Source: Opitutus terrae PB90-1
Lineage (GTDB): Bacteria > Verrucomicrobiota > Verrucomicrobiia > Opitutales > Opitutaceae
Assembly (NCBI RefSeq): GCF_000019965.1
Contig: NC_010571.1
Span: 1,674,001-1,738,000, forward strand
Length of the DNA stretch: 64,000 nt
Direction of reading: 5' to 3'
The notes below the pieces were generated by a model. The model did no database searches, was not told the DNA's origin, and saw only the letters and a list, made by a program, of their open reading frames with translations. Each line of letters starts with the position of its first letter. The first letter of the stretch is position 1. This document shows, in pieces, positions 1 to 64,000 of this stretch. The position numbers were made by a program, and so were the translations under genes.

Positions 1-107
1 CATGAGCGTCAGCGGTTCGGGCCCACACCCGTAGCCCGACGCCCCCGGCGCGCAAGGGGCGTGCAATTGAACAGTCCGACTGACGCGGTTCCGTCGGCAC
101 AAAGAAC

Positions 108-132
108 GGGCCGGCACACGGTGTGCCGGCCC
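108..132. repeat. Perfect 25-nt palindrome downstream of the TonB receptor
   Basis: Arms GGGCCGGCACAC (108-119) and GTGTGCCGGCCC (121-132) are perfectly complementary around one central base. It lies about 195 bases past the receptor stop codon. No T-run follows in the receptor's direction of transcription, so it is a weak terminator candidate and more likely a spacer repeat. Bases 1-107 show no supported gene. Confidence 0.7.
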
Positions 133-213
133 GGGAGGGTTCTGGCGCAGATCGACGGGCGCCTGCGCCGCGCTGAAGGTAATCCGAGAATTTTCTGGGC
201 GGCCCAGCGCCCT

Positions 214-296
214 CGTAGGGCCGGCGCTCGCCGCCGGCCGAGAACGCGTTTGCGCTGGATGGGGGTTTGCGGCTGCCGGCGAGCGGCAGCCCTACG
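214..296 (-). repeat. Double-hairpin element (GTAGGGC family)
   Basis: Read on the minus strand, it has a first hairpin beginning GTAGGGCTGCCGC and a second ending in CGGCGAGCGCCGGCCCTAC, with a short spacer. The same two half-sites recur at 11457-11510 in the other orientation with a shorter spacer. It lies just downstream of the TonB receptor gene. Confidence 0.8.
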
Positions 297-326
297 ACCC
301 AAACGGTGCGGTTTTTGCGACCGGTT

Positions 327-2825
327 CTAGAACGTGTAGGTGAACGACCCCTTGATGTTGCGCGGATCGCCGACGACCGCGGACGTGCGGCTGCCCGCGG
401 CTAGGATGTAATCCTTGTCGAACGCGTTCGCGACCATGAACCGGACGCTCCAATTCGGGCGTTTGTAGCTGAACCCGATGTTCACGAGCGTGCGCCCGGC
501 CACCAGGAACGAAGGCTGTTGCGGCACGAGCCCGATGCCGCGGATTGGCATGGTGGTGGTATAGGCGTTCACGTTTTCGCCGGCGACATCGCCCTTGTAC
601 TCGACGCCGACGTTGATCCCGAAGCCAGTGAGCGGGCCGCTGGTGAACTGGTAGTCGAGATAGAGGGCGCCGGCTTTGTCCGGGACGCCGCGCACCCGCA
701 CGTCGGTGATCGGCTGGCGCTCCTTGAACGAGGTGTAGTTGCCCAGGATCGTGAGATTCTTGACCGGCGAGTAGGTGGCTTCGAACTCCCAGCCCTTGGA
801 GGCGAGGTCGAGATAGATCGGGTTCTGGAGCAGGTTGGCCTCGGCCTGGCGGCCTTGGGCGACCAGCGTGTAGTACTCGCTGTTCGGCACCCCGTAGTTC
901 TGCTGGGAGATCTTGAAATGCGCGAACGATGCGGTGAGCCGACCCGCGAGTGCCGAGGTTTTGACGCCAAACTCGTCCTGGCTGCCGGACGTCGGGCGGA
1001 ACTGCTGCACCGTCACCGGCGTGGCGTGGTAGGCATCCGGTCCGAACGTGGTCGTCTTCTCGAGATAGGTGCCGGCGGAGAGTTCGCCCGGCATGGCCCC
1101 GCCGGTGGTGTTGCGGCTGGCGAAGAGCGAGATCTGCTTGATCGGCTTGATGACGAGACCGAGCGTCTTCGCGTTGGTGGTGATCGCGTAGGTGGGCGCG
1201 GTGTTGAGGATCGTCGCGTTCAGCGCCGTCAATGTGTTGTCGGTGCGCGACAAATTCCCATAAAACCGCGACACGCCGGCGGAAACCTGAATGCGGTCGT
1301 TCCATGCCTTGAAGGTTTCGAACAGGAAGGCCTGCAGCGTGTATTGGCGCGACGTCAGATCGCCGCCGCTCTGCACGCTGGTGGGATTTGGCAGGCTGAA
1401 ATCGGCCGGCCGGATCTGCGGGAAGACATACGGCGGATAAGTGATCGCGTTCAGGTTGTTGTTGGCGACATCGCCCCGTGGCGCCGCACCCCAGCTCAGG
1501 AACCGTACCTTGGAGAAATCGGCGGCCAAGCCGCCGAGCGTCGTGGACTTGAACCAGGCGCCGTCGAATTGCGCGGCGTAGTCGTTCTTGAGGTGGGCCT
1601 CCTCGTACTCGAGATCCACCTTGCCGTTGTTGCGCGTGTAGATCCACGTCGAAGGATCGGTGATCGGCACGGCGGTGCTCACGGCGGAGACGGTACCGTC
1701 GCCGTTGGCGACGGTGCTCCAGTTTACGCCGGGTTCGTACATGCCCGTCGTGGGGTTGCGGCTGCCGCCGCCCGTCCGGCCGGCGGCGGTACCGGTGGAC
1801 AACGCCGAACCGGTGCCTCCTGGGTCGATGCGGCGCACATGGTCGGCCATGACGTACAGACGGGAGGTCACGTGGCTGCCCATCGTCGTACGCAGCTCCG
1901 CGCTTAGCCGCTCGGTCGAGCGATGGCGGTTGTCATCGGAGTTCCCGAACGACCAGTCGCGCGGCAGCCCGCGCGCGATCACGGCGGTCTGGTTGCTACC
2001 CACGCTGGGATCGATCGGCAGGCCGGCGAGATTGGTTTCGCGGTTCTGGAGGAAGTCGGCTTTCACGACCAGCTTCATGACCGGCGAGAGTTCGACGGAG
2101 AACGACGGCGAGATTTCGTAGCCGTTCCGGAAGTGGTTCTTGATGTACAATTGGTCGTTGCGCCAGATCCCGAACACCAGCCGGAACGCCATCTTGTTCT
2201 GTTCGTTCAACACGCGGTTCACATCGACGCCGAAGTCGTTGCCGTTGTATTGCGCGAGATTGAGGGTGACGGAAGCAGCGTCCTTGGACATCGGCTCCTT
2301 CGTGATCGGGTTCATCACGCCGCCGGGGCTGCCGCCGGGCACCAGGATCGCGTTCGGGCCCTTGATGACTTCGATGCGGTCGAGGTTGAACTGCGGAATC
2401 GACATGCTGTAGCCCGACCCGCCGGAGATCACGCTGCCGTCGATGAACTCCTGCGAGACCTGAAAACCGCGAATGGTGTAGCGATCGCCGCCCCAGGGGA
2501 GTGTCGACTCGACCACCGGCGTCACATACTTCGCGGCGTCGAGCATGCGGAAGCTCATCGAGTCCTTCATGAATTCCGCGGTCACGACGGAGACGGTCTG
2601 TGGGATGTCCTGCACGAGCATGGCCACGCGGGAGGTCGAGAGCGCCTGCCCGGAGAGATACGGGTTGGCGCGCTTTTCACTGATCACGAACTGCGGGAGT
2701 TCGACGACTTCGTCGGCGACAGCGGGCGCCGCCGTCGGCGGATTGGCTTGGGCGCGGACCAGGCACGGCAGCAAAGCAGCCAGCCCGGCGCACGCTAACG
2801 CGATACGGTGGTTCGTTCGGTTCAT
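327..2825 (-). CDS. TonB-dependent outer-membrane receptor (FhuA/siderophore-receptor-like)
   Basis: Outer-membrane receptor of 832 residues, predicted to import an oligosaccharide or chelate using TonB energy. The start was placed at the internal ATG giving MNRTNHRIALACAGL, because this yields a clean signal peptide (hydrophobic core about 8-24, cleavage after VRAQA); the upstream in-frame extension looks non-coding. The mature N-terminus carries a short VVELPQF segment, then a plug domain (about 60-190) with YTIRGF and a DRIEVIKGPNAILVPG box, then a long beta-barrel ending in an aromatic residue (SFTYTF), as expected for barrel insertion. It is divergent from a symporter and a GH43-GH95/GH2/CE12 run, which suggests a pectin-derived substrate, but similarity is to siderophore-type receptors and the ligand cannot be read from sequence. 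No SusD partner is present. Confidence 0.93.
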   Translation of the reverse strand: MNRTNHRIALACAGLAALLPCLVRAQANPPTAAPAVADEVVELPQFVISEKRANPYLSGQALSTSRVAMLVQDIPQTVSVVTAEFMKDSMSFRMLDAAKYVTPVVESTLPWGGDRYTIRGFQVSQEFIDGSVISGGSGYSMSIPQFNLDRIEVIKGPNAILVPGGSPGGVMNPITKEPMSKDAASVTLNLAQYNGNDFGVDVNRVLNEQNKMAFRLVFGIWRNDQLYIKNHFRNGYEISPSFSVELSPVMKLVVKADFLQNRETNLAGLPIDPSVGSNQTAVIARGLPRDWSFGNSDDNRHRSTERLSAELRTTMGSHVTSRLYVMADHVRRIDPGGTGSALSTGTAAGRTGGGSRNPTTGMYEPGVNWSTVANGDGTVSAVSTAVPITDPSTWIYTRNNGKVDLEYEEAHLKNDYAAQFDGAWFKSTTLGGLAADFSKVRFLSWGAAPRGDVANNNLNAITYPPYVFPQIRPADFSLPNPTSVQSGGDLTSRQYTLQAFLFETFKAWNDRIQVSAGVSRFYGNLSRTDNTLTALNATILNTAPTYAITTNAKTLGLVIKPIKQISLFASRNTTGGAMPGELSAGTYLEKTTTFGPDAYHATPVTVQQFRPTSGSQDEFGVKTSALAGRLTASFAHFKISQQNYGVPNSEYYTLVAQGRQAEANLLQNPIYLDLASKGWEFEATYSPVKNLTILGNYTSFKERQPITDVRVRGVPDKAGALYLDYQFTSGPLTGFGINVGVEYKGDVAGENVNAYTTTMPIRGIGLVPQQPSFLVAGRTLVNIGFSYKRPNWSVRFMVANAFDKDYILAAGSRTSAVVGDPRNIKGSFTYTF

Positions 2826-3123
2826 GGCGTATTGGGGTGTTGGGTATTGGGTCAGCACGGAAGCCGACCCAACCACGTAACGCGTCCGTCCGTCGGCCTG
2901 TAAAGGGAGCAGGCCGCTCCGAAAATGTCACAAAACGCTCATGCCTCGCGAAGCCGCACCCCCAGGCCGCCGGACCTGCGCGGCTGCTCCCCAGTCCCGC
3001 ACGGCAGCGGACGCGGGCGCCCGCGGAGGTTTCAATCGACTGTCGTTCCGCGAGCCGGCTGCGGACGACCCGAGTAACCGGCGCCATCCCGAACTGTCCG
3101 AAGGTGCTTGGCCGCGAGGGTGG

Positions 3124-3211
3124 TTGAATCGAGGTTTGCGGCCGGCATGCTTGCCGGTCCGGGCCGCGCGCGGCATGACTTCCCCCGGTCACCCGAGCAG
3201 CCTCGATTCAA
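3124..3211. promoter_or_regulatory. Long-range inverted repeat in the leader of the SSS symporter
   Basis: TTGAATCGAGG (3124-3134) is perfectly complementary to CCTCGATTCAA (3201-3211). The right arm ends 11 bases before the chosen ATG at 3223, and the loop contains a smaller CCGGCA/TGCCGG hairpin. It could be a paired operator or an mRNA structure covering the initiation region. The rest of the 2826-3222 spacer shows no supported gene, although the symporter frame stays open upstream. Confidence 0.4.
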
Positions 3212-3222
3212 TCCCCATTTCC

Positions 3223-5262
3223 ATGCGCTTCGGCAGCCTTCATCTTTTCGACCTCTTGGTGGTTCTCGCGTATCTGCTGGCCGTGATCTGGATCGGCCGC
3301 CGCGCGTCCGCCGGCACCAACAGCGAGGAGGGGTTCTTCCTCGCCGGCCGCAAGCTCGGCAAGCTCTACCAGTTCTTCCTCAACTTCGGCAACGCGACCG
3401 AGCCGCAGGGCGCGGTGAGCACCGCGAGCTTCGTCTACCAGCAGGGCGCGCCGGGTTCCTGGCTCTCGTTCCAGACGGTTTTCATGAACCCGTACTTCTG
3501 GTTCATGAACGTGTGGTATCGCCGCGTGCGGCTCACGACGCTCTCCGACTTGTTCGAGGATCGCTACGCCAGCCGCGGGCTCAGCCTCTTCTACGCGATT
3601 TTCCAGATTCTGGTCGCGTGCGTGTTCATTGGCTTTGGCAACGTCACCGCCTACAAGATCGCCTCGTCGCTCGTCGTGAAGCAGCAGGTGGAGTGGACCG
3701 TCGAGGACCGCGTGTCGGTCGAGGGTTACAACCAGCTGAAGCAGCTCGAGCGCACCGCCGCGCAGACGGAGCTCACGACGGCGCAGCAGGTCGAGCTGGC
3801 GAACCTGCGCGACCGCAACGCGCGCGGCGAACTGCACAGCTACATCACCGTGCTCAACGACGTGCTGTTCTACACGGTCTTCTCGATCGTGGTCGGCACC
3901 TACATCGTGCTGGGCGGCATGGCTGCCGCGGCGGTGAACGAGGGCCTGCAGAGCGTGTTGATCATCGTCTTCTCGCTGTTGCTCATACCGACCGGACTGT
4001 ACGCGATCGGCGGCTGGTCGCAGCTGCACCTCAAGGTGCCACCGCACATGTTCGATCTGTTCGGCTCGGGCGCGGCGGAACAGTTCTCCGTGCTCAGTCT
4101 GATCGGCATCCTGCTGGTGAGCATCGTGCAGAATAGCGGGCTCAGTCACAACATGGGCATCTGCGGCTCGGCGAAGAACGAGTTCGCGGCGCGCTCCGGC
4201 GTCTCCGGCACGTACCTGAAACGGCTCATGATCATCATGTGGTCGTTCGCCGGCTTGATCGCGGTGGCGATGTTCGGCGTGGGCGGGCTCTCCGATCCCG
4301 ACGCGACCTGGGGCGCGATGTCCAACCGGCTGCTCGGTCCCGGGCTGATCGGTTTGATGCTCGCCGGCGTGCTCGCGGGCACGATGTCGACGCTCGCCGC
4401 CAAGGCGCTCGCGATCTCGTCGCTGTTCGTCCGCAACGTTTACCGGCAGATCTGGCCGGGCATCTCCCAAAAGCAGGGCGTGTTCTACGCGCGCTGCACG
4501 ATCGTCGCGGTGCTCGCGCTCGGCGCCATCTCCGCGTGGCTGATGGGCGACTTCCTCTCGATCGTGAATCTCGTGCTCACGGTCAACCTGCCGTTCGGCG
4601 CCGCCGTGCTGCTGACGTATTTCTGGCGGCGCACCTCCGTGCAGGCGGTCTGGGCGTGCGTGGTCCTGTCGACGCTCACGATCCTCGTGATTCCGTGGAC
4701 GGCCTCACATCTGCCGGGGGTGGGAGACAACCAAAACCTCACCCAGATGAGTGCGGCGCCCAACGGCCGGCCGGCGCCGGTGTATTTCGGCCGCGTCGTG
4801 CGAGCCGAGGCGGACAACCCTGCCAGCCCGTTGATCGCGTCGGGGGGATTGAACCGCTTCAACCTCGAATGCTGGATCCTCGGCAAGGCGGGGCTCGACG
4901 TGGTGCACATGTCGCCGACGCAGCGGCTGACGGCGCAGTTCTTCTTCGACGCGCTGTTCCCGTTCGCCGTGCTGATTCTGGTGAGCTTGGTCACGCCCCG
5001 CACCGATCCGCAGCGCGTCGCGTTCTTCTACGGCAAGATGAAGACGCCGGTGGGGGACACGCCCGAGCTGGAAGTGGCGACGATGGAGGAAACCCGGCGC
5101 AATCCGTCGCGGTTCGACCACACGAAGTTGTTCCCGCGTTCCAACTGGGAATTCACGAAATGGGACAAGGTCGACACCGTGGGCTTCCTGATCTGCTGCG
5201 TGATTTCGTTCGCGATCGTCGGTCTGTTCATCGGGTTGTTGCGCTGGGCGGCGAGTGGATGA
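3223..5262 (+). CDS. Sodium:solute symporter (SSS family)
   Basis: Multi-spanning inner-membrane transporter of 679 residues, predicted to import a sugar or uronate with sodium. The start is placed at [20 protein letters not shown], where the first membrane helix begins; the open frame upstream to 2941 is Arg/Pro-rich and unlike protein. SSS hallmarks include the [12 protein letters not shown] segment after helix 1 and about 12-14 hydrophobic helices. A polar, coiled-coil-like insert (about 170-210, rich in Gln/Glu/Leu) sits between helices and is longer than usual, and another polar stretch lies near 500-560. It leads a same-strand run with GH43-GH95 (112-base gap), GH2 and CE12, so it probably takes up their products. 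The substrate is inferred from context only. Confidence 0.88.
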
Positions 5263-5268
5263 CGGGGT

Positions 5269-5325
5269 GGGAGCGCGGGCGTCTCGCCCGCGTTCTCGAA
5301 TTGCGGGCGAGACGCCCGCGCTCCC
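5269..5325. repeat. Perfect 23-bp inverted repeat (GGGAGCGCG family)
   Basis: Arms at 5269-5291 and 5303-5325 are perfectly complementary with an 11-base loop; each outer end is GGGAGCGCG/CGCGCTCCC. Relatives lie at 14920-14978, 43632-43658 and 46361-46447. It fills most of the symporter to GH43-GH95 spacer, where it could also act as an RNA hairpin attenuating downstream expression. Confidence 0.85.
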
Positions 5326-5374
5326 AGGAAACAGTCGAGCGCTAGCCGGTTGTCGCGGTCAAACCTCCTCACCT

Positions 5375-8300
5375 ATGCAGCTCTTGCACCTTCGCCGACT
5401 GCTCGCCTTCGTGCTGGTCCTGCTGCTCGCGTCGGCACTCCGCGCCGCGGACACGGCGTTTCTCTTCACCTATTTCACCGGCAACGGCGAGGACGGGCTC
5501 CACCTCGCGTGGAGCGAGGACGGCTATCGCTGGACCGCACTCGATCGCGGCCGGAGCGTCCTGTTTCCGTCCGTCGGCAAGGATCGGCTGATGCGCGATC
5601 CCTGTGTCACGCGTGGACCCGGCGGAACCTACCATCTCGTGTGGACCTCGGGCTGGTGGGACAACGCCATCGGCTACGCGTCGACGCGCGACTTCCTGAC
5701 CTGGTCGGAGCAGAAGGCGATTCCGGTGATGGCGCACGAACCGACCGTGCGGAACTCCTGGGCACCGGAGGTGGCGTGGGACGCGCAGCGGGAGCAGTTC
5801 ATCATTTTCTGGGCGTCGACGATTCCGGGAAAGTTTCCGGAAACGGCGGGTTCGTCGGAGGACGCGCTCAACCATCGGATCTACGCCACGACGACGAAGG
5901 ACTGGCAGGCGTTCACGCCGACGCGGCTGTTCGTGGAACCGGGGTTCAACGTGATCGACGCGACGCTGCTGCCGGCGCGGGACGGCGGCTGGTGGATGAT
6001 CGCGAAGGATGAAACACAAAAGCCGCCAAAGAAACACCTGCGGCTCGCGCACGCGACGGACATCGAGGGCCCGTGGCGCGAGTTCGGTGCGCCGTTTACG
6101 CGCGACTGGGTGGAAGGGCCCACGGCGATCCGGGTCGGTGACGACGTGCTGGTGTATTTCGACGTTTACCGCGAGCGGCACTATGGCGCGCTGCGTTCGC
6201 GCGACCTGAAAACCTGGGAGGATGTAACCGACCAGATCGCGCTGCCCGCCGGCGCGCGGCACGGCACGATGATCGAGGTTCCGCGGGCGTTGATCGATCG
6301 GCTGCGCGACGCGAAACCGGAGGTCGAGCACCTCGTGCGCTTCGACGCGCCGGCGCGCCACTTCACGGCGGCGACACCGTTGGGAAATGGCCGGCTGGGG
6401 CTGATGCCCTTCGGCGGCGTGGACGAGGAGCGGGTCGTGTTGAACGAAGCCGGCATGTGGTCAGGTTCGCCGCAGGATGCCGACCGGCCGAATGCCGCGG
6501 CGGCGCTGCCGGAGATCCGGCGGCTGTTGCTCGCCGGCCAGAACGCCGAGGCCGAGAAAGTCGTGGCGGAAAATTTCACGTGCGCGGGCGCGGGATCGGG
6601 CCGCGGTCGTGGCGCGAACGTGCCCTACGGCAGCTATCAGGTGCTGGGCGAGCTGAGGCTGGCGTTCGCGTCCTCGGCGAGTGGGACGGAGGTGACGAAC
6701 TACGCGCGCGAACTCGACCTCGCGGACGCGGTGAGTCGCGTCAGCTACGAGCGCGACGGCGTTCGGTTTGAGCGCGAGGCCTTCGTGAGCGCTCCCGACG
6801 AAGTCGCTGTGATCCGGCTAACGGCGAACAAGCGCGGCGCGATCTCCTTCGAGTTGGCGCTGGAGCGACCGGAGCGGGCGACGACCCGCGTGCTGGAGGG
6901 TGGACGGCTGCTGATGAGCGGCCGGTTGAGCGACGGCCGCGGCGGCGAGAATGTCGGGTTTGCCACCATCGCGCGGATCGTGAATCGCGGCGGTTCGGTG
7001 GAATCCGGCGACGGGGTGCTGCGCGTCCGCGCTGCCGACGAGGTGCTCGTGCTCGTCACGGCGGCGACGGACATCAAGAGCTTCGCGGGTCGGAAAGTGG
7101 AGGACGCCGCGGCGACGGCCATGGCGGACATGGATCGGAGCGCGCAGAAAAGTTTCGGCGCGCTGCGCGCCGCGCATCTGGCGCACTATCGCGGGCTGTT
7201 TGATCGCGTGCTGCTGCGGCTGAGCGAGGACGGAACGGAGGGAGGGCGGCGAGTCCCCTCGCCGCCGCAAATGACGACGGACGATCGCGGCGCGGAACGG
7301 AATCCGCGCCCTACCACCCAAGCCCGTCTCGTAGCCCAGGCGGCCGGCGCGAACGATCCCGGGCTCGCGCAGCTCTACTTTGATTTCGGCCGCTACCTGC
7401 TGATCTCGTCGACCCGGCCGGATGGATTTCCGCCCAACCTGCAGGGGATCTGGGCCGACGGTGTGCAGACACCGTGGAACGGCGACTGGCATCTGAACAT
7501 CAACGTGCAGATGAATTTCTGGCCGGCGGAGATCTGCGGTTTGCCCGAGCTGCACGACTCGCTGTTCTCGTTCACGCAGTCGCTGACCGAGCCGGGCGCG
7601 CGGACGGCGCGCGCCTACTACGGCGCGCGCGGCTGGGTGGCGCACGTGCTCGCGAACCCATGGGGCTTCACCTCGCCCGGCGAAGGCGCCAGCTGGGGCG
7701 CGACAACGACGGGCTCGGCGTGGCTGTGCCAGCACTTGTGGGACCACTACCTGTTTACCGGCGATCGCGCGTTTCTCGAGCGTGCTTATCCGATGATGAA
7801 AGGCTCGGCCGAATTTTATCTCGATATGCTGATCGAGGAGCCAACGCATGGCTGGCTCGTGACTGCGCCCGCGAATTCACCGGAGAATGAATTCGTGCTG
7901 GCCGATGGCACGAAGGCGCACGTGTGCCTGGGCCCGACCTTCGACAACCAAATCCTGCGGTCTCTCTTCACCGCCACGGCGGAGGCGGCGCGCGTGCTCG
8001 ACGTCGACGCGGAGCTGCAGCGCGAGCTCGGCGCAAAGACCGCGCGGTTGCCGCCGACGCGGATCGCGCCGGATGGGCGCGTGATGGAATGGCTGGAAAA
8101 CTATGGCGAGGCGGATCCGCACCATCGGCACATCTCCCACCTCTGGGGACTTTATCCGGGCGACGAGATCTCGGTGGCCGGCACGCCCGAGCTCGCCGCG
8201 GCGGCGCGCAAGACGCTCGATGCGCGCGGGGACGGCGGCACCGGTTGGTGCCTGGCGCACAAGCTGACACTCTGGGCGCGACTCCACGACGGTGCGCGCG

Positions 8301-8794
8301 CCGCTGATCTGCTGCGGTCGCTACTGAAGCCCGCAGTCGGCGCCGATCAGATCACGACGACCGGTGGCGGCACCTACCCGAATCTTTTTGATGCTCATCC
8401 CCCGTTTCAGATCGACGGCAATTTCGGCGGCACGGCGGGCATCGCCGAACTGCTCCTGCAAAGCCGGGCACTGCCCGCCGCGGGTTCCGCTGACCAATCC
8501 GGTGTTACAGGTGTCTCACCGGATCGGTCGGCTCAGTCAGCCGGGTGGGAGATCGAGTTGTTGCCCGCGCTACCGCCGACGTGGCGCGGGGGCGAGGTGC
8601 GTGGACTGCGGGCCCGGGGCGGATTCGTCGTCGATCTGCGCTGGCGCGACGGCGCGCTCGAACGCGCGGTGATTCACAGCTTGCGCGGCGAATCGGCGCA
8701 GATCCGACTGGGCCGCCGGCTCGAAACGTTGCCGACGATTGCGATCGGGGCAGCCGTGGAACTCAATGCCGACCTGAAACCGATCACCCCGTGA
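5375..8794 (+). CDS. Two-domain glycosidase: GH43-like five-blade propeller fused to GH95 (alpha-L-fucosidase/galactosidase)
   Basis: Secreted or periplasmic enzyme of 1139 residues. The start gives a signal peptide ([20 protein letters not shown], cleavage near LRAA). Residues about 23-315 form a GH43-like propeller with [27 protein letters not shown] and a central acidic VIDATLL segment. Residues about 318-1130 are a GH95 (alpha/alpha)6 enzyme: [17 protein letters not shown]-type PPNLQGIW, the paired Asn of NINVQMN (N708, N710), Glu of SPENEF (E837) and Asp of QIDGNFGG (D1014), matching the known GH95 catalytic set. Two palindromic DNA elements are embedded in frame, at about residues 624-647 (7244-7314) and 1040-1052 (8492-8529). 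It is followed 21 bases later by GH2. The likely role is removal of side-chain arabinose/galactose and L-fucose or L-galactose from pectin; the fusion means two linkages may be cut by one protein. Confidence 0.9.
7244..7314 (+). repeat. Double-hairpin element inserted in frame in the GH95 domain
   Basis: Hairpin 1 is GGCGGCGAG/CTCGCCGCC (7245-7253, 7258-7266, loop 4). Hairpin 2 is GGCGCGGA/TCCGCGCC (7289-7296, 7303-7310), followed by CTAC. This is the two-hairpin plan with a GTAG/CTAC end seen in spacer copies. It encodes a Pro/Arg/Thr-rich stretch in a region where GH95 proteins normally run straight into the [13 protein letters not shown] segment. Confidence 0.8.
8492..8529 (+). repeat. Palindrome inside the GH95 coding sequence
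   Basis: Arms GACCAATCCGGTG (8492-8504) and CACCGGATCGGTC (8517-8529) pair with one mismatch around a 12-base loop. It is translated as a Ser/Asp/Gly-rich loop between the (alpha/alpha)6 barrel and the C-terminal beta domain. Its sequence differs from the GTAG-type elements. Confidence 0.65.
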
Positions 8795-8815
8795 ATCCTG
8801 GATTCTGATCTTCCC

Positions 8816-11437
8816 ATGAAAACGCTCCTCGCAATTAGCCTCATGGCTTGCGCCCTGTTCGGGCCGGCCGTTTTCGCGGCGTCCGATGCGCCGCGCGAAC
8901 GGGTTTCGTTCGACGCCGGATGGAAATTCATCAAGGGCGACACGCCTTACGCGGGCGGCTCGCTCGATTACGAACGGATCAAGGACTGGGTGCTGCCGAC
9001 GGGCGACGAGCTGCTCAACCAGCCGCCGGTGCGCGCGCCGCGCCGGCCGCGCGATCCGGAGCGCGAGGTGAAGTTTGCCCACGTCGATTTTGATGACCGC
9101 AGCTGGCGCTCGGTCGACCTGCCGCACGACTGGGGTATCGAGGCACCCTTCCAGCAGGACCTGTCCGGCGATACGGGCAAGCTGCCGTGGTTCGGCGTCG
9201 CGTGGTATCGGAAAACCTTTACGCTGCCGGCCGAGGACGCGGGGCGCCGCATTGCGCTCGAGCTCGACGGCGCGATGTCCTACGCGCTCGTGTGGTGCAA
9301 CGGCGCCTTCGTCGGCGGCTGGCCCTACGGCTACACCTCGTGGCGCGTCGACCTGACGCCGCACCTGAAACCCGGCGGATCGAACGTGATCGCGATCCGG
9401 TTGGACAACCCGAACTGGTCGTCGCGCTGGTATCCGGGTGGCGGACTCTACCGCCATACCTGGCTGACGAAGACCGCGCCCGTGCACGTCGCGCCCTGGG
9501 GCGTGTTCGTCACCACACCGGAGGTGAGCGCGGAGTCGGCGCTCGTCGACGTGGCGGTGACGCTGGCGAACGACACCGACGCGCGCGCCGACGTGCGGGT
9601 GGGCGTGAGACTCTTCGCGGCCGATCCGCAGGGCCGGGCGGTCGGTGCGCCGGTGGCGAGCAGCGAGCCGCGCGCGCTCCGCGCGGTGCCGGGCAAAGCC
9701 GTGAAGCTGGCGCACACGTTCCGCGTGGCGCAGCCCCGGCGCTGGAGCCTGCGCGAGCGCCATCGCTATGTCGCCGAGACGACGGTGCTCGAAGGCGATC
9801 GCGTGATCGATCGCATCGAGACGCCGTTCGGCATTCGCACGATCGCGCACACGCCGAACCACGGCTTTCTGCTGAATGGCGAGCGCGTGCCGCTGCGCGG
9901 GGTGTGCAATCACCACGATCTCGGCGCGCTCGGCAGCGCGATCAACGAACGCGCGCTCGAGCGGCAGCTCGAGATCCTGCAGGCGATGGGCGGCAACGCG
10001 ATTCGCACCAGTCACAATCCGCCCGCCCCCGAGCTGCTCGAGCTCTGCGACCGCATGGGCTTTCTCGTCATGGTCGAGGCGTTCGATTGCTGGCAGGCGG
10101 GCAAGACGCCCGACGACTACAGCCGGGTGTTCCACGACTGGCACGAAAAGGATCTGCGCGCGATGATCCGCCGCGATCGCAATCACCCCTGCGTGATCCA
10201 GTGGAGCATCGGCAACGAGATTCGCGAGCAGTGGGAGCCGGACGGCTGGCGGCTGGCGGCGCATCTGGCCGGCATCGTGCGCGAGGAGGATCGCACGCGC
10301 GCGGTCGCAGCCGGGTTCAATGCTATTGTTTCCGGTTACAACGGCTTTCAAAGCGTCGTCGACCTCGTGGGCTACAACTACAAGCCCGCGGAATATGCCA
10401 AGCTGCGCGCCACGCATCCGCAGATCGTGCAGCAGGGCGCGGAGACTGCGTCGACCATCAGCTCGCGCGGCGAGTACTTCTTCCCGGTCAGCGAGGACAA
10501 GGCGCAAGGCCGCGCGGACTTTCAGGTGAGCTCCTATGACCTCTACACGCCGCCGTGGGCGACGACGCCCGACACGGAGTGGAAGGCGCAGGACGAGAAT
10601 CCGTTCGTGCTCGGCGAATTCGTGTGGACCGGGTTCGACTATCTCGGCGAGCCGACGCCGTATAACGCCGACGTCACAAATCTGCTGAACTTCTCCGACG
10701 CGGCCGGTCGCGCGAAAATGCAGCAGGAGCTCGACGCGCTCGGCAAAATTCGCGTGCCGTCGCGCAGCAGCTATTTCGGGATCATCGATCTCGCCGGTTT
10801 CCCGAAGGATCGTTTTTACCTCTATCAGGCGCGCTGGCGGCCGGAGTTGCCGATGGCGCACATCCTGCCGCATTGGAACTGGCCGGAACGCGTCGGGCAG
10901 GTCACGCCGGTGTTTGTCTACAGCTCGGGCGACGAGGCGGAGTTGTTCCTCAACGGCAAATCGCTCGGCCGGCAGAAACGCGGGCCGGGCGAATATCGCT
11001 TCCGCTGGAACGACGTCGTCTACCAGCCCGGCGAGCTGAAAGTGGTCACCTACAAGAACGGCAAGCCGTGGGCGGACGCCGTGCAGCGCACGACGGGCGC
11101 GGCGGCGAAGCTGCTCGCGCAGCCCGATCGCGCGGCGCTGCGCGCGGACGGCCGCGATCTGTCGTTCGTCACGATCACCGTCGCGGACCGGGACGGCCTG
11201 CTCGTGCCGCGGTCGAAGAACAAGCTCACGTTCAGCATCACCGGGCCGGCGACGATCGCCGCCGTCGACAACGGCGACGCGACGAGCTTCGAGCCGTTCC
11301 AAGCCCGCGAGCGCTCGGCCTACAATGGACTCGCGCTGGTGATCCTGCGTACGAAACCGGGCGAGAGCGGGCCGATCACCCTGCGCGCCGAGTCGACCGG
11401 ACTGGCGCCAATCGAGGTGACGTTGAAGAGTGAATGA
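8816..11437 (+). CDS. GH2 beta-galactosidase-type glycosidase
   Basis: Secreted enzyme of 873 residues (signal peptide MKTLLAISLMACALFGPAVFA). It has an N-terminal sugar-binding domain with the DLPHDWG motif near residue 100, an immunoglobulin-like domain, and a GH2 TIM barrel (about 340-640) with RGVCNHHDLGA and RTSHNPP. The acid/base is Glu468 in SIGNEI and the nucleophile Glu601 in VLGEFVWTGFDYLG. C-terminal beta domains follow to the end. The start lies 21 bases after the GH43-GH95 stop, so the two are probably co-transcribed. It most likely removes beta-galactose from pectic side chains; GH2 members acting on other beta-linked sugars cannot be excluded. The start is preceded by TTCCC, with no Shine-Dalgarno sequence. 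Confidence 0.92.
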   Translation: MKTLLAISLMACALFGPAVFAASDAPRERVSFDAGWKFIKGDTPYAGGSLDYERIKDWVLPTGDELLNQPPVRAPRRPRDPEREVKFAHVDFDDRSWRSVDLPHDWGIEAPFQQDLSGDTGKLPWFGVAWYRKTFTLPAEDAGRRIALELDGAMSYALVWCNGAFVGGWPYGYTSWRVDLTPHLKPGGSNVIAIRLDNPNWSSRWYPGGGLYRHTWLTKTAPVHVAPWGVFVTTPEVSAESALVDVAVTLANDTDARADVRVGVRLFAADPQGRAVGAPVASSEPRALRAVPGKAVKLAHTFRVAQPRRWSLRERHRYVAETTVLEGDRVIDRIETPFGIRTIAHTPNHGFLLNGERVPLRGVCNHHDLGALGSAINERALERQLEILQAMGGNAIRTSHNPPAPELLELCDRMGFLVMVEAFDCWQAGKTPDDYSRVFHDWHEKDLRAMIRRDRNHPCVIQWSIGNEIREQWEPDGWRLAAHLAGIVREEDRTRAVAAGFNAIVSGYNGFQSVVDLVGYNYKPAEYAKLRATHPQIVQQGAETASTISSRGEYFFPVSEDKAQGRADFQVSSYDLYTPPWATTPDTEWKAQDENPFVLGEFVWTGFDYLGEPTPYNADVTNLLNFSDAAGRAKMQQELDALGKIRVPSRSSYFGIIDLAGFPKDRFYLYQARWRPELPMAHILPHWNWPERVGQVTPVFVYSSGDEAELFLNGKSLGRQKRGPGEYRFRWNDVVYQPGELKVVTYKNGKPWADAVQRTTGAAAKLLAQPDRAALRADGRDLSFVTITVADRDGLLVPRSKNKLTFSITGPATIAAVDNGDATSFEPFQARERSAYNGLALVILRTKPGESGPITLRAESTGLAPIEVTLKSE

Positions 11438-11456
11438 TGAAGCCCGCACCGCTTCT

Positions 11457-11510
11457 TGTAGGGCTGCCGCCTGCCGGCAGCCTCGGCCGGCGGCGAGCGC
11501 CGGCCCCACA
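11457..11510 (+). repeat. Double-hairpin element (GTAGGGC family)
   Basis: Reads TGTAGGGCTGCCGCC, then CGGCCGGCGGCGAGCGCCGG, ending CCCCACA. It is the same pair of half-sites as 214-296 but in plus orientation and with almost no spacer. It sits in the GH2 to CE12 gap, 20 bases after the GH2 stop. Confidence 0.8.
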
Positions 11511-11567
11511 AACCATACCGCTGCGCACGACAAATCCGTGGCGTTCACCTCGCCGAGCTTTCCAACA

Positions 11568-13226
11568 ATGAACTCCCGTCTCCTCTCCCTTCTCGCCCAG
11601 ATTCTCGGCGGGCTCACCTGCGGGCTCGCCCTGGCGGCGTTTGCACAAACCCAATCTCCCGCGCCTGCCACGCCGGCGCCTGATCTCGCGAAAAATCCCG
11701 CGGCGGTCGCGACACCGCTGAATCCGGCGTTGCCGACCGTGTTCATCGCGGGCGATTCGACGGCGGCGAAGAACAATGCCGATCCGGTGCAGGGCTGGGG
11801 CGTGCCGTTCGCCGACTACTTCGATCCGGCGAAGCTCAACGTGGCGAATCGCGCGCGCGGCGGTCGTAGCAGCCGGACGTTTATCACCGAAGGCTTGTGG
11901 GACCAGTTGCTCGCGGAGGTGAAGGCCGGCGATTTCGTGCTGATCCAGTTTGGTCACAACGACGGCGGAGCGATCAACGAGGAGCCGCCAGGCTCGACGC
12001 GACCGCTGCGCGCGCGCGGCTCGCTGCCGGGTGTGGGCGAGGAGTCGCAGGAGATCGACAACGTGCTCACGAAAAAACACGAGGTGGTGCACACGTTCGG
12101 TTGGTATCTGCGCAAGATGATCGCGGACCTGCAGGCGAAGGGCGCGACGCCGATCGTGCTGTCGCCCACGGTGCGCGCCATTTGGAAGGACGGGAAAGTT
12201 GAGCGCGGCGCGCCCAACGCGCATCGCGCGTGGAGCCGCGAGGTCGCGCAATCGGCCGGGGTCGCGTTTGTCGACGTCACCCGGATCATCGCCGACCGTT
12301 ACCAGCAGCTGGGCGAAGCGCAGGTGAAGGCGTTGTTCGGGCCGGATCACACGCACACGAACGTTGCCGGCGCCGAGCTGACGGCGGCCAGCGTGGTCGC
12401 GGGATTGAAGGGGCTGCGCCAGGGACCCTGGGCGCCGTTTCTCTCGGCGAAAGGCCAGGCCGTCGAAGCGGACGCGATCGGCTGGCTCAACCTGCCCGAG
12501 CCGGCGAATCCCGAACTGCCGTCGCTCGTGCTGATCGGCGACTCGACGGTGCGCAACGGCCGCGGCGACGGCGACAAGGGCCAGTGGGGCTGGGGCGAGC
12601 CGCTAGCCGGATTGGTCGATCCGGCGAAACTGAACGTCGTGAACCGCGCGATCGGCGGCTTGAGCAGCCGGACCTTTTTGACGCAGGGACACTGGGAGCG
12701 CGCACTCACGCTGATGAAACGCGGCGATTTTTTGATCATGCAGTTCGGGCACAACGACAGCGCGGCGTTGAACGACACCTCGCGCGCTCGCGGCACGATC
12801 AAGGGCGTGGGTGAGGAGACGGAGAAGATCGACAATCTGCTGACGAAAAAACACGAGGTGGTTCACACGTATGGCTGGTATCTGCGGCATTACGTGCGCG
12901 AGGCGAAGGAGCGCGGGATCACGCCGATCATCTGTTCGCCCGTTCCGCGCAAGACATGGAAGGAGGGCCGCATCGTGCGCTCCGCCGACAGTTATGCCGG
13001 CTGGGCCAAGCAGGTCGCGGAACGGGAGGGCGTGGCCTTCATCGATCTCAACGAACTCGTCGCGCAGCGCTACGACCAGCTCGGCGCGGAGAAAGTCGAC
13101 GCGCTGTTTGCGGACGAGCACACGCACACCAGCCGGCTGGGTGCGGAACTGAACGCCGCGATCGTGGCGGAGGCGCTGCGCGCGATGCCAGACGTGCGGC
13201 TGAAGGAGGGGTTGCAGTCGCTGTAG
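11568..13226 (+). CDS. Tandem CE12 rhamnogalacturonan acetylesterase (two SGNH domains)
   Basis: Secreted protein of 552 residues; the ATG at 11568 gives a signal peptide (MNSRLLSLLAQILGGLTCGL, cleavage about AFA). Two complete SGNH/GDSL esterase units follow. Unit 1 (about 55-285) has GDST (Ser64), GHNDGG and PDHTHT; unit 2 (about 315-545) has GDST (Ser326), GHNDSA and DEHTHT, so both have Ser, oxyanion Gly/Asn and Asp-x-x-His. Both also share the ENVLTKKHEVVHT-like block, which indicates internal duplication. The expected activity is removal of acetyl esters from rhamnogalacturonan so that lyases can act. It ends the run that begins with the SSS symporter. Its TAG stop lies inside a palindromic repeat that starts at 13223. 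Confidence 0.9.
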   Translation: MNSRLLSLLAQILGGLTCGLALAAFAQTQSPAPATPAPDLAKNPAAVATPLNPALPTVFIAGDSTAAKNNADPVQGWGVPFADYFDPAKLNVANRARGGRSSRTFITEGLWDQLLAEVKAGDFVLIQFGHNDGGAINEEPPGSTRPLRARGSLPGVGEESQEIDNVLTKKHEVVHTFGWYLRKMIADLQAKGATPIVLSPTVRAIWKDGKVERGAPNAHRAWSREVAQSAGVAFVDVTRIIADRYQQLGEAQVKALFGPDHTHTNVAGAELTAASVVAGLKGLRQGPWAPFLSAKGQAVEADAIGWLNLPEPANPELPSLVLIGDSTVRNGRGDGDKGQWGWGEPLAGLVDPAKLNVVNRAIGGLSSRTFLTQGHWERALTLMKRGDFLIMQFGHNDSAALNDTSRARGTIKGVGEETEKIDNLLTKKHEVVHTYGWYLRHYVREAKERGITPIICSPVPRKTWKEGRIVRSADSYAGWAKQVAEREGVAFIDLNELVAQRYDQLGAEKVDALFADEHTHTSRLGAELNAAIVAEALRAMPDVRLKEGLQSL

Positions 13227-13273
13227 ACCACCTCGGTGAGGTGGCGGGCCACGTCCCCAGCGACTTGGCCTAC
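13223..13273 (+). repeat. Double-hairpin element (CCACCTC family) supplying the CE12 stop codon
   Basis: Starts GTAG at 13223, has a CCACCTC/GAGGTGG hairpin, and ends GGCCTAC at 13273. A relative lies at 25308-25356. The TAG at 13224-13226 is the stop codon of the CE12 gene, so the element boundary coincides with the end of the reading frame. Confidence 0.75.
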
Positions 13274-13327
13274 CGTCTCGCGTGAGGACCACGGCGGCGC
13301 GGGAGGCGCCGCGCTACTGCCGGAAAG

Positions 13328-14383
13328 TCAGTTGTCGACGCCAGCGGCGGTCGTCTCGGCCGCGACGGGCGGCCGAAGCGTCGGCCCTTCGATCAGCTTG
13401 GCGGGAATGGTCGTCAGCGAAGGCTCGCCGGGGATGCCAAACTCGTTGTGGAGAAGCTGTCCGATCACGAGCTCGGCACAACGCGCGCCGAGTTGATGCG
13501 TCTGCAAATCGAGCGCCGCGCACGGTTCGGTGACGCGCAGTGAATTGAGGCAGACGAAACTGTGCGTCTTCGGCACGTCGGCGCCGCACTCCTTCATCCA
13601 GCTCATCGCCTCGGGGAAATGGCCGAGCACGACGTCGGGATCGTATTTCTTGAACCAGGTCTCGAAATCGGCGCGGGTGATGGAGGTCCGGCGCAGTGCG
13701 GGCACCGCGGTGATTTTTGGCAGGTATTTCTGCAGCGCGAGAAACGCGCCTTCCCAGCGGAACTGCAGCCGCTCGTCGAGGTGGATGTCCATAAACAACC
13801 CCGGGCGCCGATAGCCGCGTGCGTGCAGCTCGTGCAGCAGCGCCACCATGGAGCGATAGTGATCCGAACAGACGCAGTGCAGCGCGGGATGGTCGATGAA
13901 ATAGTCGGCGTAGACCGCGGTGTAGCGGTCCCAGCTCAAGCCAGTGAGATCCGGAAAGCCGGACGCGGGCAGGACGATGAGCCCCTGGATCCCGCGCGTG
14001 TGGAGGATCGTGTCGAGCCGGTTCAACCGCATGCCTTGCGGGCCAATCTCGAAGCGCTCGACCTTGAAGCCGAGATCGTTGGCGCGCTCGGAAATTCCGG
14101 AGAGCAGGCTCTCGTTGTAGCGAATAACGTGCGCGGGGCGGATGGGCTCGACCATCTCAATGGCCGCGAGCACGCCGCGAAACTTCTGCCCGCGTGAACG
14201 CCGCAGCAGTGACATGACGGCGCCGGTCAGCGGATTGCGCTCGTAACCGGCCGCCTTCGCGGCGGCACGCACGCGCGCGACGGTATCAGGGTTGACGCGC
14301 GGCGAACCGCGCAACGCGTCCGAGACGGTCGTCCGCGAGAGCCCGAGGGAGCGGGCCAACGTGCGCAGAGTGGGGGCAGCCAT
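13328..14383 (-). CDS. LacI-family transcriptional regulator
   Basis: Regulator of 351 residues. It has an N-terminal helix-turn-helix (about 4-24, [18 protein letters not shown]) with the LacI hinge-type [11 protein letters not shown] segment, then a periplasmic-binding-like effector domain (about 60-340). The ATG at 14383 was chosen because the HTH then begins at residue 4; an in-frame ATG six codons upstream is possible. It is divergent from rhaM, the PL26 lyase and GH105, so it probably senses a rhamnogalacturonan-derived sugar and represses that set. A strong inverted repeat lies 45 bases upstream of its start (14428-14448). Confidence 0.9.
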
Positions 14384-14427
14384 GGGGAACAGCGCCACCA
14401 TTCGACTTCGCGGCGGGAGTTCAATGC

Positions 14428-14448
14428 AAATTCGACCAGTCCGAATTT
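14428..14448. promoter_or_regulatory. Candidate LacI-type operator between lacI and rhaM
   Basis: AAATTCG (14428-14434) and CGAATTT (14442-14448) are a perfect inverted repeat with a 7-base centre, standing out as AT-rich in GC-rich surroundings. It lies in the divergent spacer, 45 bases from the lacI start and about 150 from rhaM, where an autoregulating LacI protein would bind. This is prediction only. Confidence 0.4.
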
Positions 14449-14599
14449 TTTGGGGCCGCGCCGCACTGCATCCATCGCGCGCGGCCCCAACGACGGTCGA
14501 GGGCCTTGGCCGCGGCCGTTCAAACTGTCCCGGAACTCGCCCGGTCGCCTTTCCCGGCGCGGCTCGCACCGTGAAGCAACGTTTCACCCCTTCGCCCCG

Positions 14600-14914
14600 A
14601 TGATTCGCAAAGCGTTCGTCATGTCCGTCAATGCCGGCTGCGAGGCCGAGTACGAGCGGCGCCATCGCCCGATTTGGGCCGAGCTCGCGCAGGTGCTCAA
14701 AGCGCACGGTGTCCATAACTACTCGATCTTCCTGCATCCGCAGACCCGGCAGCTCTTCGGTTATGTGGAGATCGAGGATGAGGCGCGTTGGGCGGCGATC
14801 GCCCGCACGCCGGAATGCCAGCGCTGGTGGAAACACATGGGCGACGTGATGCCCAGCAATCCCGATTTCAGTCCGGTCTCCGCGGACCTGCGCGAGGTAT
14901 TTCACCTCGACTAG
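14600..14914 (+). CDS. rhaM: L-rhamnose mutarotase
   Basis: Small cytoplasmic protein of 104 residues, the usual length of the RhaM/YiiL family, which interconverts alpha and beta L-rhamnopyranose before isomerisation. Family features seen are [13 protein letters not shown] near the N-terminus, HNYSIFLHP in the middle strand, YVEIEDE, and the Trp-rich WWKHMGDVM segment. The ATG at 14600 was chosen because family members begin immediately with the first beta-strand (RKAFVMSVN); the longer frame upstream is Arg-rich and unsupported. It is the first gene opposite the LacI regulator and is followed by PL26 and GH105, tying that cluster to rhamnose released from rhamnogalacturonan. No rhamnose isomerase, kinase or aldolase lies in the window. 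Confidence 0.92.
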
Positions 14915-14919
14915 TTCCC

Positions 14920-14978
14920 GGGAGCGCGACCGCCCGCGGTCGCTCCGAGGAATTGCGGCCGAGGGTGGCCGCGCTCCC
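14920..14978. repeat. Inverted repeat (GGGAGCGCG family)
   Basis: Outer arms GGGAGCGC (14920-14927) and GCGCTCCC (14971-14978), with further pairing of GACCGC/GCGGTC and GGCC segments inside. It shares the AATTGCGGxCGAG core with the copy at 5269-5325. It fills the rhaM to PL26 spacer. Confidence 0.75.
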
Positions 14979-15007
14979 AAACTCCGATCTTCGACTCCCC
15001 GTTACCC

Positions 15008-17755
15008 ATGTCCCACCTCACTCGTCGCCAATTTGTACAGAAAACCGCGCTCGCCGCCGTGGCGGCGCAACTCGCCACGTCCCTGCGCGCGCAAGTCAAC
15101 GCCGCCCCCGCCGGCGCCGTGCCCGTGAAAGCGTCCGTGAAGCCGGGCGTTGCCGAAGCGCGCTGGCTCGATGGTTCGACGCCGAAGGTGCAACCCGGAG
15201 CCACCTGGGGCGTGGCCTGGCCGCGCGGACAGCACCCGGCGGGAACGACCTTCGCGCTACGCGCCGACGGCGCGGCGCTGCCGGTGCAGAGCTGGCCGCT
15301 GGCGACGTGGCCGGACGGATCATTCAAATGGACCGCCCACGCTTTGCCGGCGAACACCCCGGGCGCGTCCTTCGAACTGGCGGCCGGCACGCCGGCCGAA
15401 CTGCCGCAGCCGCTGCGGGCGAGCGAATCCGCCGACGCGATCGCGATCGACACCGGCGTGATCCAGGTTCGGGTGGCGCGCGCGGGCCGCGAGCTGATTC
15501 CGCTGATCACGCGCGACGGTCGCGAGATCCTGCAGCACGGCCGGCTGGTGTTGTTGCGACAGGACGCGGCGGAAGCGGGGGCGGATCCCGAGCCCTTCGC
15601 CGGCGAGATTGGCGCGGTGACGCTTGAGCAGTCGGGTCCTGTGCGGGCGGTGGTGAAGATCGAGGGCCGGCACGCGGCGGAGCAAGGCGGTCGCGCCTGG
15701 CTGCCGTTCGTGGTGCGGCTGTATTTCTACGCGGGCGGCGACGCGATCCGCGTGATGCACACGATCATCTACGACGGCGACGAGCGGAAGGATTTCATCC
15801 GCGGACTGGGATTGCGGTTCGATGTGCCGCTCCGTGGGGAACTGCACGACCGGCACGTGCGGTTCTCCGGGCAGGAGGCGGGATTGTTCACCGAAGCGGT
15901 GCGCGGGCTCACGGGGCTGCGCCGCGACGCGGGCGCGGCGGTGAAGAATGCGCAGCGTGCAGGCGAAGCGACCCCACCACTCGAGGCTTGGCCGAAGAAC
16001 GTGAGCAGCCGGCTGCATTACGTGCCGGCGTTCGGCGACTGGACGGTGTTCCAGCCCAACGCGGACGGATTCGAGATCCGCAAGCGGACCAAGCCGGGCT
16101 ACACCTGGATCAGCGCGGCGCGCGGTCAGCGTGCCGGCGGGATGGGTTATGTCGGCACGCCGACGGGCGGCGTGGCTTTCGGCATCCGCAATTTCTGGCA
16201 GAGCCATCCGGCGCAACTCGACATTCGCGGTGCCGCGGGTGAGCGCGCCGAAGTCACCGCCTGGGTGTGGGCCCCGGAGGCCGGGCCGATGGATTTGCGC
16301 GGCTATCACGACAGTCTCGGCGAGGACACCTACGACAAACAGCTCGAGGCGATGGAAATCACCTACGAGGATTACGAGCCGGGCTTCGACAAACCGGAGG
16401 GCGTGGCGCGCACGAGCGAATTGTATCTGTTCGCGCTGGCGGCGACGCCGCGCGGCGCCCAGCTCGCCGCGCTCGCCGACGTGGTGCGCACACCGCCGGT
16501 CGTGATGGCGACGCCCGCGACGCTGCATGTGGCCGGAGTGTTCGGCGGACTGTGGTCGCCGGTGGATCGTTCGACGCCGGAGCGGGCCGCGATCGAGGAC
16601 CAGCTCGATTGGTATTTCGACTATTATCAACAGCAGCGCGAGGAGCGCCGCTGGTACGGCTATTGGAACTACGGCGACGTGATGCACAGCTACGACGTCG
16701 ATCGCCACGAATGGAAATACGACGTCGGCGGGTTCGCGTGGGACAACTCGGAGTTGTCCACCGACATCTGGCTCTGGCTGCTTTTCCTGCGCAGCGGCCG
16801 CGCGGACATCTTCCGTTTCGCCGAGGCGTTGACGCGGCACACGGGCGAGGTCGACGTGCATCATCAGGGCCGGTTCGCGCCGCTGGGCTCGCGGCACAAC
16901 GTGCTCCACTGGGGCTGCAGCGCGAAGCAACTGCGGATCAGCACGGCGTTGAACCGACGCTACTATTACTATCTCACCGGTGACGAGCGGTTCGGCGATC
17001 TCATGCGCGAGCAGATCGAGGCGGCGCGGGCGCTGGCCATGATCCAGGCCAACCGCAAGGTCGCGCGCGATCGCGTGACGCCGCCGGATCCGAACGCGAA
17101 GGAAGTCTACGCCGGATTCGGCACGGACTGGGGCTCGCTCGCGGGCGCGTGGCTGACCGAGTGGGAGCGCACCGGCGATCCGAAGATGCGCGACCGGCTG
17201 CTCGCGAGCATGCGCACGATCGCGGCGCAGCCGCAGGGATTTTTCACCGGTGGCGCGCGGCTGCAACTGGCCACCGGCGCGTTCGCGAAAAGCGACAACG
17301 AGCGACCAAACGTCTCGCACCTGAGTGCGGTGTTCGGGCTCGTCGAAGTTTGTGCCGAGCTGGTGCAGCTGCTCGACGTGCCGGAGTTCAAGCAGGCGTG
17401 GCTCGATTATTGCAGACTCTACAACGCGCCCGGCGAGGAGCAGGCGCAGCGTTTCGGCCAGCCGCTGCGCGGCATCAGCCTGCAGCAGGGGCACTCGCGG
17501 CTCACCGCGTTTGCGGCGGTGCAGCAACGCGAGCCGACGCTGGCGCAGCGCGCGTGGTCGGAGTTCTTCCGGGGGGAGGGTGGCGAGGGCCGCACGCGCA
17601 ACCAGCGACTCGAGGTCCACGAGGTGCGCGGGCCCGAGGTGCTGCGACCGGTGCACGAAGCCCGGTTTGTCTCCACCAACGGCAGCGCGCAGTGGGGCCT
17701 GGCGGCGATCGAGTGCCTGGCGCTGGTGGGCGATCAGCTTGGCGCTCACAAATAA
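15008..17755 (+). CDS. Exo-rhamnogalacturonan lyase family protein (PL26/YetA-like), Tat-exported
   Basis: Protein of 915 residues. The N-terminus MSHLTRRQFVQKTALAA is a twin-arginine signal, so it is probably exported folded. The N-terminal beta domain (about 45-300) carries WPDGSFKWTAHAL, a signature-like stretch of the PcRGLX/YetA group. The centre and C-terminus (about 480-900) look like an (alpha/alpha)-toroid, with WYGYWNYGDVMHSYD, HHQGRFAPLGSRHNVLHWG and RRYYYYLTGDERFG. The expected role is exolytic beta-elimination of rhamnogalacturonan-I ends. It lies between rhaM and a GH105 that would process its unsaturated product. Family assignment is by motif and context; the exact activity is inferred. 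Confidence 0.8.
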   Translation: MSHLTRRQFVQKTALAAVAAQLATSLRAQVNAAPAGAVPVKASVKPGVAEARWLDGSTPKVQPGATWGVAWPRGQHPAGTTFALRADGAALPVQSWPLATWPDGSFKWTAHALPANTPGASFELAAGTPAELPQPLRASESADAIAIDTGVIQVRVARAGRELIPLITRDGREILQHGRLVLLRQDAAEAGADPEPFAGEIGAVTLEQSGPVRAVVKIEGRHAAEQGGRAWLPFVVRLYFYAGGDAIRVMHTIIYDGDERKDFIRGLGLRFDVPLRGELHDRHVRFSGQEAGLFTEAVRGLTGLRRDAGAAVKNAQRAGEATPPLEAWPKNVSSRLHYVPAFGDWTVFQPNADGFEIRKRTKPGYTWISAARGQRAGGMGYVGTPTGGVAFGIRNFWQSHPAQLDIRGAAGERAEVTAWVWAPEAGPMDLRGYHDSLGEDTYDKQLEAMEITYEDYEPGFDKPEGVARTSELYLFALAATPRGAQLAALADVVRTPPVVMATPATLHVAGVFGGLWSPVDRSTPERAAIEDQLDWYFDYYQQQREERRWYGYWNYGDVMHSYDVDRHEWKYDVGGFAWDNSELSTDIWLWLLFLRSGRADIFRFAEALTRHTGEVDVHHQGRFAPLGSRHNVLHWGCSAKQLRISTALNRRYYYYLTGDERFGDLMREQIEAARALAMIQANRKVARDRVTPPDPNAKEVYAGFGTDWGSLAGAWLTEWERTGDPKMRDRLLASMRTIAAQPQGFFTGGARLQLATGAFAKSDNERPNVSHLSAVFGLVEVCAELVQLLDVPEFKQAWLDYCRLYNAPGEEQAQRFGQPLRGISLQQGHSRLTAFAAVQQREPTLAQRAWSEFFRGEGGEGRTRNQRLEVHEVRGPEVLRPVHEARFVSTNGSAQWGLAAIECLALVGDQLGAHK

Positions 17756-18067
17756 GCCGATGTTCGCGCATTAGCCTCTGACCATGCACAACTTGGGTGA
17801 TTGTAACCCGCGATCACCCCGACTCATGACGGTCGCATTCCTACGGTCAGAATCCGCGGGCGATTGTATCAAATCCGATTCGGCGGCGTGATGCTCGCCC
17901 GGCCCGTTTTCGCGCCGTACCCCCATGTTTACCTCGCTCCGATCGTCCTTAGGAAAACTGCCGTTGCGGTGGGGCGCCGTGGCGCCGCGGCCATGCCGCC
18001 GGCGGCGATCCGGATCCGAGGTCCGCGCTGACGCCCGCACGGCGATCTACCCCTAATTCCCACCTCC
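17756..18067. other. Spacer without a supported gene
   Basis: No convincing reading frame, RNA gene or member of the local repeat families was found. A short GGGTGAT/ATCACCC stem is visible near 17794-17818. Given its size, it may hold a promoter for the GH105 gene at 18068. Confidence 0.5.
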
Positions 18068-20329
18068 ATGGGTTTCTATTTCGAAGATCATCTCAGCATG
18101 GCCGCGCAAGCAGGCCTGCAGGTGGAGCGGACGCTCGATACGATCGTGCGTCGCTATCGCGGGCACAACCCGCCGCATCTCCCGAGCTACCGGCCTTACC
18201 AGCGGCGCGGCATCATGCGCGGCAAGGACTACCGCTACGTGGCGGATTTCAACGCGGAGTTTCCCGACGCGCCCGACGGCGCGCTGGCGTACGCCTGGGG
18301 CCGGATCTGGTCGGAGGGACGCAGCGAAATCAAGTTCGACGTCTCGTGTCACTGTCCCACGCACGTCTACCAGGCCGGGGCGTGCGTCTTTCAGTCGACG
18401 ATTTTTGAGGAGCGGTATCCAGAGAGCCGGCACCGGTTGAATCTTACGCTCGAGCCGGGCTGGAATCATCTCGTGCTGCGGTTCAAGAAAACGCGCGCCG
18501 GTTTCGGCGGCGTGTTCGGCACGTGGCTGGGCAAGCTGCCGTATTATTTCCTGATGCCGACGCCGGAACGCGCGGGGCACGAGGGCTGGATCTTCACCGG
18601 GCCGCTGCGCCAGGAGCTCGCGGTGATTCCGGGCGCGGAGACGAGCGAGGCGGCGACCGGCGTGACGTGGCATCCGCAGCAGGGATGGAGTGCGGCGGAG
18701 AAGAAGCTTGGCCAGTGCCGGCGGATCTTCGGTCTCGTGCCGGGCGGCTGCGCGGTGGGCTGGACGCGCGCACAGTTTCTGCGGCCGGGCCGCGGCGAAT
18801 ATGTGCTGACCGGTGAGTGCCGCGCGCCGATCACGGTCACGATCGCGGACGAGATTGTACTGTCGACGCGCAAGCCCGGCCGGTTCGAGGCGAAGGTGCG
18901 GGTGCCGTTCGGCATCTGGGACGTGATGGTCCGCGCGGCGTGTCGCGGGCAGGATTGGGGCTACGAGCTGACGATCAAGGACGGTCGGGCGCCGGTGAAT
19001 CTCCTGAGCCCGTGCCAGCTGCAGGGCCCGGCGAATCCGTGGATGTACCTCGGTCCGCTGGCGGCGGACCAGGAGTTCGAGCTGCGGAGCCTGCGTGATC
19101 TCAACAAGCTCGCGCCGGGCCTGCAGGGCGACGTGTATTGGCGGCTCGATGCGCCCGACACCTGGGTGCGGCCCTATAACGACAATCCGCTCTACGGCCG
19201 CTGGAACTATCCGCTGGGCGTGACGCTGTACGGCCTCCTCCAGGCCTCGCGACTGCTCGGTTCGGGCGAGACGCAGCGGTACATCGTCGATCACATCCAG
19301 TTTTGCTGCGACCTGTTCGACTACGCGATGTGGGACCGCCAGCAATATGGCGGCGCGACCAACGTGCACCATCTGCTCACGAGCATCGACAGTCTCGACG
19401 ACTGCGGCTCGTTCGGTTCGTGCGTGCTGGAGGTGGCCAAGTATTTCGAGCTGCACGGCGCGCGGGAGATTTCGGACTACGTGGCGGATTTCATCACCAA
19501 CCACCAGGTGCGGCTGCCGGACGGCACGTTCTTCCGGAAGGACCTGATGCACGAGTTCCATGAGGACACGCTCTGGGCCGACGACCTGTACATGAGCGTG
19601 CCGTTCCTGTGTCGTTACTATCAGCTCACCGGCGAGGCGCGCTACATCGACGATGCGGCGCGACAGTTCCTCGGGTTCAAGGAGCGGCTCTATCTGCCGG
19701 ACCAGAAGCTGATGGCGCACGTCTACGATTTCAGCCGCAAGATGGCCACCGGCGTCCCTTGGGGCCGCGGCAACGGCTGGGTGATTTTCTCGCTGTCCGA
19801 GCTCCTCGCGGTGCTGCCGTCGGATCACGCGCTGCGGCCAGAGCTGCTGGCGATGTTCCGCGAGCTCTCCGCCGGTTATCTGGCGCAGCAGGGCGCGTCG
19901 GGCATGTGGCACCAGGTGCTGAACGAGCACGATTCGTATCCGGAGACCTCGTGCACCTCGATGTTCGTGTACGGGTTCGCGCGCGGCGTGCAGTATGGCT
20001 GGCTCGAGCAGCCGGAGCCGTATGTGCGCGCAGTCTTCCGCGCCTGGGAGGCGCTGAACCGGATCTCGATTGACCGGCAGGGCAACATCCATGGCGTGTG
20101 CCGCGGTTCGGAATTCTCGTTCACGTCCGACTACTACAAGAAGGACCTGCTCTGGAATCTGAACGACACGCACGGCATCGGCATCGTGCTGCTGGCGGGG
20201 GTCGAGGTGCTGCGGCTGACCCAGCACCTGCAGAAAACCGAGTCGGCGAGTGCAGCGGTCGTGAAGGCGCCGCCGAAAAAATCGGCGCGGCGCAGCTCGC
20301 GTCCCGCGCTTGGCACCGCGGCGAAATAA
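18068..20329 (+). CDS. GH105 unsaturated rhamnogalacturonyl hydrolase with a novel N-terminal domain
   Basis: Protein of 753 residues with no signal peptide, so probably cytoplasmic. The GH105 (alpha/alpha)6 domain spans about 375-725. It has NYPLGVTLYGLL, then IDSLDDCGSFG (Asp444/445 at the position of the catalytic Asp of YteR), FHEDTLWADDLYMSVPFL and GVPWGRGNGWVIFSL. The enzyme adds water to the delta-4,5-unsaturated galacturonic acid left by lyases. Residues 1-370 are beta-rich with a WNHLVLRFKK segment and resemble the ligand-binding extensions of some verrucomicrobial proteins; I do not recognise the domain, and it doubles the usual GH105 length (about 370). The C-terminus is a Lys/Ala/Ser tail. 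It forms a set with rhaM and PL26. Confidence 0.85.
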   Translation: MGFYFEDHLSMAAQAGLQVERTLDTIVRRYRGHNPPHLPSYRPYQRRGIMRGKDYRYVADFNAEFPDAPDGALAYAWGRIWSEGRSEIKFDVSCHCPTHVYQAGACVFQSTIFEERYPESRHRLNLTLEPGWNHLVLRFKKTRAGFGGVFGTWLGKLPYYFLMPTPERAGHEGWIFTGPLRQELAVIPGAETSEAATGVTWHPQQGWSAAEKKLGQCRRIFGLVPGGCAVGWTRAQFLRPGRGEYVLTGECRAPITVTIADEIVLSTRKPGRFEAKVRVPFGIWDVMVRAACRGQDWGYELTIKDGRAPVNLLSPCQLQGPANPWMYLGPLAADQEFELRSLRDLNKLAPGLQGDVYWRLDAPDTWVRPYNDNPLYGRWNYPLGVTLYGLLQASRLLGSGETQRYIVDHIQFCCDLFDYAMWDRQQYGGATNVHHLLTSIDSLDDCGSFGSCVLEVAKYFELHGAREISDYVADFITNHQVRLPDGTFFRKDLMHEFHEDTLWADDLYMSVPFLCRYYQLTGEARYIDDAARQFLGFKERLYLPDQKLMAHVYDFSRKMATGVPWGRGNGWVIFSLSELLAVLPSDHALRPELLAMFRELSAGYLAQQGASGMWHQVLNEHDSYPETSCTSMFVYGFARGVQYGWLEQPEPYVRAVFRAWEALNRISIDRQGNIHGVCRGSEFSFTSDYYKKDLLWNLNDTHGIGIVLLAGVEVLRLTQHLQKTESASAAVVKAPPKKSARRSSRPALGTAAK

Positions 20330-20475
20330 GCGGCGGGCGGAGCTGGATCGCGACTTCGTCGGACACCGCTGGCGGCGCATTGACCGGCGGATGCGAAAAC
20401 GGCGCCGCAAGCTGCGCCCCTACGGTCCTGACGCGCGGCCGCGGGCGTGGGAGACCCTCGCCCTACACAGACGCA

Positions 20476-21312
20476 TCAGGCGCGCTGCCAGGTGTCGCGC
20501 ATAAACGCGACGGTGTGGGCGATCGTGGACGGATGCGTGTTCTCCAGCAGCACGGGCACGTCCCGCGGCTGAGCTTTCAACCAGCGCATCCAGCGCTCCT
20601 GGTGCAGCGCGCCGCGGCCGGCGGGATGCTCGTGAAATTTGCCGGCGTCCACCGTGAAATCCTTCGCGTGCACGATCCGGATCCGGTCGCCCAGCAGCTG
20701 GTGCGCCTCGTCCATGATCTCATCCTGCCGCTGGTGGTTCGTGCTCCAGAGCAGGTTCACCGGATCGTAGATGACCTGAACGCTGCGCGAGTCGACGGCT
20801 TCCAACAGTCGCTTGAGCCGCGGCGGCGAGGAGATCACGTAGCGTTCGACCGCCTCGATGCCGACGATCGCGCCGCATTTTTCCGCCTCGTCGGCGAGTT
20901 CGCGCACGCTGGCCACCACGAGGTCGAAGGCCTCGTCGCCCGCATTCTCGGGATGACGCGAGAAATCGGAGTTCAATGAACCGGTTTCCGTGCCGACGAT
21001 CGGACCGCCAAAATCGCGGGCGAGCCGCAGATAGGCTTTGAACCGTTCCAGCTGCGCGCGACGGTGAGATTCGTTGCGGTCAGCCAAGTTGATGTAGCAG
21101 CCGAGCACGGAGATCTCCACGCCGTGCCGCTGGAAGGCCGTGTGTACGCGACGGGCGAATTCGGGCGTGAGCCGCGCGGTCGAGCCGTCGCAACCTGCGA
21201 TCGCCTTGGGCGGTGCGAGTTGCACGCAGGACAAGCCGTGGCGGGCGATGGTCGCCGCCAGTTCGTCGGGAGGAAGTTGACCGAAATCGTGAGCGCGGAC
21301 GCCGAGGTTCAT
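20476..21312 (-). CDS. Sugar phosphate isomerase/epimerase (AP-endonuclease-2-like TIM barrel)
   Basis: Cytoplasmic protein of 278 residues, typical for the xylose-isomerase-like TIM-barrel family. Metal-site candidates are Glu in GTETGSLNS, Glu in IVGIEAVERY, Asp and Asn in VIYDPVNLLW, His in IVHAKDF, and Glu in PVLLENTHPS near the C-terminus. Such proteins isomerise or epimerise sugars, and sometimes inosose or hydroxypyruvate; the substrate is not readable here. It is on the opposite strand from the rhamnogalacturonan set and is the last gene of the minus-strand GH39/GH27/GH35 block. Confidence 0.85.
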   Translation of the reverse strand: MNLGVRAHDFGQLPPDELAATIARHGLSCVQLAPPKAIAGCDGSTARLTPEFARRVHTAFQRHGVEISVLGCYINLADRNESHRRAQLERFKAYLRLARDFGGPIVGTETGSLNSDFSRHPENAGDEAFDLVVASVRELADEAEKCGAIVGIEAVERYVISSPPRLKRLLEAVDSRSVQVIYDPVNLLWSTNHQRQDEIMDEAHQLLGDRIRIVHAKDFTVDAGKFHEHPAGRGALHQERWMRWLKAQPRDVPVLLENTHPSTIAHTVAFMRDTWQRA

Positions 21313-21470
21313 GCGCGAAAGGTGGGTGCGCCGTGCGGACTACCCGCGCTCGGCGCACCGTCGACGATGCCCGTGCGGTGCATCGTGGCGAAAGCGACTC
21401 GTCCGGACAGTCTGGACAAACCAGGCGCCGGGGCTGGCCGCAGTGACGGCAAGGTCGCCGGACTCGTTGA

Positions 21471-21497
21471 GCCCGGGCTCGGGTCAGCGATCTAGGC
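21471..21497 (-). repeat. Degenerate GTAGCC-family element
   Basis: Carries GAGCCCGGGCTCGGGTCAGCG and then CTAGGCTACAG, a decayed half of the GTAGCC element found intact at 51747-51793 and 59237-59282. The 5' half is missing. It lies just downstream of the GH39 gene. Confidence 0.45.
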
Positions 21498-21526
21498 TAC
21501 AGCGGCGCCCCGGGCACAGGCTGATC

Positions 21527-23200
21527 TCACTCCCATTCGAGCACGACCAGCGACACGGCCTGCCGCGGCAGCGCGAAATGCAGCGTCGCCACACCACTCT
21601 CGACGGCGACGGAAGCAGGCGACTCAGCCAGCTGCGCGAGCTGGCTGGCCCGTTGCAGTGCATCGTACTGCTGTTGGTTCGGCGCCAGCGGGGTGCCCAT
21701 CCGCTTCCACTCGGCGAAGGCGTTGCTGTGCGTCGCATCGATTCGAGCGTGACTCACGCGGGCGGTGCGGAGCGTGTCGGGCAGACCGCGCACGGCGAAC
21801 TCCACCGCGGCATCGGGGCCGGCGACGTCGTCATCGTGGTAATGCCATAGCACGACCGCGACCTGATGCGCGTCGCGACTGGCGAACGCGCCCACATCCG
21901 GCGCGCGGCGGACGCCCTGCCGGAGAATGTCGTCGAGGGGGATCGCGCCCGAGCTTTCCGCCGCGACGCGCTCGGTGCCGAGCCGGCTGAACATCCGAAA
22001 GACGTTCAGCACGGGCAGGGCGATGCCGTTGCTGGAGAGCACGCGCTGGCCGGCGAAATACGGCTGATCCTCGAACTCGAACGCCCAGGTGAGCACGCCC
22101 TCGAGATTCACGCCGTGCTTCGCCGCCAAATCGTATTTGCGCGCGAAACTCGCCGCCGTGTAGCTCGAGTACACGGTGCCGCTGCGATACGTGAACTGCC
22201 CGCCCATGCACGCGGCGCAGCCCTCGGGATCGGACTCGCCGATCACGATCGGCTTCGCCTTCAGCTCCGGATAGGACGCAACGATCGCGAAGCCCTCGTC
22301 GAGCGTGCGCAGGTGCGGCGCGATGCCCATCCGAATGTGCCCGTCGACGAACGCCGGCGAGCCTTTGGCGTGAAACGAAATGAAATCGAGCGGCGTGCCG
22401 GTCTCGCCGGTCGCATGATTTTTCCCGCGCAGGCAGTGCTCGAGGAACTCGTGCATCCGCGGGCCGCCGTGTCCGGCGAAATCGGGTCCGCCGACCCGCG
22501 CCGTGGGCAGTGCGCGGCGGACCGCGGCGATCGCGTAGTCATGCAGTTTGATGAACTCTTCGGGGGTGCCCTGCCAGTAAGGGATGTTGGCTTCGTTCCA
22601 GGTTTCCCAATACCAGCGCTCGACCTCGGCCGCGCCGAATTCTTCCACGCAGTGCTTCGCCCACTGGTAAACGAGTTCGCCCCATTTTTCGAAATCCTTG
22701 GGCGGATAAGCCCAGCCGGTGTAGATCCGCTCGTAAGGCAAGCCGGCACGCCACTCGTGCTGATAAGGTTCCGGGTGCGTCGACAGCGCCTGCGGCATGA
22801 AACCGATCTCGACGTACGGCCGCACGCCTCGCGCCAGCCCGGTGGAAAAAATCCGGTCGACGATCGTCCAGTCGTACACAGGTCGGCCGGCGGCGTCTTC
22901 GGTGTAGGCGTTCGTGCTGCCCCATTTGTGCGCCGGCGTGCCATCGCCGCTGGTGAGCAGGTTGTGGGTGCGGAAATAGACCTCACCGGGCCGGAGGGTG
23001 CCGAGTTCGCCGAGCAGCCGGCGGCCGTCCTTCATCGTCGTGTAGTTCGGCTCGTCCGCGCCGAAGAATCGCCAGACGGGCTTGAGTGGCCCGAGCGAGT
23101 GCGCGGCGTCGACGGTGACGGAAACGGGGAAAGGAGCGTCCGCGGCGAAGAGAGGCGACGCGAAACAGACCGCCGAGAAAAGGGAGAGGAGTCGTTTCAT
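21527..23200 (-). CDS. GH39 beta-xylosidase-type glycosidase
   Basis: Secreted protein of 557 residues with signal peptide MKRLLSLFSAVCFASPLFA. The GH39 TIM barrel covers about 25-430: acid/base Glu203 in ETWNEANIPYW and nucleophile Glu322 in PIVIGESDPEG, with RTHNLLTSGDG and a PYVEIGFMPQAL strand typical of the family. A C-terminal beta-sandwich follows. GH39 includes beta-xylosidases and alpha-L-iduronidases; a xylosidase or related pentosidase fits the plant-polymer context. The start is preceded by CCCCTTATCTTTTC and lacks a Shine-Dalgarno sequence. Confidence 0.9.
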   Translation of the reverse strand: MKRLLSLFSAVCFASPLFAADAPFPVSVTVDAAHSLGPLKPVWRFFGADEPNYTTMKDGRRLLGELGTLRPGEVYFRTHNLLTSGDGTPAHKWGSTNAYTEDAAGRPVYDWTIVDRIFSTGLARGVRPYVEIGFMPQALSTHPEPYQHEWRAGLPYERIYTGWAYPPKDFEKWGELVYQWAKHCVEEFGAAEVERWYWETWNEANIPYWQGTPEEFIKLHDYAIAAVRRALPTARVGGPDFAGHGGPRMHEFLEHCLRGKNHATGETGTPLDFISFHAKGSPAFVDGHIRMGIAPHLRTLDEGFAIVASYPELKAKPIVIGESDPEGCAACMGGQFTYRSGTVYSSYTAASFARKYDLAAKHGVNLEGVLTWAFEFEDQPYFAGQRVLSSNGIALPVLNVFRMFSRLGTERVAAESSGAIPLDDILRQGVRRAPDVGAFASRDAHQVAVVLWHYHDDDVAGPDAAVEFAVRGLPDTLRTARVSHARIDATHSNAFAEWKRMGTPLAPNQQQYDALQRASQLAQLAESPASVAVESGVATLHFALPRQAVSLVVLEWE

Positions 23201-23230
23201 GAAAAGATAAGGGGATGCGTGTGCGGGGAG

Positions 23231-23326
23231 GGCGGGTTGTTCTCAACCCGCCGCGGGCTGGCGGGAATTTCGGACTGAGCTTCACTCCTGTTCATGAAAT
23301 TTCCGGGTTAGGGATAACGCGCCCTA
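23231..23326 (-). repeat. Double-hairpin element supplying the GH27 stop codon
   Basis: On the minus strand it starts TAGGGCGCGTTATCCCTAAC (23326 downward). The second hairpin, GGCGGGTTG/CAACCCGCC, is at 23231-23239 and 23244-23252. The TAG is the GH27 stop. The TTAGGGATAACGCGCC half-site is identical to one in the copy buried in the GH115 gene (35521-35542). Confidence 0.7.
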
Positions 23327-25087
23327 TCTTGGCGACAGCCGGTACAACCCGGCGCCGTGGAAGGGAATTTCCGGCGCGAACTCGCGTTCGACGGTGCCGA
23401 GATCGCGATGAGCCCAGAGATCGCGGACGTGTGTGCCTTGCGGCAATCCGAGCTCGGACAGACTCACGGCCACCGGCAGACCGGCGGCTTTGCTTTCGTT
23501 TTCCGGGGTGGCGACCACAACGAGAAAGCGAACCGGTCCGGGCTCGTGGCCGCGACCGTTGCTCTCGACGGACGCTTGCGCGCGGAACCGGACGGCATCC
23601 CGCGGTAGAGCGAATTCCACGAAGGCGGGGATCTCCGCGCCGATGCCGATCGGCTGGCCGGCGGCGTCCTTTTTGACCGCCGTGCTGTCCCAGGCGGCGT
23701 CGGCGTGCGCCCACGTGAGTTCGGTCAACGGCTGCTCCTTGCCGTCGGCGAATACCAGGCGCGGGGCGCGCCAGAGGATGCGGTTCCACTCGCCGCTCGT
23801 TTCGGCCGGCTCGGCGGAGAGGAAGAGCTTGGTGCCGCCGGTGACGTCGGCATCGACGGCTGCGCCGGCACCGGAGCGCACGGACGGGCTGACATAGCGG
23901 GCGTTGGCGGGAGTGCGGCGGACGCGATCGCGGGTGTTGAACACGGCGAGATATTTGTCGGCGGAGCCCGGCACGTCGGCGACCCAGGCGATCAGTTGAT
24001 CGCGATCGAACAGGGGCCGGTTGTTTTCGCTCTGCTGGTTGACGGCGAGCACCTCATCGTTGGTGAGCAGCGAAAGCGTGAAGTCGTCGGTCTTCGTCAG
24101 GTCGCCGCCGTGCATGAGCGGCGACCGGGCGATGGACCACAGCGTCATCAAGGTGCGCTGCTCGTCCGGCGTGAACCGGGTGATGCGCGTACCGAGATTG
24201 AGCACGCCGAGCGGCAGCATGTCGGCGTCGGGCCAGGCGCCCGTGACGCGATGCGGATTCCACGCGGCGAGCCGGCCGAATTGGTCGCGCAGCGCGAGCC
24301 AGCGGTCCCAGAAGTCGTCGCTGATCCGCCAGAGGTTCGCGTGGTCGCGCACGTGAGCGGCGGCGGTGAGCGCGGTTTCGCCGGGCGACAGGCTGAGCAC
24401 GATCGGCCGGCCGGTGCGATCGATCGCGCGCCGGATCGCCTCGATCTCCGACTCGTGCTCATGATACGGCCGCGAGATGTCGTCGACCTTCACGTAGTCA
24501 ACGCCCCACGCGGCGATCAGCGCGAACACGGAGTCGTAATACTCCTGCGCGCCGGGCTTCGTCAGATCGACGCCGAACATGTCGGGATTCCACGGGCAAA
24601 TGCTGGCGCGATTCGCGATGTCCTGTGCACGTACGCTCGTGCCCTTCACCGGCAGGTTCCTCTCGACGGCCTGACGCGGGATCCCGCGCATGAGATGGAT
24701 CCCCATCTTCAGTCCGAGCGAATGAATGTAGTCGGCGAGCGGCTTGAATCCCGCGCCCTCCGCGGCGGACGGGAAACGGTTGAGCGCCGGCGTCAGCCGG
24801 CCGAACTCGTCCATCGTGAGCGTGGCGTCGCTGCGGTAGGCGTGGCTCTTGGCGCCCGGCTCGTACCACTGGATGTCGACGACGACATACTGCCAGCCGT
24901 GCGATTTCAGTTGGGCCGCCATGAAGTCGGCCTGCTGCTTGGTCTGCTCTTCGGTAATGGTGGTGGCAAAGTTGTCCCAGCTGTTCCAGCCCATCGGCGG
25001 CGTCGGCGCCCAGGAACGGAAGGCGGGCGCACCGGCGTGAACCGCGGAAGCCAAAGTCAGCGGGAGAAGAAGCGTGATCAATTTCAT
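23324..25087 (-). CDS. GH27 alpha-galactosidase
   Basis: Secreted enzyme of 587 residues; the start at 25087 gives signal peptide MKLITLLLPLTLASAVHA. The GH27 TIM barrel has PTPPMGWNSWDNF at residues 29-40, VVVDIQWYEPGAKSH, MGIHLMRGIPRQAV, and the nucleophile in DYVKVDDIS (Asp202). The acid/base region is ISDDFWDRW. The barrel is followed by beta domains; a C-terminal domain (about 400-587) resembles a carbohydrate-binding beta-sandwich. It should remove alpha-galactosyl ends. Its stop codon lies in a palindromic repeat, and the spacer before it holds a CACAGAT inverted repeat (25176-25262). Confidence 0.92.
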   Translation of the reverse strand: MKLITLLLPLTLASAVHAGAPAFRSWAPTPPMGWNSWDNFATTITEEQTKQQADFMAAQLKSHGWQYVVVDIQWYEPGAKSHAYRSDATLTMDEFGRLTPALNRFPSAAEGAGFKPLADYIHSLGLKMGIHLMRGIPRQAVERNLPVKGTSVRAQDIANRASICPWNPDMFGVDLTKPGAQEYYDSVFALIAAWGVDYVKVDDISRPYHEHESEIEAIRRAIDRTGRPIVLSLSPGETALTAAAHVRDHANLWRISDDFWDRWLALRDQFGRLAAWNPHRVTGAWPDADMLPLGVLNLGTRITRFTPDEQRTLMTLWSIARSPLMHGGDLTKTDDFTLSLLTNDEVLAVNQQSENNRPLFDRDQLIAWVADVPGSADKYLAVFNTRDRVRRTPANARYVSPSVRSGAGAAVDADVTGGTKLFLSAEPAETSGEWNRILWRAPRLVFADGKEQPLTELTWAHADAAWDSTAVKKDAAGQPIGIGAEIPAFVEFALPRDAVRFRAQASVESNGRGHEPGPVRFLVVVATPENESKAAGLPVAVSLSELGLPQGTHVRDLWAHRDLGTVEREFAPEIPFHGAGLYRLSPR

Positions 25088-25175
25088 GGAAGTGAGGAGG
25101 TGGTGTGACCGGCCGTCGCTACAGCCCGAAAACGCGGAAAAGGTTTTTGAGCAGAGCGAGGTTCTGATCGGGATG

Positions 25176-25262
25176 AACCACAGATGGACACAGATAAACA
25201 CAGATGGGCGGAGCCTGCATTCCTCCTCCCACCTCTGTGTTTATCTGTGTTCATCTGTGGTT
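25176..25262. repeat. CACAGAT-type inverted repeat upstream of GH27
   Basis: AACCACAGATGGACACAGAT at 25176-25195, continuing with AAACACAGATGG, faces CTCTGTGTTTATCTGTGTTC and ATCTGTGGTT ending at 25262. Each arm is about 30 bases, made of CACAGATRAA units, and nearly complementary. A second pair is at 54067-54140. It would lie in the promoter or leader region of GH27. Confidence 0.8.
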
Positions 25263-25307
25263 AAGCTAAAACATCTTCGATAAAACTGTGGCCGCATTGG
25301 TCGCGTT

Positions 25308-25356
25308 GCAGGCCACCCCGGTGAGGTGGCAAGCCAGGTCGCCTACCTGGCCCACA
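25308..25356 (+). repeat. Double-hairpin element (CCACCTC family)
   Basis: GCAGGCCACCCCGGTGAGG then a GCCAGGTCGCCTACCTGGCC hairpin. It is homologous to 13223-13273, with the first base pair changed from GTAG to GCAG. It lies just downstream of GH35. Confidence 0.7.
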
Positions 25357-25382
25357 ACGGCTACGACATTGATTAAAATGCT

Positions 25383-27866
25383 CTAGAGTTCGACCTCCGG
25401 GCGCGTGACGACCTCGACGTGCTGCAGTTCAGCCACCGCCGGACGGTCCTCGAATTCCGGTTTGGCCGACTCCGGGAAAAAGATGGGCGCGCCTTTTTGC
25501 AACGGCAGGATGGCGATCGTGAGTTCGCCGGCGCGGAGCAGGTCGGCGTGACGACGGAGCCCGATCTCGAGCGCGTTGCCGTTGTAGAAATCATCCGTGA
25601 CGAACGTGCCTCCGATCGACACGCGCGCCACGTCGCCGACGTAATGCAGCCGGAGGAGCGGATTCGTGCCGAGGTCGAGATCCCGCGGGAGTTGAATCCG
25701 CCACACGGCGGCGTCCGCAAAATCGGCGTCGATTGGCGCCGCAGCGACGGGTTGCTGCGTGCGTGCGGATTGAATGTGGCGCAGCGGGCCGGGGGCGCGC
25801 ACCAATTCGAATGCGACCGGCGTGATCTGCGACTGAACGCCGCGCGACGTGAATCGAGTGAAAAGTCCATCGGGCTCGGACGCGACGTTCGCGCCGTTCA
25901 CCCGCAGCTTGGCGGCGGGCGCGGGGTAGACGCTGGCCGTCGCGGCGGTCGAGGTTCCCGGTGTCGACTCGATGCGGACCCTGTCGGTTGCGAACGAGAG
26001 GTTGTCATGCGCGAGGAACACGCGTTCGCCGCCGTGCCACGTGCCTTTCCAAAGCGCACGAGAGTCCGCGTCACTAAGCAGTACGATGCGGACGGTATGG
26101 TCTGGTGTTTTCCGTGGCTGGAGGACGAGCGCCACCTCACGACCGGCGGGCAGAGCTGCGACCAGGATGCGGTCGGCGTCGCGCGTCATCTCGCCACGAA
26201 CCGCTTCCACCTTGGTCTCGCGGGCGTCGAATGCGAACTCGGCCGGGACGCCGGGCGTTTCGGCGAAAAACACCGTGCGCGCCCCGTCGGCGATGATTTG
26301 CGTGATCGGCTGCGCGGTGGCGTAGGTCAGCGTGACGCCGCCGAGATCGAGCCCAAAGGGCCAGAAAAACGCGGCGCTGGGAGCAACCGTGATCGGGCGC
26401 GAGGGGAAGGTGAGCCGGGCGGATCGGCCTGAATCCGCGGGTGGGACGCGCGTGCCAGAAGCCAAAACCAGCGTGAATTGTACGTCGGGCTTCGGCGGCA
26501 GTTCGCGGCTGCGTTCATAATTGTTGACGAAGAGAAAGCCGGACGCGCCGTCCGCTCTCGCGGCCCAGCGGAGCGTGGTCACGTCGTCACGGCCGGTGGG
26601 GCGCACGTCCGGGAGCGACACGGACGTCGCCGCAAGTTCGTCACCCCATTCGTGCAGAAACAGGTGCAGCCGGCGGAGCGAATGATACTGCGGCCGGACC
26701 TGCCCGTATTGCCCGAGCGGCGCCTGAAAGTCGTAGTTTTTTTCCGGCAGATCGTTCCAATTCGTCAACGACGTGGCTTGCGACTCCATCAAGGTGGTGA
26801 GCTTCGCCTCCGGATTCGTTCCGCCATGATACATGTAATAACCCGGCGAGACGCTGCCGGAGCCGAGCTTAACGAGCGTGGTCGACTCGATATCCCGTGA
26901 ATCGACGAGAATGCGGCGGTGATAGCTGCTCATCATCCCGCCGCCGATTTCGCAGGTGAGATAAGGATAGCGGGCCACATCCGGCGCGTCTTGCACGTCC
27001 CGGCGGCCGAGCGCTTCGTTCGCGATGTTCGCGTCGGTGCGCAACGTGGAGAAATGGAACCCGGCCCAGTAATTGCCGGGCATCGAGGTGAGTTCGCGGT
27101 CCCAGAATCCCTCGGCGTACACGCCGTAGAGCGGAATGATTTCGCCGAAGGGCATGGGAGTGCGCAGCGCAGGCCAGCCGGTGCGCGTGTAAATCGGCAC
27201 GTCGAGTCCGGCTTCGCGCGCGATCCGCTTGAGCGTGAGCAGGTGGGCGGCGGGGCCGCCGTATTCGTTTTCCAACTGGATGCCGATGACCGGACCGCCC
27301 TCTTTCCACAGCAATCCGCCCAGCTGCGCGGCGATCTGCTGGTAGAGCCGCGTGGCGCTCGCGAGATAACCCGGATCATCAGAACGCATGTTGCCCCGGG
27401 CGACGATCCAGTCGGGCAGCCCGCCATTGCGCACCTCGCCGTGACACCACGGGCCGCAGCGGACGATCACCTTCAAGCCGACCTCGCCCGCGGTTTTGAC
27501 GAAACGCCGCAGGTCGCGTTGACCAGACCAATCCCATTGGCCCTCGATCTCTTCGTGGTGGATCCAGAAGACGTAGGTCGCGACGAGGTCGATGCCGCCG
27601 GCCTTCATCTTGAGCAGTTCGTTGCGCCATTCCGCGGCGGGATAGCGCGAGTAGTGAAACTCGCCCATCGCCGGCGTCCAACGCCGGCCGTCGAGCCACA
27701 GGCTGCGGCTGTCAAGCGCGAGCGTGGAACCGCTCGGATTTTTCGCGGTGCCCATCGCGAACGCGGCGGATTCGGCCGGAGCGTCGGCGCGCGGCGCAAG
27801 GGAGATCGTGAGCGGCGCCGCCATGAGCGAGGACGACACGAGGAGAATCAAAACCGCGAGTTTCAT
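25383..27866 (-). CDS. GH35 beta-galactosidase
   Basis: Secreted enzyme of 827 residues (signal peptide MKLAVLILLVSSSLMA). The GH35 TIM barrel spans about 55-400: GEFHYSRYP, TYVFWIHHEEIEGQWDW, RCGPWCHGEVRNGGLPDW, and acid/base Glu in IGIQLENEYGG (about 195-204). The nucleophile is probably the Glu of TCEIGGGMM. Long beta domains follow (about 420-827). Mature length suits bacterial GH35 enzymes acting on beta-galactosides such as pectic galactan ends. It lies between GH27 and the double GH43 on the same strand. The final Phe-Glu-Leu region shows nothing unusual. Confidence 0.9.
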   Translation of the reverse strand: MKLAVLILLVSSSLMAAPLTISLAPRADAPAESAAFAMGTAKNPSGSTLALDSRSLWLDGRRWTPAMGEFHYSRYPAAEWRNELLKMKAGGIDLVATYVFWIHHEEIEGQWDWSGQRDLRRFVKTAGEVGLKVIVRCGPWCHGEVRNGGLPDWIVARGNMRSDDPGYLASATRLYQQIAAQLGGLLWKEGGPVIGIQLENEYGGPAAHLLTLKRIAREAGLDVPIYTRTGWPALRTPMPFGEIIPLYGVYAEGFWDRELTSMPGNYWAGFHFSTLRTDANIANEALGRRDVQDAPDVARYPYLTCEIGGGMMSSYHRRILVDSRDIESTTLVKLGSGSVSPGYYMYHGGTNPEAKLTTLMESQATSLTNWNDLPEKNYDFQAPLGQYGQVRPQYHSLRRLHLFLHEWGDELAATSVSLPDVRPTGRDDVTTLRWAARADGASGFLFVNNYERSRELPPKPDVQFTLVLASGTRVPPADSGRSARLTFPSRPITVAPSAAFFWPFGLDLGGVTLTYATAQPITQIIADGARTVFFAETPGVPAEFAFDARETKVEAVRGEMTRDADRILVAALPAGREVALVLQPRKTPDHTVRIVLLSDADSRALWKGTWHGGERVFLAHDNLSFATDRVRIESTPGTSTAATASVYPAPAAKLRVNGANVASEPDGLFTRFTSRGVQSQITPVAFELVRAPGPLRHIQSARTQQPVAAAPIDADFADAAVWRIQLPRDLDLGTNPLLRLHYVGDVARVSIGGTFVTDDFYNGNALEIGLRRHADLLRAGELTIAILPLQKGAPIFFPESAKPEFEDRPAVAELQHVEVVTRPEVEL

Positions 27867-27923
27867 TGATGGGTGGAGCGCGCCGTCCCCGGCGCGGCTG
27901 TCGTCTTGGGGTCCCGGGGGGGC

Positions 27924-27994
27924 AGGGCGCCCACTCCGCGAGCGCCGAGAAACTGCAGCGACAATCGCGGCGGGCAGCGGAGTGCCCGCCCTAC
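27924..27994. repeat. Double-hairpin element between GH35 and GH43
   Basis: Hairpin halves GGGCGCCCACTCCGCGAGCGCC (partly paired) and GGCGGGCAGCGGAGTGCCCG, ending CCCTAC. It has the bipartite form and CTAC end of the GTAG family. It occupies the centre of the 154-base spacer. Confidence 0.65.
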
Positions 27995-28020
27995 CTTCGG
28001 CAAACCCAACATCTCGGTCT

Positions 28021-29967
28021 TCATTTGCCTTTCAGCGCGAGCGTGTCGCCGCGTTCATCGAGTTCGATGAACTGGATCCGTTCGCGTCCGGGTTTGTTCG
28101 GTTGATGGAGCGCCATCATCAGTTGACCGTCGAATCGGCGAAACAGCATCGGATGCCCGCCATCGGCAGCGAACAGCGCGGCGGGCGATTGTTTCCACGG
28201 GCCGGCGAGCTTGCCGGATTCGGACGTCGCGATGCCGACCGCGTAACCGGTCGGCGAACCGCTCGACCAGAGCATCAGCAGCTTGCCGCCTTGGGTGCGA
28301 TGGAACCACGGACCGTCGGTGACGTAGCAGCCATACTGCGGGGATTTTTGCGCCCAAGGCGCGTCGCTGCCGTGGAAGAGCCGCTTGGGTTCGCCGACGG
28401 TGCCGGAGAGGTCGTCCTTCAGCTGAATCATTTCCACCGTGCCGTCCTTGATCTGCACCCACTCGTGGCAGAACACCATGTAGGGCACGCCATCTTCCTC
28501 GAACAACGTGCCGTCGAGGGTCATCATGTCCTCGGGCAGCGTGGAGCGGTTGGCGAACGGCTGGAACGGCCCCATCGGGTTATCGGCGACGAGGACCTGC
28601 GAGCCGCGTTTTACCCGCGGCAGCCAGTCCCGCCACTGCTCGGGGAACTTGTGGGAGGAATCGAAGGTGAGAAACAGATAGGACTTGCCCCGATAGGCGT
28701 GCATCTCCGGCGCCCAGATCCCGCGATCGGCCCACCAATCGGCTGGCCGTTCGAACACGTAATGCGGGCCGGTCCAGTCTTCGAGGTTCTTGCTGGTGTA
28801 GGCGGAGACGGCCGCGCGGCGGTTCGGTCCGCGCGACGAGAAGTACATCGTGTACGTCTGCGTCTTCGGATCGGGCCAGACGCATGCGTCGCGGGCGTGA
28901 AGATCGGCGCGTTTGACGGTGCCGAACTTCGGCAGGGTTTCACGTGCGGGCACGCCGAAGTCCGGCGTGCCGTCCGCGCGCCAGGCAATCGGCTGCACGC
29001 GGGTATGGCGGTTTGGGTCGCGCAGCGGATTGCCCGGGATGTCGCGGTAGTTGCGCGCGTGGTAGACGAGCAAGTCAGTCTTGCCGTCTTCGGCGACGGT
29101 GAAGCTGTTGTGGCCGGGCCCGAAAATCCCGTTCGCTTCGTTCGTCGTGAACACGGGCGTCGGCGATTTGGTCCACGATTTCGGATCGAGCAGATCGGCG
29201 TCCTCGCGCGCGGTGAGCAGGCCCAGGCTGTATTCGGCGCCAGTGCCGGCGGCGGAGTAGGTGAGGAACACGCGGCCGTTCCGGATCAGCACGGCGGGGC
29301 CCTCGTTGACCGCGTAGCGGACTTTTTCCCAGTCGAACTCCGGCCGCGAGAGCAGCACCTGCGGTTGGACGATCGAGGTGGGCGAGTCCATTTTCGCGAG
29401 GTAGAGGTCGGAGTTGTTCTGCACCGCCGGGTCGCGTTGCGCCCAGACAAGGTAGCGCGTGCCGCGATGTTCGAAGGTCGTTGCATCGAGCGAGAACGAG
29501 TCCCAGCGGGTCTTGAGCTGCCCGTGCTCAATCCACTCGCCCTCGAGCGGATTGGCGGAGGCGTTTTCCAACACGTACATCCGGATGCTGCCGCGGACGC
29601 CAACCTCGCCGGCGGCGACGTAGATGAACCAGCGACCGTCGATGAAGTGGATCTCGGGCGCCCAGATGTTTTCGCTCAGCGGACCGGCGGCGTGTTTGCG
29701 CCAGATCGTTTTCGGTTCGGTCGTGGCGAGCCCGGCCACGGTTGAGGCGCGCCGCAGCTCGAGCCGGTCGTAGTCGGGCACGGTCGCGATGAAGTAATAG
29801 AATCCGTCGGTGTGCCGGTGAATGTACGGGTCCGCCCGCTGGAGGATGAGTGGGTTTGGCAGCTCGGCGGCCGCGGAGGGCTGGGCACCGAGCGCGCTGG
29901 CGCAGAAGCCGAGCGCAAGCGTCGACGCGAGCAGCTTGGCCAGGAGGGGAAACGTGGGGCGAACCAT
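28021..29967 (-). CDS. Tandem GH43-family arabinosidase/xylosidase-like protein
   Basis: Secreted protein of 648 residues; the ATG at 29967 was chosen for the signal peptide (MVRPTFPLLAKLLASTLALG, cleavage ASALGA). Two five-bladed propellers are fused. Unit 1 (about 35-330) begins LILQRADPYIHRHTDGFYYF and has ENIWAPEIHF and FGPGHNSFTV. Unit 2 (about 340-645) has RDACVWPDPKTQTYTMYFSS, DRGIWAPEMHAYRGKSYLF and a MTLDGTLFEEDG stretch. The ADP and WAPE motifs match the catalytic Asp and pKa-modulating region of clan GH-F. The likely role is arabinan or arabinoxylan trimming. An in-frame ATG four codons upstream is an alternative start. Confidence 0.87.
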   Translation of the reverse strand: MVRPTFPLLAKLLASTLALGFCASALGAQPSAAAELPNPLILQRADPYIHRHTDGFYYFIATVPDYDRLELRRASTVAGLATTEPKTIWRKHAAGPLSENIWAPEIHFIDGRWFIYVAAGEVGVRGSIRMYVLENASANPLEGEWIEHGQLKTRWDSFSLDATTFEHRGTRYLVWAQRDPAVQNNSDLYLAKMDSPTSIVQPQVLLSRPEFDWEKVRYAVNEGPAVLIRNGRVFLTYSAAGTGAEYSLGLLTAREDADLLDPKSWTKSPTPVFTTNEANGIFGPGHNSFTVAEDGKTDLLVYHARNYRDIPGNPLRDPNRHTRVQPIAWRADGTPDFGVPARETLPKFGTVKRADLHARDACVWPDPKTQTYTMYFSSRGPNRRAAVSAYTSKNLEDWTGPHYVFERPADWWADRGIWAPEMHAYRGKSYLFLTFDSSHKFPEQWRDWLPRVKRGSQVLVADNPMGPFQPFANRSTLPEDMMTLDGTLFEEDGVPYMVFCHEWVQIKDGTVEMIQLKDDLSGTVGEPKRLFHGSDAPWAQKSPQYGCYVTDGPWFHRTQGGKLLMLWSSGSPTGYAVGIATSESGKLAGPWKQSPAALFAADGGHPMLFRRFDGQLMMALHQPNKPGRERIQFIELDERGDTLALKGK

Positions 29968-30214
29968 GGCGAGCAGCACTGTGGGTTGGCGGTCGGGCCG
30001 AGCAAACGTTCCTTCGCCTAACCGTCAAACTACGCCAGATGCGTCGAGGCATTTCGGTGGGTACCGCCGTCCCGGCGGGCTGTGACCGCCTGATTTCTCC
30101 CTCGATCTCTGAAGCTCGCGCGGCGACGGTCTCTGCCAAAAGAAAGCGCGGCCATCTGCTGCTGCGCCGGCTGCTTTAGTTACCGCTCAAAAACGCGTCG
30201 TAGTTACCGGGCGC

Positions 30215-30814
30215 TCAACAGGAGGCGCGTCCGATGTCGGGCTGCTCTTCATGTCGCACGACGTATCGCAGCGCCAGCGTGCCGTTTTTGTAGGCTTTGA
30301 CCTCCTGGAGATGCAGAGCGACATCTCCGTCGAGCCGGTCGAAGAAGGGGAGACCTTCACCGAGCAGGATCGGCAGGATGGAATAGCGAACTTCGTCGGC
30401 CAGCCCACGCCGGAGGCATTCGCCGCAGACGGAACTGCCGCCGACCAGCCAGATGTTGCGAAACGCCGGGCGCAGACGCTCGTTTACGAACTGCGTGAGG
30501 TCGCCCGAGTGGAACTCGACGGTCCCCCGGTTGCGTGGCAGCTTGCGGGTGGTGAGGACGAAAACGGGTTTGTCGCCGTAGGCCCAACCGAAGCCCTTGG
30601 CTTCAAAGTCCAGCGCGATTTCATAGGTCCGCGACCCCATGACATAGCAGTCGATGGTGCGGAGGAAATCCTGGACGGATTGAGGATCCATCGTCTCACC
30701 GCTGGCGAATTCGTCTGCGACTTCCATCCAGTCGACGCGCCCGTCTTTTCGGGCGATGAAGCCGTCGAGACTGGCTGCCATGTGGATCGTCACCCGTGAA
30801 TCGGTCGGGGTCAT
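30215..30814 (-). CDS. Dihydrofolate reductase/RibD C-terminal-family protein
   Basis: Cytoplasmic protein of 199 residues with the DHFR/RibD-C fold: VTIHMAASLDGFIARKDG at the N-terminus, CYVMGSRTYE, PVFVLTTRKLP, NIWLVGGSSVCGECL (the NADPH-binding Gly-Gly turn) and ILPILLGEGLPFF near the C-terminus. Proteins of this group are NADPH-dependent reductases of unknown physiological substrate, often annotated as DHFR family. The start at 30814 was chosen because the fold begins at once; the longer frame upstream is unlike protein. It is separated from the neighbouring permease by 275 bases without an evident gene. Confidence 0.85.
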   Translation of the reverse strand: MTPTDSRVTIHMAASLDGFIARKDGRVDWMEVADEFASGETMDPQSVQDFLRTIDCYVMGSRTYEIALDFEAKGFGWAYGDKPVFVLTTRKLPRNRGTVEFHSGDLTQFVNERLRPAFRNIWLVGGSSVCGECLRRGLADEVRYSILPILLGEGLPFFDRLDGDVALHLQEVKAYKNGTLALRYVVRHEEQPDIGRASC

Positions 30815-31089
30815 CGTTCTTGGTTGGGCCGCCCAACGTGCTAGCGGGGAACGCACTCCTTGACGCGGAGCGCATAGCGGACCCGATTGTGCGGGGAGGT
30901 TGTCTCGCACGATGACTTCCCGGCCAAGCGCGGCTTCATCGGCCAACGACGCTGTCCGAAAAGGATCTTGTGTCGACCCTCCAGCACGGCATCCGAACCA
31001 TGCCGAGATCGTGGGTGCTTCCTTTCTGTCCGCCGGTGTGTCCCCCACCGGACGAGGGCGTCCGCGTCCCCACGCAAGCGGCGCGCCGG

Positions 31090-33534
31090 TCACTCTTCCC
31101 GCAGCGCGACGATCGGATCGAGCCGCGCGGCGCGGCGGGCCGGCAGGAAGCAGGCAACCAGGGCCACGCTGCCGAGAATCACGCCGACTCCCAGCAGCGT
31201 GAGCGGATCACGTTCGCCGACGCCGAACAGCAGCGTCGTCATCAATTGGGCGACTGCGAATACTCCGGCCGTGCCGATCAGCATCCCGAGCAGGACCGTC
31301 TCCATCGCGTGCCGGAGCACGAGCCACAGGATGGACCCTGAATCCGCGCCGAGTGCCGTGCGAATGCCGATCTCGCGCGTCCGCTGCGCGACGGAATACG
31401 AGATCACCCCGTAGATTCCGATCGAGGCGAGCAACAAGGCCACACCGGCGAACACTCCGATCAAGATCGTGCTCAGCCGGCTGCCGCCGAGCGACTCGGT
31501 CTTGATCTGCTCGAGCGTTTTCATCTCGGGGAGCGATTGGTCCGGATTGATCTTGTTTACGGCCTGCCGGATCGGCCGGTGCAGCAGCGCGGGATCGCCG
31601 GCGCAGCGTATCACGAGCGAAAGATAAGCCGTGGCGCTCTGCTCGAGCGTGACGTAGACCCCGGGCGAGCCTTCCTTGTCACTGAGCGAACCGACCTTCT
31701 CGTCCGCGACCACGCCGACCACCTCCCACGGAATTTCGGATCCCAGGCTGGTGCGCCCGAACGCGATTTCCTGGATCAGGATCCGTTTGCCGATGGGATC
31801 CTCCTTGCCGAAGTAACGCCGCCGCATCGTCTCGGTGATCACCGTCACGGGCGGGGTGCCTTTGCGGTCGCGCTCGTTCAGGGTGCGACCCTGGCGCAGC
31901 TTCAGCCCGAGTGCCTCGAAATACGAGGGGCTGACCATCTTGAAGAAACAGGCGTTGCGGTTGGCGCGATCGACGAGCGGCCGGTCAGCGCGCTGAAACG
32001 GCATGCCGTAGCCCCAGCCGCGCATCGGCAGCGCGGAGGTGAACGACACTTCCTCCACGCCGGGTAATGCCGCCACCGCGTCATGAATCTGCCGCAGGTA
32101 CGTGTTCAGGGCGTCACCCGTCTCGAACCGGTTCGCGGGGATCGGCAGCTGGGCGGTCAGCACGTTTTTGGAGTCAAACCCCAAGTCGACCTCGTGCAGC
32201 TTGGCGAAGCTGCGCAGAAACAGCCCGGCACTCGTCAACAGGACGAACGCGAGCGCGACTTCGCTCACTACGAGCACGGTCCGCATGCGATGACGAACGC
32301 GACTGGCGCTGGCGCCGCCGCCGGCCTGTTTCAGTCCGGTGGTGAGGTCGGTGCGCGTCGCCTGCAGCGCCGGGATGAGGCCACAGATGATCCCGGTCGC
32401 CAGCGCGAGGCCGACGGCGAACGCCAGCACGCCGCCATCAAACGTCACGTTGGCCTCCGGCGGAAGGGTGTATTTGGGCAGCACCTGCTTGAGCGCGACC
32501 ATCGTCGCGAAGCCTACGCCCAGGCCGAGCGCGCCGCCGGCGCCGGCGAGCAGGATGCTCTCGGTCAGGAATTGGCGGACCAGTCGCCAGCGACCGGCGC
32601 CGAGTGCGGCGCGCAGCGCGACCTCGCGATCCCGGGCCAGCCCGCGCACGAGCATGAGGTTGGCGAGATTCGCACAGCCGATGAGCAACACTGCGCCGAC
32701 CGCGGAAAACAGCAGATAGATCGAGTGCCTGAGATCCTTGCCCACGTACGTCTCGACGATCGGATCGATCGTGACGCCCCAGCCTTTGTTGGAATCGGGA
32801 AAATCCTGCGCGATGCGCGCGGCGATCGCGTCCAGATTCGCACGCGCCTGCTGCAGCGTGACGCCGGGTTTCAGCTTCGCCATCGAGCCGAACCAGTGAA
32901 AGTTTCGCGTGTGGTTTTCCGGCGCGAAGGCCAGCGGCCGCCAGATTTGCGGCCAGCCACGATCGAAGGCCGAGGACTCCGGCAGGATGCCGATCACCGT
33001 GTGGGATTGACCGTCGAGCGTGATGGTGCGGCCGAGGAGCGTCTGATCGCCGCCAAACTGGGCCTGCCAAAACGCGTGGCTGAGCACGACGACCCGATCC
33101 TGCCCCGGCTGATCCTCGCCCGCGGCGAAGGTCCGGCCCAGTGCCGCACTCACGCCAAAAATGCTGAAGTAGTCAGCCGACACGCGCAGGCCGCGGAGCT
33201 GGATGGGCTCGTCCACGCCGGTCAGCGTGACCGACCCGCCGGTCTGCGCGGCCATGTACTCGAACACCGTGTTCTGATTTTTCCAGTCGAGGTAGTTGAG
33301 TGTGGAGATCCCGTTCCGTTCGCCGCCCGGCGGTTTCTCGAGCACGCGGACAATCCGCTCCGGATCCGCATACGGCAGCGGCTTCAGCATGACGCCGTGG
33401 ACGAAACTGAAGATCGCGGTGTTCGCGCCGATCCCCACCGCGAGGGTCGCGAGGGCAACGGTGGTGAATCCCGGGCTTTTACGCAGCGTGCGAGCGCCGA
33501 ACCGCACATCCTGGAGGAGTTCAGAGAACATCAT
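31090..33534 (-). CDS. ADOP-type duplicated MacB/FtsX-like permease
   Basis: Inner-membrane protein of 814 residues. It begins MMFSELLQDVRFGARTLRKS, the hallmark leader of the acidobacterial duplicated orphan permease group, followed by SPGFTTVALATLAVGIGANTAIFSFV and a MacB-like periplasmic domain. The whole plan then repeats: helices and RDREVALRAALGAGRWRLVRQFLTES near residues 330-370, then a second periplasmic domain, and a C-terminal block with QRTREIGIRTALGADSGSILW. No ATPase gene is adjacent, as usual for orphan members. A role in efflux or lipoprotein-type transport is inferred from MacB. It shares no clear pathway with the glycosidases. Confidence 0.9.
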   Translation of the reverse strand: MMFSELLQDVRFGARTLRKSPGFTTVALATLAVGIGANTAIFSFVHGVMLKPLPYADPERIVRVLEKPPGGERNGISTLNYLDWKNQNTVFEYMAAQTGGSVTLTGVDEPIQLRGLRVSADYFSIFGVSAALGRTFAAGEDQPGQDRVVVLSHAFWQAQFGGDQTLLGRTITLDGQSHTVIGILPESSAFDRGWPQIWRPLAFAPENHTRNFHWFGSMAKLKPGVTLQQARANLDAIAARIAQDFPDSNKGWGVTIDPIVETYVGKDLRHSIYLLFSAVGAVLLIGCANLANLMLVRGLARDREVALRAALGAGRWRLVRQFLTESILLAGAGGALGLGVGFATMVALKQVLPKYTLPPEANVTFDGGVLAFAVGLALATGIICGLIPALQATRTDLTTGLKQAGGGASASRVRHRMRTVLVVSEVALAFVLLTSAGLFLRSFAKLHEVDLGFDSKNVLTAQLPIPANRFETGDALNTYLRQIHDAVAALPGVEEVSFTSALPMRGWGYGMPFQRADRPLVDRANRNACFFKMVSPSYFEALGLKLRQGRTLNERDRKGTPPVTVITETMRRRYFGKEDPIGKRILIQEIAFGRTSLGSEIPWEVVGVVADEKVGSLSDKEGSPGVYVTLEQSATAYLSLVIRCAGDPALLHRPIRQAVNKINPDQSLPEMKTLEQIKTESLGGSRLSTILIGVFAGVALLLASIGIYGVISYSVAQRTREIGIRTALGADSGSILWLVLRHAMETVLLGMLIGTAGVFAVAQLMTTLLFGVGERDPLTLLGVGVILGSVALVACFLPARRAARLDPIVALREE

Positions 33535-33662
33535 GGCTGAGGCGGGGAGATCGGAGGGTATGCGGTCGGTCGGGCAGACACGAGGCTGCGATGGGGGCGC
33601 GCTCGAAATGCCGGCACGAGCCGACATCGCCGCGGGTGAGCCGGGCAGCGCGGAGTGTGCCA

Positions 33663-34319
33663 ATGCGAAAGGTCACGGGCATCGCGGGAAAAACTCACGA
33701 GCGGCTGGAAAGTTACGCGCAAAGGATCGCCGTTCGCCGGTGGGAGTCGCGCCGGTCGACCGGGACGTCGCACTACTACGTCGACGGCGTGGAGTGGAAT
33801 CCGCTCACCCCGACCACGTTCCTCGATGGCCGGGCGGATCTCACGGCGGGCGTGTTCGCGATCACGCCGTTGAACGCGAACCCGAAGACCATCGAACCCG
33901 ACTCGTTCCTGCTGGTGGTCGAGATCAGCGAGCCGGCGCTGAGCAGTCGCGAACAATGGACGATCACACACTTTGCCGTGCGCGACGCGACCGGTGTGGC
34001 GTCGGGCCGCGAGGCGGAGCCCGCCGTCCCGTTTGGGTTTCACCGGCCGTCACGGCCCGAGATAGCTCGGCGTCAGCCCGCCGAGGTCGATCACGACCTT
34101 GTCGAGCACCACGCCGGTTTGGATGCCGTAAATTTTCAACGCGTGCTCGCCCGCCTGCGGCACCGCGAGTCGCAGGCGGGCGACTCGCGTGGCGTTGAGC
34201 ACGCCTTGCGCCCATTCAGGTCCGCCATCGCCGATCTCGAGCGTGACCAGTTGAGGTGGCGCGTCGTCGAGCGCGACGGCGAAGCGCAGCGCGGTGCCGC
34301 TGATCGGATGCGTCGGTAG
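33663..34319 (+). CDS. Uncharacterised protein or gene fragment
   Basis: I do not recognise this frame. The first 125 residues (MRKVTGIAGKTHERLESYAQ onward) have a protein-like composition and GC-rich third positions, with a GTSHYYVDGVEWNPL stretch and a DSFLLVVEISEPAL strand. After about 34050 the frame runs antisense through the end of the GH115 gene, where it is probably only a shadow, so the true product may be shorter or a truncated remnant. It could be a spurious frame. Nothing in the neighbourhood suggests a function. Confidence 0.3.
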   Translation: MRKVTGIAGKTHERLESYAQRIAVRRWESRRSTGTSHYYVDGVEWNPLTPTTFLDGRADLTAGVFAITPLNANPKTIEPDSFLLVVEISEPALSSREQWTITHFAVRDATGVASGREAEPAVPFGFHRPSRPEIARRQPAEVDHDLVEHHAGLDAVNFQRVLARLRHRESQAGDSRGVEHALRPFRSAIADLERDQLRWRVVERDGEAQRGAADRMRR

Positions 34320-36656
34320 CAAATACGCTTGCAGCGTGAACTCTCCCGCGGCGGGAAAGTTGACCGCGTGTTCGAGCCGGGGCGCTGAGGCTTCGGCTGC
34401 AGCGAGGTCAATGTCGGCAACGGTGGCCGGCAGCACGGTGACCGCTTCACGCGTGCGGCCGAGTCTAGGAACGCGCATCCAGGTCACGCCAGTCGGCGAT
34501 GGATGTGAGGCGAACGAGCCTGCCTCGATCGCGATGAACGTGCCTGGCGGCGGATCCGGAACCGGCGCGCGGGCGGAGTCAGGCGGCGTCCACGCCTCGA
34601 TCCGCATCGATGCCCACTGCTTGTCCGCGGGCTCGAGCGTCATCATGCCGCGCCATTTTCCACCGGCGATCTGTTCGTTGTAAACGCGCGTGAGCTCCAC
34701 CAAACCGGCGTCCGCCGCACGCGCCGCGTCCTTGTTGCCGCGCTCGCCCTCGAAAAAGCGTTGGTTCGCGAGGGCCGAACCCGCGACCGGATAGTACACG
34801 AGCTGGAAGAACGCGTCGCGCTGGTCCGGTCGCATGTGCGTGCGCAGTGTTTCGACACGCGCGCGGAGCCGGGCAAAGGCCTCGAGCCGTGCCTGCACTT
34901 CGCCGTCCGTCAGTGGACTCGCTCGCCGCGGCTGCTTCGGCAGCCACCACTGGAGATGCTCCGGTCTGCGCTGGAAGTTCAGCCGGTAGTACTCGTCGAG
35001 GATCGAAGCGATCTCGCTCGCGTGCTGCGGGCCGAACTCACGCGCCGTCCACTCCGGGAGAAACGTCGCCAGATTGTCCGCACTCCAGCGGTCGATGTCC
35101 CAGGCCATTTGGAGAAAAAACTCGGTGCCGATCTCCGCCGGCTTCAGATCGCCGACGTTGGCGATCCAGATCCGATCGGCGCCGTGTTGGTAGGCCTTGT
35201 GCATCTCCTCCCAGACGAGCGCCGGCGGCGTCGTGCTGAGCCACAGATACGAGAGCGGCCGGCCGAGGTAGGAGAGATGATAGTAAATGCCGAAGCCACC
35301 CGACCGGCCGCGCTCGGCTGCCGTGGCGAAGTTGCGGATGTAGCCGAAGTTGTCGTCGGGCCAGACGATCGTGACATCGTCGGGCACGCGCAGCCCTTGG
35401 CGATAGAGATCGAGCACTTCCTTGTAGGCGCAGAACATCTGGGGGGTGCCGTCGGAGCGCGTGAGGTAGGGCGGATTATCCCTAATCCGCCGTCCATCGT
35501 CGGTTGCGGCGTCCGGGCTCGGCGCGTTAGGGATAACGCGCCCCACCTCGGGCCGTACATGTCGCGCAATCAGCGCGCGCTGGTCGGCGAAGACCCGCTC
35601 GAGCGTGCGAATCCGTTCGGCGTCGGTCTTGGGCCCGACCATGTTAGAGTCGTGGATGCCGCGCATCCCGAGCGTGTAGATGGCTTCGTAGCGCCCGTTT
35701 TCCGCGACCCGCTCCTCCCAGTAGCGGAGAACGCCTTCGCGATTCGTCACGTAGTTGTAGTCCTCCTTGGGCGCGGTCCACTCGTCGACGTTGTTGCGCA
35801 GCATCGGCTCGGCGTGCGACGAGCCCATGACGATCCCGTAGGCGTCGGCGACCTCCTTGTTGCGCGGGTAGTGGTTGAACGCGCGCGTGGTCGGATGCAT
35901 CGCCGGCCAGACGGTGTTGGCCTTCAGCCGGAGCAAGAGCTCGAAAAGTTTCGCGTAGGTTTTGGGGCCGATGTCGCCGGTCTCGGGCTCGAAGGTCTTC
36001 GCGGCCCACGGCTGCAGCCCCCAGTCTTCGTCGTTGAGGAAGACGCCGCGGTATTTCACCGACGGTGGGCCGAACCGGTGCGTGCCCGTGGCGATCGCGA
36101 GTGTGCTCCGCTTGGGCACGGGCACGTCCGCCCACCAATGCCAGGGCGAGACGCCAATCGCCGCCGAGACCTCGTAACAGCCGTAGATCGCGCCGCGCCG
36201 GTCGCTGCCGGCGATGACGAGCGCGCGCTCGACTCCGGGGAACGGCGTGTGCACGACGGCGATCACGAAGCTTTCCCACGCGCCGACAAGTGCGCGCAGA
36301 TCGAGCTTCTTCTCGGCGGCGAGCCGGTCGAGCAGCGAGCTTTTCCCGGCCACTGCGACGAGCACCAGGGCCGGGCGGGCAGCTGGAGAAAGCTCATGTC
36401 GCAGCGCCGGCACGACATTGCTGACTCGCTCGATGTCGGCGCGCAGATCGTCGACCGCGCGCGCAACCGCTGGATCCGTGCCGGGCTCCAGCACGAACAC
36501 CGCGGCGCCCTGTTGGTTCGCCAGGATGAAGTCGTCAGCGCGGGGTGACGGAGTGAGCAGCGCGGTCTGCGCGCTGAGCTGCTCGATGCATGCCAGCGCG
36601 CTCAGCACGAGCGCCAACCGAATCGGGAGAGAGGCGCGAATCATCGCGTGACTCAT
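34050..36656 (-). CDS. GH115 xylan alpha-glucuronidase-type enzyme
   Basis: Secreted protein of 868 residues with signal peptide IRLALVLSALACIEQLSA. Family landmarks: an N-terminal alpha/beta domain (about 30-170) ending GCYEVSAAIGVSPWHWWADV, a TIM barrel (about 190-500) with KYRGVFLNDEDWGLQPW, NTVWPAMHPTTRAFN, MGSSHAEPMLRNN, YTLGMRGIHDSNM and VTIVWPDDNFGYIRN, then a helical region and a C-terminal beta domain. It should release 4-O-methyl-glucuronic acid from xylan or a similar uronic cap. Residues 371-397 are encoded by an 81-base palindromic element (35466-35546), absent from the expected family sequence, where the protein should go straight to PQMFCAYKEVLD. A start at 36644 is equally possible. 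Confidence 0.9.
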   Translation of the reverse strand: MSHAMIRASLPIRLALVLSALACIEQLSAQTALLTPSPRADDFILANQQGAAVFVLEPGTDPAVARAVDDLRADIERVSNVVPALRHELSPAARPALVLVAVAGKSSLLDRLAAEKKLDLRALVGAWESFVIAVVHTPFPGVERALVIAGSDRRGAIYGCYEVSAAIGVSPWHWWADVPVPKRSTLAIATGTHRFGPPSVKYRGVFLNDEDWGLQPWAAKTFEPETGDIGPKTYAKLFELLLRLKANTVWPAMHPTTRAFNHYPRNKEVADAYGIVMGSSHAEPMLRNNVDEWTAPKEDYNYVTNREGVLRYWEERVAENGRYEAIYTLGMRGIHDSNMVGPKTDAERIRTLERVFADQRALIARHVRPEVGRVIPNAPSPDAATDDGRRIRDNPPYLTRSDGTPQMFCAYKEVLDLYRQGLRVPDDVTIVWPDDNFGYIRNFATAAERGRSGGFGIYYHLSYLGRPLSYLWLSTTPPALVWEEMHKAYQHGADRIWIANVGDLKPAEIGTEFFLQMAWDIDRWSADNLATFLPEWTAREFGPQHASEIASILDEYYRLNFQRRPEHLQWWLPKQPRRASPLTDGEVQARLEAFARLRARVETLRTHMRPDQRDAFFQLVYYPVAGSALANQRFFEGERGNKDAARAADAGLVELTRVYNEQIAGGKWRGMMTLEPADKQWASMRIEAWTPPDSARAPVPDPPPGTFIAIEAGSFASHPSPTGVTWMRVPRLGRTREAVTVLPATVADIDLAAAEASAPRLEHAVNFPAAGEFTLQAYLLPTHPISGTALRFAVALDDAPPQLVTLEIGDGGPEWAQGVLNATRVARLRLAVPQAGEHALKIYGIQTGVVLDKVVIDLGGLTPSYLGP
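35466..35546 (-). repeat. 81-bp double-hairpin element in frame inside GH115
   Basis: Hairpin 1 is GGCGGATTA/TAATCCGCC (35470-35478, 35483-35491, loop TCCC). Hairpin 2 is GGCGCGTTA/TAACGCGCC (35521-35529, 35534-35542, loop GGGA). Outer ends are GTAG and CCAC. It is exactly 27 codons with no stop in the GH115 frame, and adds an Arg/Asp/Pro-rich segment between two conserved blocks. The half-site is shared with 23305-23326. Confidence 0.85.
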
Positions 36657-36877
36657 CCCGGTCGGAGCGGCGATCAGCAAGACGGCGCGGGTCTTACCGT
36701 CCGGCCGGATGGAGCAGAGCACGGCGCCTGGCCGAGATCCTGCCGGCAAGACGGTGGGCGGGACGCTCCGGCGAAATGCCGGTGACTTTTCCCCGAGGCA
36801 GTGACTCACCGCGGGTTGCGCAGGAGGGCGGGGGCGTGGGTTTGCGGAAAGCCGATTCCGGCACTCCTTCCTCGATC

Positions 36878-37849
36878 ATGGATTTCGCCTTCACGCAGGT
36901 TTCGGACGGGCCTGGCGACGCGCTCCTGCTCGATGCCTACTCGCAAGCTGTCTCCGGGGCCGCGGCCGCAGCGCATCCGGCGGTCGTGCACATCGAGGTG
37001 CGCGGCCACGACGGACCCGCTGGCTCAGGCTCGGGGTTTTTCATTTCGCCGGATGGTTACCTGCTGACGAACAGCCACTTGGTGCACGGTGCGCGCGAGC
37101 TGACCGTGTTCCTCGCGGACGGTCGCAAGCTCGCTGCCGACCTGATCGGCGATGATCCGGACACCGATCTCGCGGCGCTGCGTGTAAGCGCCGACGAACT
37201 CACGTTCCTGAAATTCGCCGACAGCGACGCCGTGCGGCCCGGCCAGATCGCCATCGCGATCGGCTCGCCGATGGGGTTCCAGCAAACCGTCACGGCGGGC
37301 ATCGTGAGCGGTCTTGGACGTTCGCTGCGCGGCGCCTCGGGCCGATCGATCGATAATATCATTCAGACCGACGCGGCGCTGAATCCCGGCAACTCCGGCG
37401 GACCGTTGGTGAACACGCGGGGCGAGGTGATCGGCGTGAACACCGCCATCATCCGACCGGCGCAGGGCATCTGTTTCGCCATCGCCAGCAACACGGCGCG
37501 TTGGGTTCTAGGCTGGCTGATCAAGGAGGGACGAATTCGCCGCAGCTACATCGGGGTCGCGGGGCAGAATGTGCCGCTGCTCCGCAAGCTCATGCGGCAT
37601 CATCGGCTGGAACAATCGACCGGCGTGCTGATCGCCGGGCTCGAGCCGGCCAGCCCCGCGGATCGGGCCGGATTGCACGAGGGCGACATCCTGCTGGCGC
37701 TCGACGGCTCGGCGACGCCGACGGTCGACGCGCTGCACAAGCTGCTCACGGGCGATCGCGTGGGCGAACGCGCGATCGTCACGTTCCTGCGCGGAGTCGA
37801 GCTGCGCCGGCACGCGATCATACCGTTGGAGATGCCCGCGCGCGCCTGA
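36878..37849 (+). CDS. HtrA/DegP-like serine protease with PDZ domain (cytoplasmic-type)
   Basis: Protein of 323 residues in the S1C (trypsin-like) family. Catalytic triad: His67 in LLTNSHLVHG, Asp97 in DPDTDLAAL and Ser173 in NPGNSGGPL. The protease domain covers about 22-220, and a PDZ domain (about 230-320) carries GLEPASPADRAGLHEGDILL. No signal peptide or membrane anchor is seen at the start chosen (ATG 36878, MDFAFTQ), which differs from classical periplasmic HtrA; the upstream frame is Arg-rich and unsupported. It is divergent from GH115. It is probably a stress or quality-control protease, but targets are unknown. Confidence 0.88.
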   Translation: MDFAFTQVSDGPGDALLLDAYSQAVSGAAAAAHPAVVHIEVRGHDGPAGSGSGFFISPDGYLLTNSHLVHGARELTVFLADGRKLAADLIGDDPDTDLAALRVSADELTFLKFADSDAVRPGQIAIAIGSPMGFQQTVTAGIVSGLGRSLRGASGRSIDNIIQTDAALNPGNSGGPLVNTRGEVIGVNTAIIRPAQGICFAIASNTARWVLGWLIKEGRIRRSYIGVAGQNVPLLRKLMRHHRLEQSTGVLIAGLEPASPADRAGLHEGDILLALDGSATPTVDALHKLLTGDRVGERAIVTFLRGVELRRHAIIPLEMPARA

Positions 37850-37890
37850 TCACCGACGAGGCGCTTCATCCCACCTCTGCGCTTTGTCGC

Positions 37891-38046
37891 CATTTTCACG
37901 TATTACGTGAAAATGACTGGGGCCACCGGCTGAACCGCCTGTGATTTCGCGTGTAGGGCTCCCGCTCCCGTGGAGGCGGCCTCCTTTCAGGTGATCGAAG
38001 TCGTGGCTTTCGCGGTGCAGGCATTTTCACGTAATACGTGAAAATG
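37891..38046. repeat. Pair of 25-bp palindromes flanking 106 bp
   Basis: CATTTTCACGTA plus TACGTGAAAATG flank one base at 37891-37915 (T) and again at 38022-38046 (A). The two copies are reverse complements of each other. The intervening 106 bases have no gene and contain a GTAGGGCTCCCGCTCCC stretch. The layout suggests either a small non-autonomous element with palindromic ends or a double operator upstream of the cupin gene. Confidence 0.75.
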
Positions 38047-38119
38047 GCCCGGGCGGCGCGGACAGGGAGCCGGACCGATGCGGGTGCAGCGGCAGGATTG
38101 TGGCAAGGCTGTGCTGGCC

Positions 38120-39196
38120 ATGACGAGGTTGGGCGTCGCGCGGGGAGGGCCCGGCAGCCAACTTCGCGATGTGACTACCGTGAACCTTTCCGCCCTGCCC
38201 TGGCAGGAGGTCAAGTCGCCGACGGGCAAGTTTCACTCGTTCTTCTGCAACGTCTCACTGGCGCTCGGCGGCAAGCCGAACACGGGCACGTGGGGCGGCG
38301 GGCACCCTTTCGATGTGCAGCTCCGGCGGATTCCGCCGGGCGCGTCGGTGTGTCCGTATCACGGACATCTTGGCCAGTGGGAGCTATTTGTCGTGCGCCA
38401 GGGCGAGGCGACGGTGCGCACCCCGGAGGGTCGGTTTCCGGTGCGGACAAGCGAGGTATTCTACCATCCACCGGGCTGTCCGCACCAGCTCACCAACACC
38501 GGTCACGACCCACTCGAGGTGATGATCATCACCGACAATCCGCCGCTCGACAGCTGCTTTTATCCCGACTCGAACAAGCGCAGCCTCCGGCCGCCGGGGC
38601 TCGTGTTCCGGGCGCAGGAAATCCACTACTTCGAGGGCGAGGATGAAGTGCCCCCGGGCGCGCCGCCGTTCCGGGCTGCGCCGTCGCCGGTGAGCGTACC
38701 GATCGCGCCGTTCGCGGAACGGCGCGTGCACCCCGACGACTTGCGGTGGGACGAGTGGGGCTCGCCAGGCGGAAAGTTCGTCGCGGCTTCGAAGGAGCTG
38801 TCGGTCGCGCTCGGCGCGAAGCGCAACACGCCGACGGGGCTCGGTGGGCATCCGTTCGAGCTCGAGTTACAGCGGCTGCGGCCGGGGCAGTGCGGATGTC
38901 CGTTCCATAGTCACGCGGCCGAATGGGAACTCTACGTCATCCTCGGCGGCGAGGCGACCGTGCGGGCCAACGAGGAGACGCAGACGCTGCGCGCGGGGGA
39001 CGTGGTCCTGCATCCGCCGGGCGAGGCACATCAGATCAGGAACGCGTCCGCGACGGAGGACCTGCTGTTCCACGTCCTCGCGGACAACGCGCCGGTGGAG
39101 TATTGGTATTATCCGGATACGAAAAAGTGGGGTCTGCGCTCGCCGCGAAAGTTCTTCCACCTGCAGGAGGTCGACTACTGGGCGGGCGAGGAGTGA
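38120..39196 (+). CDS. Tandem cupin-domain protein
   Basis: Protein of about 358 residues with two cupin units. Unit 1 (about 30-150) has LRRIPPGASVCPYHGHLGQWE with His/Glu ligands and HPPGCPHQLTNTG. Unit 2 (about 220-340) repeats the plan: LRPGQCGCPFHSHAAEWELY and HPPGEAHQIRNAS. Both halves also share a KSPTGKFHSFF/GSPGGKFVAAS motif and a GGHPF turn, so it arose by duplication. Cupins of this type usually bind a divalent metal and serve as isomerases, dioxygenases or sugar binders; the reaction is unknown. The ATG at 38120 is uncertain: GTG codons at 38171 or 38180 put the start closer to the conserved LPWQEVKS segment. It lies downstream of the paired palindromes. Confidence 0.75.
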   Translation: MTRLGVARGGPGSQLRDVTTVNLSALPWQEVKSPTGKFHSFFCNVSLALGGKPNTGTWGGGHPFDVQLRRIPPGASVCPYHGHLGQWELFVVRQGEATVRTPEGRFPVRTSEVFYHPPGCPHQLTNTGHDPLEVMIITDNPPLDSCFYPDSNKRSLRPPGLVFRAQEIHYFEGEDEVPPGAPPFRAAPSPVSVPIAPFAERRVHPDDLRWDEWGSPGGKFVAASKELSVALGAKRNTPTGLGGHPFELELQRLRPGQCGCPFHSHAAEWELYVILGGEATVRANEETQTLRAGDVVLHPPGEAHQIRNASATEDLLFHVLADNAPVEYWYYPDTKKWGLRSPRKFFHLQEVDYWAGEE

Positions 39197-39220
39197 CGAT
39201 CTGCGGTTCGCGGGTTGCTC

Positions 39221-39294
39221 GGTAGGGACGCCGCTCCGCGCCGTCCGCGAGCGTCTTTCGTGGAACGTGGACGGCTCGCGGAGCCGTCCCTACC
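39221..39294. repeat. Double-hairpin element (GTAGGGACG family)
   Basis: GGTAGGGACGCCGCTCCGCG at one end and GGCTCGCGGAGCCGTCCCTACC at the other, with GCGCCGTCC and GGACGGC completing the hairpins. Ends are GTAG/CTAC. It lies between the cupin gene and tRNA-Arg. Confidence 0.75.
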
Positions 39295-39423
39295 AGCGGA
39301 AGGAAGTGCGGAGGTCGCTGCAGAGCGTGGTTGAGCAACGAACCGATGCACCGGGCGGGCGGTGAGGCAGGACGAACGGGCGTTGCGTCGACGCGCTGTC
39401 CGTGCAAGCTCACGCGCCGTTGT

Positions 39424-39500
39424 GGGGCGGTAGCTCAACTGGATAGAGCATTGGTCTTCGAAACCAAGGGTTGTGGGTTCGAGCCCCGCCCGCCCTACCA
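39424..39500 (+). tRNA. tRNA-Arg (anticodon TCG)
   Basis: A 77-base cloverleaf can be drawn: acceptor GGGGCGG pairing with CCGCCCT (one G-T pair at the end), D-arm GCTC/GAGC, anticodon stem TTGGT/ACCAA with loop CTTCGAA giving anticodon TCG, T-arm GTGGG/CCCGC with loop TTCGAGC, and an encoded 3' CCA. It reads CGA and, by wobble, other CGN codons. The VOC gene starts 52 bases downstream. Confidence 0.95.
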
Positions 39501-39551
39501 AGCTTAACCGTTTTTCCGCCGTCCCATATCAGCCTACCCCTCAGCCCAAAG

Positions 39552-40061
39552 ATGAAACTCGGTCCCTCGCTCCTCCTTGGCGTGCTTTGTCTGGCGAGTG
39601 CCGGTCCGGCCGCCGAAACGCCCGCGACACCCGCACCCTCCAAAACCATGAACTCCGCCGCTCCTGCACTCGGCTACGTGATTCTTTATGTGAACGACGT
39701 CTCCGCCACTCTGGCGTTTTACGAGGAGGCGTTCGGGCTCACCCGGCGTTTCTACAACAACGATGCCGGCAAGGAATACGGCGAGATGGAGACGGGTGCT
39801 GCGCGGTTGGCGTTCTACAGCCGGGCATTGGTCGAAGCAGATCCCGCGCTGAAAGGCGCCGTGATCGCGCGAGCCGACCAGCCACCGCAAGGATTCGAGA
39901 TTGCGCTGCTCACCGCCGATGTGCCGGCGCTGTTTGAGCGCGCGGTGAAGGCTGGGGCGGTCGCGCTCGCGAAGCCGGAGACGAAGCCGTGGGGCCAGAC
40001 GGTGGCGTGGGTGCGGTCGAAGGACGGCCACGTGATCGAGCTCGCCACGCCGATGCCGTAG
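39552..40061 (+). CDS. VOC/glyoxalase-family protein with signal peptide
   Basis: Protein of 169 residues. The start at 39552 gives a probable signal peptide (MKLGPSLLLGVLCLASAGPA), so it may be periplasmic, which is unusual for this fold; a shorter cytoplasmic form from MNSAAPALGY (ATG 39648) is an alternative. The VOC domain (about 37-168) starts LGYVILYVNDVSATLAFYEE, has FGLTRRFYNNDAGKEYGEM and ends KDGHVIELATP, where the Glu is a typical metal ligand. Function could be a lactoylglutathione-lyase-like, resistance or unknown metal-dependent reaction; the sequence does not decide. Confidence 0.82.
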   Translation: MKLGPSLLLGVLCLASAGPAAETPATPAPSKTMNSAAPALGYVILYVNDVSATLAFYEEAFGLTRRFYNNDAGKEYGEMETGAARLAFYSRALVEADPALKGAVIARADQPPQGFEIALLTADVPALFERAVKAGAVALAKPETKPWGQTVAWVRSKDGHVIELATPMP

Positions 40062-40087
40062 GTCGTCCGTTTCGCGCATCCGGGATT

Positions 40088-40188
40088 GTAGGAGCGGGTT
40101 TATCCCGCGATCGAAGCGGCAGCTGGATCTTAGGGCGCGCGGCGCGGGCCAGAGCGACGCCCAGCCGCTGACGAGCAGCGGCCCTACA
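40088..40188. repeat. GTAGGAGCGG-type bipartite repeat
   Basis: Begins GTAGGAGCGGGTTTATCCCG, then CGATCG, and ends in a GCCGCTG/CAGCGGC hairpin followed by CCCTAC. It is related to 41398-41465. It fills the spacer between the convergent VOC and GH43-like genes. Confidence 0.55.
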
Positions 40189-40312
40189 CCTCGACGGCTT
40201 GGTGGCGCAGTCCCGTGCCGCGATCAATTGGGGAGCTTTCGGAGGGGCGCCCGTGGACGCGTTTAGCCAGGATACCGGCCCGCCTGTCCGGGGGTCCTGA
40301 GGCAGGACTGCG

Positions 40313-41386
40313 CTAGTTGCTCGGCGTCGGCAACGCGACGAACGTCGGCGCGTCGCGGTCGCAGGAGAGCACGCCGTCGCGCTCGCGGAGTTCCACGACC
40401 TGGATCGAGCTGCGGCGAAGGTCGAGCGAGTCCTTGTCCTCGGGCTTGATCGTGCCCGCGCGGCCGGGATGCGTGAAATAGAAACAGAACGCGCGATCCT
40501 CCTGCGCGTTCACCACGACGCAGGCGTGGCCACCGTTGACGCCGTCGTCGGTGCCGCGCCCGGGCGCGGCGAGGAGATCGCGGGATTGAGCGTGCCAGGT
40601 CTCCAGATCGTCGGAGCGGTAGACGCCGAGCCCTTTCCACAGATCGACGATCATCCAGTGCGTGCCGCGCCACGAAAACACATAGGGCCCCTCGCCGGGC
40701 CGTTCGCCGACGCCGCTGGTTTTTCCTCGATCGGTCCAGGTGACGAGGTCGGGACTGTCGGCGTGGTAGATGGATTTGCGATCGCGCTCGTTGTTGTACC
40801 ACAGGCGCCAGCCGCCGCGCGAAAGCGGGAAGACGCAGGCGTCGATCACGCGATCGGAGGACAGCGCCAGCGGCTGCGGATCGCGCCACGTGCGGAGGTC
40901 GGTGCTGGTGAGGTGAACGATCGTGCGCGGGTGCTGCCAGTTTTCGAATACACCGGGCACGACGGTGAGGAACATGTGATGTGTGCCGTCGGGCGCGGTG
41001 ATGACGTCGGGCGCCCAGAGCGTCGGCTCGGCGCCGCCGGTTTCGGGCGGGAGTTCGATGTCGGCGTCGCCGATATGACGCCACGTCGTGCCGTGATCGG
41101 CGGATTCGGCGAGGCCGATCTTCGTGCCGTGCACCCACGCCACGCCGGAAAGGCCGGAGACATTCGCGCGACGGTTGGTATAAAACATCCACCAGCGCTG
41201 CACGTGCGGATTCCAAACAACCACCGGATCGGCGGCGCCGTCGAAGATCGGATCGCGGAAGATGGGCTGGGGGGCGGGTGTTCCAGGTTGGATCGCGGCT
41301 TCCGTTCCGTGCACCGCCGGCACAGGCCCAATAACGCAGAGGACACAAAGAACGCAGAGTGCGCGGAGATTGGAGAGAGGAGGCAT
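40313..41386 (-). CDS. GH43-type (clan GH-F) propeller protein with repeat-derived signal peptide
   Basis: Secreted protein of 357 residues, one five-bladed propeller. After the signal peptide come PIFRDPIFDGAADPVVVW (first-blade Asp), QRWWMFYT, EPTLWAPDVITAPDGTHHMF (the WAPD segment), SSDRVIDACVFPL and GEGPYVFSWRGTHWMIVD (Glu candidate). The family is close to GH43/GH32-type enzymes; substrate unknown, with an arabinose or related side-chain sugar plausible from the neighbouring GH51. The hydrophobic core of the signal peptide (RALCVLCVLCVIGP) is coded by a low-complexity repeat at 41328-41372. There is no Shine-Dalgarno sequence before ATG 41386. Confidence 0.82.
   Translation of the reverse strand: MPPLSNLRALCVLCVLCVIGPVPAVHGTEAAIQPGTPAPQPIFRDPIFDGAADPVVVWNPHVQRWWMFYTNRRANVSGLSGVAWVHGTKIGLAESADHGTTWRHIGDADIELPPETGGAEPTLWAPDVITAPDGTHHMFLTVVPGVFENWQHPRTIVHLTSTDLRTWRDPQPLALSSDRVIDACVFPLSRGGWRLWYNNERDRKSIYHADSPDLVTWTDRGKTSGVGERPGEGPYVFSWRGTHWMIVDLWKGLGVYRSDDLETWHAQSRDLLAAPGRGTDDGVNGGHACVVVNAQEDRAFCFYFTHPGRAGTIKPEDKDSLDLRRSSIQVVELRERDGVLSCDRDAPTFVALPTPSN
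41328..41372 (-). repeat. AACGCAGAGNACACAAAG-type repeat used as a signal-peptide core
   Basis: Plus strand AATAACGCAGAGGACACAAA then GAACGCAGAGTGCGCGG, units of about 11 bases. This class of spacer repeat is here translated on the minus strand as Cys/Val/Leu residues of a secretion signal. Confidence 0.7.
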
Positions 41387-41397
41387 GAGGATAATTG

Positions 41398-41465
41398 CAG
41401 GAGCGGCTTCATGCCGCGATCGAGCGTTGCGCGACGAACAGGTCGCGGCGTAAAGCCGCTTATAG
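41398..41465. repeat. GCAGGAGCGGCTT-type bipartite repeat
   Basis: CAGGAGCGGCTTCATGCCGC plus GATCGA, then GTCGCGGCGTAAAGCCGCTT ending TATAGG. Both halves carry the CGGCTT/AAGCCG stem. It lies upstream of the GH43-like gene start. Confidence 0.6.
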
Positions 41466-41645
41466 GTGCGTTGGGTTAATCACGCAATGCCGGCGCCTCG
41501 GGCAGGCGTCCCTACCTTTCAAGTCCGGACGGTTCGAGCAAAGGCGAAGTCCCCGTGTCGCGTGGTCGAGGCTGAAGCCGGTTGTCCCAGCAGGGGGCGG
41601 CTCCACGTGAATGCGTGGCGGATCGGCGCGACCGGACAACAAAAA

Positions 41646-41699
41646 GGGCGCACCAAGGTGCGCCCCTACGATTGAGATCACGGGCGGGACGCCCGTGCC
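41646..41699 (-). repeat. Double hairpin immediately downstream of GH51
   Basis: GGGCGCACC/GGTGCGCCC (41646-41654, 41657-41665) with a CTAC end, and CACGGGCG/CGCCCGTG (41679-41686, 41690-41697). It lies 15 bases from the GH51 stop and might also end transcription, though no T-run follows. Confidence 0.75.
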
Positions 41700-41713
41700 A
41701 CGTCAGAGCTGGA

Positions 41714-43294
41714 TCAGAGCTCGAGCACGACCACCGACTTCGCCGGCAACGCCACGGTGAGCGTGTCGCCGGCGAGCTTGGCGCCATCGAAGGCGGCGGG
41801 CTCGACGGTGTGCGGGGCGTCGAAGGTGTTGTGGCTCGTCACCGCGGGCGCGGTAAGGATGCGACCCGTGACGGCGCTGCCGGTGAGGCCGGCGAGCTTG
41901 CACGTGACTGTGATGGCCGCGTTCGGATTCGCGTTCGAGAGCGAGACGTGAACCTTGCCGGCGGCGTTGCGCGAGGCGGAGACGCTGACCGCGGGGATCT
42001 TTTCCTTGCCGACGACGTAGTCGGGCGACGCGAGCACGACGGGAATCAGCGTGGCACCCTGGTGGACCTTGAACATTTCAAACACGTGATAGGTCGGCGT
42101 GAGCAGCATCTTTTCCTTGTCGGTGAGGATCATCGCCTGAAGCACGTTTACCATCTGCGCGATGTTGGCCATCGTCACGCGGTCGGCGTGCGCCTGGAAG
42201 AGATGCAGGTTGATCGCGGCCAGGATCGCATCGCGCAGCGTGTTTTGCTGGTAAAGGAAACCGGGGTTGGTGCCGGGCTCGACGTCGGTCCAGATGCCCC
42301 ACTCGTCGACGACGAGGGCGACCTTCTTCTCCGGATCGTATTTGTCCATGATCGCGGAGTGCTTTGCGATGAGCTCCTCCATCTTGAGCGTGTTGCGGAG
42401 CGTGGCGAAATACTCGGCCTCGTCGAATTGGGTGGCGGAGCCTTTTTTGCCGCGCCAGGAACCGGAGGGCAGCGTGTAGTAGTGGAGCGCGAGGCCGTGC
42501 ATGTTGCGGCCGGCTTCCTTCATCAGGGTCTCGGTCCACTCGTAGTTGTCGCCATTGGCGCCACAGGCGATGCGCTGGATGCGCAGGTCGCGGTCGTAGT
42601 TTTTGACGAAGGTATTGTAGCGCTTGTAATTGTCGGCGTAGAAGGCCGGCGTCATGCTGCCGCCGCAGCCCCAGCTCTCATTGCCGACGGCGATATAGGG
42701 CACCTTCCACGGCTGCTCGCGGCCGTTGGCGCGGCGCAGATTCGCCATGGGTGAGCTGGCGGGCGAGGTCATGTATTCGACCCACTCCATCGCCTCCTGG
42801 ACCGTGCCACTACCAACGTTGAGGCAGATGTAAGGCTCGATCCCGAGCATCTCGCACAAGTCGAGAAACTCGTGCGTGCCGAAATGGTTGTTCTCCACGA
42901 CGCCACCCCAGTGGGAGTTGTACATCGACGGGCGCTTCTCACGCGGGCCGATGCCGTCACGCCAGTGATACTCGTCGGCGAAACACCCGCCGGGCCAGCG
43001 GAGCTGCGGCACTTGGAGTGTTTTCAACGCGGCGAGCACGTCGTTGCGGTAGCCTTTGGTGTTCGGGATGGGCGAATCGGGACCGACCCAGATTCCCTCG
43101 TAGATGCAACGACCGAGATGTTCGGAGAACTGGCCGTAGATGTTCTTGCTGATGACCGGGCCAGGCTGGTCGCCGCGAAGCACGATCGTGGCGTTGGATG
43201 AACTGGCCGTGGAGGGCGAAGCCGGGGCGGGCTCGGCGAGGGCGAGACCGGTGGCCGTGGAGAACAGAGCAAGATGGACAAGCAGCGTCTTCAT
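41714..43294 (-). CDS. GH51 alpha-L-arabinofuranosidase
   Basis: Secreted enzyme of 526 residues; the start at 43294 gives signal peptide [20 protein letters not shown]. The TIM barrel begins [20 protein letters not shown] and has [20 protein letters not shown], acid/base Glu206 in [17 protein letters not shown] and nucleophile Glu331 in [11 protein letters not shown]-terminal beta domain follows from about 420. Length suits GH51. It releases arabinose from arabinan or arabinoxylan, feeding the araBAD genes 10 kb away. GH51 proteins are often cytoplasmic, so the signal peptide suggests periplasmic action here. An upstream GAGAAC/GTTCTC inverted repeat (43495-43620) sits in its leader spacer. 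Confidence 0.94.
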
Positions 43295-43494
43295 AGGGCA
43301 AGGGGGACGGGTTGGGGCGCGATCCGCGCGGGCGTTTCGCTTGGGAAAACAGACCGTGGGTCGCGAAGCGCCAGCCGACAAACCGCGCGGCACTTGACCG
43401 TCACGAACGGAACGCGAAAAGGGGCGACACGCGTTTGGCTTGGCTGCGAAGAACGCTTGCGCGGGGGCGCGCACGTCCGCGTCCGCAGGTGGAG

Positions 43495-43620
43495 GTTTTT
43501 CTCGTTCTCTTTCTCGTTCTCGTAATCGTTCTCGTAATCGTTCTCCCTTCGCTCTCTCCGAGAGCGCTTCCGGTGCGAGCGAGAGAACGAGAAAGAGAAC
43601 GAGAACGATGACGAGAAGGA
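43495..43620. repeat. Hexamer purine/pyrimidine inverted repeat, copy 1
   Basis: A 21-base CTCGTTCTC-type arm at 43501-43521 is perfectly complementary to 43583-43603; the flanks continue with GTAATCGTTCTC and GAACGATGACGAG units. One strand is almost all pyrimidine, then almost all purine. It lies in the 394-base GH51-GH3 spacer (43295-43688), which has no gene. Confidence 0.9.
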
Positions 43621-43631
43621 GGGGCAATCAC

Positions 43632-43658
43632 GGGAGCGGGCAGAATGCTCGCGCTCCC
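43632..43658. repeat. Small GGGAGCG/CGCTCCC hairpin
   Basis: GGGAGCG (43632-43638) and CGCTCCC (43652-43658), a short relative of the 5269-5325 family, 31 bases downstream of the GH3 stop. Confidence 0.5.
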
Positions 43659-43688
43659 ACGCAAGCGTCGTTCGCAGGTCGCTCAGGC

Positions 43689-46268
43689 TCAGCGCGGATC
43701 GAGCCGCGGGTCGACGACGGGGGCTTCCTCGGGCGCGGAGCCGTCGGCCGCGGTGACGGTGAACGTGCCGCGCAGCCGGATGTCGGCGGATGAGGCGCCG
43801 AGCATCACCGTAAACCGTCCTGGTTCGACGACCCAATCGCCATCGCGATTGTAGAGCTCGAGGTGTGCGCGATGGAGCGTGAAGGTCACCGGCTTCGTTT
43901 CGCCGGGCGCGAGCGTCACCCGCGCGAACCCGCGCAACGCGATATCGTAGGTCGTCACGCTGCTGTAGTCGTCGCGGAGGTAAAGCTGAACGACCTCGTC
44001 GCCCGCGCGCGTGCCGGTGTTGGTGACATCGCAGGTGATCGTGAATTCGGGAACGGTGGAAACTGAGTAGGGTGTAGCCCGGCTCGCTGAGCCCCGCAGG
44101 CCGGGGTCACCACCCCCGGCTGCACCAAACCCGTCAACCGGGATTCGCTCGGGCGTGATGCGCAGATCCGAGTAGCGGAAAGTCGTATAGCTGAGCCCGT
44201 GGCCGAAGGGGAATAGCGAGCCCTCGACCTGACCGAAATCGCGCGCCTGCGAGCCCGGATGCGCGGGAAAATTGTAGGGCAGCTGGCCCACGCTCTGCGG
44301 AAATGTGATCGGCAGCCGGCCGGAAGGATTCGCATCGCCGAGCAGCACGGCCGCGAGCGCGGCGCCGCCGTCCTCACCAGGGAACCACAGCTCGACGATT
44401 GCGGGCACGTGGCGCGCGGCCCAGACGACACTGAGCGGCCGGCCGTTGCTGAGCACGAGCACGAGCGGCTTGCCGGTGGCGTGCAGCGCCTCGAGCAATT
44501 CCTGTTGATAACCCGGCAGTGCGAGGCTGATCCGACTCGAGGATTCGCGACACAGCTCGTCGGTTTCGCCGAGGACGGCGATGATCACATCCACGTTTTG
44601 CGCGGCGGCGACGGCGGCCTCGATTCCGGCGCGGACCTCGGCGCTCGGCGGGTCCTTGAGCACGTCGCTCGCGGGCCAGGCGGCATCCTTCGCTTCGACG
44701 CCCTTGGCGTAGCGCACCTCGACCGCGGCGCCGAGCTTCGCGCGAAGTCCGGGGAGCGGCGTCACAAAATCGAGCCGTTGCGCGCCGTAGCGCGACCACC
44801 ACGCATGCGCATCGTCGGCGAGAGGGCCGGCGACGAGCACGCGCTGCAGCTTTGCGCGATCGAGCGGAAGCAGCGCCGGCTCGTTTTTCAGCAGCACAAT
44901 GGCCTCGCGGCCGGCGCGCTGCGCGACGACGAGATGTTCGGGGGCGCGAACGACGCGGTCGGCGGCGGCGGGATCGGCGACGTAGGGCCGATCGAAAAGC
45001 CCGAGTTGGAATTTCACGCGGAGCACATCGCGGACGCGCGCGTCGATCGTCGCCATCGCGAGTTTGCCGTCGCGGACGAGCTGCCGCAGCGGCTCGGCGT
45101 ACGCGGCGGGTGGCGTGAAGTTGGTGCGGATGTTGAGCCCGGCTTCGACCGCCTGGCGGATCGCGTCGGCCGGCGTGGGCGCGACGCGGTGCTTGCTGTG
45201 GATGAATTCGACCGCGGCGCTGTCGGACACGACGTAGCCACGAAAACCCCACTGCCCACGCAGAATTTCGCTAAGGAACAGCGCGCTGCCCTCGACCGGC
45301 ACGCCGTCGTAGTCGTTGTAGGAAGCCATGACGCCGAGCGCGCCGGCTTCGCGGATCGCACGGCGGAACGGCTCGAGAAAGATCGTCTGCACCTCGCGCC
45401 AGGTCGCTTGCGGATCGGTGCGCGCTTCGCCGTCGCGGCCGCCCTTCGGAATGCTGTACACGGCGAAATGCTTCAGCGTGGAGACGACGTGCTCCGCCTG
45501 CAGGCCGCGAACCTGTTCGACGCCGAGCGTGCCGACGAGAAACGGATCCTCGCCGTAGGTCTCGATGGTGCGGCCCCACCGCGGATCACGCGCGAGATCG
45601 AGGACGGGCGAGTAGATATTGGTGTAGCCAAGCGCGCGCGCCTCGCGGCCGGTGATCCGGCCGATCTCGCGGACGAGCGCTGGATCCCAAGTGCTGGCGA
45701 CCGCGAGTTCGGCGGGGAAGCTGGTCGCCTTCGAGTGGAGCAGGCCGCGAATGCCTTCGTTGGTGAAATCGACGGGGATGCCGAGCCGGGTTTGCTCGAT
45801 GAACCAGCGCTGCACCTCGTTGAGCGCACGGGCATGCAGCGACCACGGCAAATCGTGGACCGGGTCGGCGAGATTGTTGGTCCAGCCGGTGTTGCCGTTC
45901 AGGTGCTCGTCGATGTTGCCAATCCCGTCCTTCCACATCGCCTCGCGCCACGCGGATGTCGGCCGCTCGTCCTTCAGCACGCGGGGGAAACCGTAGAGCG
46001 TGGTCAGCTGCGCCGTCTTCTCCTCGAGCGACATCCGCGCGAGCAGATCCTCGATGCGCGCGTCGATCGGCCGCGAGGAATCCTCGTAAGGATCGCGCGC
46101 GCCGTTCTTGTTCAGATCGATCCAGCCGTCGTGGTAAACGGCGGCGGCGAGCGGTGGTGTGGCCGAGGGGACGAAAAGGTCGGCGGACGGTGCGGCGGCG
46201 AGGAGCGGCGAGGCCGAGAAAACGAGAGCGGCAAGCGTGCAGACGGTGGGGTGGACGAAACGAAGCAT
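43689..46268 (-). CDS. GH3 beta-glycosidase (glucosidase/xylosidase type)
   Basis: Secreted enzyme of 859 residues with signal peptide MLRFVHPTVCTLAALVFSAS. An N-terminal TIM barrel holds TLKHFAVYS (Lys266, His267 substrate-site pair) and nucleophile Asp349 in GFRGYVVSDSAAVEF. A GH3 C-terminal alpha/beta domain follows (about 480-690) with ETDELCRESSSRISLALPG and LWFPGEDGGAALAAVLLG, and then a fibronectin-III-like domain (about 735-835, TNTGTRAGDEVVQLYLRD). A linker around residues 714-733 is encoded by a GTAGCC-type palindromic element (44074-44125). Substrate may be beta-xylose or beta-glucose ends; with GH51 and GH43 nearby, xylose or arabinose is plausible. Confidence 0.92.
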   Translation of the reverse strand: MLRFVHPTVCTLAALVFSASPLLAAAPSADLFVPSATPPLAAAVYHDGWIDLNKNGARDPYEDSSRPIDARIEDLLARMSLEEKTAQLTTLYGFPRVLKDERPTSAWREAMWKDGIGNIDEHLNGNTGWTNNLADPVHDLPWSLHARALNEVQRWFIEQTRLGIPVDFTNEGIRGLLHSKATSFPAELAVASTWDPALVREIGRITGREARALGYTNIYSPVLDLARDPRWGRTIETYGEDPFLVGTLGVEQVRGLQAEHVVSTLKHFAVYSIPKGGRDGEARTDPQATWREVQTIFLEPFRRAIREAGALGVMASYNDYDGVPVEGSALFLSEILRGQWGFRGYVVSDSAAVEFIHSKHRVAPTPADAIRQAVEAGLNIRTNFTPPAAYAEPLRQLVRDGKLAMATIDARVRDVLRVKFQLGLFDRPYVADPAAADRVVRAPEHLVVAQRAGREAIVLLKNEPALLPLDRAKLQRVLVAGPLADDAHAWWSRYGAQRLDFVTPLPGLRAKLGAAVEVRYAKGVEAKDAAWPASDVLKDPPSAEVRAGIEAAVAAAQNVDVIIAVLGETDELCRESSSRISLALPGYQQELLEALHATGKPLVLVLSNGRPLSVVWAARHVPAIVELWFPGEDGGAALAAVLLGDANPSGRLPITFPQSVGQLPYNFPAHPGSQARDFGQVEGSLFPFGHGLSYTTFRYSDLRITPERIPVDGFGAAGGGDPGLRGSASRATPYSVSTVPEFTITCDVTNTGTRAGDEVVQLYLRDDYSSVTTYDIALRGFARVTLAPGETKPVTFTLHRAHLELYNRDGDWVVEPGRFTVMLGASSADIRLRGTFTVTAADGSAPEEAPVVDPRLDPR
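44074..44125 (-). repeat. GTAGCC-family element in frame inside GH3
   Basis: GTAGCCCGGCTCGCTGAGCC at 44074-44093, then GGCCGGGGTCACCACCCCCG and GGCTGCAC to 44125. This aligns with the spacer copies at 49172-49213, 51747-51793 and 59237-59282. It adds a Gly/Ala/Pro/Arg linker before the fibronectin-III-like domain. Confidence 0.85.
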
Positions 46269-46360
46269 GGAGCGAGCTTTGACGGCGGAACGGGGCGAAC
46301 GAGCCGAGCTGTTGTCGGACGGTTAGGTCGATAGCAGCCGCATCGTTTGACGAGAACGCG

Positions 46361-46447
46361 TGCGTGGGAGCACGGCCGTCCTCGGCCGCAATGACGGAGC
46401 GCGAAAACATGGCTGATGCGGGCGCCAGACGCCCGCGCTCCCACGCA
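46361..46447. repeat. TGCGTGGGAGC inverted repeat
   Basis: Perfect 11-base outer arms TGCGTGGGAGC (46361-46371) and GCTCCCACGCA (46437-46447), with inner stems ACGGCCG/CGGCCG and GGGCG/CGCCC. It is related to the GGGAGCGCG family. It lies upstream of GH3. Confidence 0.7.
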
Positions 46448-46469
46448 GGCGTGGTGCAGGTGGGGCCGA

Positions 46470-46555
46470 CTCGTTCTCGTAGTCGTTCTCTTTCTCTTTC
46501 TCTCGAACTGGCGACGGTCGAATCGAGGAACGGGAGAACGAGAACGAGAACGAGG
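46470..46555. repeat. Hexamer purine/pyrimidine inverted repeat, copy 2
   Basis: CTCGTTCTCGT with TTCTCTTTCTCTTTC units (46470-46505) faces GAGAACGAGAACGAGAACGA (46534-46553). It lies between the GH3 start and the BNR-GH105 stop codon (46564). Confidence 0.85.
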
Positions 46556-46563
46556 CGGAGGCG

Positions 46564-49035
46564 CTACTTCCCGCCGGAGAGGGGGTAGACCTCGCTCGCG
46601 GCGAGGAGGAACGCGCCGACCGCGAACACGTTGGTGTGATGCGGATCGAAACCCTCCGGCGCCGCCCCGATGGGCTGGACGTGCTCGAGTTTGCCTTCCG
46701 GCGTCACGCAGTTCGTGAGCGCGTTCCAGGCGCGGCGGACGGCGGGCTCCGCTTCGGCGCGGTCGAGCAGACCGCGATTCACGCCCCAGGCGAGGCCGAA
46801 CGTGAAGAAGCTGCTGCCGCTGGTTTCGCGCACGGTGTGAGCGGCCGGGTCGAGGAGACCGACTCGCCAGAGCCCGTCCGGCTGTTGCGCCGCGAGAACG
46901 GCGCGCGCCATGTCGCGGTAAAGCTGCACGTAGCGCGGGTAGTCGGGGTGATCCTTCGGGAAGAGGTCGAGCACGCGAGCGAGCCCGGCGAACACCCAGC
47001 CGTTGCCGCGCGACCAGTGGATGGCTTTGCCGTTCGGCTCGCGCAGATCGAGATACGATTCGTCGCGGAAATAGAACCCGACGCTCGCGCCATAGAGCCG
47101 CCGCGTCGTGAGCCACCATTCGCGGTTCATGAAATCCAGATACCGCGGATCCTTCGTTTCCTGCCACACCTGCAGCCAGGCGACAGGCGCCATGAAGAGC
47201 GCGTCGCACCACGACCAGTGCTCGGTGCAGGCCGGCGTGCCCCAGTCGAACAACGCGGTGGACGGGTTCGCCAGGATCTGGTCGAGCCGCTGCTTCGAAG
47301 GCTCCATCATCCGCGGTTCCCGGTAGTGCGGATACAACTCCAGGTAAGCCTGAATCACGCAGTGATCGTCGGCGTGATAGATGCGCGCGTGCGGCTGCCA
47401 GCCGATCGCCTCGGCCTGCTGCAGCATTTTTTCGCGGTTGTGGTGGTCGGGAGAAATCCGGTCGAGCGCGAGCACGCCGAGATAGAACGGCGCGATGACC
47501 CAGTCGCGCGGATGGTGCCGCTCGGCGGGCGGGAAGTGCGCCCATTGCCAATCAGCGACGCGCTGCGCGAGCGCGCGGGCGGCGGTGGGATCAATTGCGC
47601 GATTGTCGCTGGTGACACGAGCGTCGCCCGGGTGGTCTGGCGCCTGGTCGCCCGTCGCCGCCGCGGCGGGGCCGGCCGCCTGCTCCGAACGCATCCGCGC
47701 GATCGCCGGTGCCCAGATCAGACTCGCGATCGGCGTCGCGGCGGCGGCGGCCTGTGCGTCGTTGCCATCGCGCTGCTCGACGGACTGCACCAGCAGGTGT
47801 ACCTGCGTCAGCCGGCGCCAGTTGACGGGATCTACCGACGGTTCCCAGCCGCCGACGGGTTCAGAATACAGTTCGCGGATACTCCACTCGCCGCCGTTGT
47901 GACCCGGCGAGGTGGCCAGCATGATGTGTCCGTCGCGAGCGTCGTCGCGATAGATGAGGTGCAGGCCGGGGCGATCCCACGTGGTGTCGACGAGGAAAAG
48001 CGCGCGGGAAATCGGCGGATGTTTGGTGCCGCCGCCGGCCAGTTGGAAGGTCTGCTCGCGCGCGGGCCCGGGGATGATTTTCCACGCGGTGCCGTCGAAA
48101 CGAACGATGGCGAACCGCGGCGCCGACTCGGGCGTTTCCGACCAGTAGCTGCAGAGGAACGGCCGGCCGGCTCCGTCGGTGTCGATCGACGGCGGATTCA
48201 TCAGGTTGTGATGGGTCGGAATCCGCAGCGCGTACTCGGCGGTGGCGGCGGTGATCGGCAGCGCGAGCGGCGTGCCATCGGTCCTGGTCCAGGTGACGCC
48301 GGCATCCTTCGATTGCGCGTAGGCGAGATCGTGGTTCGACGCGACGTTGGGCGAATCGCGCCAGATCCAGGCCAGGTGCAGCGTGCCTTGACGGTCGACG
48401 GTGAGGTCGGCGTAGGGGCTGCGCTGACCCTCGCCGTCGATGAGGTTGGGCTGAACCACGGACCATTTGCGCGTGGTCGTGATGTAGCGGTTGAGCACGA
48501 GCGCGCCGTTGCCGGACTCGCCGTCGCGATAGGTGAAAAGGAGATCGCCGTTCGGCAGCAGATGGAATTGCGGATAGGTGACGTGCTGCTCGCGTTCGCC
48601 GGTCATCGCAGTTGGCTCGCCGAGATCGATCGTGCCTGACGTGACGACGCGCGCGTAGTGCAGCGGGGAGTTGTGGTGATCCCATGCGACGTGCAGGAAG
48701 CCGGCGCCATCGACGGCAAGGCTGATGGAGTTGTGCGCGTCCGCGACGTTGGCGCGGTGCGGTGTGCGCTGGGTCGTCCATACATCCGCGCCGAGCGGCC
48801 GTTGCGCGAGCACGAGAAAGCCGTCGGCATCGTAGAATGCGGCGTATTGCAGCGTGCTGTGCGTGACGATGGCCGAGCGGGTGTTGGCGACCACGTTAAC
48901 CGAGCTGCCGGCGTAGGCGGCGGGGGCGATTGGCAGCACCCGGGCTATCGGAGCGGTGGCGGCCGCGGCGAGTCCGGACGAAGCGAGAAAGCAGGCAGCG
49001 AGACGGAACGGGGTGAGCAACGGACGGAGGGGCAT
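46564..49035 (-). CDS. BNR_4-type propeller fused to GH105 unsaturated uronyl hydrolase
   Basis: Secreted protein of 823 residues; the ATG at 49035 gives signal peptide MPLRPLLTPFRLAACFLASS. Residues about 35-430 are a beta-propeller of the BNR_4 type, with VDGAGFLHVAWDHHNSPLHY, LLFTYRDGESGNG, VDRQGTLHLAWIWRDSPNV and GPGREQTF-like blades. Relatives of this fold act on rhamnose/glucuronate-containing glycans. A low-complexity Ala-rich linker (about 455-490) leads to a GH105 (alpha/alpha)6 domain (about 495-815) with TEHWSWCDALFMAPVAW and HWSRGNGWVFAGLARVLD. The protein could combine debranching of a uronic-acid glycan with hydrolysis of the unsaturated end. Whether the propeller is catalytic is unknown. 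Confidence 0.85.
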   Translation of the reverse strand: MPLRPLLTPFRLAACFLASSGLAAAATAPIARVLPIAPAAYAGSSVNVVANTRSAIVTHSTLQYAAFYDADGFLVLAQRPLGADVWTTQRTPHRANVADAHNSISLAVDGAGFLHVAWDHHNSPLHYARVVTSGTIDLGEPTAMTGEREQHVTYPQFHLLPNGDLLFTYRDGESGNGALVLNRYITTTRKWSVVQPNLIDGEGQRSPYADLTVDRQGTLHLAWIWRDSPNVASNHDLAYAQSKDAGVTWTRTDGTPLALPITAATAEYALRIPTHHNLMNPPSIDTDGAGRPFLCSYWSETPESAPRFAIVRFDGTAWKIIPGPAREQTFQLAGGGTKHPPISRALFLVDTTWDRPGLHLIYRDDARDGHIMLATSPGHNGGEWSIRELYSEPVGGWEPSVDPVNWRRLTQVHLLVQSVEQRDGNDAQAAAAATPIASLIWAPAIARMRSEQAAGPAAAATGDQAPDHPGDARVTSDNRAIDPTAARALAQRVADWQWAHFPPAERHHPRDWVIAPFYLGVLALDRISPDHHNREKMLQQAEAIGWQPHARIYHADDHCVIQAYLELYPHYREPRMMEPSKQRLDQILANPSTALFDWGTPACTEHWSWCDALFMAPVAWLQVWQETKDPRYLDFMNREWWLTTRRLYGASVGFYFRDESYLDLREPNGKAIHWSRGNGWVFAGLARVLDLFPKDHPDYPRYVQLYRDMARAVLAAQQPDGLWRVGLLDPAAHTVRETSGSSFFTFGLAWGVNRGLLDRAEAEPAVRRAWNALTNCVTPEGKLEHVQPIGAAPEGFDPHHTNVFAVGAFLLAASEVYPLSGGK

Positions 49036-49171
49036 AAGAAGAGTCGGGTCCCAGCACAGAAGCCGGGTGGCTGCGCGGGTGCAAGCTGGGCTCTCGCGCA
49101 CGCGTGACGGACGGTCGGAGCGGAAGTTGCACGACGAGGGGCTCCGTCGGTGAACGGGGAGCTGGCGTGCG

Positions 49172-49213
49172 GTAGCCGGGCTCGATGAGCCCGGGCCGGG
49201 GTCGGCGACCCCG
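49172..49213 (+). repeat. GTAGCC-family double-hairpin element
   Basis: GTAGCCGGGCTCGATGAGCC then CGGGCCGGGGTCGGCGACCC; the CTAC end is lost. It lies in the 311-base divergent spacer between BNR-GH105 and GH112 (49036-49346), where nothing else was recognised apart from a GC-rich GGGCGGACC/GGTCGGGC stem near 49300. Confidence 0.8.
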
Positions 49214-49346
49214 ATTCGCCGGACAATCCGACTGGGGCGGGCTTTCGCCGGGGCCGCGGGGGCCTTGTGCTGGCCGACTACCTGGCCAGAGTGGGCGGAC
49301 CGAAGCAGCCCGCCCGGAGGTCGGGCTTCACCTGACACCTTTCTTG

Positions 49347-51581
49347 ATGATGAGCACCACCACCACCGATCTCACGCGCGGCGACTTCACGCTTCCTGGC
49401 GAAGCGGGCTACGAGCAGCTGACGCTGCGGCTCGCGAAAAAATGGGGCGCGGACACCATCCGCGACTCCGACGGTACGCAGCTCTCACCGGAGATCGTGC
49501 AGGCGGGCTACGACATCTATTCGACGGTCTGCCTCGTGCGATCGGTGCAGCCGTGGGCACGGGAAAACCGTGACAAGCTGCAGCAGAATTTCCTGATGAG
49601 CTATCCGGTCGTGGCGGAGAAGGCCACGACGGCGATCACGCTGCTCAAGGGCTATTTCACCGAGCAGTTCGTGGTAAATTTCAAGGACAACCCGAAGCGG
49701 TGGTGGCAGGTGTTCGATCGTGCGACCGGGAAGGAGGTGCCAGCGCGCAAATGGAGCGCGAACGAGAAGAAGGGCATCGTCACGGTCACGGACACGGAGC
49801 CGGGGCACAGCTACACGGTGAACTTCCTGGTGTTTCGGATCTGGGAGGAGATCTCGATGTATAATCACCTCACCAACGATTGGGGTGATCGCGAGCATCT
49901 CGCCGCCGTCGATCCGATGCACCCGGAGACGCAGCAGGTGCTGCTCGCGTTTCTGGAGAAATGGCTGCGCGAGCACCCGGACACGAAGGTCGTCCGGTTC
50001 ACGTCGATGTTTTATAACTTCTCCTGGTTCTGGGGCGCGGATCGCGCGACGCTGCGCGACGTCTACTCGGACTGGGGCGATTACGAGATGACGGTGAGCC
50101 CGCGCGCGTTGAAGCTCTTCGAGAAGCGTTACGGCTATCGGCTGACGTCGGAGGATTTCGTCAACGGCGGGCTCTACAACTCCACGCACAACGCGCCGTC
50201 GCGGCGTTACCGCGACTACATGGAGTTCATCCATGACTTCGTGATCGAGTTTGGCAGAAAGTGCATCGATCTCGTGCACCAGCACGAGAAGAAGGCGTAT
50301 GTGTTCTACGACGATCACTGGATCGGCGTGGAGCCGAGCAGCGGGCGGTTTGGGGAGTTTGGTTTCGACGGGCTGATCAAGTGCGTGTTCAACGCGTTCG
50401 AGGTGCGGCTTTGCGCGCACTCGAAGGGCGTGGAGACGCACGAGCTGCGGCTGCATCCGTATCTTTTCCCGACGGGATTGAAGGGCGAGCCGACGTTCAA
50501 GGATGGCGGCAATCCCACGCTCGACGCGAAGAACTTTTGGATCGATGCGCGGCGCGGCATCGTGCGCGCACCGATCGATCGGATCGGGCTGGGCGGGTAT
50601 CTGTCGCTGGTCGAGCCGTTCCCGGATTTTCAGGATTACATCGAACAACTCGCGAAGGAGTTCCGGCTGCTGAAATCGTTTCACGCGAGCGACCGCCCCT
50701 GGACCGCGCCGTTCAAGGTGGCGGTGCTCACCGCGTGGGGCGATCTGCGCGCGTGGACGTGTTCGGGGCATTTCACACCGGGCGTCGAGCTTTACGACGT
50801 GCTCGAGTCGCTCGCCGGACTGCCGCTCGACGTGCAGTTCATCAGCTTCGACGACGTCGTGAAGGCCGGCGTGCCGCGTGGCGTAAAGGTGATCGTCAAC
50901 TGCGGTCGCGCCGGTACGGCGTGGAGCGGCGGACACTATTGGAGCGACCCGCGCGTCGAGGCGACGCTGACCGAGTGGGTGCGCAAGGGTGGTGCGTTGG
51001 TTGGCATCGGCGAGCCCAGCGCGCTGTCGCAGCCGGGCCGGAACTTTCGGCTGGCGCAGGTGCTTGGGCTCGATCGCGACCGCGGCGAGCGGATCGCGAA
51101 CGGCAAATACAATTATGTCGCGCCGGCCAAAAACGCGCGGGGCGTCGAAGGAGTGACGGAGCACTTCATCACGGCGGACGTTGCGGGCGCGCTCGATTTC
51201 GCGAAGGACGTCGACGGCATCTTCGTGCTCGGCGGCGACACGCAGGTGCTGGCGGAGCGCGCGGGTGAGAAATCGCCGAAGCTGGCGACGCACGCGTTCG
51301 GCAAAGGCCGTAGCGTGTACTTCAGCGGCTTCAAGGTGTCGCACGAAAACACGCGACTGCTGCATCGCGCGATCGTGTGGGCGGCGGCGCAGGAAAGCGG
51401 CTGGAGCGTGTGGAGCTCGAGCAACGTGAAGACCGAGGCGACGGTGTTTCCGAAGGCGGGAAAGCTGGTCGTGATCAATAACGCGGGGACCGACGAGGAA
51501 ACGGTCGTGACGCTCGGCGATGGAAAGACCACGAAACGCGTGAAGCTCGAGGCGCACGGCATCGCGATTCTGGAGGTGTGA
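49347..51581 (+). CDS. GH112 galactosyl-hexosamine/rhamnose phosphorylase
   Basis: Cytoplasmic protein of 744 residues without a signal peptide, the usual length of GH112. These enzymes cleave beta-galactosides by phosphorolysis, giving galactose 1-phosphate. Seen: an N-terminal TIM barrel with FLVFRIWEEISMYNHLTNDWG, VVRFTSMFYNFSWFWG, and YVFYDDHWIGVEP with the Asp pair of the catalytic region; a Rossmann-like centre with KVIVNCGRAGTAWSGG; and a C-terminal beta domain. GH112 includes lacto-N-biose/galacto-N-biose and beta-1,4-galactosyl-L-rhamnose phosphorylases. Next to rhamnogalacturonan enzymes the galactosyl-rhamnose activity is favoured here, but that is inference. Two ATGs are adjacent at 49347 and 49350. 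Confidence 0.93.
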   Translation: MMSTTTTDLTRGDFTLPGEAGYEQLTLRLAKKWGADTIRDSDGTQLSPEIVQAGYDIYSTVCLVRSVQPWARENRDKLQQNFLMSYPVVAEKATTAITLLKGYFTEQFVVNFKDNPKRWWQVFDRATGKEVPARKWSANEKKGIVTVTDTEPGHSYTVNFLVFRIWEEISMYNHLTNDWGDREHLAAVDPMHPETQQVLLAFLEKWLREHPDTKVVRFTSMFYNFSWFWGADRATLRDVYSDWGDYEMTVSPRALKLFEKRYGYRLTSEDFVNGGLYNSTHNAPSRRYRDYMEFIHDFVIEFGRKCIDLVHQHEKKAYVFYDDHWIGVEPSSGRFGEFGFDGLIKCVFNAFEVRLCAHSKGVETHELRLHPYLFPTGLKGEPTFKDGGNPTLDAKNFWIDARRGIVRAPIDRIGLGGYLSLVEPFPDFQDYIEQLAKEFRLLKSFHASDRPWTAPFKVAVLTAWGDLRAWTCSGHFTPGVELYDVLESLAGLPLDVQFISFDDVVKAGVPRGVKVIVNCGRAGTAWSGGHYWSDPRVEATLTEWVRKGGALVGIGEPSALSQPGRNFRLAQVLGLDRDRGERIANGKYNYVAPAKNARGVEGVTEHFITADVAGALDFAKDVDGIFVLGGDTQVLAERAGEKSPKLATHAFGKGRSVYFSGFKVSHENTRLLHRAIVWAAAQESGWSVWSSSNVKTEATVFPKAGKLVVINNAGTDEETVVTLGDGKTTKRVKLEAHGIAILEV

Positions 51582-51590
51582 GGGGGAGGG

Positions 51591-51625
51591 GTGTTGAGAG
51601 TTGAGTGTTGAGGGTTGAGAGCTGA
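51591..51625 (+). repeat. GTTGAGAG heptad tract, copy 1
   Basis: GTGTTGAGAGTTGAGTGTTG then AGGGTTGAGAGCTGA, units of 7-8 bases. Similar tracts form the leaders of araA (55877-55952) and araB (57739-57818). It directly follows GH112. Confidence 0.8.
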
Positions 51626-51653
51626 AAGACGAAGCGGAACCAGAAGCAGAGTG

Positions 51654-51877
51654 CCCGCGAATCACGCGAATCGACGCGAACCAGGGAGAGCAGAATCAGA
51701 CTGGAAAACCGGGTTGCCCACGGAACACACGGACGACACGGAAGGTGTAGCCGGGCTCGGTGAGCCCGGGCCGGGGTCAGCGACCCCGGCTACAACGCAA
51801 GACGCGGCGAGCGTCGCGTCTCCAGCTGAACCACGGGTTGGCGAATCGGTTCGCGCGAATTCGCGTGATCCGCGGGG
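51654..51877. repeat. Stack of spacer repeats between GH112 and the amidase gene
   Basis: CCCGCGAATCACGCGAATCG (51654 on) faces TTCGCGTGATCCGCGG (to 51877), an opposite-orientation CGCGAATCA pair. Inside lie a CCACGGAACACACGGACGAC stretch (about 51717-51740) and a GTAGCC double hairpin (51747-51793: GTAGCCGGGCTCGGTGAGCC ... GACCCCGGCTAC). There is no gene in 51582-51889. Confidence 0.8.
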
Positions 51878-51889
51878 TGAGCGGATTGG

Positions 51890-52633
51890 CTACAGCCGCA
51901 CGACGGTGCCGCGCCAGTGGCCTTCGACTCGCGTGGCGATCACGAGCGCGTCGGCGCTGCGGTCGGCCCAGGCGAGCCGGCGGCCGGCGGGCGACCAGAC
52001 GGCGCTTTTTCCGGCGACATCGTAGCCGCCGGTGGGCCGGTTGTAGTTGGCCATGACCGCCAGCATCCGATGACGCGCCGCGTGACCTGCGATCAGCTCG
52101 GCTTCGGCATCGTAACCGCGATGGGTGAGGCACACGCCGGCGGCGTAGATGTCGGCGCCGAGCGCGGCACAGGCGCGCGGATGCGACGCGTGCGTGAGGT
52201 CGGCGCAGATCGCGACGCCGATCTTGTGCGGATCCCACGGTAGCACGAGCGGCGTGCTGCCTGGCGAAAAATGACTCTCCTCACCGGGATGCAGGTGGAT
52301 CTTGGCGTAGACGGCCACGCTGGCTGCGTCCGACAGCGCGAAGGCGCCGATGTGAGGCACCGGCTGCGCGGCGAGCGGGGCGCCGACGATCGCGGTGAGG
52401 TGGTGTTCGCGCGCAAGTTCGGCGAGGGGAGCGAGCCGTGGGTCGTCGCGCGTGAACGCGAGCTCGGCGGCGAGCGTCGGCTCGTAGCCGGTGAGCGAGA
52501 GCTCGGGAAACACCAGCACGCGGACGCCGTGCTGCGCGGCGGCGCGGATCGCGCGGGCGTGCGTTTCGATGTTCTTCGATACATCGCCGGCGACGGAGGC
52601 GATCTGGGCAGCGGCAATGGCGAAAGCGGACAT
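51890..52633 (-). CDS. Carbon-nitrogen hydrolase (nitrilase superfamily)
   Basis: Cytoplasmic amidase of 247 residues with the family's Glu-Lys-Cys triad: Glu44 in VFPELSLTGYE, Lys111 in YAKIHLHPGEE and Cys143 in GVAICADLTHAS. The alpha-beta-beta-alpha fold is complete and slightly short for the family (usually 260-300). Substrates of such proteins range from omega-amides to N-carbamoyl compounds; none is indicated here. The start at 52633 was chosen because the fold begins at MSAFAIAAAQIA; it lies four bases past the toxin stop, so it may share the toxin-antitoxin transcript. Confidence 0.87.
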   Translation of the reverse strand: MSAFAIAAAQIASVAGDVSKNIETHARAIRAAAQHGVRVLVFPELSLTGYEPTLAAELAFTRDDPRLAPLAELAREHHLTAIVGAPLAAQPVPHIGAFALSDAASVAVYAKIHLHPGEESHFSPGSTPLVLPWDPHKIGVAICADLTHASHPRACAALGADIYAAGVCLTHRGYDAEAELIAGHAARHRMLAVMANYNRPTGGYDVAGKSAVWSPAGRRLAWADRSADALVIATRVEGHWRGTVVRL

Positions 52634-52637
52634 GAGA

Positions 52638-52943
52638 TCAACCAATCCGACGCAGCCTCTTCTCGATCGTTTTCGGGTCACGCCGGCAATCGAGCACAGC
52701 CTTCACCTTGGCGACGTCATTTAGCACGTCGTAATAGACGGCGAAAGGGAATACCCGTCCGAGCAACCGATATGCTCCCAAAACCCGATGATGGACACCG
52801 GCGTGGATGGTGAGCGAATCGATGTCCGCAAACAACGAATTCAGGAAATAGGTGCCGAGTCCGCGCTGTTGTTTCTCGTAAAAAGCAAAACCCTCGGCCA
52901 GGTCGCCCCGAGCGGAGGGCAGGATTTCGATTTTCACTGGCAC
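52638..52943 (-). CDS. RelE/ParE-family toxin
   Basis: Protein of 101 residues with a GTG start that overlaps the antitoxin stop by 10 bases, the usual toxin-antitoxin coupling. It reads MPVKIEILPSARGDLAEG, then FYEKQQRGLGTYFLNSLFAD and VFPFAVYYDVLNDVAKVKAV, ending in an RRDPKTIEKRL helix; this is the short alpha/beta fold of ParE/RelE toxins. ParE members hit gyrase and RelE members cut mRNA; which applies is not readable. Confidence 0.88.
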   Translation of the reverse strand: MPVKIEILPSARGDLAEGFAFYEKQQRGLGTYFLNSLFADIDSLTIHAGVHHRVLGAYRLLGRVFPFAVYYDVLNDVAKVKAVLDCRRDPKTIEKRLRRIG

Positions 52944-53152
52944 CGCTCTCGAAGATCCCGTTTTGCATCCTCCCAGGAAACATACGCCTCTTTGCCCTCG
53001 GCTACACGCTGGTCGCGCTCACGGAGAACGGCGTCATGCCAAGCCGGCGACTCGAAAGACTCGGCCTTGCGGGTGAGATCGGCCCACAGGATCTCCATTG
53101 CACGCAATTTCTCTGCCGTGGTCATCTGATCGAGAGGAAGAACGGCGTCCAT
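52934..53152 (-). CDS. Addiction-module antitoxin (putative addiction module component family)
   Basis: Protein of 72 residues encoded just before the toxin. MTTAEKLRAMEILWADL near the N-terminus and a W-rich, charged C-terminal half (SPAWHDAVLRERDQRVAEG, YVSWEDAKRDLRERC) match the small TIGR02574-like antitoxins paired with ParE/RelE toxins. The second half would wrap the toxin. Such pairs usually autoregulate from a promoter upstream; no clear operator was picked out. The location, inside the araD to amidase interval, is unusual for a chromosomal pathway cluster. Confidence 0.85.
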   Translation of the reverse strand: MDAVLPLDQMTTAEKLRAMEILWADLTRKAESFESPAWHDAVLRERDQRVAEGKEAYVSWEDAKRDLRERCQ

Positions 53153-53241
53153 AGGCTCACGCTACCTGAACGCTCTACGTCGACAAGTCACAATCCGAGG
53201 CGGAGCAGGACGCGACGAATGGCGCGCTGGGGACAACGCGG

Positions 53242-53940
53242 CTACCTTTGTCCGTAGTACGCGCCGGGGCCGTGCTTGCGCTTGAAGTGCTTGTTCAGCA
53301 ACTCGGGCTCGATCGTCGCGAGCGACGGATTCAGCTGCAGCGACATCAGCGCCATGTCGGCGATGCACTCGACGGCGACGGCCACCTCGACGGCTTTGGC
53401 GACGTTGTGCCCCCAGGTGAACGGCGCGTGGCGGTTCACGAGCACCGCGGGGAAATCCTGCGGATCGAGTTTCTGCTGCGTGAACAGCTCGACGATCACG
53501 TTGCCGGTTTCCCACTCGTAGGCGCCGCCGCCGATCTCGGCGGGCGTCATCTTCCGCGTCACGGGGATGTCGCCGAAAAAGTAATCGGCATGCGTGGTGC
53601 CAAAGATCGGGATGGCGCGGCCGGCCTGCGCGAACGCGGTCGCATGCGAGCTGTGCGTGTGCACGACGCCGCCGATCGACGGAAACGCGAGGAAAAGCCG
53701 GCGGTGCGTCGGCGTGTCGGACGACGGCCGCAACGAGCCTTCGACCTGCTTGCCGTCGAGATCGACGAGCACCATGTCGGCCGGCTTCAGCGCGGCGTAG
53801 TCGACGCCGCTGGGCTTGATGGCGAAGATGCCTTTCGCGCGATCGATGGCGCTGGCGTTGCCGAAGGTGAGATTGATCAGGCCCTCGCGCGGCAGCGCGA
53901 GATTGGCCTCGTAGGCTTCACGTTTGAGATCCTCTAGCAT
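53242..53940 (-). CDS. araD: L-ribulose-5-phosphate 4-epimerase
   Basis: Cytoplasmic class II aldolase-fold protein of 232 residues, the usual AraD length. It converts L-ribulose 5-phosphate to D-xylulose 5-phosphate as the last step of arabinose catabolism. Seen: MLEDLKREAYEANLALPREG, LTFGNASAID, KPSGVDY, zinc ligands in VVHTHSSHATAF (His95, His97) plus His171 in NRHAPFTWG, and KHGPGAYYGQR at the C-terminus. The TAG stop lies in a GTAGCC-like sequence. It is 419 bases from araA, a spacer filled with repeats (53941-54359). Confidence 0.94.
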   Translation of the reverse strand: MLEDLKREAYEANLALPREGLINLTFGNASAIDRAKGIFAIKPSGVDYAALKPADMVLVDLDGKQVEGSLRPSSDTPTHRRLFLAFPSIGGVVHTHSSHATAFAQAGRAIPIFGTTHADYFFGDIPVTRKMTPAEIGGGAYEWETGNVIVELFTQQKLDPQDFPAVLVNRHAPFTWGHNVAKAVEVAVAVECIADMALMSLQLNPSLATIEPELLNKHFKRKHGPGAYYGQR

Positions 53941-54359
53941 GGTAAAGTGATTTGCCCACGAAACCCACGAAAGGCACGAAAAGAAAAACCGAGACCGGCA
54001 GAGGCAGCCCGCGAATCACGCGAAGGGGCGCGAATATGACTGGCGAGGCAAACCTCAGACCTTTTCAACCACAGATGGACACAAATAAACACAGATCAAA
54101 GCGTGCCGTCATCTGTGTCCATTTGAGTCCATCTGTGGTTCAGTTCCGCTGGGAAGGAGTTGGCCTGTTCACAAGGACCTTGGCCCGCAAAGACCCTAAA
54201 AGCTGAAGTGCGAGCAAAGGTTTCGCGACAGGCGAACGGACGCTTGAAAGCGGAAGGCCCGGGAAACCGTCCCTGCTTTTGTGGTCCGCGTGTTTTGTGG
54301 TTTATCCGGATGGGAGCAATTCGCGTCGATTCGCGTGATTCGCGGGCGACTTGTCCGGC
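53941..54359. repeat. araA-araD spacer made of three opposed repeat families
   Basis: Three repeat families each occur as opposite-orientation pairs: CCACGAAACCCACGAAAGGC (from 53956) with CTTTTGTGGTCCGCGTGT (54276 on); GCGAATCACGCGAAGGGGCG (about 54011) with ATTCGCGTGATTCGCGGG (ending about 54346); and AACCACAGATGGACACAAAT (54067-54096) with ATTTGAGTCCATCTGTGGTT (ending 54140), 27 of 30 bases pairing. No gene fits. Transcript spanning it would fold into long hairpins between araA and araD. Confidence 0.8.
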
Positions 54360-55874
54360 TCAAACCCGGATGCCTTGGGCGAGGTGGTAGTAGACCTCGT
54401 TGTTGCGCAGCGTCTGTTTGAACTCGCCGAGCTTCGTGTCGGCGTTGATCACCGCGAGCTCGATGCCGGCGATGTTGGCGAAGTCCTCGAGCATCTCGGT
54501 CGTCACGCTGTAGCTGTAGCCGGTGTGGTGCGCGCCGCCGGCGTAGATCCACGCCGCACAGGCGGTCTTGAAATCGGGCTGGCATTCCCAGACCGCGCGG
54601 GCGACGGGCAACTTCGGGAGCTTCGGCGTCTTCACGGCCGTGACCTCGTTCACGAGCAGCCGGAAACGGTTGCCCATGTCGATCAGCGAGGCATTGAGCG
54701 CGGGGCCGGCGGGCGCGTCGAACACGAGCCGGACCGGATCCTCCTTGCCGCCGATCCCGAGCGGATGAATTTCCAGCGACGGCTTGGTCGCGGCGATGGT
54801 CGAGCAGATCTCGAGCATGTGCGCGCCGAGGACCTGATGGCCCTTCGGGTTCATGTGGTAAGTGTAATCCTCCATGAACGAGGTGCCGCCATCCAGGCCT
54901 TCGCCCATCACCTTCATCGCGCGGAGCAGCGCGGCGGTTTTCCAATCGCCCTCGGCGCCGAACCCGTAGCCGTCGGCCATCAGCCGCTGGACCGCGAGTC
55001 CGGGCAGCTGGCGCAGGCCATGCAGATCCTCGAATGTCGTCGTGAAGCCCTTGAAGCTGCCCTCCTCGAGAAACGTGCGGAGGCCGAGCTCGATCCGCGC
55101 GCCGTAACGGAGCGAGTCGTGGCGCTTGCCGCCGCGGCGCAGCTCCTTCGCGACGGCGTAACGCTTCTCGTACTCGGCGCAGAGCTCGTCGACGTGGCGA
55201 TCGTTGATGCCTTCGCTCGCGACCTTCGCGACCAGATCGCCCACGCCGTAGCCGTTGGTCGAGAAACCGAAGCGGAGTTCGGCGGCGACCTTGTCGCCTT
55301 CGGTGACGGCGACGAAACGCATGTTGTCGCCGAAGCGGGCGAACTTCGCGCCCTGCCAGTCGTGCCACGCGCGCGCGGCGCGCACCCAGGCGCCAATGCG
55401 TTCCTGCACCTCGGCGTCCGACCAGTGGCCGACGACGACCTTGCGGTTGAGCCGCAGTCGCGTGTGGAGGAAACCCGCCTCGCGGTCGCCGTGGGCCGCT
55501 TGGTTGAGGTTCATGAAATCCATGTCGATGTCGCCCCACGGCAGGTCGCGGTTGAACTGCGTGTGCAGATGGCAGAACGGCTTCTTCAGCGTGCTCAGTC
55601 CGCGGATCCACATCTTCGCCGGCGAGAACGTGTGCATCCACAGGATGAGCCCGGCGCAGTTCGCGTCGGAGTTCGCCTCGATGCAGAGGTTGGTGATCTC
55701 ATCGGGCGTGGTGAGCAGCGCCTTGAAGACGATCTTCAGAGGAATCTTCTTTGAGGCGGCGAGGCCGGCGGCGACCTTTTGCGCGTTGGCGGCGACCTGC
55801 TTGAGCGGGCCGGGGCCGTAGAGATGCTGCGAGCCGCAGACGAACCAGATTTCGGGAGTGGCGAGGAGTTTCAT
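54360..55874 (-). CDS. araA: L-arabinose isomerase
   Basis: Cytoplasmic isomerase of 504 residues (family about 500), converting L-arabinose to L-ribulose with Mn2+. Seen: [19 protein letters not shown] at the N-terminus, [77 protein letters not shown] with Glu/His metal-site residues, and a C-terminal [10 protein letters not shown] with His. The start at 55874 was set at [11 protein letters not shown], as upstream sequence is repeat. The leader is a pyrimidine-rich heptad tract (55877-55952) with no Shine-Dalgarno sequence. It lies between araB and araD on the same strand. Confidence 0.96.
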
Positions 55875-55876
55875 GA

Positions 55877-55952
55877 GAGAGGAGTCCAGAGCTGAGAGTC
55901 TAGCGCTGAGAGCCGGACGAGTTGAGTGTTGAGAGATGAGAGTTGAGAGAGC
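55877..55952 (-). repeat. Heptad tract forming the araA leader
   Basis: Plus strand GAGAGGAGTCCAGAGCTGAG ... GAGTTGAGTGTTGAGAGATG and AGAGTTGAGAGAG. On the araA coding strand this is CTCTCAACTC-type sequence running to within three bases of the ATG. The equivalent tract before araB is in the same orientation. Confidence 0.85.
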
Positions 55953-55966
55953 GGAAGGCGGGAATT

Positions 55967-56045
55967 CGTAATCGTTCTCGTTCTCTTTCTCTCGGTCACA
56001 CCGGTCGCGACGAACAGCCAAACCGAGAGAACGAGAACGATTACG
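55967..56045. repeat. Hexamer purine/pyrimidine inverted repeat, copy 3
   Basis: A 20-base arm CGTAATCGTTCTCGTTCTCT (55967-55986) is perfectly complementary to 56026-56045. The loop holds CTCTCGGTCACACCGG and GCGACGAACAGCC. It ends 20 bases from the araB stop. Confidence 0.92.
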
Positions 56046-56064
56046 AGAATGAGAACGATCAGGG

Positions 56065-57726
56065 TTACGCGCGCGCCGCGTCCTTGAGGGCGAGGAGGTC
56101 CTTCATCACGCGGCTGAGGTCCACCGACTTGTTCAGTCCACCGAAGGCGTCGTGGATCTGCCGGTAGAGCGCGTAGAGCTGGTCGTAGACCTTTTGGTTT
56201 TTCGGATTGGGCCGGTATTGTTTCTTCTCGATGCGCGTCATCTTCCGTTGCGCGGTGGTGAAATCGCGATGCGCGCCGGCCAGCACGGCGGCGCCGATGG
56301 CGGAGCCGAGCGCGCAGGCCTGGCTCGAGCCGGCGACCTGCATCGTGCAGCCGGTGACGTCGGCGTAGATCTGCATCAGCATCGGATCCTTGCGCGCGAT
56401 GCCGCCGGCACAGACGACGCGCTCGATCGGCACGCCGTAGTCGCGGATGCGCTCAATGATGGCGCGGGCGCCGAACGCCGTCGCTTCGATCAACGCGCGG
56501 TAGATCTCGGCCCGCGTGGTGTGCAGGGTCGTGCCGAGCAGCAGGCCGGAAAGCCGCTGGTCGACGAGGATCGTTCGGTTGCCGTTGTTCCAGTCGAGCG
56601 CGAGCAACCCGCTGTGGCCGGGCGGCTGTTTCGCGACCTCGGCGGCGAGTTTTCCGTGCAGCGCGCCATCGCCCTGACAGATGACCTCGACCCACCATTT
56701 GAAAATGTCGCCAACGGCGGACTGCCCGGCCTCGATCCCGTAGTAGCCGGGGAGAATCGCGCCTTTGACGATGCCGCAGATGCCCGGGATGTCGGCGACC
56801 TGCTTGTCCGCGGAAACGACGCCGCAGTCGCAGGTGGACGTGCCGATGACCTTGACCAGGGTGCCTTCGGTCACGCCGCTGCCGATCGAGCCGTAGTGGA
56901 CATCCATTTCGCCGATCGCGATCGGAATGCCGGCGCGCAGCCCGAGCTTTTTCGCCCAGGCCGGGCTGAGCTGGCCGGCGGGGACGGTGGCGTCGTGTGC
57001 TTTCTCGTAAAGGCGGTCGCGGAGGTCGGCGAGTTTGGGATCGAGGAGCGCGAGGAACTCCTTATCCGGCAGCCCACCCCATTCGTCGGCGTAGAGCGCC
57101 TTGTGCCCGGCCATGCAGACGCCGCGCTGAATCTGCCGCGGATCCGTCACGCCAGCGAGGACGGCGGGCACCCAGTCGGCGAGTTCGACCCACGAGTAGG
57201 CGGCGTCGAAGACCTTCGGGTCGACCGCGAGGCAGTGCCAGATTTTCGACCACCACCACTCGGACGAGTAGGTGTTGCCGCACTTGGCGATGTATTCCGG
57301 CCGGTGTTGCGCGGCGAGTTCGGTGATCTTCGCGGCCTCGCGCCAGCTGGTGTGGTCCTTCCAGAGCCAGCACTGCGCGTGGAGGTTTTTGGCGAACTTC
57401 TTCGCGAGCGCGAGCGGGACGTTGTTCGCGTCTACTGGAATCGGACTCGAGCCCGTGGTGTCCACGCCGATGCCGATGATCTGATCGGCCGAGAAACCGC
57501 GTTGCTTCCTCGCCTGCACGAGGGCGGCTTTGACCGCTTTTTCCAGGCCGAACAGGTAGTCGCCAGGATGCTGGCGCGCGAGGTTGGCGTCATGCTTGTC
57601 GAGCAGGATGCCTTGATGGCCGCTGGGATAGTTGACGACTGCCGAGCCGAATTCACGACCGTCCTGACAGCGGACGATCAATGCGCGGACGGAGTTGGTG
57701 CCGTAATCGAGACCGAGAGTGAACAT
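56065..57726 (-). CDS. araB: Ribulokinase
   Basis: Cytoplasmic FGGY-family kinase of 553 residues (family about 550), phosphorylating L-ribulose. Seen: [18 protein letters not shown] (phosphate-binding loop), [63 protein letters not shown], and [14 protein letters not shown]. The C-terminal half has the ATP-site [18 protein letters not shown] and [19 protein letters not shown]. The chosen start removes a repeat-coded extension. It is the first gene of the araB-araA-araD set, opposite a LacI regulator. Confidence 0.96.
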
Positions 57727-57738
57727 GGGGTGGGGGAT

Positions 57739-57818
57739 GAAGAGCCGAGAGCCAAGAGCTGAGCGTCTGGAGCGGAGGCCCAGAGCTCGGAGAGTTGAGG
57801 GTTGAGAGATGAGAGTTG
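57739..57818 (-). repeat. Heptad tract forming the araB leader
   Basis: Plus strand AGAGCCGAGAGCCAAGAGCT ... GAGAGTTGAGGGTTGAGAGA and TGAGAGTTG. It is homologous to the araA leader in sequence order and orientation. It leaves CATCCCCCACCCC directly before the araB ATG. The remainder of the 57727-58136 spacer holds hexamer copy 4 and the lacI promoter region; no gene. Confidence 0.8.
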
Positions 57819-57931
57819 CGGGGAACAGGGTCAACGCGGTGGGAGGCATGACCGTAAAGCGCCGCCGCGAATGGGCATAAAACCATGCGTTATATGCGGG
57901 CGGTTCCCGACAGGCTCGGACCGATCGCTCT

Positions 57932-58025
57932 CGTTCTCGTTCTCCTCTTCGGGGGGAGGCGAGAGGGGGGCGCGAGGGCGAGGGCAGGAGAGGGGAGAAT
58001 GAGAACGAGAAAGAGAACGAGAACG
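57932..58025. repeat. Hexamer purine/pyrimidine inverted repeat, copy 4
   Basis: CGTTCTCGTTCTC (57932-57944) is perfectly complementary to GAGAACGAGAACG (58013-58025). Between them is a very purine-rich stretch (GGGGGGAGGCGAGAGGGGGG). It sits in the araB-lacI spacer. Confidence 0.85.
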
Positions 58026-58096
58026 GGGATGAAGATGATGGGCGCTGCGAAGCCGGAGGGGCGGGCAGCGGGTTTGCGGGCTTGCTTTACTTGACG

Positions 58097-58116
58097 GTTC
58101 GGTGGAACGGCCGAAC
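58097..58116. promoter_or_regulatory. Possible operator/promoter of the ara LacI regulator
   Basis: GTTCGG and CCGAAC form an inverted repeat with an 8-base centre, just after TTGACG (58091-58096), which could be a -35 box with AACAGT 17 bases on as a -10. It lies about 20 bases before the lacI ATG and could mediate autorepression. Weak evidence. Confidence 0.3.
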
Positions 58117-58136
58117 AGTGTCCGCCGAACGTCCCC

Positions 58137-59240
58137 ATGCCCCGGCCCACGCTCAACGACATCGCCCGTCAGGTGGGTTTTTCCAAGAACACCGTCTCGC
58201 TCGCGCTCCGCGGTGATCCGCAGATCCCCGAGGTGACGCGGGAGCGCATCCGACGGGTGGCAGACGAGGTGGGCTACCAGCCGAACGCGATCGTCTCGCA
58301 CCTGATGGCGCAATTGCGCGCGAGCCGGACGACGCGGCTCCAGGCGAAGCTGGCGCTGGTCAATGCGAACCGCGATCCGGATGCGTTCCGGACCCATCCG
58401 ACGATTCCGACGTATGTGGACGGTTGCGAGAGCCGGGCGGCGAAGCTGGGGTACAGCTTCGATCGGTTCTGGCTCCATGATCCCACCCTGAACGCGTCGC
58501 GTTGGCTGCGTATCCTGCTCACGCGCGGCATCAAGGGCCTGGTGCTCGTCGGGTTGATGGACACCAATCATCTGCCGGACGAACTTCGTGGCGTGTGGGA
58601 GCAGTTGCCGACGGTGGTGACGGGCGTGCGCACGCGGGATCCGGCGCTGTCATTCTGCTCCGTGGATCATCACAATCTCGCGCTGATGGCGTTCGAGCGG
58701 GCGGCGGCGCTGGGCTATCGCCGGCCGGGGCTGGTGCTGGACGACGTGATCGACGCGCTGGTCGAGCGGCGGTTCTCGGCCGGGTATTTCACCGGGCAGC
58801 GCACGCTGCCGCGCGCGCAGCACATCCCGATTTTCAGCGAGGTGGCGGCGGCGCAGCAGGATCCGGCGCGGTTTCACGCGTGGCTGAAGCGTTACGAACC
58901 CGACGTGGTGTTCACGCTCTACAACAACGTCCTCTCCTGGTTGAAAGCGGCGGGTCGGCGCGTGCCGCAGGATCTCGGCGTGATCCAGCTCGAGTGGCGC
59001 TCGACGCGGCCGGAGATCGCCGGGCTGAACCAGCACAATTTTGTGACCGGCGAGGCGGCGGTGGACATGGTGGTCAGCCAGATTCACAACAATGAGACCG
59101 GCGTGCAGGAGTTTCCGCGGGCGACGTTGATCGGCGCGACTTGGGTCGACGGTCCCAGCGTGCGGGAACAACGGGCTGGCGCGAGTGAGGCGCCGGCGAA
59201 ACGGCGAAAGAAGGCGCAGAAGGAAACCGTGAAGATGTAG
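58137..59240 (+). CDS. LacI-family regulator of the arabinose genes
   Basis: Regulator of 367 residues. The HTH is at 5-25 (LNDIARQVGFSKNTVSLALRG), with the hinge at DEVGYQPNAIVSHLMAQLR and an effector-binding domain from about 62 to 340. The C-terminal tail is Lys/Arg-rich (AKRRKKAQKE). It is divergent from araB, araA and araD, so it probably controls them; classical arabinose control in enterobacteria uses AraC, so this is a different regulator class. The TAG stop lies within the GTAGCC element at 59237-59282. No Shine-Dalgarno sequence precedes the ATG (GAACGTCCCC). Confidence 0.9.
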   Translation: MPRPTLNDIARQVGFSKNTVSLALRGDPQIPEVTRERIRRVADEVGYQPNAIVSHLMAQLRASRTTRLQAKLALVNANRDPDAFRTHPTIPTYVDGCESRAAKLGYSFDRFWLHDPTLNASRWLRILLTRGIKGLVLVGLMDTNHLPDELRGVWEQLPTVVTGVRTRDPALSFCSVDHHNLALMAFERAAALGYRRPGLVLDDVIDALVERRFSAGYFTGQRTLPRAQHIPIFSEVAAAQQDPARFHAWLKRYEPDVVFTLYNNVLSWLKAAGRRVPQDLGVIQLEWRSTRPEIAGLNQHNFVTGEAAVDMVVSQIHNNETGVQEFPRATLIGATWVDGPSVREQRAGASEAPAKRRKKAQKETVKM

Positions 59241-59282
59241 CCGGCCTCGCCGAGGCCGGCCGGGGTCGACGACCCCGGCTAC
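59237..59282 (+). repeat. GTAGCC-family element supplying the LacI stop codon
   Basis: GTAGCCGGCCTCGCCGAGGC at 59237-59256, then CGGCCGGGGTCGACGACCCC, ending GGCTAC. Two clean hairpins and GTAG/CTAC ends. The TAG at 59238-59240 is the regulator's stop. Confidence 0.85.
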
Positions 59283-59464
59283 AACCTTCGGGTGGCGAGA
59301 CGGGACGAGGGCGTCGCTTCGGCAGGGGCGGGCGAAGCATCGCATCCATCGCGGCTAAGGAACGGTCCGCACGGCGGAGCCGCGCGACTACCAGCACCCT
59401 CGGTTGTGAAGCAGGACGGGACGAGGGCGTCGCGTCTCCACGCGAACCGAGGGTTTCGGCTGCG

Positions 59465-60328
59465 TCAGAGCAGCGAGAGCTGACCGCCGGCCTCCTCGTC
59501 GGATTCTGCGAGTGCCGGCGGGACCGGCTGGCCGAGCAGTCGGCGGAGCGCGAGCGCAGCTTTCGGGGCGAAGGCCGCGTAGTGGTTGTTCACGCTCACG
59601 TGCACGTGCTGCGCTTTGGCGGCGAGCGCGCGGATCCGTGCGGCGATCTCCTCGAGTTCCGCCAGCGGATAGTCGTAGTTGTGCCGCGCCTTGGCCCCGC
59701 CCGATGCTTTCAGATAGTCGGGGTTCCGGCCGTGGAGTCGCAGGTAGGCGAGTTCAGGCAGCGTGACTTCGTCGATGGGCGGCAAGACCGGCGCGGCGCG
59801 GAGCCGCGGCAGATCGAGCGCGACCCAGACGAACTTGCGCGACCGAAAGTAGGCGAGGGTGGAGGCGAGGGCGTCGCCTTCGACCCACGCGCGATCGCGC
59901 AACTCGACGGCGACCGGCGCGAGGCGCTGGAATTTCTCGGCGACGAGGTCGAGCTCGGCCAGTGAGTGGCGCGGTGGGCCGAAGCTCGGCGACAAAGTCA
60001 GGAGGAATGCGCCGAGCTTCCGGGCGGCGACGATGGGCTCGATCGAATTCAGGAAAACCTGCGGGAGATCGCCGGCCGCGGCGAGGGACGGATTTTCCGA
60101 AAACCGGCGCTCGAGTTTCACGTCGAAGAGAAAGCCGGCCGGAGTTTGCTCCACCCAGCCGGCGATCCGCTCGCGCGACTGGATCGAGTGATACGTGACG
60201 TTGAGTTCCAGCCGCTCGAACCACTTCGTGTAGTGGCTGAGACGTAGTTTCTCCGGGACGCTTTTGGGGAACAGCAGTCCAACATAGTCCTTGTCGCCCC
60301 AACTCCCGCAGCCGATCCGGATCGCCAT
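59465..60328 (-). CDS. DUF72-domain TIM-barrel protein
   Basis: Cytoplasmic protein of 287 residues of the DUF72 (YecE-like) family. Seen: RIGCGSWGDKDYVGLLFP at the N-terminus, ERLELNVTYHSIQSRERIAGW (usually the E-x-N-x-T/S-F-Y motif, here with Leu-Asn-Val-Thr-Tyr), FLLTLSPSFGPP, VAVELRDRAWVEGD, LAYLRLHGRN and HVHVSVNNHYAAFAPKAAL. The biochemical function of the family is not established. No link to the sugar genes is visible. The start was placed at MAIRIGCG because the barrel begins there. Confidence 0.88.
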   Translation of the reverse strand: MAIRIGCGSWGDKDYVGLLFPKSVPEKLRLSHYTKWFERLELNVTYHSIQSRERIAGWVEQTPAGFLFDVKLERRFSENPSLAAAGDLPQVFLNSIEPIVAARKLGAFLLTLSPSFGPPRHSLAELDLVAEKFQRLAPVAVELRDRAWVEGDALASTLAYFRSRKFVWVALDLPRLRAAPVLPPIDEVTLPELAYLRLHGRNPDYLKASGGAKARHNYDYPLAELEEIAARIRALAAKAQHVHVSVNNHYAAFAPKAALALRRLLGQPVPPALAESDEEAGGQLSLL

Positions 60329-60524
60329 GCCGGCACCGTGATACCGTCCGGCGCCCCCCGCAAGAAGCGGATGACGCGGCGGCGAGCGCGGGAGCGCCTT
60401 GGACCGAACTGTAATACTACATTCCCGCAGAGTTGGATTGCGTCGCGGTTCCGGCTGCCATTTTCTCCTCGCCCCAAACCCTCCCCCTCGCCGAGCCAAG
60501 CTCGGCGGCTGCTTTCATTCTTCC

Positions 60525-61679
60525 ATGAAAAACATCCTGCGGCTGGTCTGTTCCAGTGTTGCTGTCCTGCAGCTTGCGGTTCCGCTGCTCACCGCGGCGC
60601 CTTCCTCTCCTGTCATTACCATGAAATCATTCGGTCAACTGCCGGACGGTCGGCAGACCCATCTGTACACGCTCGAGAACGCCAGCGGGTTTCGCGCCGA
60701 CATCACCGACCTCGGTGGCATCGTCGTGAACCTGCTCGTGCCGGACAAGAACGGCCAGCTGGCGGACGTGTCGCTCGGCTTCGACAACGCCGCGCAGTAT
60801 TTGAAGGAGTCGCCGTTTTTCGGCGCGCTGATCGGCCGCTATGGCAACCGGATCGCGCACGGGAAGTTCACGCTCGACGGGCAGACGTATTCGCTGCCGC
60901 TGAACGACAAGCCCGGTGACATCCCGTGCTCGCTCCATGGCGGCACGGTGGGCTTTGACAAGGTGCTCTGGCAGGGGCGCCCGCAGATCATCGATGGCAA
61001 CCCGGCGCTGGTCCTCACCTATGTCAGCCGCGACGGCGAACAGGGTTACCCCGGCACGCTCACCGTCGAGGTCACCTATACGGTCACGCCAAAGAACGAG
61101 CTCCGGATCGATTACTCGGCGACCACCGACAAGGCGACGCCGGTCAACCTGACGAACCACACATATTTCAACCTGCACGGCGAGGGCGAGGGCACGATTC
61201 TCGACCACGTGCTGATGATGAAGGCGGCGAAGACCACGCCGGTGAACGCGGGGCTGATCCCGACCGGCGAGATCGTGTCGGTCGCGGGCACGCCGCTCGA
61301 CTTCACGAAGCCACATGTGATCGGCGAACGGATCGATGCGGACAATGAGCAGCTGAAGTTCGGCGGCGGCTACGACCACAATTGGGTGCTCGACAACCAG
61401 GACGGGAAGCTCGCGCTGGCCGCCACGGTGCACGAGCCGCAGTCGGGCCGGTTCATGGAAGTGTTCACGACCGAACCGGGCCTCCAGTTTTACTCGGGCA
61501 ATTTCCTCACCGGCGCGATCACCGGCAAGAGCGGGAAGAAGTATCCGCATCGCAGCGGGCTGTGCCTGGAGACGCAGCACTATCCCGATTCGCCGAATCA
61601 ACCGGCCTTCCCGAGCACCATCCTGCGGCCGGGCAAGAAACTCACGAGCACGACGGTCTATCGTTTTAGCACCAAATAG
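60525..61679 (+). CDS. Aldose 1-epimerase (galactose mutarotase), exported
   Basis: Protein of 384 residues of the GalM family. The start at 60525 gives a signal peptide (MKNILRLVCSSVAVLQLAVP), so the enzyme is likely periplasmic, whereas classical GalM is cytoplasmic. Seen: FRADITDLGGIVVNLLVPDK, GALIGRYGNRIAHGKFTLDG, SLHGG, the general-acid His in NLTNHTYFNLHGE, FGGGYDHNWVLDN and the general-base Glu in GLCLETQHYPDSPNQP. It catalyses anomer interconversion of released galactose, glucose or xylose. It is 99 bases upstream of an SSS sugar symporter, so the two may be co-transcribed for anomer-specific uptake. Confidence 0.92.
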   Translation: MKNILRLVCSSVAVLQLAVPLLTAAPSSPVITMKSFGQLPDGRQTHLYTLENASGFRADITDLGGIVVNLLVPDKNGQLADVSLGFDNAAQYLKESPFFGALIGRYGNRIAHGKFTLDGQTYSLPLNDKPGDIPCSLHGGTVGFDKVLWQGRPQIIDGNPALVLTYVSRDGEQGYPGTLTVEVTYTVTPKNELRIDYSATTDKATPVNLTNHTYFNLHGEGEGTILDHVLMMKAAKTTPVNAGLIPTGEIVSVAGTPLDFTKPHVIGERIDADNEQLKFGGGYDHNWVLDNQDGKLALAATVHEPQSGRFMEVFTTEPGLQFYSGNFLTGAITGKSGKKYPHRSGLCLETQHYPDSPNQPAFPSTILRPGKKLTSTTVYRFSTK

Positions 61680-61778
61680 TGCCACGTGGCGGGCGTATTC
61701 TGCGAAGGTGACGCGAGGCGGCTGCCAGCCCACCTGCTCCGCGGCGCCGCCGGTAATTTCTAGTTCCTCCGAAACATT

Positions 61779-63476
61779 ATGCAAACCCTAGACTGGATCG
61801 TCATCACAGGATATTTCGTCCTCATCGGATGGGTCGCCTGGTATTACGGGCGACAACAGAAAGATGCGGTCGATTACTTTCTCGCCGGTCGCAACGCCGG
61901 CTGGGTGGTGATCGGCGCATCGATCTTCACCTCGAACATCGGCTCCGAGCACATCGTCGGGCTGGCCGGCCAGGGCGCGGCCACCGGCATGGCAATGGCC
62001 CACTGGGAACTGCACGCCTGGGTGCTGATCATGTTGGCCGGCTTGTTCGTGCCTTTCTATTACAAGTCGGGTGTCCAAACGATCCCGGAATTCCTCGAGA
62101 AGCGGTTCAACGCCCGCGCGCGGACGATTCTCTCCTGCGTCTCGTTGGTCGCCTATGTTTTCACGAAAGTCAGCGTGACGGTGTATGCCGGCGCCATCGT
62201 GTTCCAGGCGCTGCTGCCCGAAGTTACGATGAGCCTGTTGGGCGTAACGCTCGACGCATTTTGGATCGGGGCGTTCACCACCGTGATCATCACCGGCGTC
62301 TACACTGTTTTCGGCGGCATGCGGGCGATCATGTACACCGCCACTCCGCAGGCGGTGATCATCCTTTTTGGCTCGTTCGTGATCACGGCAATCGGGCTGA
62401 ACAAACTCGGCGGCTGGGGCGAACTCGTCTCCATGGCGAAGAGCAACTCCGATCAGTTCGCGCTGTGGCGGCCGTTGTCCGACCCGCAGTTCCCGTGGCT
62501 CGGCGTGTTGATTGCCTCGCCGATCATCGGCATCTGGTATTGGTGCACGGACCAATACATCGTGCAGCGCGCGCTTTCGGCCAAGGATCTTGCCACCGCC
62601 CGGCGCGGCGCGCTGTTTGGCGGTCTGCTCAAAGTGTGGCCGGTGCTGATCTTCCTCATCCCTGGCATGATCGGCTGGGCGCTGCATCAGAAGGGGATCA
62701 TTCATTTGCCGATGAAAATGGTCGGCGGTGTCGAGACGGGCGCGATCAATGGCGATTTGGTGTTCCCGACGCTGGTGAAAGAGCTGCTGCCGGTCGGCAT
62801 TCGCGGCCTGATCGTCGCCTGCCTGCTCGCGGCGCTGATGAGCTCGCTCGCCTCGTTGTTCAATTCGAGCGCGTCGCTGTTCACGGTCGACATCTATGAA
62901 AAGCTGCGGCCGGGCAAGTCGCCGAAACACCTGCTGATGGTTGGCCGGGTCGCGACCACGGTGGTGGTCTTTCTCGGGATCGTCTGGATTCCGGTCATGG
63001 CGAAAATTTCCGGCGGCGGCTTGTATCAATACCTGCAGAGCGTGCAGGGGTATCTTGCACCGCCGATCACCGCGGTGTTTCTCCTCGGGTTGTTCTGGAA
63101 GCGACTCAACGCGAGCGGTGCCGAATGGGCGTTGGGTGTCGGGTTCGTGCTGGGCATGATCAAGCTCACCCTCCAAGGCTTCTTCGGCGCCGGGAAGATC
63201 GAAAACCCGGCGTGGCTCGCTTGGATCGGCGACTTCAACTTCCTCTACGCCACCGGCGTGTTGCTGGTCATCAGCGCGGTCATCATGATCGTCGCGTCAT
63301 TCCTGACCGCACCGCAGCCGGAAGAGAAAACCCGTGGGCTCACCTACGGTTCGGTTCATCAACTCGCGGGAGAAGAGATCAAGAAGAGCTGGGATGCGGG
63401 CAACAAGTTCATGGCGGGCGCCATTCTGGTGCTGGTGCTGGGGCTCTACCTGTATTTCAGCTTCTGGCTCCGCTGA
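61779..63476 (+). CDS. SSS-family sodium/sugar symporter (SGLT-like)
   Basis: Inner-membrane transporter of 565 residues with about 14 helices. The SGLT-type loop ASIFTSNIGSEHIVGLAGQG (residues 47-66) and DYFLAGRNAGW are clear, as are YTVFGGMRAIMYT and LLAALMSSLASLFNSSASLF. Sodium-coupled import of a hexose or pentose is expected from closeness to vSGLT-like proteins. It follows the GalM-type epimerase and is ended by a strong terminator (63500-63529). It differs from the longer, insert-bearing SSS transporter at 3223. Confidence 0.93.
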   Translation: MQTLDWIVITGYFVLIGWVAWYYGRQQKDAVDYFLAGRNAGWVVIGASIFTSNIGSEHIVGLAGQGAATGMAMAHWELHAWVLIMLAGLFVPFYYKSGVQTIPEFLEKRFNARARTILSCVSLVAYVFTKVSVTVYAGAIVFQALLPEVTMSLLGVTLDAFWIGAFTTVIITGVYTVFGGMRAIMYTATPQAVIILFGSFVITAIGLNKLGGWGELVSMAKSNSDQFALWRPLSDPQFPWLGVLIASPIIGIWYWCTDQYIVQRALSAKDLATARRGALFGGLLKVWPVLIFLIPGMIGWALHQKGIIHLPMKMVGGVETGAINGDLVFPTLVKELLPVGIRGLIVACLLAALMSSLASLFNSSASLFTVDIYEKLRPGKSPKHLLMVGRVATTVVVFLGIVWIPVMAKISGGGLYQYLQSVQGYLAPPITAVFLLGLFWKRLNASGAEWALGVGFVLGMIKLTLQGFFGAGKIENPAWLAWIGDFNFLYATGVLLVISAVIMIVASFLTAPQPEEKTRGLTYGSVHQLAGEEIKKSWDAGNKFMAGAILVLVLGLYLYFSFWLR

Positions 63477-63499
63477 TCTGAGAAGAAGGTCTTTTCGCC

Positions 63500-63529
63500 G
63501 GCCGCAGCCTCCGGGCTGCGGCCGTTTTT
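63500..63529 (+). terminator. Rho-independent terminator of the galM-SSS pair
   Basis: GGCCGCAGCC (63500-63509), loop TCCG, GGCTGCGGCC (63514-63523), then GTTTTT. Perfect 10-bp stem and a T-run, 24 bases after the symporter stop. Confidence 0.95.
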
Positions 63530-63821
63530 GTCTTTGGCGTTCGCACTGATGGCGACGAGGCCCAGCCATGGAGCTGGCGCACGACGGCCGCGGTGCGCGC
63601 CAGCATTACGGTGAAGTGGGTTTCGACTGGCGAACGCCGAGGGGGTGTTTCACTTGCTCAGGTGCCATGAACGCCCCCGCATGCGCGACCTGAAGCCCCT
63701 CGGGTTTTAAGTTGGTCCCCTCGCTTGTGAATTCTCACCCCACGACACTTTGCGACGTCTCGCCGCGACGGCCAACCGCCCGGACGCTGCCGCGCTGAGC
63801 GTGCGCCAAGCGTTTCCCGCC
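63530..63821. other. Spacer without a supported gene
   Basis: No gene, RNA or repeat of the local families was recognised between the terminator and the sigma factor gene. It probably holds the sigma factor promoter; GGTTTTAAGTTGGTCCCC near 63702 is the only AT-rich patch. Confidence 0.5.
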
Positions 63822-64000
63822 ATGCCCGCCCTTTCCGAACTCACCCTGGCGCTCCAATCCCTCGACCAGCCGGAGGGTCATGCCGCCGAGGAGGTGCTGC
63901 CGCTGGTCTACGACGATTTGCGCCGGCAGGCCGGCGCGCAGATGGCGCGCGAGTCGGCGGGACAGACGCTGCAGGCGACCGCGCTCGTGCACGAGGCCTG
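63822..64000 (+). CDS. ECF-type RNA polymerase sigma factor (N-terminal part)
   Basis: Cut by the window edge; 59 residues are readable from the ATG at 63822 (MPALSELTLALQSLDQPEGH). LPLVYDDLRRQAGAQMARES and GQTLQATALVHEA are the start of the ECF sigma factor group (PF07638-like) found in Planctomycetes/Verrucomicrobia, where family members continue with LRL. A cognate anti-sigma or kinase gene would be expected just outside the window; its regulon is unknown. Confidence 0.85.
   Translation, partial: MPALSELTLALQSLDQPEGHAAEEVLPLVYDDLRRQAGAQMARESAGQTLQATALVHEA

Follow-up and report, generated by a model that had tools for sequence, protein, structure and literature searches.

The GH115 locus and its palindromic insert

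The window, meaning the whole stretch of 64,000 nucleotides analysed here, contains an intact open reading frame (ORF) for a GH115 alpha-glucuronidase-family protein, within which lies an 81-bp element composed of two hairpins. The relevant features are given below; REP scores are those of the covariance model R1, and both focal REP units are among the 51 units used to build it.

34050..36809, minus strand: GH115 alpha-glucuronidase-family gene, 919 aa, with the insert as residues 422-448 (PF15979, E 1.2e-131; PF17829, E 1.2e-36)
35466..35546, no strand: REP doublet (REPIN), 81 bp, head-to-head with the tags outermost; R1 matches both halves
35466..35493, plus strand: left REP unit, GTAG tag and 9-bp hairpin GGCGGATTA/TAATCCGCC with a TCCC loop (43.8 bits, E 4.1e-7)
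35494..35518, no strand: 25-bp spacer separating the two REP units, between the R1 matches
35519..35546, minus strand: right REP unit, GTGG tag and 9-bp hairpin GGCGCGTTA/TAACGCGCC (46.0 bits, E 1.1e-7)
23227..23254, plus strand: left unit of a second, degenerate REP pair, GGAG tag and hairpin GGCGGGTTG/CAACCCGCC (35.5 bits, E 5.8e-5)
23302..23327, minus strand: right unit of the second pair, with a decayed arm (pattern match with 2 mismatches; absent from the R1 matches at E ≤ 1)

The focal doublet pairs two 28-nt units in inverted orientation, each consisting of a GTAG or GTGG tag and a perfect 9-bp hairpin; with their 4-nt loops, the hairpins occupy 35470-35491 and 35521-35542. The initial annotation had described an 81-bp element with two perfect 9-bp hairpins, a length divisible by three and no stop codon, all of which is borne out by the sequence and the GH115 frame. 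The GTAG/CCAC ends that it reported are right as letters but are actually two copies of one tag, read as GTAG on the plus strand and GTGG on the minus strand. Its match of a hairpin half at 23305-23326 is also real, and corresponds to the degenerate right half of the second REP pair. Five perfect 9-bp/4-nt hairpins occur in the window, against a mean of 0.83 in 200 simulated windows with first-order base statistics, and none of the 200 contained two such hairpins within 90 bp. The single-stranded fold of the focal element is 3.4 SD better than those of dinucleotide shuffles and was equalled by one shuffle in 200. A chance palindrome is ruled out by the hairpin simulation together with the genome copies described below.

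The window also holds two 25-bp palindromes of a different type, CATTTTCACGTA(T/A)TACGTGAAAATG, at 37891-37915 and 38022-38046, which have opposite centre bases and starts 131 bp apart. With up to 3 mismatches allowed, the genome contains this palindrome at 27 places, against 0 for the control, and 22 of these places form 11 pairs whose members are 66-284 bp apart. It carries no GTAG and is not a REP.

The top sequence and fold matches of the host protein are the GH115 structures 4zmh and 5by3. Read in frame and without a stop, the element encodes VGRVIPNAPSPDAATDDGRRIRDNPPY, residues 422-448 of the intact ORF. The 27 residues that the initial annotation placed between EVGR and a conserved segment are correct in number, but VGR belongs to the element itself and LTRSDGT follows before PQMFC is reached. 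GH115 matches are present in 58 of 150 genomes (own included), and 38 of 77 homologue ORFs were used in an alignment of 39 rows (A2). The insert is absent from all 38, which favours the initial annotation in the presence/absence comparison that it had proposed: the R411-P456 loop, 44 residues long here, measures 7-15 residues in 37 of them and 35 residues, of unrelated sequence, in L124. Among the GH115 matches listed, most are interrupted near query residues 415-425 and pick up again near 448-456, that of G073 (the genome of L124) being continuous. L124 has its own long loop here, and the site therefore gains length by other means too. Scanning 50 GH115 homologue loci with the REP model gave just two weak matches (E 0.13 and 0.43), and a motif scan over 30 loci gave no match in five.

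Compared with the commonest homologue loop, of 14 residues, the net gain is 30 residues (90 bp, not 81), and in the solved GH115 structure 5by3 chain residues 336 and 337 are adjacent where the protein here has 30 extra. No close relative with an empty site was found among the aligned homologues, which are at most 66% identical over their length, and the insertion junction given here is accordingly approximate. Many homologues have VERVPQ at the insertion site, where the DNA in L129 is GTGGAGCGCGTG. DNA of homologues at the upstream edge of the insert resembles the REP, and the gene may thus already have contained what are now the first 12 bases of the right REP. Judged from these sequences, the inserted length may be 81 bp or up to 90 bp.

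An AlphaFold2 model of the GH115 protein has a mean pLDDT of 84.6, and its longest internal stretch with pLDDT below 50 comprises residues 430-452, between a helix (396-417) and a strand (457-460). In this model the insert occupies a helix-to-strand loop and is probably flexible. From the geometry of the barrel, the loop would lie on the face away from the active site. Residues Y462, K463, E464 and D485-N487, near the insert and invariant in the 39-row alignment, are all kept here. E464, which lies 16 residues past the insert, is presumably the counterpart of the catalytic E375 of BoAgu115A. Both flanks of the insert show strong codon bias, at 0.28 and 0.33 per codon.

A dispersed REP family and its candidate mover

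A DNA search of the genome (one contig, C1, of 5,957,605 bp) with the element returned 43 matches at E ≤ 10, six of which span 78-82 bp (focal included) and one 69 bp. A pattern for one hairpin core gave 55 matches (≤ 3 mismatches; one place counted on both strands) against 5 for its reversed control, and a pattern for a second core gave 46 against 1, with many places common to the two. Of the 62 hairpins detected, two with under 7 of 9 pairs were set aside, and 51 of the remaining 60 were aligned (A1). The nine left out comprise six without a GTAG/GTGG-type tag, one palindrome already represented from the opposite strand and two tagged hairpins (553145 and 3110567) omitted by choice. The tag stands upstream of the hairpin and is GTAG in 37 aligned units and GTGG in nine (46 of 51 together), the other five differing. 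The stems covary: 97% of stem cells are paired, with 39 two-sided changes against 11.6 in shuffled alignments, a result matched in none of 500 shuffles.

R1 identifies at least 83 units in the genome at E ≤ 0.0081, a lower bound in that 150 of 4,998 first-look candidates were scored, and a count in which 51 units match by construction. The 83 units form 64 clusters, 19 of which are inverted doublets. Of these doublets, six measure 81 bp and 11 have a length divisible by three; with two of the 19 placed inside genes, there is no evidence in these lengths of selection for divisibility by three. Extending the test beyond the building set, with at most 50 candidates scored per genome, R1 matches at E ≤ 0.01 were found in 84 of the 150 genomes of the family (own included) and in 36 of 49 genera; on the same basis, G003, of the same genus, gave no match. 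As judged from sequence, the focal element is a REPIN whose family is dispersed over this genome and those of its relatives. The mobile palindromic element that the initial annotation had suggested is likewise supported by the genome copies and by its absence in homologues, which point to movement. At three loci (L084, L092 and L115), the predicted upstream ORF stops precisely at the TAG within a REP tag.

A candidate for the enzyme that moves these elements is encoded elsewhere on the contig.

C1:5903630-5904168 (L117:2031-2569): REPtron, in which inverted REPs flank the gene for a REP-associated tyrosine transposase (RAYT); it lies between ORFs named from sequence as mreB-like and mreC-like
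C1:5903670-5904152: RAYT ORF, 160 aa, with HLH and YIRRNP motifs (NCBIfam REP_Tyr_transpos, 94.6 bits; cut-off 80)

The RAYT was located from the spacing of REPs; it falls under the Pfam cut-off (19.7 bits against 23) and is missing from the Y1_Tnp matches. It is bracketed by two inverted R1 REPs of 49.1 bits each, which start at C1:5903630 and C1:5904141, 511 bp apart, and the last 12 bases of the ORF overlap the right REP. The ORF carries the HxH and Tyr motifs and matches PDB 4er8 (E 9.6e-9), which we take to be E. coli TnpA-REP, a likeness to the TnpA-REP/BIME system of that species. Like REP-RAYT layouts occur in G031, G108 and G140 (loci L353, L354 and L355), where the ORFs were recognised by motif only and the reading frame of that in L355 is broken; a fourth, with weaker REPs (21.3 bits), is present in G060 (L341). 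The flanking REPs make this RAYT the likely mover of the doublet.

Four Y1_Tnp matches were considered as movers and rejected, there being no R1 REP nearby in any of the loci scanned. At L112, a REP at 5393945 inside sufD lies about 3.6 kb from the Y1_Tnp match at 5390221. The inverted repeat that flanks the gene at C1:576594 is of an unrelated kind. At L031:931-1863, a Y1 transposase-like gene of 310 aa is bordered by a different inverted repeat, of the ggggtcaggccgctaatcgttaa type, and resembles the TIR-associated class as described in PMC3733652.

Copies inside other genes

Counting copies across the genome, a check that the initial annotation had proposed, yields many more of them, and ORFs, codon bias and Pfam place at least seven of the 64 clusters within genes. 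Seven is a lower bound, the other 57 appearing mostly intergenic or at ORF ends as judged from ORFs and codon bias alone. The intragenic doublets are those of the GH115 gene and a GH20-like gene, and single units lie in cysJ, sufD, an LplA/B-type ligase gene, a GH2-type gene and a DUF6298 gene. The last three were placed from ORF and Pfam only, and the GH2-type and DUF6298 copies are antisense to their genes.

The five sense-reading intragenic copies are read in one common frame, starting VGRV(I/V)PNAP or VERVVPNAL. No other sense frame is open in the GH20-like and cysJ copies; GH115 and sufD each have one further open sense frame, and the ligase gene has two. The idea that stops force the frame thus holds for two of the five copies only, and stops account for the shared frame in part.

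Two of these sites recur in other genomes. The insert in the GH20-like protein is missing from 28 of 29 aligned homologues, and at the same site G108, of another genus, has a 78-bp, 26-codon REP doublet with different stems (L298:2389-2466). The in-frame REP of sufD (L112:6946-6973) has a counterpart at the same site in G017 (L267:1705-1732, 32.6 bits), again in an alignment with 29 homologues, and weaker likenesses are seen in L268 (15.8 bits, E 0.34) and, by eye only, in L266. The SufD and GH20-like alignments each used the best 29 homologue loci, of 95 and 80 matching genomes respectively (own included), and the two locus collections overlap (e.g. L133 and L153), so that locus counts are not species counts. 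The shared sites may reflect either shared descent or parallel insertion. CysJ was set aside as a presence/absence case: its homologue matches also break near the REP, but the inter-domain linker there may vary anyway.

Intragenic GTAG repeats were surveyed by Di Nocera, De Gregorio and Rocco in 2013 (PMC3733652), in whose account Opitutus terrae has the most, and dimers or groups that encode 20-30 residues make up over half of the intragenic inserts across the surveyed species. The GTAG REPs described there for O. terrae share with the focal family the tag, short stems, head-to-head dimers and a verrucomicrobium host, as well as the intragenic dimers or groups of that coding length and a TAG in the tag that ends neighbouring ORFs. 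GTGG is also reported in that paper, for one O. terrae family, and the focal doublet has one GTAG and one GTGG tag. The intragenic GTAG REPs of this genome have therefore very likely been reported already, and the in-frame REPIN in GH115 clearly exemplifies a phenomenon already described, not a new kind. The main text of PMC3733652 does not mention the GH115 gene, which may or may not figure in the ORF list of its Additional file 3. The initial annotation missed the 2013 publication of intragenic GTAG REPs, the identity of the element as a GTAG-type REP doublet and the RAYT.

REPINs were defined by Bertels and Rainey in 2011 (PMC3116915) in Pseudomonas fluorescens, where, as here, inverted REP doublets are dispersed and REPs are associated with RAYTs. 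By that account, 14 of 1,067 abundant REP 16-mers overlap genes in P. fluorescens, in contrast to the clusters inside genes here (at least seven of 64). Rickettsia palindromic elements (RPE) and their Wolbachia counterpart are likewise palindromic repeats set in frame in protein genes, here seen in GH115 and the GH20-like protein against their homologues. A comparison with the Rickettsia elements, which the initial annotation drew, had already been made for intragenic repeats in 2013 (PMC3733652). It holds for in-frame insertion but not for class: the intragenic R. conorii repeats are classed in that paper as CGTC-tagged, a type without transposase association, whereas the focal element has a GTAG/GTGG tag and a RAYT. 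The focal REPIN thus works like an RPE but stands outside the CGTC class, a distinction drawn by tag.

Origin and fate of the GH115 insert

We are highly confident that the focal element is a REPIN that, most likely moved by a RAYT, landed in the GH115 gene and survived as an in-frame loop insert. The RAYT, a Y1/HUH single-strand transposase, would recognise the tagged hairpins in single-stranded DNA, and would cut and rejoin them, copying or moving the doublet in trans. The E. coli and S. maltophilia TnpA-REP enzymes are described as acting on tagged single-stranded REP hairpins and cleaving at CT (PMC8266576). According to the same source, E. coli REP stems need a mismatch bulge, whereas the stems here are mostly perfect, like the S. 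maltophilia type as described there. By analogy, the RAYT encoded in this genome probably moved the focal doublet, one copy of which would have landed in the GH115 gene. Three properties would have let it persist: a length of 81 bp that preserves the frame, a REP body that can be read through without a stop, and a position in a loop between helix and strand. The insertion appears recent, and the enzyme presumably still works. These data fit the suggestion of the initial annotation that the element tolerates insertion in coding DNA.

Could the insert instead be a native GH115 loop that evolved slowly, is palindromic by accident and does not move? The length of this site does vary, L124 having 35 residues, but copies of its DNA unit are found at many unrelated positions across the genome, both of its hairpins are perfect and the scan of 50 homologue loci yielded the two weak REP matches alone. 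This origin can scarcely be credited, and was rejected from the homologue loop lengths and the REP scan of the homologue loci. A different view is that the insert is neutral as the GH115 gene is dispensable or dead. Other GH115-like matches in the genome (C1:2568151 and C1:5637081), 43-45% identical, could buffer its loss; against a dead gene are the intact ORF, the retained invariant residues and the strong codon bias flanking the insert. We regard this view as unlikely.

The initial annotation also allowed that such an element exploits its place in coding DNA, the hairpins acting in the GH115 mRNA or the peptide having a selected role in the protein. Consistent with this are the single frame of the five sense-reading copies, and the occurrence of a REPIN at one GH20-like site in two genera and of a REP at one SufD site in at least two genomes. 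However, the frame is partly forced, and its chance among the open frames, about 1 in 12, is weak evidence; moreover, the insert is modelled at low confidence and just seven of 64 clusters are intragenic by the criteria used. Exploitation is accordingly quite improbable, and survival of a RAYT-moved REPIN as a tolerated loop is the reading that we prefer.

A tentative extension, which we hold to be doubtful, is that in the Opitutaceae RAYT-moved REPINs repeatedly enter coding genes, at the same sites across genera, and stay as coding sequence. If this is true, the stop-free frame and the common 81-bp length would make the REPIN family a recurrent source of new loops in conserved enzymes and not an occasional accident. 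The GH115 case indicates that a conserved catalytic domain can accept a mobile hairpin pair of 27 residues near invariant residues in sequence. It also links the insert with a candidate enzyme encoded in this genome, making the entry of REPs into genes testable in one organism. The two insertion sites shared with other genera are the part worth pursuing.
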